Positions 1-64,000 of a DNA stretch of 64,000 bases are shown piece after piece. The stretch is from positions 7,750,001-7,814,000 of the forward strand of contig NZ_CP017157.1 in the NCBI RefSeq assembly GCF_001729485.1, in the 5' to 3' direction. Both the position numbers and the translations under genes were made by a program. Source of the stretch: Streptomyces lydicus (lineage in GTDB: Bacteria; Actinomycetota; Actinomycetes; Streptomycetales; Streptomycetaceae). Every line of letters starts with the position of its first letter. Within the stretch, counting starts at the first letter, position 1. Under the pieces are notes generated by a model. The model was given only the letters and a program-made list of their open reading frames with translations. It was not told the DNA's origin and did no database searches.

Positions 1-1751
1 GCCAGCCCGGAGAACAGGAAGACGACCGAGGCGCCCAGGACCAGCCCGACGAGGTTGTTGGGCTGCGAGATGTCCAGGCTGAGCCCCATTCCGCCGGCCG
101 CGCTGCCGATGTTGCGCACGGCGGTGGCGATCGCGTCCCGGTACGAGCCGAAGAGCGCGGACGCCGCGAGCACGGCGGTGGCGATGGCGATGCCCTTGGT
201 GATGGCCTTGGTGGTGTTGCCGACCGCGTCCAGGTCGGTCAGCACCTGCGCGCCGTCACCGGTGACGTCACCGGACATCTCGGCGATGCCCTGCGCGTTG
301 TCGGAGACCGGTCCGAAGGTGTCCATCGCCACGATCACGCCGACGGTGGTCAGCAGGCCGGTGCCGGCCAGCGCCACCGCGAACAGCGCCAGCATGATGG
401 AGGCGCCGCCCAGCAGGAACGCCCCGTAGACGGCCAGGCCGATCAGCACCGCCGAGTAGACGGCCGACTCCAGACCGACCGAGATGCCGGAGAGGACCAC
501 GGTGGCGGGGCCGGTCAGCGAGGTCTTGCCGATGTCCCGCACGGGCCGCCGGCTGGTCTCGGTGAAGTAGCCGGTCAGCTGCTGGATCAGCGCGGCCAGC
601 ACGATGCCGATGGCGACCGCCACCAGCGCCAGCATCCGCGGGTCGCCGCTGCGGCCGAGGATCCCGGGGTCGGTGACCCCGGCCAGGTCGCGGTAGCTGG
701 ACGGCAGGTAGGTGAAGACCGCGGCGGCCACCAGGACCAGCGAGATGCCCGCGGAGATGAAGAAGCCGCGGTTGATGGCCGTCATGCCGCTGCGGTCACG
801 GCGCCGCGGCGCGACGACGAAGATGCCCACCATCGCGGTGAGCACCCCGATGGCGGGTACCAGCAGCGGGAAGGCGAGGCCGGCGTCACCGAAGGCGGCC
901 ATGCCCAGGATGAGCGCGGCGACCAGCGTCACCGCGTACGACTCGAAGAGGTCGGCCGCCATACCGGCGCAGTCACCGACGTTGTCGCCCACGTTGTCCG
1001 CGATGGTCGCGGCGTTGCGCGGGTCGTCCTCGGGGATGCCCTGCTCGACCTTGCCGACCAGGTCGGCGCCGACGTCCGCGGCCTTGGTGAAGATGCCGCC
1101 GCCGACCCTCATGAACATCGCGATCAGCGCGGCACCCAGGCCGAAGCCCTCCAGCACCTTGGGCGCGTCGACGGCGTACACGAGCACCACACAGGACGCG
1201 CCGAGCAGGCCCAGTCCCACGGTGAACATGCCGACCACGCCGCCGGTACGGAAAGCGATCTTCATCGCTTTGTGGGAGACCGCCGTAAGATCCTTTTCCC
1301 GATTGTCGCCCTCGGCCGGAGTCGCTTCCCGGGCGGCCGCCGCGACGCGCACATTGCTGCGCACCGCGAGCCACATGCCGATATAGCCGGTGGCCGCCGA
1401 GAATCCGGCACCGATCAGGAAGAAGCCGCTGCGTCCGGCGCGTTGCGTCCAATTGTCCGCGGGCAGCAGCATGAGCAGGAAGAACACCACCACGGCGAAT
1501 ACGCCGAGGGTCCGCAACTGCCGTGCCAGGTAGGCATTTGCGCCTTCCTGCACGGCCGCCGCGATCTTCTTCATACTGTCGGTTCCCTCGCCGGCCGCGA
1601 GCACCTGGCGGACCAGCACCGCTGCGACAGCCAGCGCTGCCAGGGCGACCACGGCGATCACCAGCACGATGCCGCGGTTGCCCGCCGTCAGCGAGGGCCC
1701 GGCCAGAAAAGAGGGGGTGTCAAGCATCTGAGGGGTGTAAGGCCCCGCCAT
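1..1751 (-). CDS. hppA: Membrane-bound H+-translocating pyrophosphatase, 3' end cut by window edge
   Basis: Integral membrane proton pump that hydrolyses cytoplasmic pyrophosphate. The reading frame starts with ATG at 1751 behind a perfect AGGAGG and stays open to base 1, so the C-terminal part is missing. Family signatures are visible: DVGADLVGKVE, DNVGDNVGDCAGMAADLF and GNTTKAITKG, together with many hydrophobic helices. In the family, the residue after GNTT separates K+-dependent pumps (Ala) from K+-independent ones (Lys, with Thr three positions later). Here it is Lys then Thr, so I infer a K+-independent H+-pump. The gene stands alone, with about 930 bp of gene-free DNA upstream. Identity is very confident. 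Confidence 0.95.
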   Translation of the reverse strand, partial: MAGPYTPQMLDTPSFLAGPSLTAGNRGIVLVIAVVALAALAVAAVLVRQVLAAGEGTDSMKKIAAAVQEGANAYLARQLRTLGVFAVVVFFLLMLLPADNWTQRAGRSGFFLIGAGFSAATGYIGMWLAVRSNVRVAAAAREATPAEGDNREKDLTAVSHKAMKIAFRTGGVVGMFTVGLGLLGASCVVLVYAVDAPKVLEGFGLGAALIAMFMRVGGGIFTKAADVGADLVGKVEQGIPEDDPRNAATIADNVGDNVGDCAGMAADLFESYAVTLVAALILGMAAFGDAGLAFPLLVPAIGVLTAMVGIFVVAPRRRDRSGMTAINRGFFISAGISLVLVAAAVFTYLPSSYRDLAGVTDPGILGRSGDPRMLALVAVAIGIVLAALIQQLTGYFTETSRRPVRDIGKTSLTGPATVVLSGISVGLESAVYSAVLIGLAVYGAFLLGGASIMLALFAVALAGTGLLTTVGVIVAMDTFGPVSDNAQGIAEMSGDVTGDGAQVLTDLDAVGNTTKAITKGIAIATAVLAASALFGSYRDAIATAVRNIGSAAGGMGLSLDISQPNNLVGLVLGASVVFLFSGL

Positions 1752-2262
1752 TCGTCCTCCTTGACGTTTGGCACATGGGCGCGCGGAAGCACGCTCAGGC
1801 GTCCTGAGCAAGATGTGCACGGGATTGTAGGGAGCCGCGGTTGATCAAAACAGGGCGCCTCAAAGGGAATTCGCCGATAGTCGCGAAGATCAAAAGGCTG
1901 ACGCCGCACAGAATTCGCCCGGACGAAGGAAAGCCCTGAATTCACTGACTGCCGGATGATGATCTCGCTGTCATACTGATCATTTTCGGCTCACCCACTG
2001 ATCGTCGCTGCTCAACGACTCCGCCGGGGAAAGGGCTCCCGCTGTGGCATGCGGGACGCCGGAGAGAATTGAGCCGTCCGGCCGCGTCCGTACGGGTGTC
2101 CGCGCCCCTCCGCACCGTCGACGGAAGCATGATGACAGGACGTCAGATCGAGTCCGGATCGCAATGCACGGGGCGGGCGCGGCGCGGGGACGCGGCACGC
2201 GAGACGCGGTGCGGCGGTGGGCGTGGCGCGGGGGACGCGGCGAGAGGCGCGGGCGGTTGCGC

Positions 2263-2324
2263 GGCCGGGGCCGGGCCGGGCAGCGGCACCGCTGGCCGGG
2301 GCCGGGCCGGTCCGGGCAGCGGCA
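2263..2324. repeat. Imperfect GC-rich direct repeat, two copies
   Basis: Two copies of a GGCCGGGGCCGGGCCGG...GGGCAGCGGCA unit (2263-2288 and 2294-2324), differing by a short insertion. Non-coding; no function evident. Confidence 0.6.
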
Positions 2325-2630
2325 TCGCGCAGGTGGCCGCCTGCCGGCCGCTGACGGGCCCGGAGGGCTCAGGGAGGCACCCAGGGGTACGTCAGGGTGC
2401 GGGCGGGACTCTGCGGTCGCTCCGGAACGGCCTGCGGGCGTACGCCGGAGCGTCGTACGCCGGCCACGAACGCGGGAACCGGCCTCGACACCTACGGGGG
2501 GGGCTCGCGCCTACGCAAAGGAAGCGCCCCTCGGCAGCATGGACACGCCTCAGGAGCACTTCAGGGGCACTTCAGGAACGCCTCGGCAGCGCTTCAGGAC
2601 TCAGGGGCGCACGCAGGGCAGCGCGGTCAC

Positions 2631-2666
2631 GCCCTGAGCAAGGCCCTGAGCAAGGCCCTGAGGAAG
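2631..2666. repeat. 12-bp tandem repeat, three units
   Basis: GCCCTGAGCAAG is present twice (2631-2642, 2643-2654), followed by a one-base variant (2655-2666). It lies just downstream of the 3' end of the anti-sigma gene. No function evident. Confidence 0.8.
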
Positions 2667-2682
2667 GCGCCGGGAAAGGGCG

Positions 2683-3126
2683 CTAGGGAAGGACTGCCGC
2701 TGTCGTCGTCGGCCAGGTCATGCGGATCATGCCGCCCTCCTGTCCGGCGGTCACCTCGACGTCGTCGACCAGCCCGCTGATGACCGCGAGGCCCATTTCG
2801 TCCTCGCCCTCGGCGTCGCCGTCCGCGACCCCCTCGGCCTGGGCGGCGCCCTGCGCACCGGCTCCACCGGGGCCGCCGGGCACGCCGTCGCCCACCTCGA
2901 TCGAGAACTTCTTCTCGTCCTCGATCAGCAGCACCCGCACCGGCGCCGCGATGTCATGGCTCTCGTGCAGTCCCACCGCCCGGCTGCACGCCTCACCCAC
3001 GGCCAGCCGCACCTCGTCCAGCACGGCCTCGTCCACCCCCGCGCGCCGTGCCACGGCAGCCGCGACCAGCCGCGCGGTGCGGACATGCTCAGGAAGGGCG
3101 CTGAAGCGAAGTTCGACGGTGGCCAT
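2683..3126 (-). CDS. RsbW-like anti-sigma factor (HATPase kinase fold), bldG partner
   Basis: 147-residue GHKL-type ATP-binding protein of the RsbW/SpoIIAB group, which sequester sigma factors and phosphorylate STAS antagonists. The N-terminal helix (PEHVRTARLVAAAVARRAG), DEVRLAVGEACSRAV and the C-terminal MGLAVISGLVDDVEV fit the fold. The central ATP-lid region is replaced by a Gly/Ala/Glu-rich stretch (about residues 82-110). It lies 113 bp downstream of bldG on the same strand, as in S. coelicolor, where the partner gene (SCO3548) encodes a BldG-binding anti-sigma factor. The start is ATG at 3126. Its sigma-factor target cannot be read from the sequence. Confidence 0.9.
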   Translation of the reverse strand: MATVELRFSALPEHVRTARLVAAAVARRAGVDEAVLDEVRLAVGEACSRAVGLHESHDIAAPVRVLLIEDEKKFSIEVGDGVPGGPGGAGAQGAAQAEGVADGDAEGEDEMGLAVISGLVDDVEVTAGQEGGMIRMTWPTTTAAVLP

Positions 3127-3239
3127 GCCATCCCCCTCGTTATGCGGGCGTGCGACGCAGGGGGCCGGACACCTCGTCCGGTACCCCCCACACTGCTTCC
3201 TCCCCCCGCGCCAGGCCGACGCGGGGGACCGGCAAACCG

Positions 3240-3581
3240 TCAGTCAGTGGCTGCGACGGCTTCCTCGACCGAGGTGTGAATCGGGAACACCTTGGTCAGA
3301 CCGGTGATACGGAAGATCTTGAGAATGCGCTCCTGGTTGCAGACCAGGCGCAGCGAGCCCTCATGGGCACGCACCCGCTTGAGCCCGCCGACCAGCACGC
3401 CGAGCCCAGTGGAGTCCAGGAAGTCGACACGTTCCATGTCCACCACGAGGTGGTAGCTTCCGTCGTTCACAAGCTCGACCAGCTGCTCGCGCAGCTTGGG
3501 CGCGGTGTATACATCAATCTCGCCACCGACCTCGACGACCGTACGGTCGCCAACGGTCCGGGTCGACAGGGACAGGTCCAC
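3240..3581 (-). CDS. bldG: Anti-sigma factor antagonist BldG
   Basis: 113-residue STAS-domain protein required in Streptomyces for aerial mycelium formation and antibiotic production. It is controlled by phosphorylation of a conserved serine. The phosphosite context [11 protein letters not shown] is intact and the length equals that of S. coelicolor BldG. Translation starts at GTG (3581), preceded by GGAGG with good spacing. The downstream RsbW-like gene on the same strand is the expected partner, and a helicase gene diverges upstream, so the 130-160 bp gap should carry the bldG promoter. Identification is by recalled sequence and by gene order. Confidence 0.96.
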
Positions 3582-3743
3582 GGATCCTCCAGCACCTTGC
3601 TATCGAGCGGTCGCCCCCCTGGGGCCTCCCCACCGAAGGTAGGGGCGGATCTGGCAGCCGCGATGGCATTCAATCACTTACCAGCAGGCGTGCACGACGC
3701 CCTTTAAGCATTGTCCGTCACTCCGGTGACACACTCGGTGCCG

Positions 3744-6167
3744 ATGGCCTCCAATCGACTCCCTCCGGATGCGGGCGCGCGTCCTACCCCAGGCATGATT
3801 CTCGAACGTCTCGCCCGAGGCGCGACCCGCGCTGCGCGCATCACTCATACGGAGCACTTGCCCCCGCGCATCGGCAGCCATGCCGACTGGCCGGAACGGA
3901 TCCGGCCGGAAGTGATCAACGCCATCCGTTCGGCCGGAATCGAGCGCCCATGGGCCCACCAGGCACGGACATCCGAACACGCATTGCGCGGCGAGTCGGT
4001 CGTCGTGGCCACCGGCACCGCCTCGGGCAAGTCACTGGCGTACCTCGCACCGGTCCTGTCCACGCTCCTGGACGGCTCCGAGGCGCCGAACGGCCGGGGA
4101 GCCACGGCCCTGTACCTGGCCCCCACGAAGGCGCTGGCGGCCGACCAGCGGCGCGCCGTGGGCGAACTGGCCGCCCCGCTGGGCACGGCCGTCCGGCCCG
4201 CGGCCTACGACGGTGACACCCCTGTCGAGGAGCGCGAGTGGGTCCGCCAGTACGCCAACTACGTGCTGACCAACCCCGACATGCTGCACCGCGGCATCCT
4301 GCCGTCACATCCCCGCTGGTCCTCCTTCCTGCGGGCGCTGCGCTATGTCGTCATCGACGAGTGCCACAGCTACCGCGGGGTATTCGGCTCGCACGTCGCC
4401 CAGGTCGTCCGCCGGCTGCGCCGGGTCTGCGCGCGCTACGGCTCCGAGCCGGTCTTCCTGCTCGCCTCCGCCACGGCGGCCGAGCCCGCCCGAGCCGCGA
4501 CCCGGCTGACCGGTGTGCCCGTGGTGGAGATCACCGAGGACACCTCGCCGCGCGGCGAGTTGGTCTTCGCACTGTGGGAGCCTCCGCTGACCGAGCTGCA
4601 CGGCGAGCAGGGCGCGCCGGTCCGCCGTACCGCCACCGCCGAGACCGCCGACCTGCTCACCGATCTCGCCGTCCAGGGCGTGCGCACCGTCGCCTTCGTA
4701 CGCTCGCGGCGCGGTGCCGAGCTGATCGCGCTGATCGCGCAGGAACGGCTGGCAGACGTCGACCGCTCGCTTCCCGGGCGGGTCGCGGCGTACCGGGGCG
4801 GATATCTGCCCGAGGAGCGCCGTGCCCTGGAGCGGGCCCTGCACAAGGGCGATCTTCTCGGCCTGGCCGCCACCACCGCGCTCGAACTGGGCGTGGACGT
4901 GTCCGGCCTCGACGCGGTGGTGATCGCCGGCTATCCGGGCACCCGGGCGTCCCTGTGGCAGCAGGCCGGGCGGGCCGGCCGCTCCGGTCAGGGCGCGCTG
5001 GCCGTGCTGGTGGCCCGCGACGACCCCCTGGACACGTATCTCGTCCACCATCCCGAGGCGCTCTTCGACCAGCCCGTCGAGTCCACCGTTCTGGATCCCG
5101 ACAACCCCTACGTGCTCGCGCCGCACCTGTGTGCCGCAGCCGCCGAACTCCCTCTCACCGAGGCGGACTTCCCGCTCTTCGGGCCCGCGGCGGCCGGGCT
5201 GATGCCGCAGCTGGAGGCCGCCGCGCTGCTGCGCCGCCGCGCCACCGGCTGGCACTGGACGCGCCGCGAGCGGGCCGCCGACCTCACCGACATCCGGGGC
5301 CAGGGCGGCTCGCCGGTGCAGGTCGTGGAGGCCGGCACCGGGCGACTGCTCGGCACCGTGGACGCCGCGGCCGCGCACACCACCGTGCACGACGGCGCGG
5401 TCCACCTCCACCAGGGCCGCACCTATGTCGTCCGGCACCTCGATCTGGACGACGACGTCGCCCTCGTCGAGGAGGCCAATCCGCCGTATTCCACGACCGC
5501 CCGGGACACCACCGCCATCTCCATCCTCGAAACGGACACCGAGGTCCCCTGGGGCGACGCCCGGCTGTGCTTCGGTTCCGTGGAGGTCACCAACCAGGTC
5601 GTCTCCTTCCTGCGCCGCAAACTGATCACCGGCGAGGTCCTGGGCGAGACCAAACTCGACCTGCCGCCCCGCACGCTGCGCACCCGCGCGGTCTGGTGGA
5701 CCGTGACCGAGGACCAGCTGGACGCCGCCCGCGTCGGCCCCCAGCAGCTGGGTGGCGCCCTGCACGCCGCGGAGCACGCCTCCATCGGCATGCTGCCGCT
5801 CTTCGCCACCTGTGACCGCTGGGACATCGGCGGCGTCTCCGTCCCGCTCCATCCGGACACCCTTCTGCCGACCGTCTTCGTCTACGACGGCCATCCCGGC
5901 GGCGCCGGCTTCGCCGAACGCGCCTTCCACACCGCCGCCGAATGGCTCACCGCCACCCGCCAGGCCATCGCCTCCTGCGAGTGCGAAGCGGGCTGCCCGT
6001 CCTGCATCCAGTCGCCCAAGTGCGGCAACGGCAACGATCCGCTCCACAAGCGGGGCGCCATCCGCCTGCTGGCGGAACTCCTGCGAGGGGCCCCGGCCGA
6101 CGCGGCGGAGCAGGCGAAGGGGCGGTCGGACGGGGAGGGGGGAACGGACGGAGGGGGCGGGGCGTAG
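3744..6167 (+). CDS. DEAD/DEAH-box helicase with C-terminal four-cysteine DUF1998 (MrfA-like)
   Basis: Superfamily 2 DNA helicase of about 807 residues. Visible motifs are Walker A ATGTASGKSLAYLAP, motif II VIDECHSYRG, motif III ASATAA and motif VI QQAGRAGRSGQ. The C-terminal DUF1998 part carries CECEAGCPSCIQSPKCGNGN, the four-cysteine metal site of Bacillus MrfA, which acts in mitomycin-damage repair. A repair role here is inferred from the family. The frame is open from TTG at 3711, and I prefer ATG 3744, but no strong ribosome-binding site decides between them. The gene diverges from bldG. Its 3' half is overlapped in antisense by an open frame continuing from the TadE-like gene. Confidence 0.9.
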   Translation: MASNRLPPDAGARPTPGMILERLARGATRAARITHTEHLPPRIGSHADWPERIRPEVINAIRSAGIERPWAHQARTSEHALRGESVVVATGTASGKSLAYLAPVLSTLLDGSEAPNGRGATALYLAPTKALAADQRRAVGELAAPLGTAVRPAAYDGDTPVEEREWVRQYANYVLTNPDMLHRGILPSHPRWSSFLRALRYVVIDECHSYRGVFGSHVAQVVRRLRRVCARYGSEPVFLLASATAAEPARAATRLTGVPVVEITEDTSPRGELVFALWEPPLTELHGEQGAPVRRTATAETADLLTDLAVQGVRTVAFVRSRRGAELIALIAQERLADVDRSLPGRVAAYRGGYLPEERRALERALHKGDLLGLAATTALELGVDVSGLDAVVIAGYPGTRASLWQQAGRAGRSGQGALAVLVARDDPLDTYLVHHPEALFDQPVESTVLDPDNPYVLAPHLCAAAAELPLTEADFPLFGPAAAGLMPQLEAAALLRRRATGWHWTRRERAADLTDIRGQGGSPVQVVEAGTGRLLGTVDAAAAHTTVHDGAVHLHQGRTYVVRHLDLDDDVALVEEANPPYSTTARDTTAISILETDTEVPWGDARLCFGSVEVTNQVVSFLRRKLITGEVLGETKLDLPPRTLRTRAVWWTVTEDQLDAARVGPQQLGGALHAAEHASIGMLPLFATCDRWDIGGVSVPLHPDTLLPTVFVYDGHPGGAGFAERAFHTAAEWLTATRQAIASCECEAGCPSCIQSPKCGNGNDPLHKRGAIRLLAELLRGAPADAAEQAKGRSDGEGGTDGGGGA

Positions 6168-6542
6168 GGCATGCCTCGCGGGTGCCCGGTGGGGCGGTTG
6201 CGCCTCGGGCGGGCCCGCACGTGCCCGGACCCGCGCGATGAACGGCGAGCGGCCCACCTCGACCGATACGTCCGCGACATCCCCGGTCACCGAGCAGCGC
6301 ACCAGACGGGCACGCTGTGCGGCGGCCACCCTGCCCGCCACCGCACAGGCCCCGGCCTGGCCCTGGAGAGCCTGGTCCGCCGCGGCGAGGGCCGCGAGGT
6401 CGGCGGCGCCGCCCGCCCGGTGCCGTACGGTGACGGCCCGGCCCACGCCGAGCAGCGCCAGGAAGACCGCGCACAGCGCCGCCGCCGCGAAGACCGTCCA
6501 GACCGTCGCCGAACCCTCATCGCCCTTCCGATTCCTCCGCAC
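6168..6542 (-). CDS. Rv3654c-like TadE-family minor pilin protein, 3' end not definable
   Basis: Starts at GTG 6542 with GDEGSATVWTVFAAAALCAV, the flat hydrophobic N-terminal helix of TadE-like proteins encoded at the end of actinobacterial Tad operons. The homologous part (about 120 residues) runs to around 6180. No stop codon follows: the frame stays open, antisense to the helicase gene, down to 4305. The coordinates given cover only the supported part. Either the stop has been lost and the protein has a long spurious tail, or a frameshift (real or from sequencing) lies near 6170-6280. It overlaps tadE by 26 bp, so translation is probably coupled. Confidence 0.6.
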
Positions 6543-6918
6543 GGGCCACCGCCTCCCCTCCGACCTTGATCGCCAGCTGCCCCAGCCCCGGCAGGTCCGC
6601 CTCGACCCGTACGCGCACCAGGTCGCCCTCCCGCGCCAGCGCGATCCGCGCGTCCCGTGGGGCCGCGCCCCGGGCCGCCGTGAGCACCGCGGGCCGCGGT
6701 TCCGACCGGGCCGCCGCCCGCGCCCCGGCCCGCGCGGCGTCCACACACTCGATGCGGGCACAGACCGCCATCAGCCCCCAGATGAGCGCCCCCACGACGG
6801 CCACCAGCACCGGCAGCACCACGGCGGTCTCCGCGGTCACGAATCCGCCGTCGCGCGCGGGACGCAGGGCGCCACGGGCCGGAGGCGGTAGCCCGCCACT
6901 GCCGTCAGAACGGAGCAT
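6517..6918 (-). CDS. TadE-family pilus assembly/minor pilin protein
   Basis: About 133 residues. After a short N-terminal leader comes DGGFVTAETAVVLPVLVAVV, a type IV pilin-like segment with the conserved Glu after TA, followed by one transmembrane helix and a small extracytoplasmic domain. In Tad systems, TadE-like pseudopilins help assemble or anchor Flp pili. I chose ATG 6918; a TTG at 6933 is also possible. It overlaps the 3' end of the DUF4244 gene by 14 bp and the next TadE-like gene by 26 bp, which is typical of a coupled operon. Confidence 0.85.
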   Translation of the reverse strand: MLRSDGSGGLPPPARGALRPARDGGFVTAETAVVLPVLVAVVGALIWGLMAVCARIECVDAARAGARAAARSEPRPAVLTAARGAAPRDARIALAREGDLVRVRVEADLPGLGQLAIKVGGEAVARAEESEGR

Positions 6919-7114
6919 GGAGCGCTCGCTCAAGCACCGACTGCAGCATCGACTTCACGGCCTGGCTCGTCACGAGCCGATAGAGCACCACTGCCAGCGC
7001 GCACGCGGCGAGCGTGCCCATGGCGTACTCCGCCGTGGTCATTCCCCTGTCGTCGGCCGCCGCCGCCCGCAGCCCGGTCCACCAGCGTCGCGTCTTCGCG
7101 TACATGGCATGCAT
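6905..7114 (-). CDS. DUF4244 small pilin-like membrane protein (Flp-like)
   Basis: 69 residues. The segment DDRGMTTAEYAMGTLAACA is a Flp-type prepilin processing context (Gly followed by a hydrophobic helix with a conserved Glu at position +5), then a transmembrane helix and a short basic/hydrophobic tail. It is the best candidate for the major pilin of this Tad locus. ATG 7114 follows GGGGG with suitable spacing. It lies between tadC and tadE on the same strand, after a gap of about 200 bp that may hold an internal promoter. Confidence 0.85.
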   Translation of the reverse strand: MHAMYAKTRRWWTGLRAAAADDRGMTTAEYAMGTLAACALAVVLYRLVTSQAVKSMLQSVLERALHAPF

Positions 7115-7310
7115 TCCGTTCCCCCCGTTTCCTCCGGCTCCGCGCCGGCCGCTGAACTCGCGAGTTCCACCGGACAGTTGGATTCCGGTGTTCGCGAAGG
7201 TGTTGTGTGAAGGTGTTCGTCTTGGTATCGATTTCCGTTGCGAGGTCGATGCCGGTCACGGCTTCGGTTTCAATGCCGGCCTTGTGTCCGGGGCGGTGCG
7301 GTGCCGGTGA

Positions 7311-8195
7311 TCAGGTGCGCCCCAACAGGCCCGCTGCCAGGCCGATCAGCACCGGTGCCACGCCCAGCGTCAGGAACGCCGGCAGGAAGCACGCCGCCAG
7401 CGGGAGGGTGACCAGCACCCCGGCCCGGCGGGCTCGCGCGGTGGCCGCTCTGGCGTGCTCCGCCCGCAGATCCGCCGCGATCCGGGACGCCGATTCGACG
7501 GCCGGGACCCCGGATATCCCGGCGCGCTCCATGCAACGCGCCAGCCCTTCCGCTCCGGGGAGAGCGGCCAGCCGCTGCCACACGACGGCCGGTTCGCCGC
7601 CCAGCCGCAGTTCTGCCGCCACCTGGCGCAGCCGCTCGGCGACGGGCCCGTCGAGCGAGCGGCCCACCGCGTCGGCGGCCTCCCCCGGCCCGGCGCCCGC
7701 GGCGAGACAGGCCGCGAGCAGATCGCCGGCCGGGGCCAGCGCCGTACGCATCTCCACATCGGCCAACCGCGCTGCCTGCGCGCCTCTTTGGCGCATCAGC
7801 CAGCGACGCGTTCCGAAGCCCACGGCGAGTCCTGACAGCGCACCGGGCACCCCACCGACGAGGATGGCCACGCACAGCGCCGCCCCCAGGGCCCCGAGCC
7901 ATGCCCTTGCCCCGCCACCGTCCCCCGGACCACCAATCGCGCGTTCGTCTCCCCGTATGCCGTCTTCCGGCCGCGCACCGCGCGGCCGCTGACGGCGGCG
8001 ACCGGCGGCCACCGTGGTCCGGGCCGTGGGCCCGCCCCTCCCGTCGGCCGGGTACGGGCCGCCACCCCACACCGCCGGCACCCGTCGCCGCACGGCCCGC
8101 TCGCGGCGCGCTTCCCGCGCCAGCGCCAGGACGCACAGCACCGCCACCGCGGCCGCACCCGTCATCCCCAGCCTGTGGACAACTTCTGCCTCCAT
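7311..8195 (-). CDS. tadC: Type II secretion F-domain protein, TadC-like
   Basis: 294 residues with a GspF/T2SSF domain. It has an N-terminal helix, an Arg-rich cytoplasmic stretch, then a helical bundle (ALAPAGDLLAACLAAGAGPG...GEPAVVWQRLAALPGAEGLA) and C-terminal transmembrane helices. It forms the inner-membrane platform of the pilus machine with TadB. It starts at ATG 8195, inside the 3' end of tadB (34-bp overlap). The TadB/TadC assignment rests on gene order. Confidence 0.88.
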   Translation of the reverse strand: MEAEVVHRLGMTGAAAVAVLCVLALAREARRERAVRRRVPAVWGGGPYPADGRGGPTARTTVAAGRRRQRPRGARPEDGIRGDERAIGGPGDGGGARAWLGALGAALCVAILVGGVPGALSGLAVGFGTRRWLMRQRGAQAARLADVEMRTALAPAGDLLAACLAAGAGPGEAADAVGRSLDGPVAERLRQVAAELRLGGEPAVVWQRLAALPGAEGLARCMERAGISGVPAVESASRIAADLRAEHARAATARARRAGVLVTLPLAACFLPAFLTLGVAPVLIGLAAGLLGRT

Positions 8196-9178
8196 GACTT
8201 CCCCTCCCCGTTCGTCCCATTTCCTTCCGTCCTATGGCCGCCCTCCGCCGCCGCGACGATGTGGGTCGTCCAGACCACGCCGCCCCATTCCAGGAGCCCG
8301 CCCGCCACGAGACAGGCCCAGCCCGCCGAGGTGTGCAGCAGCACTCTCAGGGGGTCGGCGCCCAGCGCGCTGCCCATCAGGAGCCCGCCTGCCGGGAGCA
8401 GGGCGAGCATCAGCGCGGTGGCCCGGGGCCCCGCCAACTGGGCCCGCAGCTCGTCACGTTGGTCCCGCTGGGCGCGGAGCCCGGCCGCGATGCGCTCCAG
8501 TCCGGAAGCCAGGGCGGCACCGCCCTCCACCGCCACCTGCCAGCAGGCCGCCATGCCGGTCAGCCCCTCCGCGCCCGGTAGCCGGGCCGCGGCACGCAGC
8601 GCCTGGGGCACATCACCTCCGTAACGCGCGGCCGCCACCACCGCCGAACCCGCCGCCCCGAGCCCCGGCAGTCTGACGGCGGCCAGGGCCTGGACCGGCT
8701 GCCGCCCGGCCCGCAGCTCTCCCGCCACCCCAGCGCACAGGGTGATCACTTCCGCGGCCCGACGGTCCCGCGCCCGCTCGGCACCGCGGGCGGCCAGCCA
8801 CCGGCGGACGAGGAACAGGGCAACCGGCGAGGCCAGCACCGGCAGCACGGACCCGCCCAGCACGCCCAGCGCCAGCCCCGCGGGCAGACACCAGCCCTCC
8901 GGCCCGAGCACACCCCGGCGTCCGACACCCCAACGCCGCTCCTCGCCCGTTCCGTCCGAAGCCGCCTCGCCCGTCGGCTCCACATCCGGCAGCTGTGCCG
9001 CCCCCTCGCCCCGCAGCCGGGCCCACCACCGCGCCGCCGGGCCCGCTTCCCCGTCCGGGCCGAACAGCGCCCGGGCCCGCCGCCGTACGTGCCGGCGACC
9101 ACGGACAGCCAGGTGGGCTGCCACTCCCGCGCAGAGCGCCGCGACCGCCGTCGCCAGCGTCATCGCAGGCCAGTTCAT
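8162..9178 (-). CDS. tadB: Type II secretion F-domain protein, TadB-like
   Basis: About 338 residues. It has N-terminal transmembrane helices, an Arg-rich cytoplasmic region, the T2SSF helical domain (ELRAGRQPVQALAAVRLPG ... GGAALASGLERIAAGLRAQ) and a final pair of membrane helices. It is the platform partner of TadC and of the ATPase TadA. The ATG at 9178 overlaps the tadA stop in an ATGA arrangement, which fixes the start despite 14 upstream in-frame codons. Confidence 0.9.
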   Translation of the reverse strand: MNWPAMTLATAVAALCAGVAAHLAVRGRRHVRRRARALFGPDGEAGPAARWWARLRGEGAAQLPDVEPTGEAASDGTGEERRWGVGRRGVLGPEGWCLPAGLALGVLGGSVLPVLASPVALFLVRRWLAARGAERARDRRAAEVITLCAGVAGELRAGRQPVQALAAVRLPGLGAAGSAVVAAARYGGDVPQALRAAARLPGAEGLTGMAACWQVAVEGGAALASGLERIAAGLRAQRDQRDELRAQLAGPRATALMLALLPAGGLLMGSALGADPLRVLLHTSAGWACLVAGGLLEWGGVVWTTHIVAAAEGGHRTEGNGTNGEGKSWRQKLSTGWG

Positions 9179-10335
9179 CGGTCCGCACCCCGCTCGCACA
9201 GCCGTGCCAGCCGCTGCCATCCACGCGCCTCCTGGAAGCCCGACGGCCCCCAGACGGCGGCCGGTACGGTCACCACGAAGCCGTCGCGGTCCCGTTCCAG
9301 CACATGGAGTTCGGCGATCCGGCGCCGCCCGGACCGGTCGCGCACGAGATGGAGCACCACCGAGAGCGCGGCGGCCAGCTGGCTGTGCAGCGCGGCCCGG
9401 TCCAGGCCCGCGGTCGAACCGAGCGCCTCCAGCCGCGCGGGGACATCGCAGGCGGCGTTGGCATGGACCGTTCCACAGCCGCCCTCGTGGCCGGTGTTGA
9501 GGGCGGCCAGCAGGTCGGTGACCTCGGCGCCGCGCACCTCACCGACCACCAGCCGGTCCGGGCGCATGCGCAGCGCCTGCCGTACGAGGTCCCGAAGCGT
9601 CACCCGGCCGACACCCTCCTGATTGGCCGGGCGGGACTCCAGCCGCACCACATGGGGGTGGTCCGGGCGCAACTCCGCGGAGTCCTCGGCCAGGACGATC
9701 CGCTCGGCGGGACCGACCAGGCCGAGCAAGGTGCTCAGCAGCGTCGTCTTGCCGGAGCCCGTGCCCCCGCTGATCAGGAACGACAGCCGGGCGGCCAGCA
9801 CCGCCCGCAGCAGCCGGTCGCCGCCCGGCGGGACGGTACCGGCCGCCACCAGCTCCGCCAGGCCGAACGCGCGCGGCCGCAGCACCCGCAGGGACAGGCA
9901 GGTCCCGCCCACCGCCACCGGGGGCAGTACCGCGTGCAGCCGGGTGCCGTCCGGGAGCCGGGCGTCCACCCACGGGCGGGCGTCGTCCAGACGCCGGCCC
10001 GCGACCGCCGCCAGCCGCTGGGCGAGCCTGCGCACCTCCGCCGCGTCCCGGAAGCGGACGTCCGTGCGCTCCGGTCCGGCGCCGCGGTCCACCCAGACCT
10101 CGTCCGGCGCGGTGACCAGCACGTCGGTCACGTCGGGCGCGGCCAGCAGCGGCTCCAGGGGCCCGCTGCCCACCATCTCGGACCGCAACGCGGCCACCAC
10201 GCCCAGCACTTCGGCGTCCCCGAGCAGCCGCCCCTCCGCGCGCAGCGCCACCGCCACCCGCGCCGGTGTGGGTTCGGCCCCCGCCTCGGCGAGCCGCCGC
10301 CGCACCACGTCCAGCAAGCCCTGCCCCGGATTCAT
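9175..10335 (-). CDS. tadA: TadA/CpaF-family secretion ATPase
   Basis: 386-residue hexameric ATPase that powers Flp pilus extension. The N-terminal domain is followed by Walker A ISGGTGSGKTTLLSTLL, the Asp box (RIVLAEDSAEL), Walker B LVVGEVRGAEVTDLLAALNTG and the His box GCGTVHANAA. The ATG at 10335 overlaps the ssd stop by 4 bp, and the 3' end overlaps tadB by 4 bp, so translation of ssd-tadA-tadB is coupled. No prepilin peptidase (TadV) gene is present in the window. Confidence 0.95.
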   Translation of the reverse strand: MNPGQGLLDVVRRRLAEAGAEPTPARVAVALRAEGRLLGDAEVLGVVAALRSEMVGSGPLEPLLAAPDVTDVLVTAPDEVWVDRGAGPERTDVRFRDAAEVRRLAQRLAAVAGRRLDDARPWVDARLPDGTRLHAVLPPVAVGGTCLSLRVLRPRAFGLAELVAAGTVPPGGDRLLRAVLAARLSFLISGGTGSGKTTLLSTLLGLVGPAERIVLAEDSAELRPDHPHVVRLESRPANQEGVGRVTLRDLVRQALRMRPDRLVVGEVRGAEVTDLLAALNTGHEGGCGTVHANAACDVPARLEALGSTAGLDRAALHSQLAAALSVVLHLVRDRSGRRRIAELHVLERDRDGFVVTVPAAVWGPSGFQEARGWQRLARLCERGADR

Positions 10336-11588
10336 GACCGGCCTCCGTCCGGGGCGCCGTAACGGGTCGGCCGGGAGTCCTGCGCGGGCGCCGTCCCGGA
10401 GCCGGGCGACGGCCCCGCGTCCGGCCCGGTGTCACGCCCCGCGCCGGGCCCGGCAGCCCCCGGCGCTCCCCCGGCGGGCTCACCGGTCCCGTCGACCAGC
10501 GCCCGCGCCCAGAAGGCCGCGCAGAACCGCGCCAGTGGCCCCCGGGCCCGGGCGCCGGGCGGCAGACCACGCGCCAGGTCCCCCAACAGTCCGACCTCCC
10601 ACGGCAGTTCCCCCGCCAGGGGCAGCTCCATCAGGCGCGCGACCTCGTCCGGCGGGAGGCCGTGGCCATGGCGGTCGGGGGTGCCGCACGCCACCGCCCG
10701 GACGTCCGCGAGCAGCCGCTGGACGCCGGCGGCCACCCGTTGCGCCGCCGCGACCGCGCGCAGTTCCGTGGGGACGAGCAGCAGCGCCATGTCCACCTGG
10801 TTCAGGGCCTCCGCCGCGGCCTCGTCGACGCGACGTGGCAGGTCCACGACCACGACACCGCCGCGTCGCCGCGCCGCGGCCAGCACCGCACGCATGGCCG
10901 CGGGCGGGATGGTGACATCGGCGCCCCGGTCCCAGCTCAGGACCCGCAGGGAGTGCAGGTGGGGCAGCGATTCCGCCAGGGCGCCGCCGGCCACCCGGCC
11001 GCGCGATTCGGCGAAGGCGGGCCACCGCAGGCCCTTCTCCTTCTCGCCGCCCAGCAGGACGTCCAGGCCGCCGCCCAGCGGGTCCCCGTCGACGAGCATG
11101 GTGGACCGGCCCGCACGGGCGGCGGTGACGGCCAGCGCCCCGGCCAGGGTGCTCGCCCCGGCGCCGCCGCGTCCGCCGACGACCCCGACGGTCAGCGCCG
11201 GCGGCCCCACTCCTTCGGCCGCGTCGGCGATCCGGTCCACCAGCCAGCGCTCGCCCTCGGGGAGGGCCAGGACGCGCTCCGCCCCGATGGCGACGGCCCG
11301 GCGCCAGGTGCCCTGGTCGTCCGTGTCCCGGCCCGCGAGGATGACGCCGTCCCGCCGTCCGGCGCCGTACAGCCGGCGCGCGCAGTCATCGCCGACGATC
11401 ACCAGCGGTGCCGCTTCCCAGGCCCCCTTGCGGCCCGGCAGGCCGTGCGCCACTTCCGGCAGCGCACCGGCCGCCGCGCACAGCCGCAGCAGGTCGTCGA
11501 GGAGCCCTTCGTCCTCGGTGATGATGAGCGGCCCGCCCCGCTCGGCACCCGTCGCGCCCCGGCGTTCCGATGGCGTGGTTCCAGCCAC
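10332..11588 (-). CDS. ssd: Septum-site-determining protein Ssd (CpaE/TadZ/MinD-like)
   Basis: 418 residues. An N-terminal receiver-like domain (LIITEDEGLLDDLLRLCAAA) precedes a MinD/ParA-type ATPase with the degenerate P-loop GVVGGRGGAGASTLAGAL and the VDGDPLGGGLDVLLGG motif. The C-terminal ~55 residues are a disordered Gly/Pro/Ala tail. In actinobacteria this family (M. tuberculosis Rv3660c) opens the Tad operon and also influences septation; by analogy to CpaE/TadZ it would place the pilus machine. The GTG at 11588 follows AGGGGG. It is the first gene of the minus-strand operon. Confidence 0.9.
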   Translation of the reverse strand: MAGTTPSERRGATGAERGGPLIITEDEGLLDDLLRLCAAAGALPEVAHGLPGRKGAWEAAPLVIVGDDCARRLYGAGRRDGVILAGRDTDDQGTWRRAVAIGAERVLALPEGERWLVDRIADAAEGVGPPALTVGVVGGRGGAGASTLAGALAVTAARAGRSTMLVDGDPLGGGLDVLLGGEKEKGLRWPAFAESRGRVAGGALAESLPHLHSLRVLSWDRGADVTIPPAAMRAVLAAARRRGGVVVVDLPRRVDEAAAEALNQVDMALLLVPTELRAVAAAQRVAAGVQRLLADVRAVACGTPDRHGHGLPPDEVARLMELPLAGELPWEVGLLGDLARGLPPGARARGPLARFCAAFWARALVDGTGEPAGGAPGAAGPGAGRDTGPDAGPSPGSGTAPAQDSRPTRYGAPDGGRS

Positions 11589-12103
11589 GTTCGTCCCCCT
11601 GTCGCTACATCACTCGCACATCCGCGAACTCGCGGACTTTTACGATGCAGCGATCGGGAAATCCGAGTGGATCTTGAAGCGAATCTGTGGACAACTCCGC
11701 GATTGTGAATATCCCCGTCACCTATTCCAGCGACGAAGGGCTACTCCCGGGACACAAGAGGGACGCGCAAGGGGCGTATGAGGGCCGCGTGAGGAGGCTT
11801 TCGCAGCGCAGTGCTTTGACTACGGTGCGTGACGACTTGACGGCGCCCGGAGGGCGCGCTCTGCGCGGGCGGAAGGGGAGGCGGAGCGGCGCCTGAGGGC
11901 GCGACATGCGTCCGGACATGCGACGACCCCCGCCGGGGGGGAGAGCGGGGGTCGTCCCCACGGCCGGCTCGGGGGGGGGAGGAGCCGGACCGGGTTAGCA
12001 CGGTCGCGAACGATCCGTGACTTCCATGGTGTACCCGAGAGCCTTCTCAAGCAAACCCACGCGCCACACCTTACGCCGAATGGTGGGCGCCTATGCTCGC
12101 CCC
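11589..12103. other. Divergent intergenic region between ssd and the HAD hydrolase gene
   Basis: 515 bp without a supportable gene. It should carry the ssd-tad operon promoter on the left. On the right it holds a hairpin (11923-11955) in front of the HAD gene. The local sequence around 11600-11760 is noticeably more AT-rich than its surroundings, as expected of a promoter region. Confidence 0.5.
11923..11955 (+). terminator. Strong GC hairpin (11-bp stem)
   Basis: ACGACCCCCGC (11923-11933) pairs perfectly with GCGGGGGTCGT (11945-11955), with an 11-base loop and no T-run. It lies about 150 bp before the HAD hydrolase start, so it may end an upstream leader or small transcript. Confidence 0.5.
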
Positions 12104-12988
12104 GTGGAAAACCACTCCGTGCCTCACTCGACGCCCCGTACTGCTGCGTTCTTCGACTTGGACAAGACCGTCATTGCAAAGTCGAGCACGCTGACCTTCA
12201 GCAAGTCGTTCTACCAAGGCGGCCTGATCAATCGGCGGGCCGTACTGCGCACTGCGTACGCCCAGTTCGTGTTCCTCGCGGGCGGCGCCGACCACGATCA
12301 GATGGAGCGCATGCGCGAATATCTCTCCTCGCTGTGCCGCGGCTGGGATGTGGCGCAGGTCCGCGAGATCGTCGCCGAGACGCTGCACGATCTGATCGAC
12401 CCGATCATTTACGACGAGGCCGCCTCCCTCATCGAGGAACATCACGCCGCCGGGCGGGACGTCGTCATCGTCTCGACCTCCGGCGCCGAAGTCGTCGAAC
12501 CGATCGGTGAACTCCTGGGCGCCGACCGGGTCGTGGCCACCCGTATGGTCGTCGGAGAGGACGGCCGCTTCACGGGCGAGGTGGAGTATTACGCCTACGG
12601 TCCGACCAAGGCCGAGGCCGTCCGGGAACTCGCCGCGTCCGAGGGCTACGACCTCGAGCGCTGTTATGCGTACAGCGACTCGGCGACCGACGTCCCGATG
12701 CTGTCGGCGGTCGGCCACCCCTTCGCGGTCAATCCGGACCGGGCGCTGCGCCGCGAGGCGGTCGCGCGCGGCTGGCCGGTTCTCACCTTCAGCCGGCCGG
12801 TGCCGCTCAAGCAGCGGCTGCCCGCGCTGTCGATGCCCTCGCGGCCGGTGCTCGCCGTGATGGCCGCGGCGGGCGCGGCCATGGCCACCGCGACGCTCGT
12901 CTGGTACGCGAGCCGACGAAAATCCACAAAGTTGCGCCTCGGTCATTTCGACGGCCTCGCCGAGGCCGTCCGTAATGCCCGCGTTTGA
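12104..12988 (+). CDS. HAD-IB family hydrolase, C-terminal membrane helix
   Basis: About 294 residues. Motif I is FFDLDKTVIAKSS (DxDxT class), motif II is IVSTSGAEVVEPIGELLG, and motif IV YSDSATDVPMLSAVGHP closes the active site; this is the phosphoserine-phosphatase-like HAD-IB subfamily. A hydrophobic segment near the C-terminus (VLAVMAAAGAAMATATLVWY) suggests a tail anchor. The frame is open from 12017, but I place the start at GTG 12104 (VENHSVPHSTP), 14 codons before the conserved region. The substrate is unknown. The same gene sits beside ssd in S. coelicolor (recalled). Confidence 0.85.
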   Translation: MENHSVPHSTPRTAAFFDLDKTVIAKSSTLTFSKSFYQGGLINRRAVLRTAYAQFVFLAGGADHDQMERMREYLSSLCRGWDVAQVREIVAETLHDLIDPIIYDEAASLIEEHHAAGRDVVIVSTSGAEVVEPIGELLGADRVVATRMVVGEDGRFTGEVEYYAYGPTKAEAVRELAASEGYDLERCYAYSDSATDVPMLSAVGHPFAVNPDRALRREAVARGWPVLTFSRPVPLKQRLPALSMPSRPVLAVMAAAGAAMATATLVWYASRRKSTKLRLGHFDGLAEAVRNARV

Positions 12989-13029
12989 AGCCAAACGTAA
13001 AGATCTGCGGCCCGGGGTTCCGCTTCACC

Positions 13030-13290
13030 GGTACGAGTAGTACAAAGGACTTAACGGCCCGCGAGACCAAGGACATCCGAGAGGAACACCTTTAACGCAG
13101 CAAGTGGCCCACGGACCGATGCATGAATGCCAGGCACCCACGCGACGCCGACCCGTCGATTACGGGCCAGCCACACCAGGTAACCGGACGAAGATTCCGA
13201 CCTGATGGGCAAATATTCGAGCACGCACTGGTAACCAGGCAGACATGCCAGCGGCGGTACCACCCATTGGTACCGCCGCAACCCTGTTCA
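13030..13290. ncRNA. Probable 6S-like RNA locus (scr3559-type), by synteny
   Basis: This 375-bp space between the HAD-IB gene and the converging Fic-like gene holds no protein gene. In S. coelicolor the equivalent intergenic position (SCO3558-SCO3559) encodes the abundant 6S-like small RNA scr3559, as I recall. The sequence here has several inverted repeats, the best being the 12-bp perfect stem at 13251-13279. I could not fold the whole RNA or fix its strand or ends, so the limits are approximate. Confidence 0.4.
13251..13279. terminator. Perfect 12-bp hairpin
   Basis: GCGGCGGTACCA (13251-13262) pairs with TGGTACCGCCGC (13268-13279) around the loop CCCAT. It could end the plus-strand HAD or small-RNA transcript, or the minus-strand Fic-like gene that stops at 13364. 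There is no T-run. Confidence 0.6.
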
Positions 13291-13363
13291 GGGCGAATGA
13301 AGCAACGCTTCCGAATTCGCGGGGCGCCGGCCGAGCCGTCGCCCCGCGCCGCTCACTCCGCCC

Positions 13364-14221
13364 TTATGCCGCTCCGCGCTGCAGCGCCTCACAGACCGCG
13401 GTGCTCTCCCGGACGCCGAGTTCCACCGCGCGCCCGCAGTGCGCGATCCACGCCGCGACGCCCTCGGGGGTGCCCGAGACGTAGCCCTCCAGGGCCGCCA
13501 CGTAGGCCGCGCGCCCGGCCTCGGCGTGCCCGACCTCGGCGGGGCAGATCGACTTCGGGTCCAGTCCGCTGCCGACCAGCACGATGCGTTCCGCCGCCCG
13601 GGCGACCAGCCCGTTGTGCGAGGCGAACGGCCGCAGCGCGAGCAGCTCGCCGTGCACCACCGCGGCGGTCACCAGGGCCGGCGCCTCGCTCCCGGCCAGC
13701 AACAGCCGCGAGAGGCCGTCCAGCCGCCCGGCGACCTCGTCGGCGTCCGGCAGCGGGAGCTCGATGAGCGGCTCGTCCACCGGCTCACCGGCCAGGCGGG
13801 GCCGCCCGACGGTCTCATCGGGCGACTCCTTGCCGGCCGCGACCAGATGGAGCCGCGCCAGCACCCGCAGCGGCGACTGCCGCCACACGCTCAGCAGCTG
13901 CCCGGCCTCGGCGGTCAGCCGCAGCGCCGCGCCGACCGTCCGCGCCTCGCCCTCGACGCCGAAGTCCGTGCGGCGCCTGACCTCTTCGAGTGCCCAGTCG
14001 GCGCCGGAGAGCGCCGCGGAACCGCGCGCTCCGCGCAGCGCCGCCTCCGAGGTGACCTCATTGCTGCGGCGCCGCATGACCCGGTGGCCGTAGACCCGGT
14101 CGATGCCCTTGCGTACGGCGTCCACCGAGTCCGCGACGCCCGGCAGCGACGCCAGGGCCACGAGCGGATCGGCGCTCGGCTTCGGGGGTGCGGGGGACGT
14201 CCCCCGGGAGTTTCCAGCCAT
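13364..14221 (-). CDS. Fic/DOC-like domain protein (often annotated 'oxidoreductase')
   Basis: About 285 residues, from ATG 14221. The C-terminal half contains VVHGELLALRPFASHNGLVARAA, which resembles the Fic active-site loop HxFxxGNGRxxR with the key residues changed: no catalytic His before Pro-Phe, and HNGLVAR in place of GNGRxxR. It is therefore probably a Fic fold without AMP-transferase activity. Streptomyces homologues carry the label 'oxidoreductase', for which I see no cofactor motif. It diverges from the ATPase gene at 14323. Confidence 0.65.
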   Translation of the reverse strand: MAGNSRGTSPAPPKPSADPLVALASLPGVADSVDAVRKGIDRVYGHRVMRRRSNEVTSEAALRGARGSAALSGADWALEEVRRRTDFGVEGEARTVGAALRLTAEAGQLLSVWRQSPLRVLARLHLVAAGKESPDETVGRPRLAGEPVDEPLIELPLPDADEVAGRLDGLSRLLLAGSEAPALVTAAVVHGELLALRPFASHNGLVARAAERIVLVGSGLDPKSICPAEVGHAEAGRAAYVAALEGYVSGTPEGVAAWIAHCGRAVELGVRESTAVCEALQRGAA

Positions 14222-14322
14222 ACGTACGACCCTACGCACCGCAAGGCCGAACCCCTCGAAGGAGTGGTCTTCCTCACCCAAACCTCTCACCCAGAGCTAT
14301 AGCAAGATTACGCTTGGTGAAC

Positions 14323-15309
14323 ATGAAGATCGCTTTCGTAGGCAAGGGCGGCAGCGGCAAGACCACCCTGTCCTCCCTGTTCATCCGGCACCTCGCCGCG
14401 GCCCGGGTCCCTGTCGTCGCGGTGGACGCCGACATCAACCAGCACCTGGGTGCCGCGCTCGGCCTCGACGAGGCGGCGGCGGCCGCACTGCCCGCGATGG
14501 GCGCTCATCTCCCGTTGATCAAGGACTACTTGCGCGGCAGCAACCCCCGGATCCCGTCCGCCGAGGCCATGATCAAGACGACTCCGCCCGGCGAGGGCTC
14601 GCGGCTGCTGCGGATCGACGAGGACAACCCCGTCTACGACGCCTGCGCCAGGACGGTCACGCTCGACGGGACCCCCGTCCGCCTGATGGCGACCGGCCCG
14701 TTCACCGCCTCCGATCTGGGCGTGGCCTGCTACCACTCCAAGGTCGGCGCCGTCGAACTGTGCCTGAACCACTTGGTCGACGGGCGCGAGGAGTACGTCG
14801 TCGTCGACATGACGGCCGGATCCGACTCCTTCGCCTCCGGGATGTTCACCCGCTTCGACATGACCTTCCTGGTCGCCGAGCCGACCCGTAAGGGCGTCGG
14901 CGTCTACCGGCAGTACAAGGAGTACGCCCGGGATTTCGGCGTGCCCCTCAAGGTCGTGGGCAACAAGGTGCAGGGCCCCGACGACCTGGCGTTCCTGCGC
15001 GACGAGGTCGGCGAGGACCTGCTGGTGAGCGTCGGGCACTCCGAGTGGGTGCGCACCCTGGAGAAGGGCCGCCCGGCCCGCTTCGCCTACCTGGAGCAGG
15101 CCAACCGGCGCGCGCTGGAGACGCTGCACGACACCGCCGACGCGTCCTACGGGCGGCGCGACTGGGAGCGCTACACCCGTCAGATGGTGCACTTCCACCT
15201 GAAGAACGCGGAGAGCTGGGGCAACGCCAGGACCGGTGTCGATCTGGCGGCACAGGTCGACCCGGCCTTCGTCCTCTTCGAGGGGGCGGCCGCCCCGCAG
15301 CCCGCCTGA
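14323..15309 (+). CDS. CooC/ParA-like P-loop ATPase
   Basis: 328 residues, starting at ATG 14323. The N-terminus MKIAFVGKGGSGKTTLSSLF is a deviant Walker A of the MinD/CooC/NifH class, followed by the switch I region VVAVDADINQHLGAALG and switch II YVVVDMTAGSDSFASG. CooC proteins load nickel into CO dehydrogenase, but no such enzyme is nearby, so a metallocentre or other maturation role is only a guess. The C-terminal third (QMVHFHLKNAESWGNARTG) is a conserved extension. It diverges from the Fic-like gene, and the 100-bp gap should contain both promoters. Confidence 0.85.
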   Translation: MKIAFVGKGGSGKTTLSSLFIRHLAAARVPVVAVDADINQHLGAALGLDEAAAAALPAMGAHLPLIKDYLRGSNPRIPSAEAMIKTTPPGEGSRLLRIDEDNPVYDACARTVTLDGTPVRLMATGPFTASDLGVACYHSKVGAVELCLNHLVDGREEYVVVDMTAGSDSFASGMFTRFDMTFLVAEPTRKGVGVYRQYKEYARDFGVPLKVVGNKVQGPDDLAFLRDEVGEDLLVSVGHSEWVRTLEKGRPARFAYLEQANRRALETLHDTADASYGRRDWERYTRQMVHFHLKNAESWGNARTGVDLAAQVDPAFVLFEGAAAPQPA

Positions 15310-15741
15310 CCGCCGGTCCGCGCCGACGGGCGCAGCCGGCTCCGGCCCGGTGCGCGCCCCTCGGCGGCCGCTCGGCGCGGCCGTTTCCGTCCCGCGACTC
15401 CGCCCCCGGCCCGCTCGCCGCAGACGGAATCCCCCGGGCGGAACTCCGGGCTTCTCCGGCCGAGACTCCGGAATGCGATCCGGAATCCGCCGCGGACCGG
15501 AGAGGGGGAGGAAAGACAAGTCGAATGCCTGAATATTCACCCAATAGATGGACAGATTGGGGCGAATAGCCGCAAAGTCTTCTCACCGCCTTTACCCGTC
15601 ATTACGCTTCATTTACCGACGCTTGAGAGTCGCCGGACCGTCACCCATCGCGACGCCCGCCGGCCGGCTCGCGCCTTGCCGCAGTACACCGCCGCCCACG
15701 ATCGCGCCCCGCGCGACCGCGTCGCCCCGGAGGAGACGGGA
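15310..15741. other. Intergenic region upstream of the SulP fusion
   Basis: 432 bp with no supportable gene. An imperfect dyad near 15533-15567 (TATTCACCCAAT ... ATTGGGGCGAATA) lies in a locally AT-richer segment and could be an operator or promoter element for the transporter gene. Confidence 0.4.
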
Positions 15742-18072
15742 ATGCCGCAGATCGAGAAGTCGCCGCCACCGCCGCCCACGTCGCAGCCCGCCCCGGTCCC
15801 TCCCGAGCACCGTGCGCACCCGGAGGAGCCCCGTCCGGAGCGGGCCGGTTTGGCCGCCTGGCGCCGGGACCTCTCGGCCTCGCTCGTCGTCTTCCTGCTC
15901 GCCGTACCGCTGTCGCTGGGCCTCGCCCTGGCTACCGGCGCACCGCTGCAGGCCGGGCTGGTCGCCGCGGTCGTCGGCGGCATCGTCGCCGGACTGCTCG
16001 GCGGCGCTCCCCTTCAGGTGACCGGTGCGGCCACCGGCCTCCTGGTGGTCACCACCGACCTCGTCCAGCGCTACGGCTGGCGCGCCACCTGCGCCATCAC
16101 CGTACTGGCCGGCCTGACCCAACTCGCCCTGGGCGCCCTGCGCGTGGCCCGCGCCACGCTGGCCGTGAGCCCGGCGATCGTGCACGGCATGCTGGCCGGC
16201 ATCGGCGCCACCATCGCCCTCGGGCAGCTCCATGTGGTGCTCGGCGGTCGTCCCGACAGCTCGGCGCTCGACAACGCCGCGGCGCTACCGGCCCAGTTGA
16301 CCCACCCGCACGTCGCCGCACTGCTGATCGGCGCGATCACCGTCGCCGTCCTGGCCGGCTGGGAACGGCTGCCGGGCCGCGCCGGCCGCTGGGCGCGGGT
16401 GCTGCCGGCCCCGCTGGCCGCGGTGCTCGCCGCGACCGCCGTGAGCGCCGGGCTGGCGGTGCCGCGCGTGGACCTGCCGTCCTGGCGGCTGCCGGAGCTT
16501 CCCGTACTGCCGGAGGCGTCCGTTCCGGCGTTGGCCGCCGCGGTGCTGACCGTCACCCTCGTCGCCAGCATGGAGTCGCTGCTGTCCGCGGTGGCGGTGG
16601 ACCGGCTCGCGGCCGAGCGGCCCGGCGCCCCCACCGGCCGCCCGCGGCTCAACCGGGAGCTGTGCGGCCAGGGCGTGGCCAACGCCGTCTCCGGGCTCCT
16701 GGGGGGCCTGCCGGTCTCCGGGGGCGCGATCCGCGGCTCGGCCAACGTGCGGGCCGGCGCGGCCACCCGCCGGGCCACCGTGCTGCACGGCGTCTGGGTG
16801 CTGCTGTGCGCGGGCCTGCTGGCCGCCGTGCTGGAGCTGATCCCGCTGGCCGCGCTCGCCGCGCTGGTGATGGTGGTCGGCGTACGGATGGTGAGCTTTG
16901 CGCACATCCGGCATGTGCAGCGGCACCGCGAGTTCCCGGTGTACGCGGGCACGCTGGGCGGGGTGGTGCTCCTCGGCGTCCTCCAGGGCGTGCTCGCCGG
17001 CATCGCGGTCGCGGCCTTCCTGGCGCTGCGCAGGCTCACCCACACCCGGATCACGGTCACCCAGGAGGGCGAGGGCTACCGGGTGCGCGTCAGCGGGCAG
17101 TTGACGTTCCTGGCGGTGCCGCGGCTGACCCGGGCGCTGGCCCAGGTTCCCGCGCACACCGAGGTCGTCGTCGAGCTGTGCGGCTCGTTCATGGACCACG
17201 CCGCCTACGAGGCGCTGCAGTCCTGGTCCGCCGCCCACCGGGCGCACGGCGGCTGGGTGGCCCTCGGCGGCCGCTCGGGCCGGCCGGTGGCCGAGCCGGC
17301 CGGGGCACACGCGTGCCGGCCGTGGACGCCGTGGCGCAACCACCACTGCACCCGGCCCGCCCCGGAGCTGGCCGCGGCACCGGAGAGCAGCGAGGGCCAA
17401 CTGCTGGGCGGGGTCAGCGCGTTCCAGCGCCATACGGCGCCGCTCGTGCGCGAGGAGCTGGCGCGGCTGGCGCGCGAGGGCCAGCGGCCCACCCAGCTCT
17501 TTTTGACCTGTGCGGACTCCCGGCTGGTCACCAGCATGATCACCTCCAGCGGGCCGGGGGATCTCTTCACCGTGCGCAACGTCGGCAATCTGATGCCGCC
17601 GCCCGGTTCGGATGCCTCCTGCGACTCCGTGGGAGCGGCGGTCGAGTACGCGGTGGAGGTGCTGGGCGTCGGTTCGATCACGGTGTGCGGCCATTCGGGG
17701 TGCGGTGCCATGGGAGCGCTGCTGCACGCTTCCGCGCCGGACGACGCGGAGCCGACCCCGCTCGGCCGCTGGCTGCGGCACGGCCGGCCGAGCCTGGCCC
17801 GTATGCAGCGCATCGGGCGGCTGGGGCGGGGAGAAGTCGCCCTGAGCGGGCGGCCGGTGACCGACGACCAGGAACGGCTGGCGCTCGTCAACGTCCTGCA
17901 GCAGCTCGACCACCTGCGGGAACACGCCTGTGTGGCCCGGCGGGTGGCGGAGGGGAAACTCGTGCTGCACGGCATGTACTTCCACGTCGGGGAGGCGCAG
18001 GCATACGTGTTGGACGAGGCTACCGGGCGGTTCTGCGCGGTCCGCGGGGAAGCCGCACCGGTGGGCGTCTGA
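15742..18072 (+). CDS. SulP-type anion transporter fused to STAS and beta-carbonic anhydrase domains
   Basis: About 776 residues. The N-terminal Pro-rich cytoplasmic tail is followed by the SulP transporter core (about residues 45-430, LSASLVVFLLAVPLSLGLAL onward, with SGGAIRGSANVRAGA), a STAS-like domain (about 445-520, VSGQLTFLAVPRLTRAL) and a C-terminal beta-carbonic anhydrase. The zinc site is complete: Cys590 in TCADSR, with His651 and Cys654 in CGHSGCGA, plus the Asp592-Arg594 dyad. Fusion of transport and CO2 hydration suggests bicarbonate uptake, as inferred for other SulP-CA proteins. ATG 15742 has GGAGGAG upstream; an in-frame start at 15676 lacks one. The gene stands alone. Confidence 0.93.
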   Translation: MPQIEKSPPPPPTSQPAPVPPEHRAHPEEPRPERAGLAAWRRDLSASLVVFLLAVPLSLGLALATGAPLQAGLVAAVVGGIVAGLLGGAPLQVTGAATGLLVVTTDLVQRYGWRATCAITVLAGLTQLALGALRVARATLAVSPAIVHGMLAGIGATIALGQLHVVLGGRPDSSALDNAAALPAQLTHPHVAALLIGAITVAVLAGWERLPGRAGRWARVLPAPLAAVLAATAVSAGLAVPRVDLPSWRLPELPVLPEASVPALAAAVLTVTLVASMESLLSAVAVDRLAAERPGAPTGRPRLNRELCGQGVANAVSGLLGGLPVSGGAIRGSANVRAGAATRRATVLHGVWVLLCAGLLAAVLELIPLAALAALVMVVGVRMVSFAHIRHVQRHREFPVYAGTLGGVVLLGVLQGVLAGIAVAAFLALRRLTHTRITVTQEGEGYRVRVSGQLTFLAVPRLTRALAQVPAHTEVVVELCGSFMDHAAYEALQSWSAAHRAHGGWVALGGRSGRPVAEPAGAHACRPWTPWRNHHCTRPAPELAAAPESSEGQLLGGVSAFQRHTAPLVREELARLAREGQRPTQLFLTCADSRLVTSMITSSGPGDLFTVRNVGNLMPPPGSDASCDSVGAAVEYAVEVLGVGSITVCGHSGCGAMGALLHASAPDDAEPTPLGRWLRHGRPSLARMQRIGRLGRGEVALSGRPVTDDQERLALVNVLQQLDHLREHACVARRVAEGKLVLHGMYFHVGEAQAYVLDEATGRFCAVRGEAAPVGV

Positions 18073-18220
18073 CCTGCGCGGCGGCCGTCCAACACGCCGG
18101 AAAAGGACCGGCGGCCGACAGGTCTACACCAATATTTTTCCACAGCCCTTGTCAGGGTCGGTCGCGGGCTGATGAGCTATGGCCCGGGACATATCGCACG
18201 CCCTGGGAATGGGAGAAGTC

Positions 18221-20185
<1,965 letters not shown>

Positions 20186-20200
20186 GCGGGACAGCACACG

Positions 20201-20235
20201 GAGGGGCATCCGGCCAGGGCGGCCGGGTGCCCCTC
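20201..20235 (+). terminator. acs transcription terminator hairpin
   Basis: A 15-bp stem with one G-U pair (20201-20215 with 20221-20235) around the loop AGGGC, starting 16 bp after the acs stop codon. It has the Streptomyces form without a T-run. Confidence 0.75.
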
Positions 20236-20490
20236 CGGCGCGTTCTCCCGGGACCGCCGCCGCGATTTCCCGGGCGCCCGGGCACCGCCGGGCGCTCCTG
20301 CCGGCGACCTCCGCCGCAGCAGCCGAGTGCCTGAATTGCCCGTAAAGTGAGGCCACCGGATACCCGCTTGCGCCCGCCCGGTAAAGTGGGAACCGCGTCA
20401 ATGACACGCTAAGAACTCAGGGTGCGCCGGGAAGTCTGGTCGGCAACTGCAACAGCCGTACACAGCTGCCGAAGGCCGGAGGTCACCCGC

Positions 20491-21885
20491 GTGAGCGCGC
20501 CCACCCATCGTCGTTCCCCGTTCCTCGGACGGATGTCCCTGCCCGAGCGAAACTTCGTCGCGGACGCGCTGCGCACCGAAACCGTCGGCGGGGTCCTCCT
20601 CCTCGTCGCCGCCGTAGCGGCTCTGATCTGGGCAAACACCTTCGGCGGAAGCTACGCGGCGGTCAGCGGCTTCCACCTCGGCCCGGCCTCGCTGGGCCTG
20701 GACCTGTCGATCCAGCACTGGGCCGGCAACGGCCTGCTCGCGATCTTCTTCTTCGTCGCCGGCATCGAGCTCAAGCGTGAACTGGTCGCCGGCGAGCTGC
20801 GCGACCCCCGGGCCGCCGCCCTCCCCGTCATCGCCGCGCTCTGCGGCATGGCGATGCCGGCGGCCGTCTATTTCACCGTCAACACGCTCGGCGGCGGCTC
20901 GCTGCAGGGCTGGGCGGTCCCCACCGCCACCGACATCGCCTTCGCGCTCGCCGTGCTCGCCGTCATCGGCACGTCCCTGCCCGCCGCGCTGCGCGCCTTC
21001 CTGCTCACGCTCGCGGTCGTCGACGACCTCTTCGCCATCCTGATCATCGCGATCTTCTTCACCTCGAAGATCAACTTCCTGGCGCTCGGCCTCGCCCTCG
21101 CCGGCCTGGTGGTCTTCTACTTCCTGCTGCGCAAGGGCGTACGCGGCTGGTACGTCTACGTCCCGCTGGCCCTGGTCATCTGGGGGCTGATGGAGAACAG
21201 CGGGGTGCACGCCACCATCGCCGGCGTCGCCATGGGCCTGATGCTGCGCTGCCACCGCCACGAGGGCGAGGACCGGTCCCCCGGCGAGCGCATCGAGCAT
21301 CTGATCCGCCCCCTGTCGGCCGGGCTCGCGGTCCCGCTGTTCGCCCTCTTCTCGGCCGGCGTGGTGATATCCGGCGGCGCCCTCCGCGACGTCTTCACCC
21401 GGCCCGAGACGCTCGGGGTCGTCCTCGGACTGGTGGTGGGCAAGGCACTGGGCATCTTCGGCGGTACGTGGCTGACCGCCCGCTTCACCAAGGCCGAACT
21501 CAATCCCGACCTGAAGTGGCCGGACGTCTTCGCGGTCGCCTCCCTGGCCGGCATCGGCTTCACCGTCTCGCTGCTGATCGGTGAACTCGCCTTCACGGAC
21601 GACCTCGCGCTGGCCGGCGAGATCAAGGCGGCGGTGCTGACCGGCTCGCTGCTCGCGGCCGTCTGCGCCGGCACGCTCCTGAAGATACGCAACGCCAAGT
21701 ACCGCAAGCTGTGCGAGGAGGAGGAGCGCGACGAGGACCAGGACGGCATCCCTGACATCTACGAACTCGACAAGCCGGAATACCACCTCCGGATGGCGGC
21801 AATCCACGAAGCAAAGGCCGCCGAACACCGGCGGCTTGCCGAAGTGGCCTCCAGCTCGCACGCCGGAGACGATGGTCCGGCATGA
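20491..21885 (+). CDS. nhaA: Na+/H+ antiporter NhaA
   Basis: About 464 residues with 12 predicted transmembrane helices. NhaA signatures include VAGIELKRELVAGELRDPR, PTATDIAFALAVLAVIG, LTLAVVDDLFAI (adjacent Asp pair in the ion path) and SLAGIGFTVSLLIGELAF. It exchanges protons for sodium at the plasma membrane. A C-terminal cytoplasmic tail of about 70 residues, rich in charged residues, extends beyond the E. coli length. GTG 20491 is preceded by GGAGG. The downstream membrane-protein gene starts 43 bp later on the same strand. Confidence 0.94.
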   Translation: MSAPTHRRSPFLGRMSLPERNFVADALRTETVGGVLLLVAAVAALIWANTFGGSYAAVSGFHLGPASLGLDLSIQHWAGNGLLAIFFFVAGIELKRELVAGELRDPRAAALPVIAALCGMAMPAAVYFTVNTLGGGSLQGWAVPTATDIAFALAVLAVIGTSLPAALRAFLLTLAVVDDLFAILIIAIFFTSKINFLALGLALAGLVVFYFLLRKGVRGWYVYVPLALVIWGLMENSGVHATIAGVAMGLMLRCHRHEGEDRSPGERIEHLIRPLSAGLAVPLFALFSAGVVISGGALRDVFTRPETLGVVLGLVVGKALGIFGGTWLTARFTKAELNPDLKWPDVFAVASLAGIGFTVSLLIGELAFTDDLALAGEIKAAVLTGSLLAAVCAGTLLKIRNAKYRKLCEEEERDEDQDGIPDIYELDKPEYHLRMAAIHEAKAAEHRRLAEVASSSHAGDDGPA

Positions 21886-21928
21886 TCTGAGAGGCTTTGC
21901 ATCCGGTGACGAGATGAGGGAGACGGCG

Positions 21929-22387
21929 ATGAGCGCAGCCGACGCGAACGGGGACCGCAGCCTCGGACAGCTGGTGGCCTCGGCCACCGCCGACATGTCC
22001 GCACTGGTGCACGACGAGATCGCGCTGGCCAAGGCGGAGCTGCGGCAGGACGCCAAGCGCGCGGGTATCGGCAGCGCGGCGTTCGTCGTGGCGGGCGCGC
22101 TGGCGCTGTTCGCACTGCCGGTGCTGAGCTTCGCGGCGGCCTACGGCATCCACAACCTCGGCCTGGGGCTCGCCTGGTCGTTCCTGATCGTGGGGGGCGC
22201 CTTCCTGGTCCTCGCCGGACTGCTGGCCCTGATCGCGATGGCCAAGATGAAGAAGATCAAGAAGCCGGAGAAGTCCATCAACTCCGCCAGGCAGACCGCG
22301 GCCGTGCTGCAGAAGGCCAAGCCGCACCCCCGGGTGACGGCCGCCGACCACCCGGCCCTGGAGTCTGTGACACGCTCATCGGTATGA
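21929..22387 (+). CDS. Phage-holin-like (superfamily III) membrane protein
   Basis: About 152 residues. A soluble N-terminal helix with HDEIALAKAELRQDAKRAG leads into two transmembrane helices (AAFVVAGALALFALPVLSF and LAWSFLIVGGAFLVLAGLLAL) and a Lys-rich C-terminus (MAKMKKIKKPEKS). This is the 'putative Actinobacterial holin-X' family found in many chromosomes without phage; the function is unknown. ATG 21929 follows GGGAGA. Its stop overlaps the next gene's ATG (ATGA), so the two are translationally coupled. Confidence 0.88.
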   Translation: MSAADANGDRSLGQLVASATADMSALVHDEIALAKAELRQDAKRAGIGSAAFVVAGALALFALPVLSFAAAYGIHNLGLGLAWSFLIVGGAFLVLAGLLALIAMAKMKKIKKPEKSINSARQTAAVLQKAKPHPRVTAADHPALESVTRSSV

Positions 22388-23322
22388 CAGCCCCTGACAG
22401 CACCGCCTCGGTCGTACGGCTCGACGTCCCCGGCGGGCACGAGGTGTCGCACCGCGATGTCGCGGCCAACGGCGCGCGTTTCCACATCGCCGAGATGGGC
22501 GACGGTCCGCTGGTGCTGCTGCTGCACGGCTTCCCGCAGTTCTGGTGGACCTGGCGGCACCAGCTGCCGGCGCTCGCCGACGCCGGTTTCCGCGCGGTGG
22601 CGATGGACCTGCGCGGCGTCGGCGGCAGCGACCGCACCCCCCGGGGCTACGACCCGGCGAACCTCGCGCTGGACGTCACCGGCGTCATACGGTCCCTGGG
22701 CGAACCGGACGCCGCGCTCGTCGGGCACGACCTGGGCGGCTATCTCGCCTGGACGGCGGCGGTGATGCGGCCCAAGCTGGTGCGCCGGCTGGCGGTGGCC
22801 TCGATGCCGCATCCGCGGCGGTGGCGCTCGGCGATGCTCGCCGACGTACGGCAGAGCGCCCGCAGCTCGCACATCTGGAACTTCCAGCGGCCCTGGCTGC
22901 CGGAGCGCCGGCTGACGGCCGACGACGCGGAGCTGGTGGGCCGGATGATCCAGGACTGGTCCGGCCCCCGGCAGCCCGACGACGAGGCGCTCGCGGTGTA
23001 CCGCCGCGCGATGAGCATCCCGTCCACGGCCCACTGCTCCATCGAGCCGTACCGCTGGCTGGTGCGCTCGATGGCCCGGCCCGACGGCATCCAGTTCAAC
23101 CGGCGGATGAAGATGCCCGTACGGGTGCCGACCCTGCATCTGCACGGCTCGCTCGACCCGGTGATGCGCACCCGCAGCGCGGCCGGCTCCGGTGAGTTCG
23201 TCGAGGCGCCCTACCGCTGGCGGCTGTTCGACGGCCTCGGGCACTTCCCGCACGAGGAGGACCCGGTGGCGTTCTCCACCGAACTGATCAACTGGCTCAA
23301 GGACCCGGAACCGGACCGCTGA
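22384..23322 (+). CDS. Alpha/beta hydrolase, epoxide hydrolase-like
   Basis: 312 residues. The oxyanion motif HGFPQFWWTWRHQLP and the nucleophile elbow VGHDLGGYLAW, with Asp rather than Ser, place it with epoxide hydrolases and haloalkane dehalogenases. The catalytic His is in GHFPHEEDP near the C-terminus, and the two cap tyrosines of true epoxide hydrolases may lie in the 140-220 region. The natural substrate is not indicated. It overlaps the holin-like gene by 4 bp, and its 3' end faces convergent genes. Confidence 0.88.
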   Translation: MTAPDSTASVVRLDVPGGHEVSHRDVAANGARFHIAEMGDGPLVLLLHGFPQFWWTWRHQLPALADAGFRAVAMDLRGVGGSDRTPRGYDPANLALDVTGVIRSLGEPDAALVGHDLGGYLAWTAAVMRPKLVRRLAVASMPHPRRWRSAMLADVRQSARSSHIWNFQRPWLPERRLTADDAELVGRMIQDWSGPRQPDDEALAVYRRAMSIPSTAHCSIEPYRWLVRSMARPDGIQFNRRMKMPVRVPTLHLHGSLDPVMRTRSAAGSGEFVEAPYRWRLFDGLGHFPHEEDPVAFSTELINWLKDPEPDR

Positions 23323-23500
23323 ACGGGGTGCGCCGGCACGTCCGGCGCACCGCAGAACGGGCCGGCGCACACCGCTCAGCGGAACCGGCACCCGGCAGAC
23401 TCGAACACCTCTTTGACGAACGGCCACTTGCCCGGCGCATAGGCCAATTGGCGGTCCCCGCGGCGGTTACGGACCTTGGGCCACGGGCAGAGTCGAGGGT

Positions 23501-23698
23501 ATGGGCTGGACGCACGACTACCGTGACGTGGCAGGCAACCGCAGCAGCAGCGCCGCTGCCGTGGGCACGCAGGAGAGGGGCGCCCCGGATCTCGGGTCCG
23601 GCGGATCCCCCGATCCGGCGCACCCGATGGGCATCCCGCGCATCCTGCGCCGCAGAGCACGCTGGATGAGCGCGCGTCTGCGCCATCCCCGCACCTGA
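23501..23698 (+). CDS. Possible small basic protein of unknown function
   Basis: 65-codon frame starting ATG 23501 behind GAGGG. The translation MGWTHDYRDVAGNRSS... ends with an Arg-rich stretch (RILRRRARWMSARLRHPRT). I do not recognise it. It fills an otherwise empty 460-bp gap between the convergent hydrolase and marP genes. Support is only the start context and plausible composition, and it may be spurious. Confidence 0.35.
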   Translation: MGWTHDYRDVAGNRSSSAAAVGTQERGAPDLGSGGSPDPAHPMGIPRILRRRARWMSARLRHPRT

Positions 23699-23783
23699 AC
23701 CTCGGCGTCCGCCGGCCGGGCGCGGGAAGCCCCGTTCCCCGCGCCGGACGCGTCCCCCGCGGCGGTGACCGCCGCAGGCCGTC

Positions 23784-24983
23784 TCAGATCGCGCACCCCT
23801 GGGTGTCGACCGGCTGGTTGCCCGCGCGGCTCCGCAGGGCGTCCGGACGGACCTCGTCGGCGGTCAGCGCGTAGCCGGTGCGCGAGTCGTCCCGCGACTT
23901 CGCGAAGACGACGCCGTAGACCTCGCCCTGGGGGGTGAGCAGCGGACCGCCGGAATTCCCCTGCCGGACCGTGGCGTAGAGCGAGTAGACGTCGCGGCCG
24001 ACCGTGCCACGGTGGTAGATGTCCGTGCCGTTGGCCTTGATGCGGCTGCGGATACGGGCCGCGCGGACGTCGTAGCCGCCGTTCTCCGGGAAGCCGGCGA
24101 CGATGGCGCTCTTGCCGCTGCTCGCGTCCGCGTTCGCGAAGCGCAGCGCGGGGGCGTTCAGGGAGGGCACGTCCAGCACCGCGATGTCGCGCCGCCAGTC
24201 GTAGAGCACCACCTTGGCGTCGTACGTGCGCCCTTCGCCGCCCACCTGGACCGTCGGCTCGCTCACGCCGCCGACGACATGGGCGTTGGTCATCACGCGG
24301 TGCCGCCCGAAGACGAAACCGCTGCCCTCCAGGACCTTGCCGCAGCTGGGCGCCGTGCCGACGACCTTGACGATGCTGCGCTTGGCCTGCGCCGCGGTCG
24401 GGCTCGTGGCGAGCTGCGGGTCGGGCGCCGGCACATTGTTGATCGGTTCGTTGGAGAACGGCGTGAAGACCTGTGGGAAGCCGTTCTGCGCCAGTACCGA
24501 GGAGAAGTCCGCGAACCAGGTACTGGCCTGGGGCGGCAGGACCCGGGAGACCCCGAGCAGCACCTTGGAGTTGCGGACCTCCTTGCCGAGCGTCGGCAGG
24601 GACGTACCGGCCAGTGCGGAGCCGATCAGCCAGGCGACCAGGAGCATGGCCAGGACGTTGACCAGCGCGCCGCCGGTCGCGTCCAGCGCTCTGGCCGGCG
24701 ACCAGGTGATGTGGCGGCGCAGCTTGTTGCCCAGATGGGTGGTGAGCGCCTGGCCCACGGATGCGCACACGATCACGATGGCCACTGCCGCGATGGCCGC
24801 GAAGGTGCCGGGCGTGGCATCGCCGGTGATCTCGTTCCAGATCACCGGCAGCAGATAGACCGCGATCAGTCCGCCCCCGAGGAAGCCGATCACGGACAGG
24901 ATGCCGACGACAAAGCCTTGCCGATAACCGATGATGGCGAACCACACGGCCGCGACCAGCAGCAGGATGTCCAGGACGTTCAC
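23784..24983 (-). CDS. marP: MarP-type periplasmic serine protease with CvpA-like membrane domain
   Basis: 399 residues from GTG 24983. The N-terminal ~150 residues form four transmembrane helices of the CvpA/colicin V type (VLDILLLVAAVWFAIIGYRQ). A trypsin-like domain follows with the triad His235 (TNAHVVGG), Asp266 (RRDIAVLD) and Ser344 (RQGNSGGPL). Cys214 and the Cys near the C-terminal end (QGCAI) match the redox disulfide of M. tuberculosis MarP, a protease needed for acid and oxidative stress resistance. The near-identical numbering makes orthology likely. It is 13 bp downstream of the Nudix gene on the same strand. Confidence 0.93.
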   Translation of the reverse strand: MNVLDILLLVAAVWFAIIGYRQGFVVGILSVIGFLGGGLIAVYLLPVIWNEITGDATPGTFAAIAAVAIVIVCASVGQALTTHLGNKLRRHITWSPARALDATGGALVNVLAMLLVAWLIGSALAGTSLPTLGKEVRNSKVLLGVSRVLPPQASTWFADFSSVLAQNGFPQVFTPFSNEPINNVPAPDPQLATSPTAAQAKRSIVKVVGTAPSCGKVLEGSGFVFGRHRVMTNAHVVGGVSEPTVQVGGEGRTYDAKVVLYDWRRDIAVLDVPSLNAPALRFANADASSGKSAIVAGFPENGGYDVRAARIRSRIKANGTDIYHRGTVGRDVYSLYATVRQGNSGGPLLTPQGEVYGVVFAKSRDDSRTGYALTADEVRPDALRSRAGNQPVDTQGCAI

Positions 24984-24996
24984 GCCGGACACCGTC

Positions 24997-25725
24997 TCAC
25001 GAGCGCCAGTCGAGCGGGACCTGCTTGTCACGGTCCCACGGAATCTCCCACCCGGCGTAATGCAGAATCCGGTCGATCACCCCGGCGGTAAACCCCCAGA
25101 CCAGGGCGTTTTCGACCAGGAACGCCGGACCTACGTGCCCACTGGGGTGGCGCGTTGTCACACGATGGGCGGGATCCGTGAGATCCGCCACGGGAACGGT
25201 GAACACCCGGGCGGTTTCGGCCTGGTCGACCGCGCCGACCGGGCTCGGCCGCCGCCACCAGCCCAGGACGGGCGTCACCACGAAGCCGCTGACGGGGATG
25301 TAGAGGCGCGGCAGCACGCCGAAGACCTGGACGCCGGACGGGTCGAGGCCGGTCTCCTCCTGGGCCTCGCGCAGCGCCGCCCGTACCGGGCCGGGGCCGT
25401 CGGGGTCACCGTCCTCGGGGTCGAGGGCTCCGCCGGGGAAGGAGGGCTGGCCGGCATGGGAGCGCAGGGTGCCGGCGCGCTCCATCAGCAGCAGCTCGGG
25501 GCCGCCGGGGCCGTGGCCGAAGAGGATCAGCACCGCGGACGGCCGGCCACCGCTCTCGGGCGGCAGGAAGCGGCTGAGCTGCCGCGGTTCGATCGTGGCG
25601 GCCGCGCGGGCCACCGGCGCCAGCCACTCGGGCAGGCCGTCGGCCGTCACCGGGACCTCCCGGCCGGCCGCCGCCCGGTCGAGGTCGGCCGCCTCGCCGT
25701 ACTGCTGCTCCCGTGCACTCCTCAT
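24997..25725 (-). CDS. Nudix CoA pyrophosphatase (NudL-like)
   Basis: 242 residues. It carries the NudL/CoA-specific motif RSHAGQPSFPGGALDPEDG in front of the Nudix box, which ends in AALREAQEETGLD. The family cleaves CoA and its derivatives to 4'-phosphopantetheine and 3',5'-ADP. The Nudix box has a short insertion (DGDPDGPGP) before the Arg-Glu-x-x-Glu-Glu core, common in actinobacterial members. ATG 25725. It lies between nth upstream and marP downstream, in the same order as in other Streptomyces (recalled). Confidence 0.9.
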   Translation of the reverse strand: MRSAREQQYGEAADLDRAAAGREVPVTADGLPEWLAPVARAAATIEPRQLSRFLPPESGGRPSAVLILFGHGPGGPELLLMERAGTLRSHAGQPSFPGGALDPEDGDPDGPGPVRAALREAQEETGLDPSGVQVFGVLPRLYIPVSGFVVTPVLGWWRRPSPVGAVDQAETARVFTVPVADLTDPAHRVTTRHPSGHVGPAFLVENALVWGFTAGVIDRILHYAGWEIPWDRDKQVPLDWRS

Positions 25726-25784
25726 CCGCGCCCCTCAGGTCCGACGTCGATGGTGGGTCCCCCGCAGGGGCGTCGCGGCTGCCG

Positions 25785-26756
25785 TCATGAAGCGGCCGCC
25801 GGGGGCGCCATCGGGGGCGCGGGCTGCCCCGGATAGTCCGCCGGCGGCTTCAGCCGCTGCCCGGGCTGGCCGCCCAGCTCGTACTTGAGCAGCTTCCTGG
25901 CCTTCTCCGGATCCGTCTCGCCCTCGCCGTACGAGGGGCACAGCGGGGCGATCGGGCAGGCGCCGCAGGCGGGCTTGCGGGAGTGGCAGACGCGGCGGCC
26001 GTGGAAGACGACGCGGTGCGAGAGCATCGTCCACTCGCTCTTGGGGAAGATCGCCGCGACATCCGCCTCGACCTTCTCGGCGTCCTCCTGGGTGGTCCAG
26101 CCGAAGCGGCGGGCCAGCCGGCCGAAGTGGGTGTCGACGGTGATGCCCGGGACACCGAAGGCGTTGCCGAGCACCACATTGGCGGTCTTGCGGCCGACGC
26201 CGGGCAGCGTGACCAGGTCCTCCAGGCGGCCCGGCACCTCGCCGCCGAACCGGTCGCGCAGCGCCGTGGACAGCCCGATCAGCGACTTCGTCTTGGCCCG
26301 GAAGAAGCCGGTCGGCCGGATCAGCTCCTCCAGCTCCTCGGGCGGCAGCGCGGCCATGTCCTCGGGCGTCGGCGCGACCGCGAAGAGGCGCGGGGTGGTC
26401 TGGTTGACCCTCATGTCGGTGGTCTGGGCGGACAGGACCGTGGCGACCAGCAGCTCGAAGGGGTTGGTGAAGTCCAGCTCGGGGTGGGCGTACGGATACA
26501 GCTCGGCCAGCTCGCGGTTGATCCGGCGGGCCCGCCGCACGACGGCGGTCCGGGACTCGGGCTTGCGGGCGGGGGCCTTCTTCGCCGGAGCCTTCTTGGC
26601 GGCGGCCTTGGCGGTGGTCTTGGCCGCGGCCTTCGTCGCCGGTGCCTTCGTGGCGGCGGTCTTGTTGGCGGCGGTCTTCTTGGCCGGAGCCTTGGTGGTG
26701 GTTCTCTTCGCCGGGGCCTTCTTGGCCGCCGTCGGCTTCTCAGGGGTGTCGTTCAC
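25785..26756 (-). CDS. nth: Endonuclease III with histone-H1-like Lys/Ala-rich N-terminal tail
   Basis: DNA glycosylase/AP lyase for oxidised pyrimidines. The C-terminal ~240 residues are canonical: the helix-hairpin-helix [18 protein letters not shown] with the catalytic Lys, the [11 protein letters not shown] aspartate, and a [4Fe-4S] site [17 protein letters not shown]. In front lies a tail of about 70-130 residues built from Lys-Ala-Pro-Ala repeats ([16 protein letters not shown]...), like histone H1 or HupS tails, probably a DNA-binding extension. The start is uncertain: GTG 26756 has a GAAAGAAGG site and is given here, but the frame continues to GTG 26918 (377 residues). Confidence 0.92.
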
Positions 26757-27162
26757 GGCGGCCTTCTTTCCTGCCGAGCTCTTGCCTGCCTGCGTCTTCG
26801 TCCCGGACGCCCGCGCCGCTGCGCGCCGTCCGTACGCGTCCGTCACGAGGGCTTTCGCCGTGGTCGTGAGGGCGGACGTCGTGGTCGTGTCCGTCGCCGT
26901 GGTGACCGTCGCGGTCACGGGTCCGGCGGTGGCGGGCCGCGTCGCCGGTCGACGCGCCGGGCATCCGGACGGTCAGCTTCCGCTCGACCGGCCTCCCGTG
27001 AGGCAATTTGTTACTTTTATCCGAATTAGCCGTTCCGCCGGACGCCTGTTCGCCCACAGCGGAATCACGCCCTGCGCTCACTCGTCCGGCCCCCAGTCCT
27101 CTGCTCTCACCGGCGTATTGGACACTCGGCCAGACTAAGGCCACCCACTGACATCCGGCTTG

Positions 27163-27173
27163 ATCACTGTGAT
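27163..27173. promoter_or_regulatory. Perfect ATCAC-T-GTGAT palindrome upstream of crp
   Basis: An 11-bp perfect inverted repeat about 135 bp before the crp start. Its half-sites are Crp-like but closer together than in a standard TGTGA-N6-TCACA operator. Candidate control element only. Confidence 0.35.
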
Positions 27174-27228
27174 TCGTGAGCCCAATCGGCCCCCTGCCTT
27201 ATGGCGGAGGGCACCGGTCCGGCAAACT

Positions 27229-27244
27229 TGTGATTGATCGCACT
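27229..27244. promoter_or_regulatory. Candidate Crp operator upstream of crp
   Basis: TGTGA-TTGATC-GCACT matches the actinobacterial Crp consensus TGTGA-N6-TCACA at 7 of 10 positions and has the GTG-N8-CAC arrangement of Streptomyces Crp sites. It lies 64 bp before the crp GTG, suggesting autoregulation. Confidence 0.5.
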
Positions 27245-27307
27245 GTTTTGCATTCCGGCATGATGGGGACCACAGTCCCCCGGAGCATGTCGACAAGGAG
27301 AGATCTC

Positions 27308-27982
27308 GTGGACGACGTTCTGCGGCGCGCACCGCTCTTCGCGGCGCTCGATGACGAGCAGGCGGCCGAGCTGCGCGCCTCGATGGGAGAGGTCACGCTC
27401 GCCCGCGGCGACGCCCTGTTCCACGAAGGGGACCCGGGCGACCGCCTTTATGTGGTCACCGAGGGCAAGGTGAAGCTGCACCGCACCTCCCCCGACGGCC
27501 GGGAGAACATGCTCGCCGTCCTCGGCCCCGGAGAGCTGATCGGTGAGCTCTCGCTCTTCGATCCCGGCCCCCGCACGGCCACCGCCTCCGCCCTGACCGA
27601 GGTCAAGCTGCTCGGCCTGGGCCACGGCGACCTCCAGCCCTGGCTGAACGCCCGGCCCGAGGTGGCCACGGCCCTGCTGCGGGCGGTCGCCCGCAGGCTG
27701 CGCAAGACCAACGACCAGATGTCCGACCTGGTCTTCTCGGATGTGCCGGGCCGTGTGGCGCGCGCCCTGCTGGACCTGTCGCGCCGCTTCGGCGTGCAGT
27801 CCGAGGAGGGCATCCACGTCGTGCACGACCTGACGCAGGAAGAGCTGGCCCAGTTGGTCGGCGCCTCCCGCGAGACGGTCAACAAGGCGCTCGCGGACTT
27901 CGCGGGCCGCGGCTGGCTGCGCCTGGAGGCGCGCGCCGTGATCCTGCTGGACGTCGAGCGGCTGGCCAAGCGCTCGCGCTGA
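27308..27982 (+). CDS. crp: Crp/Fnr-family global regulator Crp
   Basis: 224 residues from GTG 27308, with AAGGAGA upstream; this equals the length of S. coelicolor Crp, a regulator of germination and antibiotic pathways. The cyclic-nucleotide-binding domain (residues ~20-110) includes GELIGELSLFDPGPRTATASA, matching the phosphate-binding cassette with Arg. The C-terminal winged helix carries LTQEELAQLVGASRETVNKALADF. Possible Crp sites lie in its own promoter, and a 13-bp perfect terminator follows. It diverges from nth. Confidence 0.95.
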   Translation: MDDVLRRAPLFAALDDEQAAELRASMGEVTLARGDALFHEGDPGDRLYVVTEGKVKLHRTSPDGRENMLAVLGPGELIGELSLFDPGPRTATASALTEVKLLGLGHGDLQPWLNARPEVATALLRAVARRLRKTNDQMSDLVFSDVPGRVARALLDLSRRFGVQSEEGIHVVHDLTQEELAQLVGASRETVNKALADFAGRGWLRLEARAVILLDVERLAKRSR

Positions 27983-28004
27983 CGGCACCCGCAGACCGCT
28001 TCGG

Positions 28005-28033
28005 CGAGGGCCCCGCTCCGGCGGGGCCCTCGC
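28005..28033 (+). terminator. crp transcription terminator
   Basis: A perfect 13-bp GC stem (28005-28017 with 28021-28033) and loop TCC, 22 bp after the crp stop, followed by TATTTG. Confidence 0.8.
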
Positions 28034-28077
28034 TATTTGCCTGGCGGCCCCGCCCGTCGGCTCGCCATAGTGGCGCC

Positions 28078-28887
28078 ATGACCAACGGCACGGGACTGGA
28101 CCGGGACGGCTGCTTCGTACGGGAAGGGTCCCTGGACCGCGTGTCCGCGCCCTTCGCGCCCGTGGTGGCCGGGCTCACCGCCCGGCTCGCCGAGCGCTTC
28201 GGTCCCGGCCGCCTGCACAGCGTCTACCTCTTCGGCAGCATTCCGCGCGGCACCGCCGTCCCCGGGGTGTCCGACCTCGACGCGCTGCTCGCCCTGCGGG
28301 ACGAGCCGACCGACGCCGACCGGGCCGCCGCGCGTGCCGTCGAGGACGAGCTCGACGCCGCCTACGGGCAGATCGACGGCGCCGGGTTGCTGCTGTACGG
28401 CGTGGACCGGCTGCTGAGCGAGCCGGAGCGGCACGACATGGGGTGGTTCGTGGCGTGTCTGTGCACGCCGCTCAGCGGCCCCGACCTGGCCTCGCGGCTG
28501 CCCCGCTACCGGCCCACCTCGCTGCTGGCACGCGAGACGAACGGCAACCTCCACCGCGACCTGCCCGGTCTGCTCGAGAGGGCCGCGGCGGCCACCACGG
28601 CGACCGCCCGCGACCGGCTGACCCGGGGCGTGGCGCGGCGGCTCGTACGCACCGGGTTCACGCTGGTCATGCCGCGCTGGGGCGGCTGGACCAGCGACCT
28701 CGGCCGGTCCGCCGAGGTGTTCGGCCGCTACTACCCGGCGCACGCCGAGCAGATGCGCGCCGCGGCGCGCGCCGCCCGGACGCCCGCCGCGTACCCCGGG
28801 CTGCTGGACGAGCTGCTGGCCGGCCTCGCGCCCTGGCTGGCCGACGAGTACCTCGCCGTCCACGGGGCGAAGGCCCCCCGCCCGTGA
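28078..28887 (+). CDS. Nucleotidyltransferase-domain protein
   Basis: 269 residues. The Pol-beta-type nucleotidyltransferase signature is VYLFGSIPRGTAVPGVSDLD, giving Gly-Ser and the Asp-x-Asp metal pair. The C-terminal helical half (residues ~130-265, with WGGWTSDLGRSAEVFGRYYP) resembles the helper domain of aminoglycoside adenylyltransferase relatives. A resistance role cannot be inferred from sequence, since many chromosomal members have unknown targets. ATG 28078 lies just after the crp terminator; no partner gene is evident. Confidence 0.8.
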   Translation: MTNGTGLDRDGCFVREGSLDRVSAPFAPVVAGLTARLAERFGPGRLHSVYLFGSIPRGTAVPGVSDLDALLALRDEPTDADRAAARAVEDELDAAYGQIDGAGLLLYGVDRLLSEPERHDMGWFVACLCTPLSGPDLASRLPRYRPTSLLARETNGNLHRDLPGLLERAAAATTATARDRLTRGVARRLVRTGFTLVMPRWGGWTSDLGRSAEVFGRYYPAHAEQMRAAARAARTPAAYPGLLDELLAGLAPWLADEYLAVHGAKAPRP

Positions 28888-28983
28888 ACCTGCTGACGGG
28901 GCCTCGCGGGTGCGCGGAAGCCGACCCGTCCTGGTCCCGCATCAGCTCCGGATCTCCAGGTCCTCGGTCCAGCCCTCGGTCCA

Positions 28984-29038
28984 GTCCTGGATCCGTCCTG
29001 GAACCGTCCTGGACCTGTCCTGGATCAGTCCTGAATCA
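28984..29038. repeat. 11-bp tandem repeat, five units, overlapping the MBL gene end
   Basis: Five consecutive 11-bp units: GTCCTGGATCC, GTCCTGGAACC, GTCCTGGACCT, GTCCTGGATCA and GTCCTGAATCA, followed by a partial GTCCG. Related GGTCCAG/GGTCCTC words precede it from about 28958. The last two units overlap the final codons and stop (29025-29027) of the MBL-fold gene on the minus strand, so repeat slippage could change that C-terminus. Confidence 0.85.
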
Positions 29039-29861
29039 GTCCGTGCTCGCCCAGGTACTCCAACTGCGCCCGTACGGACAGTTCGGCCGCCGGCCACAAC
29101 GACCGGTCGACGTCCGCGTAGACGTTCGCGACGACCTCGGCGGATGTCCGGTGGCCGGCCTCGACCGCGGTCTCCACCTGGGCGAGCCGGTTGGCGCGAT
29201 GCGCCAGATAGAACTCCACGGCCCCCTGGGCATCGTTCAGCACCGGCCCGTGCCCCGGCAGGACCGTCGCCACGCCGTCGTCCACGGTGAGCGAGCGCAG
29301 CCGGCGCAGCGAGTCCAGGTAGTCGCCCAGCCGGCCGTCGGGGTGCGCGACCACGGTCGTACCGCGCCCCAGGATCGTGTCCCCGGTCAGCACCGCGCGG
29401 TCGGCCGGGAGATGGAAGGACAGCGAGTCGGCGGTGTGCCCCGCTGTGGGGACCACCCGCAGTTCGAGGCCCCCGGTGGTGATGACGTCGCCGGCTTCCA
29501 GCCCCTCGTCGCCGAGGCGCAGGGCCGGGTCCAGCGCCCGAACGGCGGATCGGGTCAGCTCGGCGAAGCGGGCGGCCCCATCGGCGTGGTCCGGGTGACC
29601 GTGGGTCAGCAGGGTCAGCGCGACGCGCTTGCCGGCCCGTTCGGCGGTCTCGATGACGGCCCTGAGGTGCCCCTCGTCGAGCGGTCCCGGGTCGATGACG
29701 ACGGCGAGATCGGAGTCCGGCTCGGCGACGATCCAGGTGTTCGTGCCGTCCAGCGTCATCGCCGACGGGTTGGGGGCGAGCACGCAGTGCGCCCGCGGGG
29801 TGGCCTGCCCGGTGATCGCTCCGCCTCGGGGCCGGCCCGGGAGAGCGGCTGCTTCGGTCAT
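29025..29861 (-). CDS. MBL-fold metallo-hydrolase (glyoxalase II / LACTB2-like)
   Basis: 278 residues from ATG 29861. The metallo-beta-lactamase zinc motif is THGHPDHADGA, with further ligands in TAGHTADSLSF, LTGDTILG and LPGHGPVL. The C-terminal helical region (HRANRLAQVETAVEAG) is typical of LACTB2/RNase Z-like hydrolases. The substrate is unknown. The ATG overlaps the stop of the upstream Nudix gene by 4 bp, so the two are translationally coupled. Its 3' end runs into an 11-bp tandem repeat. Confidence 0.9.
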   Translation of the reverse strand: MTEAAALPGRPRGGAITGQATPRAHCVLAPNPSAMTLDGTNTWIVAEPDSDLAVVIDPGPLDEGHLRAVIETAERAGKRVALTLLTHGHPDHADGAARFAELTRSAVRALDPALRLGDEGLEAGDVITTGGLELRVVPTAGHTADSLSFHLPADRAVLTGDTILGRGTTVVAHPDGRLGDYLDSLRRLRSLTVDDGVATVLPGHGPVLNDAQGAVEFYLAHRANRLAQVETAVEAGHRTSAEVVANVYADVDRSLWPAAELSVRAQLEYLGEHGLIQD

Positions 29862-30805
29862 GCGGGGGTCCCTCCCGAAGGGCCGGAGTCGCCTGAGGGG
29901 CCGTCGGATGCGCCACCCCCGGAGGCGCCGCTGCCGGCGTCCGTCTGCGCGATGTGCTTGGTGAATTCGTCGTGCCCCGGCCAGCTCAGCACGATCTCGC
30001 CGCCCACCAGGCGCGCCTGGGCCAGCACCGGTGTCAGGTTCTGGGCCTCCGCGGCCGCCAGTGCGTCCGCGGCGGTGGCGTACGGCTGGAGCCCGCGCAG
30101 CGTCGCGATCGTCGGCGGCATCATCAGCAGCTCGCCGCGGTCGTAGCCGGCGGCCGCGTCCTCGGGACGGATCCACACCGTGCGGTCCGCCTCGGTGGAC
30201 GTGTTGCGGGTCCGCTGGCCTTCGGGCAGCGCGGCGACGAAGAACCAGGTGTCGTAGCGCCGCGGCTCGAACTCCGGCGTGATCCAGCGGGCCCAGGCGC
30301 CCAGCAGGTCGGAGCGCAGGACCAGACCGCGGCGGCCCAGGAAGTCGGCGAAGGACAGTTCGTGGGCCACCAGGGCGGCGCGGTCCGCCTCCCAGTCCTC
30401 GCCCGTCGTGTCCGCGACGACCGTGTCGGCGGAGGCGCCGGCGAGGAGCACGCCCGCCTCCTCGAACGTCTCGCGCACCGCCGCGCAGACGATGGCCTGC
30501 GCGGTGGCCGGGTCGACGCCCATCCGGACCGCCCACTGGGCGCGCGAGGGGCCCGCCCAGGCCACCGGCCGTTCGTCCCGCGGGTCGACGCCACCGCCCG
30601 GATAGGCGTACGCGCCTCCCGCGAAGGCCATGGAGGCGCGTCTGCGCAGCATGTGGACGGCGGGGCCGCCGGTGTCCGAGTCCCGCAGCAGCAGGACGGT
30701 GGCGGCCCGCCGGGGCTCGGCGGGGGTCAGCTCGCCGTTGGCGAGTGCCCGGATGCGGTCCGGCCACTCCGGCGGGTACCACTGGCCATTGGTCGAGGAC
30801 GACAT
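29858..30805 (-). CDS. Nudix hydrolase, NUDT19/NUDT7-like
   Basis: 315 residues. LRRRASMAFAGGAYAYPGGG precedes a large insert, and the Nudix core AAVRETFEEAGVLLAG carries the Arg-Glu and Glu-Glu metal ligands. The long insertion between GG and the Glu-rich helix is characteristic of NUDT19-type acyl-CoA or CoA-ester hydrolases. The C-terminus is a Gly/Ser/Asp-rich tail. ATG 30805. It is translationally coupled to the MBL hydrolase, an arrangement conserved in Streptomyces (recalled) and suggesting a joint role in thioester or nucleotide turnover. Confidence 0.88.
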   Translation of the reverse strand: MSSSTNGQWYPPEWPDRIRALANGELTPAEPRRAATVLLLRDSDTGGPAVHMLRRRASMAFAGGAYAYPGGGVDPRDERPVAWAGPSRAQWAVRMGVDPATAQAIVCAAVRETFEEAGVLLAGASADTVVADTTGEDWEADRAALVAHELSFADFLGRRGLVLRSDLLGAWARWITPEFEPRRYDTWFFVAALPEGQRTRNTSTEADRTVWIRPEDAAAGYDRGELLMMPPTIATLRGLQPYATAADALAAAEAQNLTPVLAQARLVGGEIVLSWPGHDEFTKHIAQTDAGSGASGGGASDGPSGDSGPSGGTPA

Positions 30806-30930
30806 GGCCGGATGCTATGCGCTCGCGCGCGGATGTTCGAGGGGCCCTTTCGCGCCGGGGCGGTGGCGGACGGCGGCGGGCAGGGTGCCCGGCACGCTGC
30901 GGGCCGGGTGCCGGGGCGCGGTACGGCCGG

Positions 30931-30980
30931 GCGCCGGGGCACGTACGAGGGGACTCACACCCGCGTACGTGCCCCGGTGC
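30931..30980 (-). terminator. Long hairpin terminating the DUF4177-RidA transcript
   Basis: A 17-bp stem with one G-U pair (30931-30947 with 30964-30980), centred on GGGGCACGTACG, with a 16-base loop. It is located downstream of ridA (ends 31024) and upstream of the Nudix gene on the same strand. Confidence 0.7.
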
Positions 30981-31023
30981 CGGGCCCGCGGCTCTTCGGC
31001 CGCGACGGCTCCTCGGCCCGTGC

Positions 31024-31488
31024 CTATTCGGCGATCTCGACCTGGATCTCGACCTCGACCGGGGCGTCGAGCGGCAGCACCGCCACACCCACCGCGGACC
31101 GGGCGTGCACGCCCTTGTCGCCGAGGATCTCGCCCAGCAGCTCGCTGGCGCCGTTGAGGACGCCCGGCTGGCCGGTGAAGTCCGGCGCGGAGGCCACGAA
31201 GCCGACGACCTTCACGACCCGCTGGATCTTGTCGAGGTCACCGATGACGGACTTCACGGCGGCCAGCGCGTTGAGCGCGCAGGTCGCGGCGAGCTCCTGG
31301 GCCCGCTCCGGGGTGACCTCGGCGCCGACCTTGCCGGTGGCCGGCAGCGCGCCGTCCACCATCGGCAGCTGGCCGGAGGTGTACACGTACGCGCCGGAGC
31401 GCACCGCGGGCTGGTACGTCGCCAGCGGCGGCACGACCTCCGGCAGCTTGAGGCCGAGCGATGCGACCTTCTCCTCTACGGCGCTCAC
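31024..31488 (-). CDS. RidA family reactive-intermediate deaminase
   Basis: 154 residues from GTG 31488. YjgF/YER057c/UK114 fold: YQPAVRSGAYVYTSGQLPM near the N-terminus, then AAVKSVIGDLDKIQRVVKV and the closing LPLDAPVEVEIQVEIAE. Members hydrolyse reactive enamines and imines from PLP enzymes. The catalytic Arg of archetypal RidA sits in a R-S-A-V-G context here (HARSAVGVAVLPL), so activity is plausible. Its GTG overlaps the stop of the upstream DUF4177 gene by 4 bp. It is followed by a long hairpin terminator. Confidence 0.92.
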   Translation of the reverse strand: MSAVEEKVASLGLKLPEVVPPLATYQPAVRSGAYVYTSGQLPMVDGALPATGKVGAEVTPERAQELAATCALNALAAVKSVIGDLDKIQRVVKVVGFVASAPDFTGQPGVLNGASELLGEILGDKGVHARSAVGVAVLPLDAPVEVEIQVEIAE

Positions 31489-31643
31489 GCCTTCTCCCGC
31501 TTCATGTAGGCCACCAGCTGCTCGGGGTTGTTCGGGCCCGGGACGCACTGGATGAGCTCCCAGCCGTCCTCGCCCCAGGTGTCCAGAATCTGCTTCGTCG
31601 CGTGAACGAGCAGCGGCACGGTCGCGTATTCCCACTTGGTCAT
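31485..31643 (-). CDS. DUF4177 small protein
   Basis: 52 residues from ATG 31643 (MTKWEYATVPLLVHATKQIL ... GEDGWELIQCVPG). The Trp-Glu-Tyr start and DGWELI motif define the DUF4177 family, of unknown function. It is the first gene of a two-gene operon with ridA, overlapping by 4 bp. The conserved pairing in Streptomyces suggests a linked but undefined role. Confidence 0.88.
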   Translation of the reverse strand: MTKWEYATVPLLVHATKQILDTWGEDGWELIQCVPGPNNPEQLVAYMKREKA

Positions 31644-31852
31644 GGGCCCGAGCGTAATGCCTGTCCACGACGGTGACGGACGCCGTCCGGCGCGGCCCGC
31701 CCGCACCCGTCCGAAGCGGCGGAACAGCAGCCGGCCGCCCGACCCCTACGGCACATCCCTGACCGGCCCCGGACACACCTGGGGCGGATCTCCGGGTCTT
31801 GTCAGGCGTATCCCGTGCGTAGGCGCGACGCGGACTGGTTAGGCTCCTTTGC

Positions 31853-32929
31853 GTGAGCAGGCTCCATGTCGTCAGCGGCAAGGGTGGCACCGGCAAGACC
31901 ACGGTCGCCGCTGCCCTGGCCCTCGCCCTGGCCACCGAGGGACGCCGTACCCTCCTGGTCGAGGTCGAGGGCCGGCAGGGCATTGCCCAGCTGTTCGAGA
32001 CCGAGGCGCTTCCGTACGAGGAGCGCAAGATCGCGGTAGGTCCCGCGTCAGAGGGCGCGTCACGCTGGGGACCCTCCCGGACGGAGTCCGGCGGAGATCC
32101 CCTGCGGGGCGGCGGCGATGCCCTGCGGGGTGGTGGCAGACGGGCGGGCGAGGTCCACGCCCTGGCCATCGACGCCGAACGCGCCCTGCTGGACTACCTC
32201 CAGATGTTCTACAAGCTCGGCAGCGCCGGCCGGGCGCTGAAGAAACTCGGCGCGATCGACTTCGCCACGACCATCGCGCCGGGCCTGCGGGACGTCCTGC
32301 TCACCGGCAAGGCGTGCGAGGCGGTCCGCCGCAAGGACAAGAACGGCAGGTTCGTCTACGACGCCGTCGTGATGGACGCCCCACCGACCGGCCGCATCAC
32401 CCGCTTCCTGAACGTCAACGACGAGGTCGCCGGCCTCGCGAAGATCGGCCCGATCCACAATCAGGCACAGGCCGTGATGCGCGTCCTCAAGTCGCCCGAG
32501 ACCGCGGTGCATCTGGTGACGCTCCTGGAGGAGATGCCGGTGCAGGAAACGGCCGACGGGGTCGCGGAGCTGCGAGCGGCCGGCATCCCCGTCGGCGGCA
32601 TCGTCATCAACATGACCCGTCCGGCGCTGCTGGACAACGGTGATCTCGATGTCATCGCCGCCCGCGGGGCCCGTTCGGGCGTCGCCAAGGCGCTGTCCCA
32701 GGCGGGTCTGGGCGGCGCCCGCCGCGGCGGGCTGGCCGACCGGCTGATCGACCCCCTGCTGGAGCAGGCGCGCGAGCACGCCGAGCGGGTCGAGCTGGAG
32801 CGCGCCGAGCACGCCGAGCTGACCGCGATCGGCCTGCCCACCTACGAGCTGGAGCTGCTCCCCGAAGGAGTGGATCTCGCCGGTCTCTACCAACTGGCGA
32901 GAGACCTGCGGAAACAGGGGCCCATATGA
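31853..32929 (+). CDS. ArsA-family ATPase (first of pair), with lineage-specific Gly-rich insert
   Basis: 358 residues. The N-terminus MSRLHVVSGKGGTGKTTVAA is the deviant Walker A of ArsA/Get3 ATPases, followed by switch regions LLVEVEGRQGIAQLF and VVMDAPPTGRITRFL. No arsenic genes are nearby; in actinobacteria the paired ArsA-like proteins lie beside wblA, and their function is unknown. Residues about 63-100 are a Gly/Arg/Ser-rich insert coded by a near-duplicated DNA segment (around 32092-32140), inserted between two conserved strands. ATG overlap of 4 bp with the next ArsA gene shows an operon. Confidence 0.92.
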   Translation: MSRLHVVSGKGGTGKTTVAAALALALATEGRRTLLVEVEGRQGIAQLFETEALPYEERKIAVGPASEGASRWGPSRTESGGDPLRGGGDALRGGGRRAGEVHALAIDAERALLDYLQMFYKLGSAGRALKKLGAIDFATTIAPGLRDVLLTGKACEAVRRKDKNGRFVYDAVVMDAPPTGRITRFLNVNDEVAGLAKIGPIHNQAQAVMRVLKSPETAVHLVTLLEEMPVQETADGVAELRAAGIPVGGIVINMTRPALLDNGDLDVIAARGARSGVAKALSQAGLGGARRGGLADRLIDPLLEQAREHAERVELERAEHAELTAIGLPTYELELLPEGVDLAGLYQLARDLRKQGPI

Positions 32930-34332
32930 CCTCGGACGACATGACGCTGGACGCCTCGGCCCCGCGGCTCGAGGTCGATGCGCTGATCGACGACCCGCGC
33001 ACCCGCATCGTGGTGTGCTGCGGCTCGGGCGGCGTCGGCAAGACCACCACCGCCGCGGCCCTCGGCGTACGCGCCGCGGAGCGCGGCCGCAAGGTCGTGG
33101 TGCTGACGATCGACCCCGCCCGGCGGCTGGCGCAGTCGATGGGCATCTCCGAGCTCGACAACGTCCCGCGCCGGGTCAAGGACGTCGACGAGGCCGCGGG
33201 CGGCGAACTGCACGCGATGATGCTGGACATGAAGCGCACCTTCGACGAGATCGTCGAGGGCCATGCGGACGCCGACCGGGCCCGCGCCATCCTGGAGAAC
33301 CCGTTCTACCAGTCCCTGTCGGCCGGCTTCGCGGGCACGCAGGAGTACATGGCCATGGAGAAGCTCGGCCAGCTCCGGGCGAGCGACGAGTGGGACCTGA
33401 TCGTCGTCGACACGCCTCCCAGCCGGTCCGCGCTGGACTTCCTGGACGCGCCCAAGCGCCTCGGCTCGTTCCTGGACGGCAAGTTCATCCGGGTGCTGAT
33501 GGCGCCGGCGAAGGTCGGCGGCCGGGCCGGGATGAAGTTCCTGAATGTCGGCATGTCGATGATGACCGGCACCCTCAGCAAGCTCATGGGCGGTCAACTG
33601 CTCCGCGACGTGCAGACGTTCGTGGCGGCGATGGACACCATGTTCGGCGGCTTCCGGACCCGCGCGGACGCCACGTACCGCCTGCTCCAGGCGCCCGGCA
33701 CGGCGTTTCTGGTGGTGGCCGCGCCGGAGCGGGACGCGCTGCGCGAGGCGGCGTACTTCGTCGAGCGGCTGGCCGCCGAGCAGATGCCACTGGCCGGCCT
33801 CGTGCTGAACCGGGTGCACGGCAGCGGTGCCGCGCAACTGAGCGCCGAGCGCGCCCTGGCCGCCGCGGAGGCCCTGACCGACGGGCTGTCGGAGGACGGG
33901 GCGGCGGACGGCGAGGCCGGTACGGGCCGCGCCGAAAATAATCTTGAAGCAACCGGCATTGTGGATCTCGACGGCGGGAATGCTGGAGCAGGTACCGTCG
34001 GCGGCCACTCCCCCGCTGCCGCAGCGGAGCACACAGCACCCACGTCAGCCCCGGCGGCGCAACTCGCCGCCGGGCTGCTACGACTACACGCGGAACGCAT
34101 GCAGGTCCTCGCGCGCGAACGGCGCACGCGGGACCGCTTCACCGCTCTGCATCCCGAGGTCCCGGTGACGGAGGTCGGCGCGCTGCCCGGCGACGTCCAT
34201 GACCTCACGGGCCTGCGCGCGATCGGCGACCGCCTGGCGCTCAACGGCACATCCCCTGACGACACCGGCACCGAAACCGACACCGACGGCACCCTCACCG
34301 GTACCGCCGACAACGGCGACTCCGGCAGCTGA
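32926..34332 (+). CDS. ArsA-family ATPase (second of pair)
   Basis: 468 residues. P-loop CCGSGGVGKTTTAAALG, then VLTIDPARRLAQSMG, and switch II LIVVDTPPSRSALDFLDAP. It is longer than the first ArsA: residues about 320-380 form an acidic, Ala/Gly-rich insert and the C-terminus is a Thr/Asp-rich disordered tail. A heterodimer with the upstream ArsA protein is likely, inferred from the coupled overlap and from the dimeric nature of ArsA/Get3. It is followed by a bidirectional hairpin and converges on wblA. Confidence 0.92.
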   Translation: MTSDDMTLDASAPRLEVDALIDDPRTRIVVCCGSGGVGKTTTAAALGVRAAERGRKVVVLTIDPARRLAQSMGISELDNVPRRVKDVDEAAGGELHAMMLDMKRTFDEIVEGHADADRARAILENPFYQSLSAGFAGTQEYMAMEKLGQLRASDEWDLIVVDTPPSRSALDFLDAPKRLGSFLDGKFIRVLMAPAKVGGRAGMKFLNVGMSMMTGTLSKLMGGQLLRDVQTFVAAMDTMFGGFRTRADATYRLLQAPGTAFLVVAAPERDALREAAYFVERLAAEQMPLAGLVLNRVHGSGAAQLSAERALAAAEALTDGLSEDGAADGEAGTGRAENNLEATGIVDLDGGNAGAGTVGGHSPAAAAEHTAPTSAPAAQLAAGLLRLHAERMQVLARERRTRDRFTALHPEVPVTEVGALPGDVHDLTGLRAIGDRLALNGTSPDDTGTETDTDGTLTGTADNGDSGS

Positions 34333-34494
34333 GCCGACGCCCCTCCTGCGACCGCCGACCCGCCCTCGGGCGTGTGCCGGCCGGGTCGGAGGCGTCCGGA
34401 CGCGTCGGAGGCGCACGGCAACGCGTCGCGCCTGCGCCCCCCGCGGACGTCACTCACCGACGGCTCGCGGGCACGTAACTCCGGTGACCTGGCC

Positions 34495-34524
34495 GGCCTT
34501 TCGGCCGTGCCCGGCCGAAAGGCC
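34495..34524. terminator. Bidirectional terminator between the arsA pair and wblA
   Basis: A perfect 12-bp stem GGCCTTTCGGCC / GGCCGAAAGGCC (34495-34506 with 34513-34524), loop GTGCCC. It sits directly before the wblA stop codon and 160 bp after the arsA stop. Confidence 0.75.
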
Positions 34525-34527
34525 CGC

Positions 34528-34869
34528 TCAGCCGACCGCTGCGTACTCGTCGAAGACCCCGTCCTCGCAGTCCACCGGCAGGATGCCCGTGCTGCGCTCG
34601 TATTCCGTACGCGCTGTCTCCAGCAGGCGGCGCCATGACGTCACGGTCGGGCGGCGGCGCAGCAGCGCCCTCCGCTCCCGCTCGGTCATCCCGCCCCACA
34701 CGCCGAACTCCACCCGGTTGTCCAGGGCATCGGCCAGGCATTCCGTGCGTACCGGACATCCGGTGCACACCGCCTTGGCGCGGTTCTGCGCTGCCCCTTG
34801 AACGAACAGTTCATCCGGATCGGTAGTGCGGCAGGCTGCCTGTGCACTCCAGTCGGTTACCCAGCTCAT
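34528..34869 (-). CDS. wblA: WhiB-like regulator WblA
   Basis: 113 residues from ATG 34869. The four cysteines ligating the [4Fe-4S] cluster are Cys13, Cys35, Cys38 and Cys44; the GVWGGMTERERRALLRRRP turn and basic segment bind DNA or sigma factor. The sequence matches WblA as I recall it, a pleiotropic repressor of antibiotic production and activator of sporulation. It lies between the arsA pair and the penicillin-binding protein gene, the usual Streptomyces position. The ~380-bp upstream gap, much longer than its neighbours' gaps, fits its complex regulation. Confidence 0.96.
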   Translation of the reverse strand: MSWVTDWSAQAACRTTDPDELFVQGAAQNRAKAVCTGCPVRTECLADALDNRVEFGVWGGMTERERRALLRRRPTVTSWRRLLETARTEYERSTGILPVDCEDGVFDEYAAVG

Positions 34870-35251
34870 GCTGGCGCCGTCCTCTCCCGAATCGAGGCTC
34901 CCCCACGGCGGCAAGCGGCATATTCACCGTTGCCAGTTGAGGACGTTACGGAAGGCAGACAGGGCGCAACACCCCCTTCGGGCCCAATCTTGAATGGCCC
35001 GAACGGACTATGCGTATGCGGCAGATCACCCAACGGAGTGACCGCACGACATACGTCTTTTAACTCACAAGGCAGGACAGGTGGCCGGGCTGACGCGGGG
35101 TTTCTGTCGCCGCACGCGGACACGTGGGGGTGCGGTCCGTGAGGGAGAGGGGTTGACTAACTCGGGCGTAACCGTTCGGCTGTGGCAGCAGGGAACAGGC
35201 TAAACGAACAGGTGCGCCCCTGTCCGGCGAATGAGAACGTAGGCTGCCCTC
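34870..35251. promoter_or_regulatory. Divergent wblA / penicillin-binding protein promoter region
   Basis: 382 bp with no gene. It is somewhat AT-richer than the coding DNA around it, notably at 34980-35080, and must hold the wblA promoter and that of the PBP gene. I see no operator motif I would name with confidence. Confidence 0.5.
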
Positions 35252-37459
35252 ATGCCTAAGAAGCGCGATGGCGGAGGTCTGTCCAAGACGCAGCAGGCCG
35301 CCAAGTTCCTCGGTGTCAGCGTCCTGGCCGGAGCGGTGCTCGCCGGCCTCGCGCTGCCGGCGGCCGGGGCGCTCGGTCTGGCCGCGAAGGGGTCGGTCGA
35401 GGGCTTCGACGAGATCCCGGCGAACCTCAAGACGCCACCGCTCAGCCAGCGGACCACCATTCAGGACGCCGACGGCGGCGAGATCGCCAAGGTCTACTCC
35501 CGCGACCGCACGGTCGTCGGGCTCAAGGACATGTCGCCGTACATCCGGCAGGCGATCGTGGCGATCGAGGACGCGCGCTTCTACGAGCACGGCGCGATCG
35601 ACCTGAAGGGCATCCTCCGGGCGGCCAACAAGAACGCCCAGTCCGGCGGCGTCTCCCAGGGCGCCTCGACGCTGACCCAGCAGTACGTGAAGAACGTCTT
35701 CGTCGAGGAGGCGGGCGACAACCCCACCAAGGTCGCGCAGGCCACCCAGCAGACGATCGGTCGCAAGGTCAAGGAACTCAAGTACGCGATCCAGATCGAG
35801 AAGGAGCTCGGCAAGCGCAAGATCTTGCAGAACTACCTCAACATCACGTTCTTCGGGCAGCAGGCGTACGGCATCGAGGCGGCCGCGCAGCGGTACTTCA
35901 GCAAGCACGCCAAGGACCTGACCCTGGAGGAGTCGGCGCTGCTGGCCGGGATCGTGCAGTCGCCCAGCCGCTACGACCCGCTCAACAACCCGCAGGAGGC
36001 CACCCGCCGGCGCAACACCGTGCTGCAGCGGATGGCCGATCTGAAGGACATCACCCGGGCGCAGGCGGACGCGGCGGCCCAGAAGCCGATCAAGCTGGCG
36101 GTCAGCCGCCCCAAGAACGGCTGCATCACCGCCACCCACGGCGCCGGCTTCTTCTGCGACTACATCCGCAAGGTCTTTCTCGGTGACAAGACTTTCGGAA
36201 AGACCCGCAAGGAGCGGGCGAAGCGCTGGGACCAGGGCGGCATGACCATCCGCACCACCCTCGACCCGCAGACGCAGAAGTCGATCCAGGCGTCGATAGG
36301 CGACCACGTCTATGAGGACGACCCGGTCGCCACCGCCGCCACCATCGTCGAACCGGGTACCGGCAAGATCCTCGGCATGGGCCAGTCGCGCCCGTACGGC
36401 TTCGGCGAGAACCAGACCGTGATCAACCTCTCGGTGGACCACTCCATGGGCGGCGGCGCGGGCTACCTGCCCGGGTCGACCTTCAAGCCGGTGATCGCGG
36501 CGGCCGCCCTGGAGCAGGGCACCAGTCCCGAGCAGCAGTACCCGTCGCCGTACCGGATGCCGTATCCGAGCCCGGTGCAGACCTGCAACGGCGAGTGGCA
36601 CGGCACGCCGGCCGACACCACCGAGAACGAGAACAAGGAAGAGGTCGGCCCGTACGGCATGAAGGAGGCGACCGCGAAGTCGGTCAACACCTACTTCGTG
36701 CAGCTGATCAGCGACATGGGCATCTGCCCGGCGGTCAAGATGGCCCAGAAGATGGGCATCGAGCGGGCGGACGGCAAGCCGTTGCAGCAAGTTCCGTCGA
36801 TGACGCTCGGTACGCAGGAGATGTCCCCGCTGACCATGGCCGCCGGTTACGCCACGTTCGCCAGCGGCGGCCAGTACTGCAGCCCGGTGGCCATCGAGTC
36901 GATCACCGACGCGCGGGGCCGGGCGATGAAGGTCCCGCAGACCAGCTGCCGTACCGCGATGTCCAAGAAGACGGCGGACACCATCAACACCCTCCTCAAG
37001 GGTGTGGTCGAGGACGGCACGGGCAAGGAGGCCGGCCTCAAGGGGCGCGACAGCGCCGGCAAGACGGGCACCACCGACAGCCGCTACGCCGCCTGGTTCG
37101 TCGGATACACGCCGAACGCGGCGGGCGCGGTCTGGGTCGGCGACCCGCAGCACCGGCGCAAGATGTACAACATCACCATCGGCGGCGTACCGCACGACAA
37201 GGTCTACGGTGCCGACACCCCCGGCCCCATCTGGCGTGACGCGATGACCGGCGCCCTGGTCGGCCGGCCCGCGCCGGCGCTGCCCACCGTCCCGATCGAC
37301 GACCCCGTCAAGGACCGGAACAAGGGCGACGACGGCGGCAAGGGCGGCGGCAAGCACAAGCCCGGGCGCGGCCACGGCGGCGACAACAAGCCGGGCGGCG
37401 GCGGATGGGACATTCCGGGCTGGCCCGACATTCTGGGTGGCGGCAACGGCGGCTGGTAG
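35252..37459 (+). CDS. Bifunctional class A penicillin-binding protein
   Basis: 735 residues: short cytoplasmic tail, one transmembrane anchor (about 18-45), a GT51 transglycosylase domain (catalytic Glu in AIVAIEDARFYEHGAID; STLTQQYVKN), and a transpeptidase domain with the active-site motif Ser409-T-F-Lys412, SVN (SVNTYF) and Lys604-TGTT. It polymerises and cross-links peptidoglycan outside the membrane. The C-terminal 55 residues are a Gly/Lys-rich disordered tail ending in a Trp/Gly-rich patch. ATG 35252. The gene diverges from wblA and ends at a strong bidirectional hairpin. Confidence 0.94.
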   Translation: MPKKRDGGGLSKTQQAAKFLGVSVLAGAVLAGLALPAAGALGLAAKGSVEGFDEIPANLKTPPLSQRTTIQDADGGEIAKVYSRDRTVVGLKDMSPYIRQAIVAIEDARFYEHGAIDLKGILRAANKNAQSGGVSQGASTLTQQYVKNVFVEEAGDNPTKVAQATQQTIGRKVKELKYAIQIEKELGKRKILQNYLNITFFGQQAYGIEAAAQRYFSKHAKDLTLEESALLAGIVQSPSRYDPLNNPQEATRRRNTVLQRMADLKDITRAQADAAAQKPIKLAVSRPKNGCITATHGAGFFCDYIRKVFLGDKTFGKTRKERAKRWDQGGMTIRTTLDPQTQKSIQASIGDHVYEDDPVATAATIVEPGTGKILGMGQSRPYGFGENQTVINLSVDHSMGGGAGYLPGSTFKPVIAAAALEQGTSPEQQYPSPYRMPYPSPVQTCNGEWHGTPADTTENENKEEVGPYGMKEATAKSVNTYFVQLISDMGICPAVKMAQKMGIERADGKPLQQVPSMTLGTQEMSPLTMAAGYATFASGGQYCSPVAIESITDARGRAMKVPQTSCRTAMSKKTADTINTLLKGVVEDGTGKEAGLKGRDSAGKTGTTDSRYAAWFVGYTPNAAGAVWVGDPQHRRKMYNITIGGVPHDKVYGADTPGPIWRDAMTGALVGRPAPALPTVPIDDPVKDRNKGDDGGKGGGKHKPGRGHGGDNKPGGGGWDIPGWPDILGGGNGGW

Positions 37460-37542
37460 CGGGCCGGTTGGCCCTGCCCGCCGACCGGACCGGCCTGCCG
37501 GAGCCGGTACCGAGCGCCGGCGGGCGCTCGTACGACGAGAAC

Positions 37543-37585
37543 GCGGTGCGGGGCGCCCCCGTCAAAGGGGGGCGCCCCGCACCGC
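37543..37585. terminator. Bidirectional terminator, perfect 18-bp stem
   Basis: 37543-37560 pairs with 37568-37585 over 18 bp around the loop GTCAAAG. It is located between the convergent PBP gene (ends 37459) and yqeY (ends 37615), so it can serve both. Confidence 0.85.
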
Positions 37586-37614
37586 TCTTGCTCAGGTCTC
37601 CGGCGGCCGGCCGC

Positions 37615-38079
37615 TCAGCCGGCCAGCAGCTTCTTCACCACGGCGGCCACCCGGCCGCCCTCGGCACGCCCCGCCACCTGCGGGTTGACGATCTTCATGA
37701 CGGCGCCCATCGCCCTCGGCCCCTCGGCGCCGGCGCCCTTGGCCTCCGCCACCGCCGCCGCGACCAGCTGCTCCAGCTCGTCGTCGGACAGCTGCTTGGG
37801 CAGGTAGTCCGCGAGCACCTCGCCCTCGGCACGCTCACGCTCGGCCTGGGCGGCACGGCCGCCCTGGTCGAACGCCTCGGCGGCCTCCCGGCGCTTCTTC
37901 GCCTCCCGCGTGATGATCTTCTCGACCTCGCCGTCGGACAGCTCACGCGCCTCCTTGCCCGCGACCTCTTCCTTCTGGATCGCGGTCAGCGTGAGGCGGA
38001 GGGTGGAGGAGCGCAGCTCATCGCGCGCCTTGATCGCGAGGGTGAGGTCGTCCTGCAGCTTGGTCTTGAGCGTGGTCAT
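37615..38079 (-). CDS. GatB/YqeY domain protein
   Basis: 154 residues from ATG 38079 (MTTLKTKLQDDLTLAIKARD). The all-helical YqeY fold resembles the tRNA-binding tail domain of GatB: TLRLTLTAIQKEEVAGKEAR and LPKQLSDDELEQLVAAAVAEA. The role is unknown, possibly tRNA-related. It stands alone on the minus strand, diverging from the metallophosphoesterase gene 147 bp away. Confidence 0.93.
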   Translation of the reverse strand: MTTLKTKLQDDLTLAIKARDELRSSTLRLTLTAIQKEEVAGKEARELSDGEVEKIITREAKKRREAAEAFDQGGRAAQAERERAEGEVLADYLPKQLSDDELEQLVAAAVAEAKGAGAEGPRAMGAVMKIVNPQVAGRAEGGRVAAVVKKLLAG

Positions 38080-38225
38080 GCCGTGAAGTATGCCCCGCCC
38101 CACCGACAACCGGCGCGTCTTTTCCTTCCGCACGCCCCCCGCGCCCCGGGAATCGGCCGCTCCGCCGCCCGGCGGCCCCGCCCTGCCGCTGCACCCACCC
38201 GCGTCACTCTGCAACGATGGGAAGC

Positions 38226-39152
38226 ATGCGCGCGCGATACGGAGTACCCCTGACCCTGACCGCAGTCGGCGCGGCCGGCCTGGCCTACGCCGCCGGCTTC
38301 GAAGTCCGCTCCTTCCGGCTGCGACGTGTCACCGTTCCCGTACTGCCCCGGGGCATGCGTCCGTTGCGCGTCCTGCAGGTCTCCGACATCCACATGGTCA
38401 GCGGCCAGCGCAAGAAGCAGCGCTGGCTGCAGTCGCTCGCCGGGCTGCGCCCCGACTTCGTCATCAACACGGGGGACAACCTCTCCGACCCCGAGGGCGT
38501 CCCCGAGACCCTCGACGCGCTCGGTCCGCTGATGGAGTTCCCCGGCGCGTACGTCTTCGGCTCGAACGACTACTACGGCCCCAAGCTGCGCAACCCCGCC
38601 CGCTATCTGTTCGAGCGGATGCAGGGCCGGCACGGCCTCAACGGCAACGCCCCGGTGGTGGGCGCCGTCCACAACCCGTGGGAAGAGCTGCGGGACGCCT
38701 TCGACGCGGCCGGCTGGGTCGGGCTGTCCAATTGCCGTGGCCGCCTCAAGCTGGAGGGCATCGAGATCGCCCTGACCGGCCTGGACGACCCGCACATCAA
38801 GCGGGACCGGTACGCGGAGGTGGCCGGCGGCCCGGAAGCCGGCGCCGACCTCTCGCTCGCCGTCGTCCACGCGCCCTACCTGCGCTCCCTGGACGCCTTC
38901 GCCGCCGACGGGTACCCGCTGATCCTGGCCGGGCACACCCATGGCGGCCAGCTCTGCATCCCCTTCTACGGGGCGCTCGTCACCAACTGCGATCTCGACC
39001 CCGACCGAGTGAAGGGCCTCTCCACCCACACGGCCGCCGGCCGGACCTCCTTCCTCCATGTCTCCGCCGGCTGCGGCACCAACCGGTACACCCCGGTCCG
39101 CTTCGCCTGTCCCCCGGAGGCGACCCTGCTGACCCTCACGGCGCGTCCCTGA
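38226..39152 (+). CDS. Membrane-anchored metallophosphoesterase
   Basis: About 308 residues. A signal-anchor helix (LTLTAVGAAGLAYAAGF) is followed by the calcineurin-like core: VLQVSDIHMVSGQ, INTGDNLSD, FGSNDYYG, and LILAGHTHGGQL supplying the metal-binding Asp, Asn and His residues. It resembles YaeI/YkuE-type phosphoesterases (UDP-2,3-diacylglucosamine-hydrolase-like fold), with unknown substrate. The start may be ATG 38217 or 38226; no ribosome-binding site decides. Confidence 0.9.
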   Translation: MRARYGVPLTLTAVGAAGLAYAAGFEVRSFRLRRVTVPVLPRGMRPLRVLQVSDIHMVSGQRKKQRWLQSLAGLRPDFVINTGDNLSDPEGVPETLDALGPLMEFPGAYVFGSNDYYGPKLRNPARYLFERMQGRHGLNGNAPVVGAVHNPWEELRDAFDAAGWVGLSNCRGRLKLEGIEIALTGLDDPHIKRDRYAEVAGGPEAGADLSLAVVHAPYLRSLDAFAADGYPLILAGHTHGGQLCIPFYGALVTNCDLDPDRVKGLSTHTAAGRTSFLHVSAGCGTNRYTPVRFACPPEATLLTLTARP

Positions 39153-39252
39153 CAACTCGCCCCGGTCCGCCCCGGCAACGGGCCCCCGTTTCATGGTCAC
39201 CTTGTCCGACCCGGGGGTCCCACGGCCCCTTCCTCCCCCCTAACGTGGAGGA

Positions 39253-39996
39253 ATGTCCGATCCCACCCGGACCTCGCAGTCCACGCGCCATGCCGCCGGC
39301 CCGGCCGGAGCCGCCGCCCGCACTCCGGCCACCGCTGTCGCCCCCACCCCGCGCCGCCCCCTGGCGGCCGCGTTCCGCCTCCTCCTCTCGGCGGCCGCTC
39401 TCACCGGCCTCGTCCTGGCGGCCCTCAGCACACCCTCGCCGGGACACCTCGCCGCCTCGTTCACCGCGCAGACGGCCCTCGCCCTGGCCCTGGTCTCGGC
39501 CGGCTCCGCGCATCGCGCCTGGACCGGCCGCCACCCCGTGAGCCCCCGGGTCACCGGCGCGCTCCTCTCGTACGTCGTCCTCGCGGCGCTCGTCCACCAC
39601 GTCCTGCCCCCTCTCCTCCCGGCCGCCCCTCCCACCGCCTTCACCCTCCCCGCCGCCGCCCCCACCACCGCGGGTACGGGAGCCGTCGCCCGTGCCCTCC
39701 TCCTCGCGGTCACCCCGCTCGCCGCGCTCGCCGACTGGCTTCTGCTCACCGCGCCACGCGGCTTCCGCCTCCGCCACGTCTGGCAGTGGCCGGCCTACCC
39801 GCTCCTCCACCTCTGCTTCGCCCTGGCGCTCCCCGTCGCCACCGGCGCCCCGTCCCCCCGCCTGGCCACCGCTCTCGCCGCCGCCCTCACCGCATGCCTG
39901 CTCCCCTTGATCACCCTCGCGATCGACCAGGTCAGGCCCTCCCCCCGGCTCCACAACAACCGGATTTCACCTACGGGGATCAGTCCGCTAAAGTAG
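39253..39996 (+). CDS. Pr6Pr-family membrane protein
   Basis: 247 residues with about six transmembrane helices after a disordered Ala/Thr/Pro-rich N-terminus of 35 residues. Conserved features are SYVVLAALVHHVLPP, LADWLLLTAPRG and WQWPAYPLLHL, with the His/Trp pattern of the FAR-17a/AIG1-like (Pr6Pr) family, some of whose eukaryotic members hydrolyse fatty-acid esters. The function in bacteria is unknown. ATG 39253 with GGAGG upstream. It ends 12 bp before tRNA-Pro, on the same strand. Confidence 0.85.
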   Translation: MSDPTRTSQSTRHAAGPAGAAARTPATAVAPTPRRPLAAAFRLLLSAAALTGLVLAALSTPSPGHLAASFTAQTALALALVSAGSAHRAWTGRHPVSPRVTGALLSYVVLAALVHHVLPPLLPAAPPTAFTLPAAAPTTAGTGAVARALLLAVTPLAALADWLLLTAPRGFRLRHVWQWPAYPLLHLCFALALPVATGAPSPRLATALAAALTACLLPLITLAIDQVRPSPRLHNNRISPTGISPLK

Positions 39997-40008
39997 AGCT
40001 CGTTGCTT

Positions 40009-40082
40009 CGGGGTGTAGCGCAGCTTGGCAGCGCGCTTCGTTCGGGACGAAGAGGTCGTGGGTTCAAATCCCGCCACCCCGA
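40009..40082 (+). tRNA. tRNA-Pro (anticodon CGG)
   Basis: A full cloverleaf is visible: the acceptor stem CGGGGTG pairs with CACCCCG, the anticodon stem is CTTCG/CGAAG around the loop TTCGGGA (anticodon CGG), and the T-arm contains GGTTCAAATC. The discriminator base is A and no CCA is encoded. It marks the boundary between conserved core genes on the left and accessory genes on the right, a common integration site for mobile elements. Confidence 0.95.
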
Positions 40083-40097
40083 CTGAAGGAACACCAG

Positions 40098-40136
40098 GTC
40101 AGGGGCCTGATCCGCATCGCGGGTCGGGCCCCTGAC
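40098..40136 (+). terminator. Hairpin terminator after tRNA-Pro
   Basis: A 10-bp perfect stem GTCAGGGGCC (40098-40107) / GGCCCCTGAC (40127-40136) beginning 16 bp after the tRNA. Confidence 0.75.
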
Positions 40137-40474
40137 GCGTTCCTGGAGATCGCCGGGGAGATTTCCGGGAGAAGATCTCGGCCGAGGTCTCCCGTCACGC
40201 GATCACCGGGAAGATGTGACGCACGCCTCACGCTGCTGTTCGCATCCGCTCGTTCGCAGAGCCAGCCGCCAACTCGCCGCCGAGGATTGCTCGTGGGCAG
40301 CGTGCTCAGCTCGGCCAGGGGCGGGCGCCGCGGGACTTTCGTACGCGGGGAGCGTTGCCGTCCGGCGTGCCGACCACCCGTTCCGAGTCACGGCGGGGCC
40401 GTCCCGTTCGGCGTCCCTGGTAGGGCGCTCCGAACGGGACGGCCGGTCAGGGCTCGACGGCCCTGGTGGGGGCG
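40137..40474. other. Gap between the tRNA terminator and the C1 peptidase gene
   Basis: About 340 bp with no supportable gene. It includes an imperfect inverted repeat around GTCCCGTTCGG (40406-40445), which may end the peptidase transcript coming from the right. I see no remnant integrase or copy of the tRNA 3' end here. Confidence 0.5.
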
Positions 40475-41458
40475 TTACGGCTGGTGGATGAGCTTGCCGA
40501 CGGCGTTGGCCTCCATCAGCTGGTCGCCGGTCAGGAACTTCCAGGGCAGGTTGACGAATCCGTGGTCGCCCCAGTCGGGGCCCCAGGAGTTCTCGACCCG
40601 CACGCCCTTGCTGTTGTAGCCGACGATGGTGACGCCGTGACCGCCCGCGTACTTCTCGCCGGAGGCCGGGTAGTACGTGTAGGAGGCGGCCTTCCGGGCG
40701 TTGAGGTAGAAGAAGCTGTTGTACACGCGCATCGAGATGACGACCGGCTCGCCCTTGGCCAGCGCGGCCTTCACCTCGGCCTTGATCCGGCTGCCGGTGT
40801 GCAGGGGGGTGTAACCGGACAGCTTCCAGTGCGCGGCATTGGCTCTCTCGCGCGCGGTCGGCTGGGTGGTGTAGTCGAAGTCCCCCTGCCAGTAGTGGGG
40901 CTTGGAGTCGATGCCCTGCTCCATGGCTATCTTGAAGTGCTGCTGCGGCGAGCTGCCCTTGTCGTTCCCCTGGGAGATCTGCGCGTAGGTGTACATGGGC
41001 GCCCGAGGGTCGGCGGCGATCTTCTGCTCCCTCTCCAGGATGGTGTAGGCCGTGTAGTCGATGGCCCACGCGGCGCAGGAGCCGACCTGGCCCTGCTGGC
41101 CGGGCCTGGGGGCGTACTTGGTGAGATCGACACCGGCGGGAGGGGTTGCGCCGACCTTCCCCTGCGAGGTGCCGGCGTCCGCCGGACGCGGGGCGGCGGC
41201 GACCAGCCTCGACTCGACGGAGTGGCGCAGCACGGACTGCCGCCACTGCGACCGGGACGGCAGGATGCCGAGGCCGTGCGGCAGTTTGCCGTGACCGGCC
41301 TGCGGTGCCCGGCCGGGGGCCGGGCCGCGATCGGGTACGGCGGTGCTCGCCGAGGAGACCCCGACGGTGACGGCTCCCAGCACGCCCGCCGTGGCGAGCG
41401 CGATGACGGTGCGCGACGTGCCGCTGATGGTCTTCCACTTGTGGGAAGCACGACTCAT
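40475..41458 (-). CDS. Secreted papain-like (C1) cysteine peptidase
   Basis: 327 residues from ATG 41458. A basic start and hydrophobic core (TVIALATAGVLGAVTVGVSSASTA) form an export signal. After a propeptide-like region comes the papain domain: catalytic Cys in QGQVGSCAAWAIDY (Gln gives the oxyanion hole), His in AGGHGVTIVGYNSKG, and Asn in RVENSWGPDWGDHGF. All catalytic residues are present, so it should be an active extracellular protease. It is the first gene after the tRNA boundary, on the opposite strand, with 620 bp of open space upstream. Confidence 0.9.
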   Translation of the reverse strand: MSRASHKWKTISGTSRTVIALATAGVLGAVTVGVSSASTAVPDRGPAPGRAPQAGHGKLPHGLGILPSRSQWRQSVLRHSVESRLVAAAPRPADAGTSQGKVGATPPAGVDLTKYAPRPGQQGQVGSCAAWAIDYTAYTILEREQKIAADPRAPMYTYAQISQGNDKGSSPQQHFKIAMEQGIDSKPHYWQGDFDYTTQPTARERANAAHWKLSGYTPLHTGSRIKAEVKAALAKGEPVVISMRVYNSFFYLNARKAASYTYYPASGEKYAGGHGVTIVGYNSKGVRVENSWGPDWGDHGFVNLPWKFLTGDQLMEANAVGKLIHQP

Positions 41459-42079
41459 GGAGGTCCTCCTGGGACTGGCGGAGCCCTGACCCGGGCGCCG
41501 CGAGGCAGCACTTCCCGGTCCCTGGGCGAGGCGGCCGGGACGGGGTGTCCCGGCGTGCGTGAATGGCGGGGAGCCCGGCGTACGCGATCCGGCCGTTCGC
41601 GAGGCGAACGGTTCGCGCCTGGAGCCGGGAAAGGAGAGAGAAATCCGCGGCGCCGCTCAAGGAATTGAGGGCTGCCACACCTCTCGGGAACTGGACGCTT
41701 TCGAAGGCATGTCCAATGAGCAGCAGAAATTAGCCGAGCAACGCGTCGCGAAGCAAGTTCCAAGTGACGGCAATCACGCACGCGTTGTCGCGGGAGGGGT
41801 CATGAGGGACCCCGCACGGCGTGCGACAGCGCAGGTCACAGCGGGTGTCGCGGCAGGCTCCGGCGGGCGCGACGGAGCGCGGTGGACCACGTCGGCGCCC
41901 CACGCCAGCGGGGCAGCGGCGGCGATGTGCACCTGATGTACCGGAATGGCGGGAGTCGTCGAGGGGCTCGGAGAGTTCTGGAAAAAACTTCTGGTTTTCT
42001 GTTATCCGGCCCGTCCCGCCAGGGTCTCCCAGGTATCGAAGGCATGCAGACGCGAGGGCGACAGAGAGCGAGGACGGAC
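41459..42079. promoter_or_regulatory. Long divergent region between the C1 peptidase and sigma-CAP genes
   Basis: 621 bp with no supportable gene. It contains a perfect inverted repeat CCGTTCGC-GAG-GCGAACGG (41593-41611) about 135 bp upstream of the peptidase start, and an AT-rich patch with TTCTGG direct repeats (41976-41994) about 90 bp before the sigma-factor start, likely its promoter area. Confidence 0.5.
41593..41611. promoter_or_regulatory. Operator-like palindrome CCGTTCGC-N3-GCGAACGG
   Basis: Perfect 8-bp arms around GAG; a TetR-size dyad upstream of the secreted peptidase gene. No adjacent TetR gene in the window. Confidence 0.4.
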
Positions 42080-43747
42080 ATGACGCCGGAACGTGAAGCC
42101 GCGGTCACCGCGGCCGCGCAGGCAGGTGACCAGCAAGCGCAGGACGAGCTGGTGGCCGGCTATCTGCCGCTGGTCTACAACATCGTCGGGCGCGCGCTCC
42201 ACGGTCACGCGGACGTCGACGACGTGGTGCAGGAGACCATGCTTCGCGTCCTGGACGGGCTGCCCGACGTGCGCAAACCGCATCGGTTCCGCTCGTGGCT
42301 GGTGTCGGTGACGATGAACGAGATACGCCGGCACTGGCGCGGTAAACAGACGTCGGTCGCCGATGCCGGGGTGGACGAGGTGGCCGAACTGGCCGATCCC
42401 GGTGCGGACTTCGTCGACCTGACCATCATTCGGCTGGGGCTTTCCGGTCAGCGCCAGGAGGTCGCCGAGGCAACCCGTTGGCTGGACGAGGGCGATCGGG
42501 CCCTGTTGTCCCTGTGGTGGCTGGAGACCGCGGGCGAGTTGACCCGCTCCGAGGTGGCCGCCGCCTTGAAGCTGCCCGCGCGGTTCGTCGCGGTACGGGT
42601 GCAGCGGATGAAGGCGCAGCTGGAAACCGCGCGGTCCGTGGTGCGCGCGCTGTCGGCGACGTCCCGTTGTCCACGGCTGGAGCCCGTCGTGGCCCGGTGG
42701 GACGGCGTTCCCTCCGCGCTGTGGCGCAAGCGCATTTCCCGGCACGTCCGTGACTGCCGGGCCTGCTCGGGGCGGCGCAGCGGCCTGATACCGGCACAGA
42801 GCCTCCTCGTCGGCATCGCCCTGGTACCGCCGGGTGCCGCGGTCGCCTGGTCGGCGGCCCAGGCAGGGCAGGAGACGACGGCGTGCGGAGCGGCGGTCCA
42901 GCTGACCGGTGTACGCGGCGGGAAGTCCGCGACCGTGCGCCCGCCGGGAGGGCGGCACGCAGTGCACCGGCCGACCGGTCGAGGCGGCAGCCGGTCCGGC
43001 GGCCACCGTCGTCCACGGGTCCGGCCCCGAGGCACGCACCTACTCGCCGGGAGCGCCGCGGTGACGGCCGCGGCAACCGTGATATCCGTGTCCTTCGGCT
43101 CGACGGACGGTGCCCGGAAGACCGACTCCAAGCCCGGTGCCGTCGCCGCGGTCCAGGTGGAGGCGGCGCCGGTGACCAGCACACCGCCCCTTGCCCCGTC
43201 CCCCTCGGCCACCCGTCGGCCGGTGGCCTCGCCCAGCCGGAAACCGACCGTCGCGCCACGCGCCGCCGCACCGTCCCCGACCCACCCGACGTCCACGCCC
43301 TCCAGCACCCCGCGCCCGCAGGCGCCCGCCGACGCGGTCCAGCAGGTGCTGGCCCTGATCAACCGGGCACGGGCCGCGCACGGCCTGCCCGCCTACACCC
43401 TCACCACCGGCCTCACCCGCAGCGCGACGGCGCACAACACGGCGATGGACAACGGTTGCGGCATGTCCCACCAGTGCCCGGGCGAAGCCCCGCTGGGAGA
43501 CCGCGAGACAGCTGCCGGCGTCAAGTGGGGTGCCGCGGGAGAAAACATCGGGCAGGCAACGGCAGGGCCGGACGCCCAGCAGATCGCGCAGGCCGCCGTC
43601 AGCCTCACCCAGGACATGCTGAACGAGAAGCCGCCCAACGACGGCCACCGCCGGAACATCCTCAGCAGCACGTTCACCCACGTCGGCATCGCCGTCCACC
43701 GGAATCCCAACGGCACCGTCTGGCTCACCCACGACTTCTCCGACTGA
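42080..43747 (+). CDS. ECF sigma factor fused to membrane segment and extracellular CAP domain
   Basis: 555 residues from ATG 42080 (GAGG upstream; the frame is open from 41882). Residues ~1-90 are sigma region 2 (DVDDVVQETMLRVLDGLPDV, FRSWLVSVTMNEIRRHWRG) and ~120-195 region 4 (ELTRSEVAAALKLPARFVAV). His222-x3-Cys226-x2-Cys229 (HVRDCRACSG) looks like the zinc motif of anti-sigma factors. A hydrophobic stretch (235-262), a very basic stretch, a clear transmembrane helix (~318-340) and a Pro/Ser/Thr-rich linker lead to a CAP/SCP domain (419-555; GENIG, GHRRNILSSTFTHVGIAV). Probably a membrane-held sigma factor sensing outside signals or being released by proteolysis. Confidence 0.88.
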   Translation: MTPEREAAVTAAAQAGDQQAQDELVAGYLPLVYNIVGRALHGHADVDDVVQETMLRVLDGLPDVRKPHRFRSWLVSVTMNEIRRHWRGKQTSVADAGVDEVAELADPGADFVDLTIIRLGLSGQRQEVAEATRWLDEGDRALLSLWWLETAGELTRSEVAAALKLPARFVAVRVQRMKAQLETARSVVRALSATSRCPRLEPVVARWDGVPSALWRKRISRHVRDCRACSGRRSGLIPAQSLLVGIALVPPGAAVAWSAAQAGQETTACGAAVQLTGVRGGKSATVRPPGGRHAVHRPTGRGGSRSGGHRRPRVRPRGTHLLAGSAAVTAAATVISVSFGSTDGARKTDSKPGAVAAVQVEAAPVTSTPPLAPSPSATRRPVASPSRKPTVAPRAAAPSPTHPTSTPSSTPRPQAPADAVQQVLALINRARAAHGLPAYTLTTGLTRSATAHNTAMDNGCGMSHQCPGEAPLGDRETAAGVKWGAAGENIGQATAGPDAQQIAQAAVSLTQDMLNEKPPNDGHRRNILSSTFTHVGIAVHRNPNGTVWLTHDFSD

Positions 43748-43796
43748 GCGCCCCACGTCGGCGAGTTCACCCAGCAGGTCGCCGGGAACATCGGTC

Positions 43797-43828
43797 AGAG
43801 GCACCTACCGGTTCGGGTGGGTGCCTCT
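43797..43828 (+). terminator. Hairpin after the sigma-CAP gene
   Basis: A 13-bp stem with one G-U pair, AGAGGCACCTACC (43797-43809) / GGTGGGTGCCTCT (43816-43828), 50 bp after the stop codon. Confidence 0.7.
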
Positions 43829-44129
43829 CCCGTGAGCACGCGGACAACACCGGGTCGGGACGGGGAAAGCGACCTCCGCCATTCCGCAGGCTCATTGAAC
43901 GGGCGACAGTACAAGGGAAAAGGAAATGCGCTGCGCGACGACGCCAGTGGGCTGTTGCCGCGCGGAAATCGGAGTCATAGCATCGAAAGCAGAAGGTAGC
44001 CAAGCGTCTGCCGGCTCAATGGAGCCGAGGCTTGTTCCCACCTGTACGACATCGAGCCGCAAGGCCCCTTTTCCGTCCGGTTCCCACTTGGTGACGTTCC
44101 CCGGCACCGCACCGGAAAGGGGCAAGGCA
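43829..44129. other. Intergenic region before the 115-residue gene
   Basis: About 300 bp. The frame of the next gene stays open upstream to 43926, but the translation there is low in plausibility and lacks a ribosome-binding site, so I treat this as promoter/leader DNA. It is AT-richer around 43910-44000. Confidence 0.45.
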
Positions 44130-44477
44130 ATGGCGGACAAGGTCGCATATGAAGCAGACGGAGCACCGGATACGCAGCCGAGAGAACCCATGGCGACCAC
44201 CCCCGTGCAGGAGACGCTGATGCCGTCGGCAGCCGGTTTCCTGACGCTCATGCACGCTCATGGCCTCATCACTCAGCCATTCACCATTCCCGGCGTGACA
44301 CGCAATCACGCGGTCATGGTGTCGCTGACCGAGATCCACCCGGACGGCCAGCCCTTCGTCGGCGATGCCGTGATGAAGGTCTGCAACGTCGCTGCGCACG
44401 ACGGTGGAGTGGACGTCCGCGCGGAGATCAGCTGGGACAGCGACCTGCCCGTGCGGGTCAGCTTCCTGATCTCCTGA
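44130..44477 (+). CDS. Small protein of unknown function
   Basis: 115 residues from ATG 44130, preceded by AAGGGGCAAGG. I do not recognise the family. The first ~30 residues are acidic and probably disordered; the rest looks like a compact alpha/beta domain (AAGFLTLMHAHGLITQPFTI ... NHAVMVSLTEIHPDGQPFVG ... EISWDSDLPVRVSFLIS). No signal peptide or membrane helix. It stands alone between two hairpins. Confidence 0.65.
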   Translation: MADKVAYEADGAPDTQPREPMATTPVQETLMPSAAGFLTLMHAHGLITQPFTIPGVTRNHAVMVSLTEIHPDGQPFVGDAVMKVCNVAAHDGGVDVRAEISWDSDLPVRVSFLIS

Positions 44478-44532
44478 GTGTCCCTGGGTGACCCGCTCGC
44501 GTCCCGCCGTTCCGACTGAGCAGTGGCAGGCA

Positions 44533-44564
44533 GGACCCGGTTTCCGGAAAAGGGGACCGGGTCC
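44533..44564 (+). terminator. Hairpin after the 115-residue gene
   Basis: A 9-bp perfect stem GGACCCGGT (44533-44541) / ACCGGGTCC (44556-44564), 55 bp after the stop. Confidence 0.6.
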
Positions 44565-45031
44565 GGCGCGTTTCTGCGGGATGACTCGGCGGCGAGAGGG
44601 TGATGTGCGCCACACGGCGCGGTGGCTCGCGCACGGCGCCGCGCCGTATCGGCGCCGGTCCCTCCCCTCGTGGGGACCGGTGCCGAACGGCGCGGGCGCG
44701 GCGGTTCGCGCCGTGTCGGCGCGGGTTCGGAGCGGCCGGAGCCGTGGGCGGGGCCGACTTCTCAGGTCCGTGGGCGCCCGTACGCGGAGAACGTGACCGG
44801 CTCGCGATTCCGGCGCGAAGTGGCCGGGAACACGCGTCTGGGGTCTTCGTTTCCGAGCGCCGGGCCGATGGCCCGGCCGGGCAGGGCCCGGTGGGTGCGC
44901 CGCTGCGTAGGATCCTGCCAGCTGTGGCTCCTGACGAGGAGGTTCCGGTCCGGGGGGAACGGCGTCACCACAGGTCAGGCCACTAAGGTGAGTTTTCCGG
45001 TCCGGATGTCCGAGTGCGGGGGAAGTAAGGG
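44565..45031. other. Promoter region of the STAND-WD40 gene
   Basis: About 470 bp without a supportable gene. A second hairpin with a 12-bp stem (44651-44662 / 44673-44684, one G-U pair) lies inside. The segment around 44930-45030, with AGGTGAG and TAAGG, is the likely promoter/leader. Confidence 0.45.
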
Positions 45032-48000
45032 GTGGAGACCTTGAGTTCCGACTCAGGGGCACGCACAGCCTTCGCGGAACGGCTCGCGCTCCTGTACAAG
45101 GAGGCCGGCAACCCTCCCCTCAAGAAGGTGGCCGACGCGGTCGTCCGGCTGCAGCGGGTCGACGAACGAGGGCGGCCCGTACGGGTGTCCGTGCAGCGCA
45201 TCAGCGACTGGCGACGGGCCAAGAACGTGCCCGCGCAGTTCCCCGCCCTGGCGGCGGTGCTGCACATCCTGATCCCCCAGGCCCGGCGCGCGCGGCCCAC
45301 TCCGGTGTCCACGGGCCTGTACGACCTGGCGCAGTGGCAGCGGCTGTGGGAGCGAGCGGTCGCCGACCCGGTCGGTGACCGCGTCCCGGCATCCGCGGAG
45401 GAGGAACGTCCGCCGGGCGAGGCCGCGCCCGTCTCCGGGGTGTGCCCGTACCGGGGGCTGGCTTCGTACCGTCAGCAGGACGCCCAGTGGTTCTTCGGCC
45501 GGGAGCGCAGCACGGACGCCCTCGTCGCCCAGCTCCGCGCGGCGGAGAGGACCGGCGGCCTGGTCATGCTCGTGGGCGCCTCGGGTGCCGGAAAGTCCTC
45601 GCTGCTGAACGCCGGCCTGGTACCCGCGCTGCGGAACGGCGGGGAGAGGGAGGTCCTGCAGCTCGTACCGGGAGGCGATCCGCTGGGGGAACTGACCCGG
45701 CGGATCCCCGGTCTCGCCCCCGTCCTCGCCGACGCGCGGGAGTCGGCGGCGAAGGAGTCCGGTACGCGGCACTTCACGCACGCGGTGCGGGAGGCCGTCA
45801 CGGCGTGGGCCGAGCACCGGGCGCCCCGCGCGGACCGGCCGGTCGTGATCGTCGATCAGTTCGAGGAGGCGTTCACCCTCTGCTCCGACGAGACGGCCCG
45901 GCGCACGTTCATCCAGCTCCTGCACGCCGCGTGCACCCCCGCCGGCCCGGGTGCCCCGGCCCCGGTGCTCGTCATCCTCGGCATACGCGCCGACTTCTAC
46001 GAGCCGTGCCTCGGGTATCCCGAACTGGCCGCCGCGCTGCAGCACCGGCACATGGTGCTCGGGCCGCTGACGACCATGGAGCTGCGGGAAGCGGTGACCG
46101 GGCCGGCCAAGGCCGTGGGTCTGGAGCTCGAACCGGGGCTCGCGGAGCTGATCGTCCGGGAAGTGAGTGCCGACGGCCCCGGCGGGACGCATGACTCGGG
46201 GGTGCTGCCGCTCCTCTCCCACGCCCTGCTCGCCACCTGGCAGCGGCGGAAGGCGGGCCGGCTGACGCTGGCCGGCTACCGCGCGGCGGGCGGCATCCAG
46301 GGAGCGGTCGCGGCGACCGCCGAGCGGGCCTGGTCCGGTCTCGACCCGACAGCCCGTACGGCCGCACGGCTGCTCCTCCTCAGGTTGGTACGGCTGGGCG
46401 AGGACACCCAGGCCACCCGGAGGCGGGGGACCCGGCGCCAGTTGGCGGACGAGTCGACGGATCCGCACAAGACGGAGGAATCGCTCGAAGCGCTGGTGCA
46501 CGCCCGGCTGGTGACACTCGACGCGGAAGCGGTGGAGATCACCCATGAGGCGCTGCTGCACGCCTGGCCGCGCCTGCGCGACTGGATCGACGAGGACCGC
46601 AACGGCAATCTGCTGCGCCAGCGGCTGGAGGAGGACGGCAGGGCCTGGGAGGGCTCGGGCCGCGACACGTCGCTGCTCTACCGGGGCTCGCGGCTGGAAC
46701 AGGCCCGCAACTGGGCGCAGTCCGCCGGTGACACCTTCCTGACCCGCAGCGCGGTGGAGTTCCTGGCGGCCTCGGTCCGGCTCCGCAAGCGCACCGTCCT
46801 GCTCAGCCGGGGTGCGGTGTCCGCGCTGGTCGTCCTGGCGATGCTGGCCGTCGGCGCGGCGGTCGTCGCGTGGCAGCAGCGCAACGACGCGGTGTTCGAG
46901 CAGGTGGTGGCCGAGGCCGACCGGGTCCAGTACACCGACCCCTCGCTCTCCGCCCAGCTGGACCTGGCGGCACATGAGCTGCGGCCGGACGACGCGGCCG
47001 TCCACAACCGGCTGGTCTCGATCGTGAACGCGCCGCTGGCCACCCCGCTGCTCGGGCACACCGGCGCCGTCTACCTCACCTCGTTCAGCCCCGACGGGAG
47101 GTTCCTGGCCACCGCCAGCTACGACCGGACGGTGCGGCTGTGGGACGTGCGGAACCGTGCGCACCCGAAGCCGCTGGGCAAGCCGCTCTCCGGGAACACG
47201 AGCTGGGTGAGCAGCGCGGTGTTCAGCCCCGACGGCCGGACCCTCGCCAGCGCCGGGGACGACGGCACCATCCGGCTGTGGGACGTACGGGATCCCGGCC
47301 GTCCCGAGCCGCTCGGCGCGCCGCTGACCGGTCATGCCGGCACGATCTATCTGATCGCCTTCAGCCCGGACGGCCGGACCCTGGCCTCGGCCGGCGAGGA
47401 TCACACCGTCCGTCTGTGGGACCTGAGCAAGCGGAGCCGGCCGACGGCGCTCCGCGCCCTGACCGGCCACACCGCCGCCGTGCGCTCGGTGGCGTTCAGC
47501 CCCGACGGCCGCGTGCTGGCAGCCGGGGGCGACGACCACACGATCAGGCTGTGGAACACGGCCGATCCGCGTCGGCCGAAGCCGCTCGACGCGGTGCTGA
47601 GAGGCCACACGGACACCGTGCACTCCGTGGCCTTCAGCCCCGACGGCCGGACGCTCGCCAGCGGCAGCGCGGACGACACCATCCGGCTCTGGGACGTCAC
47701 CGACCCGGGCCACGCCGCCGGGCTGGGCGCGCCGCTCACCGGCCACACCGGTCCCGTGTGGTCGGTGGCCTTCAGCCCCAACGGCCGTACGCTCGCCGCC
47801 GGCAGCGCGGACAGCACCGCGAGCCTGTGGAATGTCAGCGACCCGGCCTTCCCCTCGCAGGTCGGCGAGCCGCTCGCGGGAAGCAGCGGCGAGATGTACG
47901 CGGTCAGCTTCAGCCCGGACGGCCGCACCCTCGCCACCGGCAGCGGCGACAGCAAGGCCCGCCTGTGGTCGGTACCGACGGCGGACATGGTCGGCCGCAG

Positions 48001-49021
48001 TGGAGCGTTCCGCCCGGACGGGCGGGTGCTCGCCACGGCGGCGGGCGACGGGCGGATCCGGCTGTGGGACGTGCGGCGCCCCGGCCGGCCCGTCACGCTG
48101 GGCAGGCCCTTCATGGAAGCGGACGGCGGCCAGCGATCGCTCGTCTTCTCCCCCGACGGCCACACCCTCGCCGTACTGAACGGCAAGGCGAAGCTCTCCC
48201 TGTGGAACGTGACCGACCCGGCCCGTCCGGTCCTGGCCGGGCCACCCCTGGCCCTGCGCACCCGCTTCGCGGGCACGCACGCGCTGGCCTACAGCCCGGA
48301 CGGACGGACCCTGGCCACCGTCTACGGCGACCACACCATCCAGCTGTGGAACGTCTCCGACCCCGCCCGTGCCGTCCCGCTCGGCAAGCCGCTCTCCCGG
48401 CACCGGGGCTACATCAACGCCCTCGTCTTCAGCCCGGACGGGAACACCCTCGCCAGCGGCAGCGCGGACGGCACCGTCCGGCTCTGGGACATCACCGACC
48501 CGCGCCGGACCACGCCGCTCGGCGACCCCCTCAGGGGGCATGTCGCCCCCGTCAACGCGCTCGCCTACAGCCCGGACGGCCGTACGCTGGCCAGCGGCAG
48601 CGACGACGACACGGTCCGGCTGTGGGACGTCACCGATCCCCTCGACGCGACCGAGCTGAGCCGGCCCCTGACCGGTCACACCGAGGCGGTGGTGTCGCTC
48701 ACGTTCAGCCAGGACGGCCGCACCCTGGCGAGCGGCGGCAACGACAACACGGTCCGCCTGTGGAACGTGGCCGACCCGTCCGAGGCCGCCCCGATCGGAC
48801 GGTCGATGAGTCCCAACGCCAAGACCGGCAACTTCCTGTCGTTCAGTCCCAACAGCCACCTGCTCGGGGTCTCCAGCGGCGCCGACACCGTCCGGCTGTG
48901 GAACCTGGACACGGATGACGCCATCCGCCGCATCTGTTCGACCACGCGGGGTGTTCTGACGCCGGAAAAGTGGCACGAGTATCTGCCGCATCTCTCGTAC
49001 GCACCTCCGTGCGGGGATTAA
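45032..49021 (+). CDS. STAND-class NTPase (nSTAND1-like) with helix-turn-helix and 14 WD40 repeats
   Basis: 1329 residues. The N-terminal ~110 residues are a DNA-binding-like helical domain (VSVQRISDWRRAKNVPAQFP). CPYRGLASYRQQDAQWFFGR opens the NTPase, with Walker A GASGAGKSSLLNAG (~183) and Walker B PVVIVDQFEEAFTLC (~270), then a winged-helix/helical region. A transmembrane helix lies near 590-613, followed by 14 WD40 repeats (675-1320) ending in RLWDV-type motifs, enough for two seven-bladed propellers. Such proteins are signal-activated switches in bacterial conflict and development. The start is GTG 45032; TTG 45041 is possible. Followed by an 18-bp terminator. Confidence 0.92.
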   Translation: METLSSDSGARTAFAERLALLYKEAGNPPLKKVADAVVRLQRVDERGRPVRVSVQRISDWRRAKNVPAQFPALAAVLHILIPQARRARPTPVSTGLYDLAQWQRLWERAVADPVGDRVPASAEEERPPGEAAPVSGVCPYRGLASYRQQDAQWFFGRERSTDALVAQLRAAERTGGLVMLVGASGAGKSSLLNAGLVPALRNGGEREVLQLVPGGDPLGELTRRIPGLAPVLADARESAAKESGTRHFTHAVREAVTAWAEHRAPRADRPVVIVDQFEEAFTLCSDETARRTFIQLLHAACTPAGPGAPAPVLVILGIRADFYEPCLGYPELAAALQHRHMVLGPLTTMELREAVTGPAKAVGLELEPGLAELIVREVSADGPGGTHDSGVLPLLSHALLATWQRRKAGRLTLAGYRAAGGIQGAVAATAERAWSGLDPTARTAARLLLLRLVRLGEDTQATRRRGTRRQLADESTDPHKTEESLEALVHARLVTLDAEAVEITHEALLHAWPRLRDWIDEDRNGNLLRQRLEEDGRAWEGSGRDTSLLYRGSRLEQARNWAQSAGDTFLTRSAVEFLAASVRLRKRTVLLSRGAVSALVVLAMLAVGAAVVAWQQRNDAVFEQVVAEADRVQYTDPSLSAQLDLAAHELRPDDAAVHNRLVSIVNAPLATPLLGHTGAVYLTSFSPDGRFLATASYDRTVRLWDVRNRAHPKPLGKPLSGNTSWVSSAVFSPDGRTLASAGDDGTIRLWDVRDPGRPEPLGAPLTGHAGTIYLIAFSPDGRTLASAGEDHTVRLWDLSKRSRPTALRALTGHTAAVRSVAFSPDGRVLAAGGDDHTIRLWNTADPRRPKPLDAVLRGHTDTVHSVAFSPDGRTLASGSADDTIRLWDVTDPGHAAGLGAPLTGHTGPVWSVAFSPNGRTLAAGSADSTASLWNVSDPAFPSQVGEPLAGSSGEMYAVSFSPDGRTLATGSGDSKARLWSVPTADMVGRSGAFRPDGRVLATAAGDGRIRLWDVRRPGRPVTLGRPFMEADGGQRSLVFSPDGHTLAVLNGKAKLSLWNVTDPARPVLAGPPLALRTRFAGTHALAYSPDGRTLATVYGDHTIQLWNVSDPARAVPLGKPLSRHRGYINALVFSPDGNTLASGSADGTVRLWDITDPRRTTPLGDPLRGHVAPVNALAYSPDGRTLASGSDDDTVRLWDVTDPLDATELSRPLTGHTEAVVSLTFSQDGRTLASGGNDNTVRLWNVADPSEAAPIGRSMSPNAKTGNFLSFSPNSHLLGVSSGADTVRLWNLDTDDAIRRICSTTRGVLTPEKWHEYLPHLSYAPPCGD

Positions 49022-49022
49022 C

Positions 49023-49063
49023 GGAGTCACGCGGTCCGGCCCCGAGCCGGACCGCGTGACTCC
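49023..49063 (+). terminator. Terminator with perfect 18-bp stem
   Basis: 49023-49040 pairs with 49046-49063 over 18 bp around the loop CCCGA, starting 1 base after the STAND gene stop. Confidence 0.85.
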
Positions 49064-49135
49064 GCTCACAACTCTGCGAATTAATGCATCAGTTGGCTCC
49101 CATTGCACCCGCACCCTTTGCTACTGTTGGCCATA

Positions 49136-49179
49136 GCCCGATCGCTGGTGCATCCCCCGTCGCCAGCGATCGGGCGTTT
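49136..49179 (+). terminator. Intrinsic-type hairpin plus T-run in the leader of the GntR gene
   Basis: A perfect 13-bp stem GCCCGATCGCTGG (49136-49148) / CCAGCGATCGGGC (49163-49175) followed directly by GTTTT, unusually Rho-independent in form for Streptomyces. It lies 180 bp upstream of the GntR start, and a -10-like CTACTGT sits just before it. It could terminate a short RNA or act as an attenuator. Confidence 0.6.
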
Positions 49180-49359
49180 TCATGCCCCGGGACGCGCGAA
49201 CAGCGCGGGCCGGAACGGCCCGTTCCGCCAGCTCGGTGAGTGCCGCCGGCACATTCCCGACCGGATATCCCGGCCAGGCGGTTTTCTTTGCGCCCACGCA
49301 TATGCTGCGCATTGAGGCGCCCCGTCCACGCCGGCCGAGGAACGGAACGGTGAACACCC

Positions 49360-50148
49360 ATGGCAACGGCATACGAGCCGATCGCAGACACCCTCCGGAA
49401 ATCCATCCACGCGGGTCGGCTGAAGCCCGGTGAGCGCTTGCCCTCGGAGACGGACCTCGCGGACGAATTCGACGAGAGCGTGCCCGCGGTCCGTAACGCG
49501 CTGGGGATGCTCCGCGCCGAAGGGCTCATCGAGGAACGGCACGGCGCGGGGATGTTCGTGCGCCGCCCCCGTACGAGGACGGTGCGCACGAACCTGCGGC
49601 ACCAGTGGGAAAAGAACCGCGCCCGGGTACCGCTGGCGGAGCGCGCCGGGACGGGCGCCACCGAGCACGACACCGGCCTGCGGGGCGAGGACCTGGTCTT
49701 CTCGGCCGCCTACCGCGAGGTCACGGCCACCGAGGAGCTCGCCCGGGCCTTCGGCGTCCCGGCAGGTGCCGCCCTCCTCGAACGCAGCTACCGCACGCGG
49801 TACGCGGCCGAGACGGCCCCCTTCCAGCTCGCGACCTCGTATCTCGTGCACGACCGGATCGCCGGGAACGCCGACCTCCTGGACGAGACCAAGGAGCCGT
49901 GGCCGGGAGGCACCCACCACCAGCTCCGCACCGTGGGAATCGAGGTGGACCGCGTCGAGGAACGGGTCACCGCCCGTCCGCCGACGCCCGAGGAGGCGGC
50001 AGAGCTGGAACTGCCGCCCGGCACCTCGGTGCTGGTGCTCCGGAAAACCTCGTACGACATCCACGACCGCGCGGTGGACGTTTCCGACGTCATCCTGCCC
50101 GGCGACCGCACGGAACTGCTGTTCACCACTCCCCTGGAAAGGTGGTGA
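49360..50148 (+). CDS. GntR/HutC-family transcriptional regulator
   Basis: 262 residues from ATG 49360. The winged helix-turn-helix (residues ~5-70: ADTLRKSIHAGRLKPGERLP, SETDLADEFDESVPAVRNAL) is followed by a UTRA effector domain (~95-250: ATEELARAFGVPAGAALLER ... LPPGTSVLVLRKTSYD). The ligand is unknown. No obvious target operon adjoins; the convergent amidohydrolase gene follows. A terminator-like hairpin in its leader may control expression. Confidence 0.92.
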   Translation: MATAYEPIADTLRKSIHAGRLKPGERLPSETDLADEFDESVPAVRNALGMLRAEGLIEERHGAGMFVRRPRTRTVRTNLRHQWEKNRARVPLAERAGTGATEHDTGLRGEDLVFSAAYREVTATEELARAFGVPAGAALLERSYRTRYAAETAPFQLATSYLVHDRIAGNADLLDETKEPWPGGTHHQLRTVGIEVDRVEERVTARPPTPEEAAELELPPGTSVLVLRKTSYDIHDRAVDVSDVILPGDRTELLFTTPLERW

Positions 50149-50237
50149 GTGCCGGGCACCCGGCACCAGGAGGACGGGAAAACCGGGCGCCGCCGGCTCG
50201 CGGACAGAATTCCCGGTTCCCGCCGCCGCTATCGGCC

Positions 50238-51473
50238 TCAGCCGCCGGCCGCCGGCCGATCGCGGTCGAACGGCAGGTCCAGCATGCGAATGGCGTTGCC
50301 GCGCAGGATTTTGTAGGTCACGTCCTGCGGGAGGCCGGCCACGTGGTCGGCGGCGACGCGTGCCGTGTGCGGCCAGGTGGAGTCGACGTGCGGATAGTCG
50401 GTCTCGAAGGTCGCGTTGTCGACACCGACCTTCTCGATCGAGTCGACGCCGTGCCGGTCGCGGAAGAAACAGCAGAAGACCTGCCGGTAGTAATACGTCG
50501 ACGGGGGTTCGGGGATGAGGTCCTTCACCCCGCCCCAGGCCCGGTGCTCCTCCCAGACGGCGTCGGCGCGTTCCAGGGCGTACGGAATCCAGCCCATCTG
50601 GCCCTCGCTGTAAGCCAGTTTGAGGCGGGGGAACTTCACCAGGACGCCGGAGAAGAGGAAGTCCATCATCGAGGCCATGGCGTTGTTGAAACTCAGGGAC
50701 GCCTGGACCGCGGGCGGGGCGTCCGGTGACGCGGCCGGCATCTGCGAGGACGAGCCGATGTGCATGTTCACGACCGTGCCGGTCTCCTCGCACGCCGCGA
50801 AGAAGGGGTCCCAGTACCCGGAGTGGATCGAGGGCAGCCCGAGGTGGGTGGGGATCTCGCTGAAGGTGACCGCCCGGACCCCGCGGGCGGCGTTGCGGCG
50901 GATCTCGGCGACCGCGAGGTCGATGTCCCACAGCGGGATGAGGCACAGCGGAATGAGCCGGCCGCCGCTGTCCCCGCACCACTCCTCCACCATCCAGTCG
51001 TTGTAGGCCCGCACGCAGGCGAGGCCGACGTCCTTGTCCGCGGCCTCGGCGAAGGTCTGGCCGCAGAAGCGGGGGAACGTCGGGAAGCAGAGCGATGCCT
51101 CGACGTGGTTGACGTCCATGTCGGCCAGCCGGGCCTTGGGGTCCCAGCAGCCGCGCCGCATCTGCTCGCGGGTGATCCCGTCCAGGGTCATCTCGTCACG
51201 GGAGAAGCCGACGGCGGCGATGATGCGCTTGTACGGGAAGAGCAGGCCCTCGTACTCCCACCAGTCGGTGATCTGGCCCTCGGGGTCGGTGGTGAAGCGG
51301 TACTTGCCGGCCACGTACTCCAGCGCACCGATGCCGGCGGTGAAGGGCTTCGGACCCTTGTCCCGGTACTGCTTCGGAAGCCAGGTCTCGAAGAGGTGCG
51401 CGGGCTCGATCACGTGATCGTCCACGCTGATGACCTTGGGAAGCTCCGCTGTTCCGCTCTCGTTGCTGCTCAC
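50238..51473 (-). CDS. Amidohydrolase (amidohydrolase 2, ACMSD-like)
   Basis: About 411 residues from GTG 51473, with GGGGG upstream. The N-terminal metal motif is ISVDDHVIEPAHLFETWLP, in which the first position is Asp-Asp-His rather than His-x-His, as is common in this subgroup. Further motifs are VNMHIGSSSQ and FETDYPHVDSTWPHT, the latter supplying the catalytic Asp. The subfamily includes decarboxylases and hydrolases of aromatic or xenobiotic acids; the substrate is not readable. It diverges from a DoxX-like gene across a perfect palindrome and probably shares its regulator. Confidence 0.88.
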   Translation of the reverse strand: MSSNESGTAELPKVISVDDHVIEPAHLFETWLPKQYRDKGPKPFTAGIGALEYVAGKYRFTTDPEGQITDWWEYEGLLFPYKRIIAAVGFSRDEMTLDGITREQMRRGCWDPKARLADMDVNHVEASLCFPTFPRFCGQTFAEAADKDVGLACVRAYNDWMVEEWCGDSGGRLIPLCLIPLWDIDLAVAEIRRNAARGVRAVTFSEIPTHLGLPSIHSGYWDPFFAACEETGTVVNMHIGSSSQMPAASPDAPPAVQASLSFNNAMASMMDFLFSGVLVKFPRLKLAYSEGQMGWIPYALERADAVWEEHRAWGGVKDLIPEPPSTYYYRQVFCCFFRDRHGVDSIEKVGVDNATFETDYPHVDSTWPHTARVAADHVAGLPQDVTYKILRGNAIRMLDLPFDRDRPAAGG

Positions 51474-51618
51474 CCTGTACCCCCAGCTGCGTGGCGGCGA
51501 GGCCGCCCGGTTGCACGGTTCCTGACGACCCATCAGTTTCGAGGTTATGGGCTCGGCGGTGCCACGACAAGGCGGTGCCGGGAACTCCACCCCTTGCGGG
51601 GACGGGCCGACATCGGCT

Positions 51619-51639
51619 GAACTGACGGTGCGTCAGTTC
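51619..51639. promoter_or_regulatory. Perfect operator-like palindrome GAACTGACG-GTG-CGTCAGTTC
   Basis: 9-bp perfect arms around GTG in the 190-bp gap between the divergent amidohydrolase and DoxX genes. The CTGACG-N3-CGTCAG form resembles TetR-family operators. The cognate regulator is not in the window. Confidence 0.6.
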
Positions 51640-51666
51640 TGGTCGGTGAGTCGAAGGGGGCAGCAC

Positions 51667-52116
51667 ATGCAGACGATCTGGCTCAGCGGTGCCGAGTGGT
51701 GCGCCGTGCTCCGCATCGGGCTGGGCCTGTGGTGGCTGGAGAGCTGGCGCCACAAGGACAAGAAGACCTGGTTCGCCGGTGGCGGCATCGCCTGGGCGGC
51801 GGGCATCGCGGACAAGCACCGGTGGCGGGTGGTCCGCACGGGCTTCGACCGGCTGGTGAAGCCCCGCCCCCGGCTGATGGCGTACCTCGTCGCCTACGCG
51901 GAGCTGGCGCTCGGTCTCGGTCTCGTCCTCGGCCTGCTGTCCCCGATAGCCCTGGTCGCGGGCGCGGTGCTCAATCTGGTCTACCTGGTGCTGATGATCC
52001 ACGACTGGGCGGAGCAGGGGCAGAACCTGATGATGGCGTTGATCTCGCTCGCGGCCCTGGGCGCCATGAGCTGGCAGAGCTGGTCGCTCGACGGGGCCCT
52101 GGGGCTCTTCCGGTAG
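51667..52116 (+). CDS. DoxX-like membrane protein
   Basis: 149 residues from ATG 51667, with GGGGG upstream. Four hydrophobic helices with the DoxX/TQO small-subunit pattern: RIGLGLWWLESWRHKDKKTW, then AYLVAYAELALGLGLVLGLL and GAVLNLVYLVLMIHDWAEQG. It is possibly a quinone-linked membrane redox component, but DoxX proteins are functionally diverse. Divergent from, and likely co-regulated with, the amidohydrolase via the intervening palindrome. It ends 18 bp from the convergent caspase gene. Confidence 0.85.
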   Translation: MQTIWLSGAEWCAVLRIGLGLWWLESWRHKDKKTWFAGGGIAWAAGIADKHRWRVVRTGFDRLVKPRPRLMAYLVAYAELALGLGLVLGLLSPIALVAGAVLNLVYLVLMIHDWAEQGQNLMMALISLAALGAMSWQSWSLDGALGLFR

Positions 52117-52134
52117 CCCGCGAGCCGTCGGGCG

Positions 52135-53265
52135 TCAGGTGAGGCTCGCCTCGTGGTCCGGGGGCCGGGGGTGCGGCAGAGCCGTGCGCCAGTGGCGGAG
52201 GCTCGCCCGGGCGGCGGCCAGCGCGGGGTCGTCCGGCGGGGCCAGCGGCTGCCAGTCGGTGACGGTCCGCTCCAGGAGGGCGCAGGCGGTGTACGGGTCG
52301 CCGGCCTCGCCGGTGGCGGAGGCGTGGACGTGGCGGAGGCGGAGGGTGTCGGGGTCGACGGGGCCGAGGTGCGCGGCGGCGTCGCGGGCGACCGCCTCGA
52401 ACAGCCAGGCCGCCTGGGCGAGGCGCCTGGGGCGGCCGGCCAGGCCCAGGGCCTTCACCCGGTCCGCGAAACGGGCCCGGGCCAGCAGCCCCTGGCGGGT
52501 GTGCGCGGTGCCGTGGGCCGGGTTGCGGAACAGGGCAAGGTCGCCGGTGGCGTTGAAGGCGCGTTGCAGGGGGTCGGGGAGGCGGGCGGCCGGCAGGGTG
52601 ACCGCCAGGTGCCGGTAGAGCGTGGTGAGGTCGAGGTGTTCAGGTCCGTCCGGGACGCCCTCGGTGAGCAGGCGGAGCAGGGCGGTGGTGAAGCCGGTGC
52701 GGGTGTGGTCCTCGGGGGTGAAGGCCCGCTTCCCGCGGCCGGCGGCGACCAGCAGGTGGATGTCGGACGCGTCCGGCGCGTCCAGGGCCAGCCCGGCGAA
52801 GCAGCAGTCGAGCACGGCGATCCGGTGTTCGGCGCGTACCTGCCGCATGGCCTGGAAGACGGCCGTGACCGGCAGTGCGGTGCGTTCGGTGCCCCGGCCG
52901 TCGTCCACCGAGCCGGGCAGCGCCAGGCACAGCCGCTTGTCCGCGCCGCGCAGCCCGTGGCCGGCGAAGTAGAAGAGCAGCACATCGAGGGGTTCGCCGG
53001 TGGACGCGGGCAGCAGCCGGAAGACGTCGGCCGGGGTCTGCGGGTCGACGCGGCGGTGGACCGCGGCGGGGTCGAAGCCGCCCAGCGGGCCGGTCAGCGC
53101 GTCGGCGAGCGCCGCGACGCTGCCGGCGGCCTGCGGGAGCGGCGGCAGGGTGCTGGGCACGACATGGGTGGCGGTGCCCACCAGGACGGCGGCCGACCGC
53201 CGCGGCGAGGGGACCAGCGGCGGCCAGGGCGCCGGGGAGAGGGCCGGTGGCTCAGCTGCCGTCAC
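52135..53265 (-). CDS. Caspase-like peptidase (C14 family), predicted conflict effector
   Basis: 376 residues. The caspase-like domain spans residues ~22-250: AAVLVGTATH (first strand), LLFYFAGHGLRG with catalytic His103, and IAVLDCCFAG with the nucleophile at Cys155 (the second of the pair by alignment to DxCxSG). The C-terminal ~120 residues are helical (RFADRVKALGLAGRPRRLAQ), probably a repeat-type partner or sensor region. It overlaps the EACC1 gene by 14 bp, a pairing known from predicted NTP-regulated conflict systems in which the peptidase executes cell death or cleavage. It is the last gene of a four-gene operon. Confidence 0.9.
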   Translation of the reverse strand: MTAAEPPALSPAPWPPLVPSPRRSAAVLVGTATHVVPSTLPPLPQAAGSVAALADALTGPLGGFDPAAVHRRVDPQTPADVFRLLPASTGEPLDVLLFYFAGHGLRGADKRLCLALPGSVDDGRGTERTALPVTAVFQAMRQVRAEHRIAVLDCCFAGLALDAPDASDIHLLVAAGRGKRAFTPEDHTRTGFTTALLRLLTEGVPDGPEHLDLTTLYRHLAVTLPAARLPDPLQRAFNATGDLALFRNPAHGTAHTRQGLLARARFADRVKALGLAGRPRRLAQAAWLFEAVARDAAAHLGPVDPDTLRLRHVHASATGEAGDPYTACALLERTVTDWQPLAPPDDPALAAARASLRHWRTALPHPRPPDHEASLT

Positions 53266-53632
53266 CGGAACCCGGCTCCAGGAACCGGCGCAGCTGCTGT
53301 TCCACGGCGGCGGCGTCCTCGGGGCTGCCCGCGGACAGTTCGAGGGCGGTGCCGTCCGGGCGGGTCACCTTGAAGCTGATCCGCCGGGACCTGGCCCGCT
53401 GCGCGAGCCACACCGCCACGGCGCTGACCACCGCCTCCAGCACCGGGCCGACCGCGCCCAGCACCTCCGCGGCGTCCGCGAGCCCGCCCTGGTGGCCCGG
53501 TGCGGGCGGGACCATGCGCAGCCGGGCCGAGCCGGTGAGGTCCTCGTCGTCGTTCAGCCACTCGGCGAGCGACTGCGCCAGGCCGTCGGCGTCGTCCGCC
53601 GGTCCGTCGAAGGCGAAGGTGAGGGTGGTCAT
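53252..53632 (-). CDS. Effector-associated constant component EACC1
   Basis: 126 residues from ATG 53632. The pattern of an acidic N-terminal strand/helix (MTTLTFAFDGPADDADGL), a hydrophobic helix (VGPVLEAVVSAVAVWLAQRA) and a C-terminal beta segment (ISFKVTRPDGTALELSAGSP) fits EACC1, a small component found next to effectors such as caspases or trypsins in ternary conflict systems. Its role is thought to be coupling the effector to a sensor. It overlaps the caspase gene by 14 bp. Confidence 0.8.
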   Translation of the reverse strand: MTTLTFAFDGPADDADGLAQSLAEWLNDDEDLTGSARLRMVPPAPGHQGGLADAAEVLGAVGPVLEAVVSAVAVWLAQRARSRRISFKVTRPDGTALELSAGSPEDAAAVEQQLRRFLEPGSGDGS

Positions 53633-53669
53633 GACGGTGCGGTGCTCCGGGGGTCGGGGGCGGACGGGG

Positions 53670-54821
53670 TCAGAACCGGGGGGCGTACGGGTCCCGCCCG
53701 CCGGCGGGGGCGGTGCTCCCGCCGGGGGCGGGCCCGGCCCCCCGTCGTGCCGTGCTGAACAGCGGGGGGCGGCCGGGGATCTCGTACGGGAAGCGGAAGG
53801 CGGCCGACGCCTGCGGTACGTCGACCAGGTCGGCGAGGAGCTGCTCCCAGCCGCCGAGCGGCTGCGGCACCTCCTGCCGGTAGGTGGTGTCGAGCCAGGT
53901 GTACTGCATCCCGGAGAGGCCGGCCCAGGCGGCCGCCCTCTCGTGCGGCGGCACCGCGCGGGCGACCGCGCCGCCGGGTGCGGCGCCGGCCGGGGCGACG
54001 GTGGCGGCGAGCAGCTCGGCGAGCGGGAGCGGGGCCGCCGGCTCGGCGGCGAGCGAGATCCGCAGCCGGTAGGTGCGGCCCGCGCAGGCGGCCAGCGCCT
54101 CCCCGTAGCGGGCCGCGGCGTGCACGGCGAACGGGTCGGGCGCGATGTACTGGGTGAACACCGGGCTGGGCCGTCCCGGTTGGGCGAGCCTGCCGTACTC
54201 CTGGGTCAGGTAGCGGAGGTAGCCGAGCAGCTCCTGCGGGGGCGCGTAGGGCTCCAGGCAGACGCCGACCACCGTGCGGGCGCGCTCACGGGCCAGCGCC
54301 TCCCACACCGGCTCCCAGCTGACGGCCTCCCCGCCGAGCGGGGCGAAGGCCACACCGAGCGGGAAGTCGGTGTCGCGGCGCTGCAGCCACGCCCAGGAGA
54401 GGCGCTTGCGGACCTCGGCCAGGCCGGCCGGAGTCCCGGCGAACGGGACCAGTGCGGCGTGCAGTTCGGCGGCGTCCTCCACCGGAGCCGCCCGGACGTG
54501 CCGGGGGGTGTCGGCCAGCGCGTCGCGCAGGGCGAGCGCGGCGGCGGACGCCGTCCGGGCGTCCGCTCCGTGTGTCCGGCACAGCAGGGTGCAGGTCACC
54601 GTGGTGTCCGGGGCGGTGGCATAGCGCAGCTCGAAGGCCCGGCCGTCCGGCTGCCACTGCCGGGAGAGCCAGACCTGTTCGAGCGTGGCGGCCTCCAGGC
54701 GCCGCTGGTCTTCGGGCAGGCCGAGGTGGGCGCCGTTCTCGGACATCGCCGGTTCCGGTTCCAGCCGGAGCCCGGCCCAGGCCCATGCTCCCGAGGGCCC
54801 GGTGGTGGACAGCACGCTCAT
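53670..54821 (-). CDS. Unknown protein in the caspase-EACC1 operon
   Basis: 383 residues, from ATG 54821, overlapping the upstream membrane-protein stop by 4 bp. No family that I can name. An alpha/beta composition is visible: LEQVWLSRQWQPDGRAFELR, TCTLLCRTHGADARTASAAA and VSWEPVWEALARERARTVVG. The middle part vaguely recalls the N-terminal region of VirB4/HerA-type proteins, but there is no P-loop. The C-terminus is Pro/Gly-rich (about 355-383). Its operon position makes it a candidate sensor or adaptor for the caspase module. Confidence 0.75.
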   Translation of the reverse strand: MSVLSTTGPSGAWAWAGLRLEPEPAMSENGAHLGLPEDQRRLEAATLEQVWLSRQWQPDGRAFELRYATAPDTTVTCTLLCRTHGADARTASAAALALRDALADTPRHVRAAPVEDAAELHAALVPFAGTPAGLAEVRKRLSWAWLQRRDTDFPLGVAFAPLGGEAVSWEPVWEALARERARTVVGVCLEPYAPPQELLGYLRYLTQEYGRLAQPGRPSPVFTQYIAPDPFAVHAAARYGEALAACAGRTYRLRISLAAEPAAPLPLAELLAATVAPAGAAPGGAVARAVPPHERAAAWAGLSGMQYTWLDTTYRQEVPQPLGGWEQLLADLVDVPQASAAFRFPYEIPGRPPLFSTARRGAGPAPGGSTAPAGGRDPYAPRF

Positions 54822-55729
54822 CCCGCGGGGTCGGCCTCACCGGCGGGCCGCGGCTGCGCCTCGGGGGCGGGCGGCGGCACCTTGGTGGGGGCGGGCGGCA
54901 CGACGGGCGGGACGGCGGGCGGCGGCGGGGTGGCGCCCGCGGTGGGCGCGGCGGCCGGTGCGGTCGCGACCGGGGTCCCGTCGACGGCGACCATCAGGCC
55001 CTCGCGGCAGGCGAGGTGGACGGCCTCCCGCATGGCCCGGGCGCCCTCGCTGCGCAGCAGCTGGTGCTCGATGCCGTTCTCGCCCTTGAGCGCGCGGAAG
55101 AAGTCCCCGATGAACTGGCCCATCAGCTCGGTGCCGCGGCGCGAACGCCACATCATCCAGCCGAGGTAGAGGCTGCTGCCGTAGTTGAAGACGGAGACGT
55201 AGGCGGTGTACGGCGGGTCGTTGAGGGTGACGCGGGTGCCCAGGCCCTTGGGGGCGAGGGGGTAGCGGCGGGAGCTGAGCGTGTGGACGATCGTGGCGTA
55301 GACCGCGGGTGCCCGGTCGGGACGGTCGGCCAGCAACACCCGCCACTCGGCGACCGGCTCGGGCAGCCGGCTCGCGAGCAGGACGATCCAGAACACGGCG
55401 AAGCCGGCGAAGGAGGCGAACACCAGCCAACCGGATCCGGAACTTCCGCCGGAGCTGCCGGCGCCGGACCCGCCGTAGCCGAAGGGGTCCGACGAGGACT
55501 GCTCGCCCACGCTCGCGATCAGCGAGATGACGCCGATGAAGCCGGGGATCGCGGAGACGACGAGCGACGCGAGGGTGGCCCGCAGCCACAGCCGGAAGAT
55601 CGTCCTTCCGTTGACGCTCTCGTTGAGGGCCATTTCGATGGGCTCGTGGCGCAGCGTCTTGTCCAGGTAGGCGGCGTTTCCGTCGCCACCGCGCCAGCCC
55701 GGGAGCGGCGTGCCGCTACCAGTGATCAT
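54818..55729 (-). CDS. Two-helix membrane protein, first gene of the caspase-EACC1 operon
   Basis: About 303 residues from ATG 55729, with GGGGG upstream. Transmembrane helices lie near residues 48-68 (TLASLVVSAIPGFIGVISLI) and 97-117 (WLVFASFAGFAVFWIVLLAS), with a Gly/Ser-rich loop between them. A cytoplasmic domain (RTVTL-less core YPLAPKGLGTRVTLNDPPYT ... GENGIEHQLLRSEGARAMRE) and a Pro/Ala-rich tail (250-303) follow. I do not recognise the family. It could anchor or trigger the downstream components at the membrane. Confidence 0.75.
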   Translation of the reverse strand: MITGSGTPLPGWRGGDGNAAYLDKTLRHEPIEMALNESVNGRTIFRLWLRATLASLVVSAIPGFIGVISLIASVGEQSSSDPFGYGGSGAGSSGGSSGSGWLVFASFAGFAVFWIVLLASRLPEPVAEWRVLLADRPDRAPAVYATIVHTLSSRRYPLAPKGLGTRVTLNDPPYTAYVSVFNYGSSLYLGWMMWRSRRGTELMGQFIGDFFRALKGENGIEHQLLRSEGARAMREAVHLACREGLMVAVDGTPVATAPAAAPTAGATPPPPAVPPVVPPAPTKVPPPAPEAQPRPAGEADPAG

Positions 55730-55993
55730 TTTCCCCCGATCGGCAGCTGTTGAGTTGGGTACCGGTACCAGAGCTCCCACTGTGGCACAGCTCACCTTCC
55801 GGTGCGGGGGAACTCCGCACTCTCACCCCGGGAGTGGGGCCCTTGGGCGGACATGCCCGTCTTCTGCCGGGCGACCAGGGCGGCCAACGCCCGTGCGACC
55901 AGGTTGACTTCTCCGTAAAACATGATGAGTTCCGGTTTCTCCTGGGCTCTTGTGGCTGCTGTGGTGACAGTTGCGGATCCCTCAGGAGGAGCC

Positions 55994-57193
55994 ATGGCAT
56001 CCGTGCCGGCGGTGTCGTTGATCGTGCCGACGTTCAACGAGGCGGGGAACATCGATGAGTTGCTGGACGGTGTGTGCGCGGCGCTTCCGGAGGAATGGGA
56101 CGTCGAGGTGCTGTTCGTCGACGACTCGACCGACGACACCCCGGAGGTGATCGAGAAGGCGGCCGTGCGGTGCCCGATGCGGGTGTCGGTGCTGCACCGG
56201 GAGGTGCCCGAAGGGGGCCTCGGCGGGGCGGTGGTGGCCGGGATCGCGCAGACGAGCGCGCCGTGGATCGTGGTGATGGACGCCGATCTGCAGCACCCGC
56301 CGCGGCTGCTGCCGGAGCTGGTGGAGGCGGGGGAACGGGCCGGGGCGGAGCTGGTGGTCGCCAGCAGGTACGCGGACGGCGGCAGCCGGGGCGGCCTGGA
56401 CGGCGGGTACCGGATGGCGGTGTCGGGGGTGTCGACCGCCGTGACCAAGGCGCTGTTCCCGCGCCTGCTGCGCGGCGTCTCCGACCCGATGAGCGGCTTC
56501 TTCGCCATCCGCCGGGAGGCGATCGAGCGCGCCGGGCGCGAGGACGGGGCCGGGCAGGACGGCGGGCTGCGGCCGCTGGGGTACAAGATCCTGCTGGAGC
56601 TCGCGGTGCGCTGCCGGCCGCGCGGGGTGGCGGAGGTGCCCTACGAGTTCGGGGAGCGGTTCGCCGGGGAGTCGAAGTCGACGGTGCGCGAGGGGCTGCG
56701 GTTCCTGCGGCACCTCGCGGAACTGCGCAGCAGCGACAAGCGGGCCCGGATGGTGGCCTTCGGGCTGATCGGGGTCTCGGGGTTCGTGCCGAACCTGCTG
56801 GCGCTGTGGGCGCTGACCGGCGCCACGTCGCTGCACTACGCGGTGGCGGAGGTACTGGCGAACCAGCTGGGGGTGCTGTGGAACTTCGCCCTGCTGGACT
56901 TCCTGGTCTACCGCAGCGCGAAGCAGGGGCACTGGGCGGGCCGGCTGCTGGGGTTCGCGGCGCTCAGCAACGCGGACCTGCTGGCGCGGATCCCGCTGAT
57001 GATGCTGCTGGTGGAGCAGGCCGGCATCGGGCCGGTGCCGGCGACCGTGATCAGCCTGGTGGTGGTGTTCCTCGTGCGGTTCCTGCTCGTCGACACGCTG
57101 ATCTACCGGCGCAGGGGCGCCGCGGCACGCAAGGAGCAGGCGCCGGCGCGCACCGCCGCGGCGCACGAAGCACGAGGTGAGCGCGCTGCTTAG
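55994..57193 (+). CDS. Polyprenyl-phosphate sugar synthase-like GT2 with GtrA domain
   Basis: About 399 residues from ATG 55994 behind AGGAGG. The N-terminal GT2 domain is Dpm1-like: SLIVPTFNEAGNIDELLDGV, VLFVDDSTDDTPEV, and VVMDADLQHPPRLL carrying the DxD nucleotide-sugar site. The C-terminal 130 residues are four GtrA-type membrane helices (VAFGLIGVSGFVPNLLALWA). Such fusions transfer a sugar from GDP- or UDP-sugar to polyprenyl phosphate. Next to two GT39 enzymes and mppJ, it most likely supplies polyprenyl-phosphomannose for peptide mannosylation; that is an inference from context. Confidence 0.88.
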   Translation: MASVPAVSLIVPTFNEAGNIDELLDGVCAALPEEWDVEVLFVDDSTDDTPEVIEKAAVRCPMRVSVLHREVPEGGLGGAVVAGIAQTSAPWIVVMDADLQHPPRLLPELVEAGERAGAELVVASRYADGGSRGGLDGGYRMAVSGVSTAVTKALFPRLLRGVSDPMSGFFAIRREAIERAGREDGAGQDGGLRPLGYKILLELAVRCRPRGVAEVPYEFGERFAGESKSTVREGLRFLRHLAELRSSDKRARMVAFGLIGVSGFVPNLLALWALTGATSLHYAVAEVLANQLGVLWNFALLDFLVYRSAKQGHWAGRLLGFAALSNADLLARIPLMMLLVEQAGIGPVPATVISLVVVFLVRFLLVDTLIYRRRGAAARKEQAPARTAAAHEARGERAA

Positions 57194-57329
57194 CTGACAA
57201 CGCAAACTCGTGGCGGCCCGTGGGGCCGGACCGCAGACTCCGAGCGGTGATCTCACCGGACCCGGACGCCGACCGGCGGGCGGGGACCGGCGGCGACGGG
57301 CAGGCGGAGTGCGGGAGGCGGCGGGAGAC

Positions 57330-58829
57330 GTGCTGACGGTCCCTGAAGAGGTGCGGGCGGACACCGGCCCTGCCGTACGGCCGGCCTGGCGGACGGCGGT
57401 CGGCGTCGCGAGCGGCGTCGTCGTGCTGCTGCTCGCGGTGTCCGGCAGGTACGGCTACAACGTGGACGAGCTCTACTTCCGGCTGCTCGGCGAGCACGGC
57501 TGGGCGTGGGGCTACACCGATCAGCCGCCGCTGGTGCCGGCCGTGGTGCACGCGACCGCGCAGCTGCTCGGCGACTCGGTGTGGGCGATCCGGGTGCCGG
57601 CGGCGCTGTGCGCGGGTGCCGTGGTGGTGCTCGGGACGCTGATCACCGCCGAACTGGGCGGCACCCGACGGGCCCAGACGCTGGCCGCGCTGGGCCTGGG
57701 CAGCTCGTTCCTGGTGCTCAGCGTGGGCCACATCATGGTGACCACCACCCTGGACATGCTCGCCTGGACCGCGCTGCTGCTGTGCGTGGTGCGCGCGCTG
57801 CTGCGCGGCGAGGACAAGTGGTGGCTGTGGGCCGGGGCGGTGCTGGGCCTGGCGCTGTACGCCAAGTACATCGTGGCGCTGCCGGCGGTGGCGCTGCCCG
57901 TGGGGCTGGCGCTGGCCGGGCCGCGCACGGTGTTCCGTTCGCGCGGCCTGTACGCGGGCGCCGCGCTGGCGCTGGTCATCGGCGCGCCGAACCTGATCTA
58001 CCAGGTCACCCACGACTTCCCGCAGCTCCGGATGGCCGAGGCGCTGGGGGCCACCGACGGGCCGATGAACCGGATCATCTTCGTGCCGAGCCTGGTGATC
58101 CTGCTCGGGCCGGTGCTGACGGTGGTGTGGGTGGCCGGGCTGGTGAAGCTGGTGCGGGACCCGGCGTGGCGGCCGGTGCGGGCGCTGGCGCCGGCATTCG
58201 CGGTCGGGGTGGCGCTGACGATCTACGGCGGGGGCCGGCCCGACTACGTCGGCGGCTTCCTGATCGGGCTGTTCGCGGCGGGCGCGGTGGCCGCCGACCG
58301 GTGGATGGGGCAGCGCCGGCTGCGCCGGGTGCTGCTGTGCGCCGGGCTGGCGGCCAGTGCGGTGCTCCAGGTGCTGATGGCGCTGCCGGTGCTGCCGCAG
58401 AACTCCCCCTTCGTCCCGCTGAACAACATCTCCCTGGAGAGCGTGGGCTGGCCCCGGCTGGCGGAGCGGGTGCGCGCGGCGTACGACGCGCTGCCGCGCG
58501 AGGAGCGGGCGCGGGCCGTGGTGCTCGCCGGCAACCTCGGCGAGAGCGGGGCGCTGGACCGCTACGGGCACGGGCTGCCGGCGGTCTACAGCGGCCACAA
58601 CGAGCTGCACAAGTGGGGCCCGCCGCCGGAGAGCGCCGATGTGGTGGTCGCGGTGGGCATCGAACGGTCCCGGCTCGACGCCGGGTTCCGCTCCTGCCGC
58701 GTCGTCGGCCGGATCGACAACGGCGTCGGCGTGGCGAACGCCGAGCAGGGCAAGCCGGTCACGGTCTGCCACGGCCGTAAGGACTCCTGGGCCCGGCTGT
58801 GGCCCGCCTACCACTACTTGAGCGGCTGA
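57330..58829 (+). CDS. GT39-type (ArnT/PMT-like) mannosyltransferase, copy 1
   Basis: About 499 residues with around 10-12 transmembrane helices. The GT-C signature NVDELYFRLLGEHGWAWGYT places Asp-Glu in the first outer loop, followed by TDQPPLVPA. The enzyme would use polyprenyl-phosphate-linked sugar on the outer membrane face. It is a close paralogue of the next gene, with a 93-bp stretch identical between them. In the mannopeptimycin pathway, PPM-dependent mannosyltransferases of this kind (MppG/H/I) decorate the peptide. The start is uncertain: GTG 57330 is chosen, with GTG 57309 and 57351 also in frame. Confidence 0.88.
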   Translation: MLTVPEEVRADTGPAVRPAWRTAVGVASGVVVLLLAVSGRYGYNVDELYFRLLGEHGWAWGYTDQPPLVPAVVHATAQLLGDSVWAIRVPAALCAGAVVVLGTLITAELGGTRRAQTLAALGLGSSFLVLSVGHIMVTTTLDMLAWTALLLCVVRALLRGEDKWWLWAGAVLGLALYAKYIVALPAVALPVGLALAGPRTVFRSRGLYAGAALALVIGAPNLIYQVTHDFPQLRMAEALGATDGPMNRIIFVPSLVILLGPVLTVVWVAGLVKLVRDPAWRPVRALAPAFAVGVALTIYGGGRPDYVGGFLIGLFAAGAVAADRWMGQRRLRRVLLCAGLAASAVLQVLMALPVLPQNSPFVPLNNISLESVGWPRLAERVRAAYDALPREERARAVVLAGNLGESGALDRYGHGLPAVYSGHNELHKWGPPPESADVVVAVGIERSRLDAGFRSCRVVGRIDNGVGVANAEQGKPVTVCHGRKDSWARLWPAYHYLSG

Positions 58830-58883
58830 GGTGCCCCGGCCGGGGCGGGTGCGAACCGACAACTCAGCGGGAAGTGAGGCGTG

Positions 58884-60419
58884 ATGACGACGTCCCTCGA
58901 CAGGGATACCAGGGCAGCGGCCGGGGCCGGCGGGCCCGGGCTGCGGCCGGTGCCGGTGGCCTGGCGCCCGGTCGCGGTGGTGGTGGCCGCGCTGGCGGTG
59001 CTGCTGTTCGCGTTCGCGGGTGAATACGGCTACCACGCCGACGAGTTGTACTTCCGGCTGCTGGGCGAGCACGGCTTCGCGTGGGGGTACGTGGACCAGC
59101 CGCCGCTGCTGCCGATGGCCGTACGGGCCGCGATGGCGGTCTTCGGCGACAGCATGTGGGCGATCCGGGTGCCGGCGGTGCTGTGCGCCGCGGCGGTCAC
59201 CGCGCTCGGCGCGATGATCGCCGCCGAGCTGGGCGGCACCCGGCGGGCCCAGACGCTGACCGCGTTCGGGGTGGCCACCTCGACGATGGTGCTGAGCTTC
59301 GGCCACTGGATCCTCACCACCAGCTTCGACACCGTGGCATGGGCCGCGGTGCTGCTGTTCGCGCTGCGGGTGCTGCTGCGCGGCGAGGGCAAGTGGTGGC
59401 TGTGGGCCGGCGTCGTGGTCGGCGTGGCGCTGTACGCGAAGTACATCGTGCTGCTGCTGCCGGTGGCGCTGCTGCTGGGCATGGCGCTGGTCGGGCCGCG
59501 CAAGGTGTTCGCCGATCGGCGGCTGTACGCGGGAACGGCGCTGGCGCTGGTCATCGGCGCGCCGAACCTGATCTACCAGATCACCCACGACTTCCCGCAG
59601 CTCCAGATGGCGGAGGGGCTGGCCGGCACCGACGGCGAGGCCAACCGGGCCATGTTCGCCACCAACCTGATCCTGCTGTTCGGCCCGGCGCTGTTCGTGC
59701 TGTGCGTGATCGGGCTGGTGAAGCTGTTCCGGGTGCCGGAGTGGAAGCCCGTCCGGGCCCTGGGCGTCGGGTACCTCGCGGCCACCGCGGCGTCCTACCT
59801 CATCGAGGGCGGGCGGCCGGACTACACCGGCGGGCTGCTGATCGCGCTGCTCGCCGCCGGGTGCGTGCGGGCCGACCGGTGGGCGGGGCGCCGCAAGCTG
59901 CGGCTGTCGGTGCTCGCGGTCTCGCTGGTGCTCAGCGCGGCGGCGCAGATGCTGCTGTCGCTGCCGGTGATCCCCAAGAGCGGGCTGCGCGACTTCCAGG
60001 TCGCCAGCATGCCGCTGGAGACGGTCGGCTGGCCCCGTGTGGTGCAGCAGACCGAGGCCGCCTACCGGGCGCTGCCGGCCGGGGAGCGCTCCCGCGCGGT
60101 GGTGCTCACCGAGAACTTCGGCGAGGCCGGGGCGCTGGACCGCTACGGGCACGGGCTGCCGGCGGTCTACAGCGGCCACAACGAGCTGCACAAGTGGGGC
60201 CCGCCGCCGGAGAGCGCCGACGTGGTGGTCGTGGTGGGCAACATCGAACGGTCGCTGCTCGACGCCGGGTTCGCCTCCTGCAAGGTCGTCGACCACATCG
60301 ACAACCGGCTGGGCATCGACAACCCCGAGCAGGGCGTGGCGATCACGGTGTGCCACGACCGCAAGAAGCCGTGGTCCGCGCTGTGGCCGGCCTACCGGCA
60401 CTACAACGCCTACCTGTAG
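58884..60419 (+). CDS. GT39-type (ArnT/PMT-like) mannosyltransferase, copy 2
   Basis: 511 residues from ATG 58884 (AAGTGAGG upstream), 54 bp after copy 1. It has the same architecture: HADELYFRLLGEHGFAWGYV then VDQPPLLPM, a multi-helix core, and a C-terminal soluble tail with YGHGLPAVYSGHNELHKWGP. It probably uses polyprenyl-phosphomannose and acts after export of the peptide. Divergence in the middle of the two copies suggests different acceptor or regio-specificity. A perfect 15-bp terminator follows, separating it from mppJ. Confidence 0.9.
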   Translation: MTTSLDRDTRAAAGAGGPGLRPVPVAWRPVAVVVAALAVLLFAFAGEYGYHADELYFRLLGEHGFAWGYVDQPPLLPMAVRAAMAVFGDSMWAIRVPAVLCAAAVTALGAMIAAELGGTRRAQTLTAFGVATSTMVLSFGHWILTTSFDTVAWAAVLLFALRVLLRGEGKWWLWAGVVVGVALYAKYIVLLLPVALLLGMALVGPRKVFADRRLYAGTALALVIGAPNLIYQITHDFPQLQMAEGLAGTDGEANRAMFATNLILLFGPALFVLCVIGLVKLFRVPEWKPVRALGVGYLAATAASYLIEGGRPDYTGGLLIALLAAGCVRADRWAGRRKLRLSVLAVSLVLSAAAQMLLSLPVIPKSGLRDFQVASMPLETVGWPRVVQQTEAAYRALPAGERSRAVVLTENFGEAGALDRYGHGLPAVYSGHNELHKWGPPPESADVVVVVGNIERSLLDAGFASCKVVDHIDNRLGIDNPEQGVAITVCHDRKKPWSALWPAYRHYNAYL

Positions 60420-60452
60420 CGGCTCTCCGGTCCCCGTCCCGGCACCGCCCGC

Positions 60453-60488
60453 GGCCCGGTTCGAAAGTTTCCGCTTTCGAACCGGGCC
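60453..60488 (+). terminator. Terminator after the GT39 pair, perfect 15-bp stem
   Basis: GGCCCGGTTCGAAAG (60453-60467) pairs with CTTTCGAACCGGGCC (60474-60488), loop TTTCCG. It places mppJ and the NRPS in a separate transcript whose promoter should lie in 60490-60610. Confidence 0.8.
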
Positions 60489-60517
60489 GTCTGCCGACCT
60501 GCTTCGCTGCACGGTAA

Positions 60518-61639
<1,122 letters not shown>

Positions 61640-61680
61640 CCGCACACGCACATCGACCACGTCGGCTGAGGGGGTTTTCC

Positions 61681-64000
<2,320 letters not shown>

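What the first reader, a model, noticed from the sequence alone, without database searches (positions are those of the whole stretch)
52135..55729. Four-gene caspase-EACC1 operon with two unrecognised partners
A tightly packed minus-strand operon encodes a two-helix membrane protein, an unrecognised 383-residue protein, EACC1 and a caspase-like peptidase with intact His103 and Cys155. The first two genes overlap by 4 bp and the last two by 14 bp. EACC1-caspase pairs are known from predicted NTP-dependent conflict systems, usually with a separate NTPase. No NTPase lies in this operon, and the two upstream proteins match nothing I know, so they may be a membrane trigger and an adaptor of a variant suicide or defence system. 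The STAND-WD40 protein 3 kb away (45032-49021) could be the missing switch, but the pairing is speculative.
Basis: partly seen in the sequence, partly recalled or inferred. Interest (0 to 1): 0.8.

Follow-up and report, generated by a model that had tools for sequence, protein, structure and literature searches.

The report
Membrane module controlling a bacterial caspase
A rare four-gene bacterial unit joins a known suicide-type caspase pair to a previously unnamed two-protein membrane module, and relatives of that module carry other outputs instead (a TIR domain, or a motor ATPase near toxin genes), so it looks like a reusable switch.

Summary
The operon is real: A (303 aa, two hydrophobic segments), B (383 aa), EACC1 (PF19953) and an EACC1-type caspase (NF047832, His103/Cys155), with 4- and 14-bp overlaps, all with dN below dS. 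EACC1-caspase is a published two-gene conflict system (Kaur 2020, 'System 4') in which an NTPase is optional, so nothing is missing here. What is unusual is A-B. They match no Pfam, NCBIfam or PADLOC model, yet form a tightly linked pair: A beside B in 31 of 31 loci with the upstream DNA held, and in the same 10 genomes of two near-identical class samples. In 34 actinobacterial loci A-B has three outputs: separate EACC1+caspase (13), a TIR domain fused to B (7), or a HerA-like ATPase fused to B (14), with toxin-type domains in 5 of 11 scanned next genes. The A-B caspases form one clade apart from 20 other caspases of this type and carry no recognised C-terminal effector. Best reading: A-B is a membrane-bound, effector-agnostic control module that here gates a caspase for cell suicide or defence. 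Linkage and output exchange are shown; activation and antiphage function are inferred. The STAND-WD40 pairing is not supported. New variant of a known kind.

The parts
54818..55729 (-). A: two-helix membrane protein, 303 aa; predicted N-in/C-in hairpin, ~130-residue conserved cytosolic region, proline-rich tail
   Evidence: hydropathy; loop between helices lacks K/R in 23 of 25 rows; no Pfam/NCBIfam/PADLOC hit; family alignment A4
53670..54821 (-). B: 383-aa protein without membrane segment; its relatives are the N-terminal part of B-TIR and B-HerA fusion proteins
54818..54821 (-). 4-bp overlap of A end and B start
   Evidence: A/B spacing in relatives
53252..53632 (-). EACC1 (PF19953), 126 aa with one hydrophobic segment (residues 57-75)
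52135..53265 (-). Caspase, EACC1-associated type (NF047832), 376 aa; caspase domain ~24-226, then ~150 residues without a recognised domain
53252..53265 (-). 14-bp overlap of EACC1 and caspase
52957..52959 (-). codon of His103 of the caspase
   Evidence: coordinates worked out from the gene start
52801..52803 (-). codon of Cys155 of the caspase (second Cys of the DCC motif; its catalytic role is recalled from caspase relatives)

Best explanation
The operon encodes a membrane-tethered cell-death or defence switch. A and B form a constant control module: A is a helical hairpin in the membrane with its bulk in the cytosol, and B is a cytosolic partner that holds the output. In this lineage the output is the separate EACC1-caspase pair; in relatives it is a TIR domain or a HerA-like motor fused to B. 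A disturbance at the membrane, or an infection signal there, is proposed to change the A-B complex. B then releases or clusters EACC1-caspase, and the protease cleaves targets and stops or kills the cell. Shown: the four-gene unit, tight A-B linkage, output exchange on B, intact caspase dyad, one caspase lineage, purifying selection. Inferred: A-B binding, B contacting EACC1 or caspase, the trigger, proteolytic suicide and benefit against phage.
For: Four-gene order in 11 of 11 caspase-type loci with A in view. A directly upstream of B in 31 of 31 loci whose upstream DNA is held. A and B in the same 10 genomes of near-identical class samples (A: 10 of 388; B: 10 of 394). B homology by single-sequence search to HerA-fused forms (G060 7.6e-52, G077 4.1e-38) and a TIR-fused form (G104 3.4e-66); A likewise (L016 5.3e-41, L018 1.8e-31, L014 3.3e-65). 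TIR_2 in 6 of 6 B-TIR proteins scanned. Beside the L014 A-B-TIR genes lies a divergent gene for an EAD1-TIR protein (EAD1 4.9e-15, TIR_2 3e-21), EAD1 being a part of the published conflict network. Walker A in 14 of 14 B-HerA proteins. 12 A-B caspases form one clade (99/100) against 20 others, with His/Cys kept. dN/dS 0 to 0.42 in all four genes.
Against: No experiment. 14 of 34 loci are HerA-type and some look like toxin deployment rather than suicide, so A-B need not be a sensor. The loop of A outside the membrane is only 3-37 residues in the 23 regular rows, so it is a poor ectodomain receptor. No fold for B: AlphaFold mean pLDDT was 43.5. The system is rare, and no relative was found in the held plasmids or viral contigs. 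No PADLOC model covers A or B. The B tree does not by itself unite the caspase-type loci, though one clade is not rejected. Caspase and B trees disagree on L013, which joins the window group in the B tree (100/99) but L030/L037 in the caspase tree (98/91).
Confidence: 0.58

Rival explanations
1. A-B is the base of a HerA-driven protein or DNA translocation machine. The caspase and TIR versions are derivatives that lost the motor and deploy an effector at the membrane against a partner or neighbouring cell, not a sensor of infection.
For: B-HerA loci are the largest class (14 of 34). In 7 of 14 the next gene has an acidic N-terminal half (at least 0.32 Asp+Glu), and 5 of 11 next genes scanned have a toxin-type domain: TNT, WHH, or calpain C2 three times; L018 adds a SUKH gene. 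The motor resembles HerA, CedD, mad8 and VirB4-type ATPases.
Against: No HerA match in the caspase or TIR loci or among the window's gene calls; toxin and immunity genes were not systematically scanned there. EACC1-caspase is described as a membrane-associated system of the own cell, and L014 lies beside an EAD1-TIR gene. The link of B to VirB4 N-terminal domains is at noise level and A showed no link to PrgI.
Confidence: 0.2
2. Ordinary EACC1-caspase system. A and B are passengers or a housekeeping membrane pair that happened to fuse or neighbour different effectors.
For: Only 1 of 70 over-cut-off caspases of this type in 61 Streptomyces genomes sits beside A-B, so the pair exists without them.
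Against: Strict four-gene order, a separate caspase clade, conservation of A and B, and recurrent fusion of B to conflict-type domains.
Confidence: 0.12
3. The STAND-WD40 protein at 45032-49021 is the NTPase switch of this operon.
For: nSTAND1 (2.1e-125) lies 3 kb away; nSTAND1 is noted in some EACC1 systems (PMC8195603 passage).
Against: Other strand, three intervening genes; its NTPase is found again only beside the S. lydicus copy (L011, refetched as L031), where the neighbourhood is shared.
Confidence: 0.04

Closest known systems
EACC1-caspase two-gene conflict system (System 4, Kaur et al. 2020, PMC7159879)
   Same: EACC1 with a hydrophobic segment 5' of an EACC1-type caspase; proposed membrane sensing and caspase activation
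   Different: Two further conserved genes (A, B) upstream; caspase has no recognised variable C-terminal effector and is uniform in length (328-387 aa in 13 loci against 347-930 in 20 others by my gene calls); separate caspase clade
TIR-domain immune effectors (TIR_2, PF13676; PADLOC TIR families)
   Same: Relatives of B carry a C-terminal TIR_2 domain
   Different: The TIR sits on B beside A, with no recognised NTPase, cyclase or Argonaute domain in the proteins scanned; the window operon has no TIR
HerA/FtsK-superfamily ATPases (HerA, CedD, mad8) and polymorphic toxins with immunity genes
   Same: B-HerA relatives have the motor, and some have toxin-type and immunity-type genes
   Different: The window operon has no HerA match; the A-B module matches no known HerA partner in the libraries searched

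Membership tests
EACC1-caspase System 4 | EACC1 domain encoded 5' of the caspase | tested here: met
   PF19953 4.7e-22; gene order
EACC1-caspase System 4 | EACC1 has one membrane-type helix | tested here: met
   hydrophobic segment 57-75, mean KD 1.93; hydropathy only
EACC1-caspase System 4 | EACC1-associated caspase with His/Cys dyad | tested here: met
   NF047832 178 bits against cut-off 140; His103/Cys155
EACC1-caspase System 4 | Variable effector domain fused C-terminal to the caspase (frequent in the description) | tested here: not met
   no domain after the caspase in Pfam, NCBIfam or PADLOC for the window protein; short C-terminus in the other A-B caspases
EACC1-caspase System 4 | Two-gene organisation | tested here: not met
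   four-gene unit in 11 of 11 loci with A in view; filed as a variant
HerA-driven polymorphic toxin loci | HerA-type ATPase and toxin/immunity genes | tested here: not met
   no HerA match among the window's gene calls; toxin genes not systematically scanned in the window; present in relatives
VirB4/PrgI-type secretion parts | B homologous to VirB4 N-terminal domain | tested here: inconclusive
   collinear hhalign at probability under 1%; best of 13 scored 11.3 bits against 11.8 for a reversed decoy
VirB4/PrgI-type secretion parts | A homologous to PrgI | tested here: inconclusive
   hhalign probability 0.2%, but against a rough 10-row alignment with one wrong row and several late starts
Antiphage defence systems | Protects cells from phage | not testable with these tools
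   only PADLOC 'caspase' at 9.6e-6 for the caspase, none for A or B

The most novel reading that the evidence does not exclude
A-B is a new, effector-agnostic membrane control module that links cell-suicide effectors (caspase, TIR) with a HerA-powered toxin-deployment machine. One membrane gate would have been exapted between killing neighbours and killing the own cell, by changing only what is attached to B.
Probability: 0.35. Interest if true: 0.8.

Novelty: new variant of a known kind. Interest (0 to 1): 0.62.

Why it matters
EACC1-type caspases are common in Streptomyces (36 of 61 genomes hold one over the cut-off), but how they are triggered is, to my knowledge, not established. This variant supplies two constant partners to test for trigger and gate. 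The same module carrying TIR or HerA outputs means that a result on one (what A senses, how B transmits) would transfer to the others, and it points to an evolutionary bridge between inter-bacterial toxin systems and bacterial programmed cell death.

Tried and rejected
STAND-WD40 as missing switch: rejected, not conserved beside the operon.

Partial search hits: most genomes 'with a match', and 8 of 18, have only hits of about 20-24 bits to model positions within 32-165 (mostly 50-126); I dropped them: 50 of 61, 57 of 74 and 8 of 18 matching genomes. Strong matches remain in 11 of 392 (genus), 17 of 293 (order) and 10 of 394 (class) genomes, draws overlapping; G504 and G793 among them match in two pieces. 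One fetched partial example (L048) lies in a gene that reads to me like an aldehyde dehydrogenase, although it gave a local 5.8e-6 hit to the B profile. L010, L019 and L049 were also dropped as chance hits. A phylum sample of 149 gave only the own genome plus two partial hits of 21-22 bits.

B as VirB4 N-terminal domain: attractive by eye and collinear in hhalign, but a control with 604 forward and 604 reversed sequences put it at noise level: the 13 VirB4 rows scored from 11.3 down to -2.0 bits. A as PrgI: no signal in a rough test. A or B in PDB: nothing significant. Viral contigs and plasmids: none. Empty-site analysis: the DoxX-like neighbour is found in 12 of 25 genomes with a strong match but in differing places, so I did not pursue it. 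Promoter and terminator scan of 51900-56100: none found.

Caspase tree: of 20 regions fetched, L065 and L068 gave no caspase gene call and were dropped; L020 and L021 were added. 19 of the 20 comparison caspases stand beside an EACC1 match; L070 does not. The trees hold 27 (B) and 25 (A) rows, not all 34 loci.

Structure: one AlphaFold job for B (4 sequences) gave mean pLDDT 43.5, so no fold search was made. The job for A was never accepted.

TIR catalytic residue: L042, L043 and L047 have SEWAEFE where L014 has GAVNRH and L044-L046 have AGDL(Q/H)RQ. By recall the last E of the first motif matches the catalytic glutamate of NADase TIRs, so some of these TIRs may be inactive; not settled.

Literature: 'EACC1' occurs in 13 held papers, of which two concern this domain by title and passages. 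A-B did not appear in the passages and section 33 seen of PMC7159879, nor in passages of PMC8195603 and PMC3482391; searches (listings only) gave no other lead. Supplements could not be read, so A or B may be listed there.

Changes made on re-check: acidic next genes are 7 of 14, not most; toxin-type domains 5 of 11; TIR_2 6 of 6; the L013 disagreement, the L070 exception and the EAD1-TIR neighbour of L014 were added.
Full report
Observation. The four minus-strand genes are present exactly as described. A is 303 aa, B 383 aa, EACC1 126 aa and the caspase 376 aa; A/B overlap by 4 bp, EACC1/caspase by 14 bp, and B and EACC1 are 37 bp apart. EACC1 matches PF19953 at 4.7e-22; the caspase matches NF047832 at 178 bits against a cut-off of 140. 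A and B match nothing in Pfam, NCBIfam or PADLOC at E up to 1. When the 27 B and 25 A rows are scanned against Pfam one by one, only isolated weak matches appear, best E 0.005. dN/dS of window against L011 is 0.29 (A), 0.24 (B), 0 (EACC1) and 0.25 (caspase); against L012 it is 0.42, 0.40, 0.34 and 0.42 (ratios). The window is G000:C1:7750001-7814000 of an 8.2-Mb genome; the nearest of the three named relatives found is Streptomyces lydicus (95% identity in B).

Known part. Kaur et al. 2020 (PMC7159879; [quoted passage not shown] An NTPase is therefore optional, not missing. In this genome EACC1 occurs three times, and NF047832 matches five times, four over the cut-off. Among 61 Streptomyces genomes (G000-G060), 36 carry over-cut-off caspases, 70 listed matches in all. 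Of these genomes only G000 and G060 show a full-length B, and the B of G060 is HerA-type. So 1 of 70 such caspases is in the A-B context: the four-gene form is rare.

The A-B pair. Profile searches found strong B matches in 11 of 392 genus genomes, 17 of 293 order genomes and 10 of 394 class genomes, with overlapping draws; many further hits of about 20-24 bits were dropped. A lies directly upstream of B in all 31 where the upstream DNA is held; in L042 A was found and by frame inspection, its tail lying in another frame. L013, L017 and L029 start at a contig end.

Three outputs. (1) Caspase class, 13 loci: window, L011, L012, L013, L015, L023, L029, L030, L037-L041. The order is A-B-EACC1-caspase in 11 of 11 with A in view, with B-EACC1-caspase in the other two. 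(2) TIR class, 7 loci: L014, L042-L047. B carries a C-terminal TIR: TIR_2 in 6 of 6 scanned (L014 9.1e-21, L042 3.1e-24, L043 5.9e-21, L044 1.8e-15, L045 7.3e-14, L046 1.4e-14). L047 is judged from the alignment only because its B is interrupted. The TIR of L042 matches Toll-like receptor TIRs in the PDB at 6.5e-12; that of L014 matches none at E 0.1. Beside the A-B-TIR genes of L014, on the other strand, lies a gene for an EAD1-TIR protein; EADs are parts of the published conflict network. (3) HerA class, 14 loci: L016-L018, L022, L024-L028, L033-L036, L050. B (about 385 residues) is followed in the same protein by a P-loop ATPase with Walker A in 14 of 14. Pfam DUF87 is over its cut-off in one of three scanned; matches to HerA, CedD and mad8 models, below NCBIfam's cut-offs where given, and weak matches to HerA-type PDB chains (a DNA helicase, 9x1l, at 7e-4; HerA entries 0.047-0.39) agree. 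The next gene has an acidic N-terminal half in 7 of 14. Of 11 next genes scanned, 5 have a toxin-type domain: TNT (L017), WHH (L018) and calpain C2 (L026, L034, L035); 6 have none (L028 only a sub-cut-off Bactofilin match). L018 adds a SUKH immunity-type gene.

History. In trees of B (27 rows) and of A (25 rows) the HerA class is one side of a well-supported branch (100/100 and 99/98). Caspase and TIR classes are mixed by poorly resolved deep forks; one clade for each is not rejected in the B tree (p-AU 0.141 and 0.184). In a tree of the caspase domain the 12 A-B-linked caspases form one clade (99/100) against 20 other caspases of this type, 19 of them beside an EACC1 match. Inner groups (L029/L038-L040; L030/L037; window/L012/L023) recur in the B tree, but L013 changes place (with the window group in B, with L030/L037 in the caspase). 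So the caspase pair appears to have joined A-B once and then largely travelled with it. These caspases are 328-387 aa long, the window's without any recognised C-terminal domain, against 347-930 aa in the 20 others (my gene calls). Presence is patchy, as for a horizontally moved cassette (inference).

Anatomy. In A the loop between the two hydrophobic segments has no Lys or Arg in 23 of 25 rows, while the N-terminal part has 3-7 and the following 120 residues 13-22 in these 23 rows (the exceptions are L045, whose start is called too late, and L047 with one). By the positive-inside rule (recalled) both ends are cytosolic, and the outside loop is as short as three residues. A is thus more plausibly a membrane-state sensor or anchor than a ligand receptor (inference). 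B has no membrane segment. Its AlphaFold model is too poor to use (mean pLDDT 43.5).

Mechanism, marked. Shown: gene unit, pair linkage, output exchange at the end of B, intact dyad, selection. Inferred from output exchange: B is the part to which the output is attached, so in this lineage EACC1-caspase should dock on B. Inferred from the families: activated caspase cleaves cellular or effector proteins and stops or kills the cell; antiphage benefit is likely but untested. The main rival is that A-B is basically a translocation base for HerA-driven toxins.

Verdict. It was wrong about the missing NTPase and, as far as neighbourhoods show, about the STAND protein. The larger finding lies outside its coordinates: a shared two-protein membrane module with caspase, TIR or HerA outputs.

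Noticed in passing
L016-L018, L022, L024-L028, L033-L036, L050 (A and B-HerA genes with the gene after them): Candidate toxin-deployment loci: A, then B fused to a HerA-like ATPase, then in 7 of 14 a protein with an acidic N-terminal half; 5 of 11 next genes scanned have a toxin-type domain (TNT, WHH, calpain C2 three times), and some loci add an immunity-type gene.
   Followed up: partly
L014:7582-8385: Gene for an EAD1-TIR protein (PF19955 4.9e-15, TIR_2 3e-21) divergent from the A-B-TIR genes; it ties the TIR form to the published effector-associated-domain network.
   Followed up: partly
L042:9084-9488, L043:9137-9550, L047:2084-2488: A small conserved 134-137 aa gene near the B-TIR gene in three loci of one genus; no Pfam or NCBIfam match for the L042 copy.
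   Followed up: no
window 52223-52311 (+): ARAGORN calls a tRNA-Gly antisense inside the conserved caspase gene; probably a false positive.
   Followed up: no
window 45032-49021 (+): nSTAND1 NTPase with WD40 repeats; separate from the operon, and its NTPase is shared only with the S. lydicus neighbourhood among the gene calls of the fetched A-B loci.
   Followed up: partly
L021:7088-9277: Another EACC1-caspase pair of the own genome whose caspase carries a C-terminal FGE-sulfatase domain (PF03781 4.5e-26), fitting the published System 4 pattern of a variable C-terminus.
   Followed up: partly
L026:12316-12591: 91-aa gene after the calpain-type gene of an A/B-HerA locus matches DUF6406 (2.8e-19); possibly its immunity gene.
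   Followed up: no
L047 and L050: Broken copies: B interrupted in the B-TIR locus L047, and shortened A and B-HerA in L050, beside intact relatives elsewhere.
   Followed up: no
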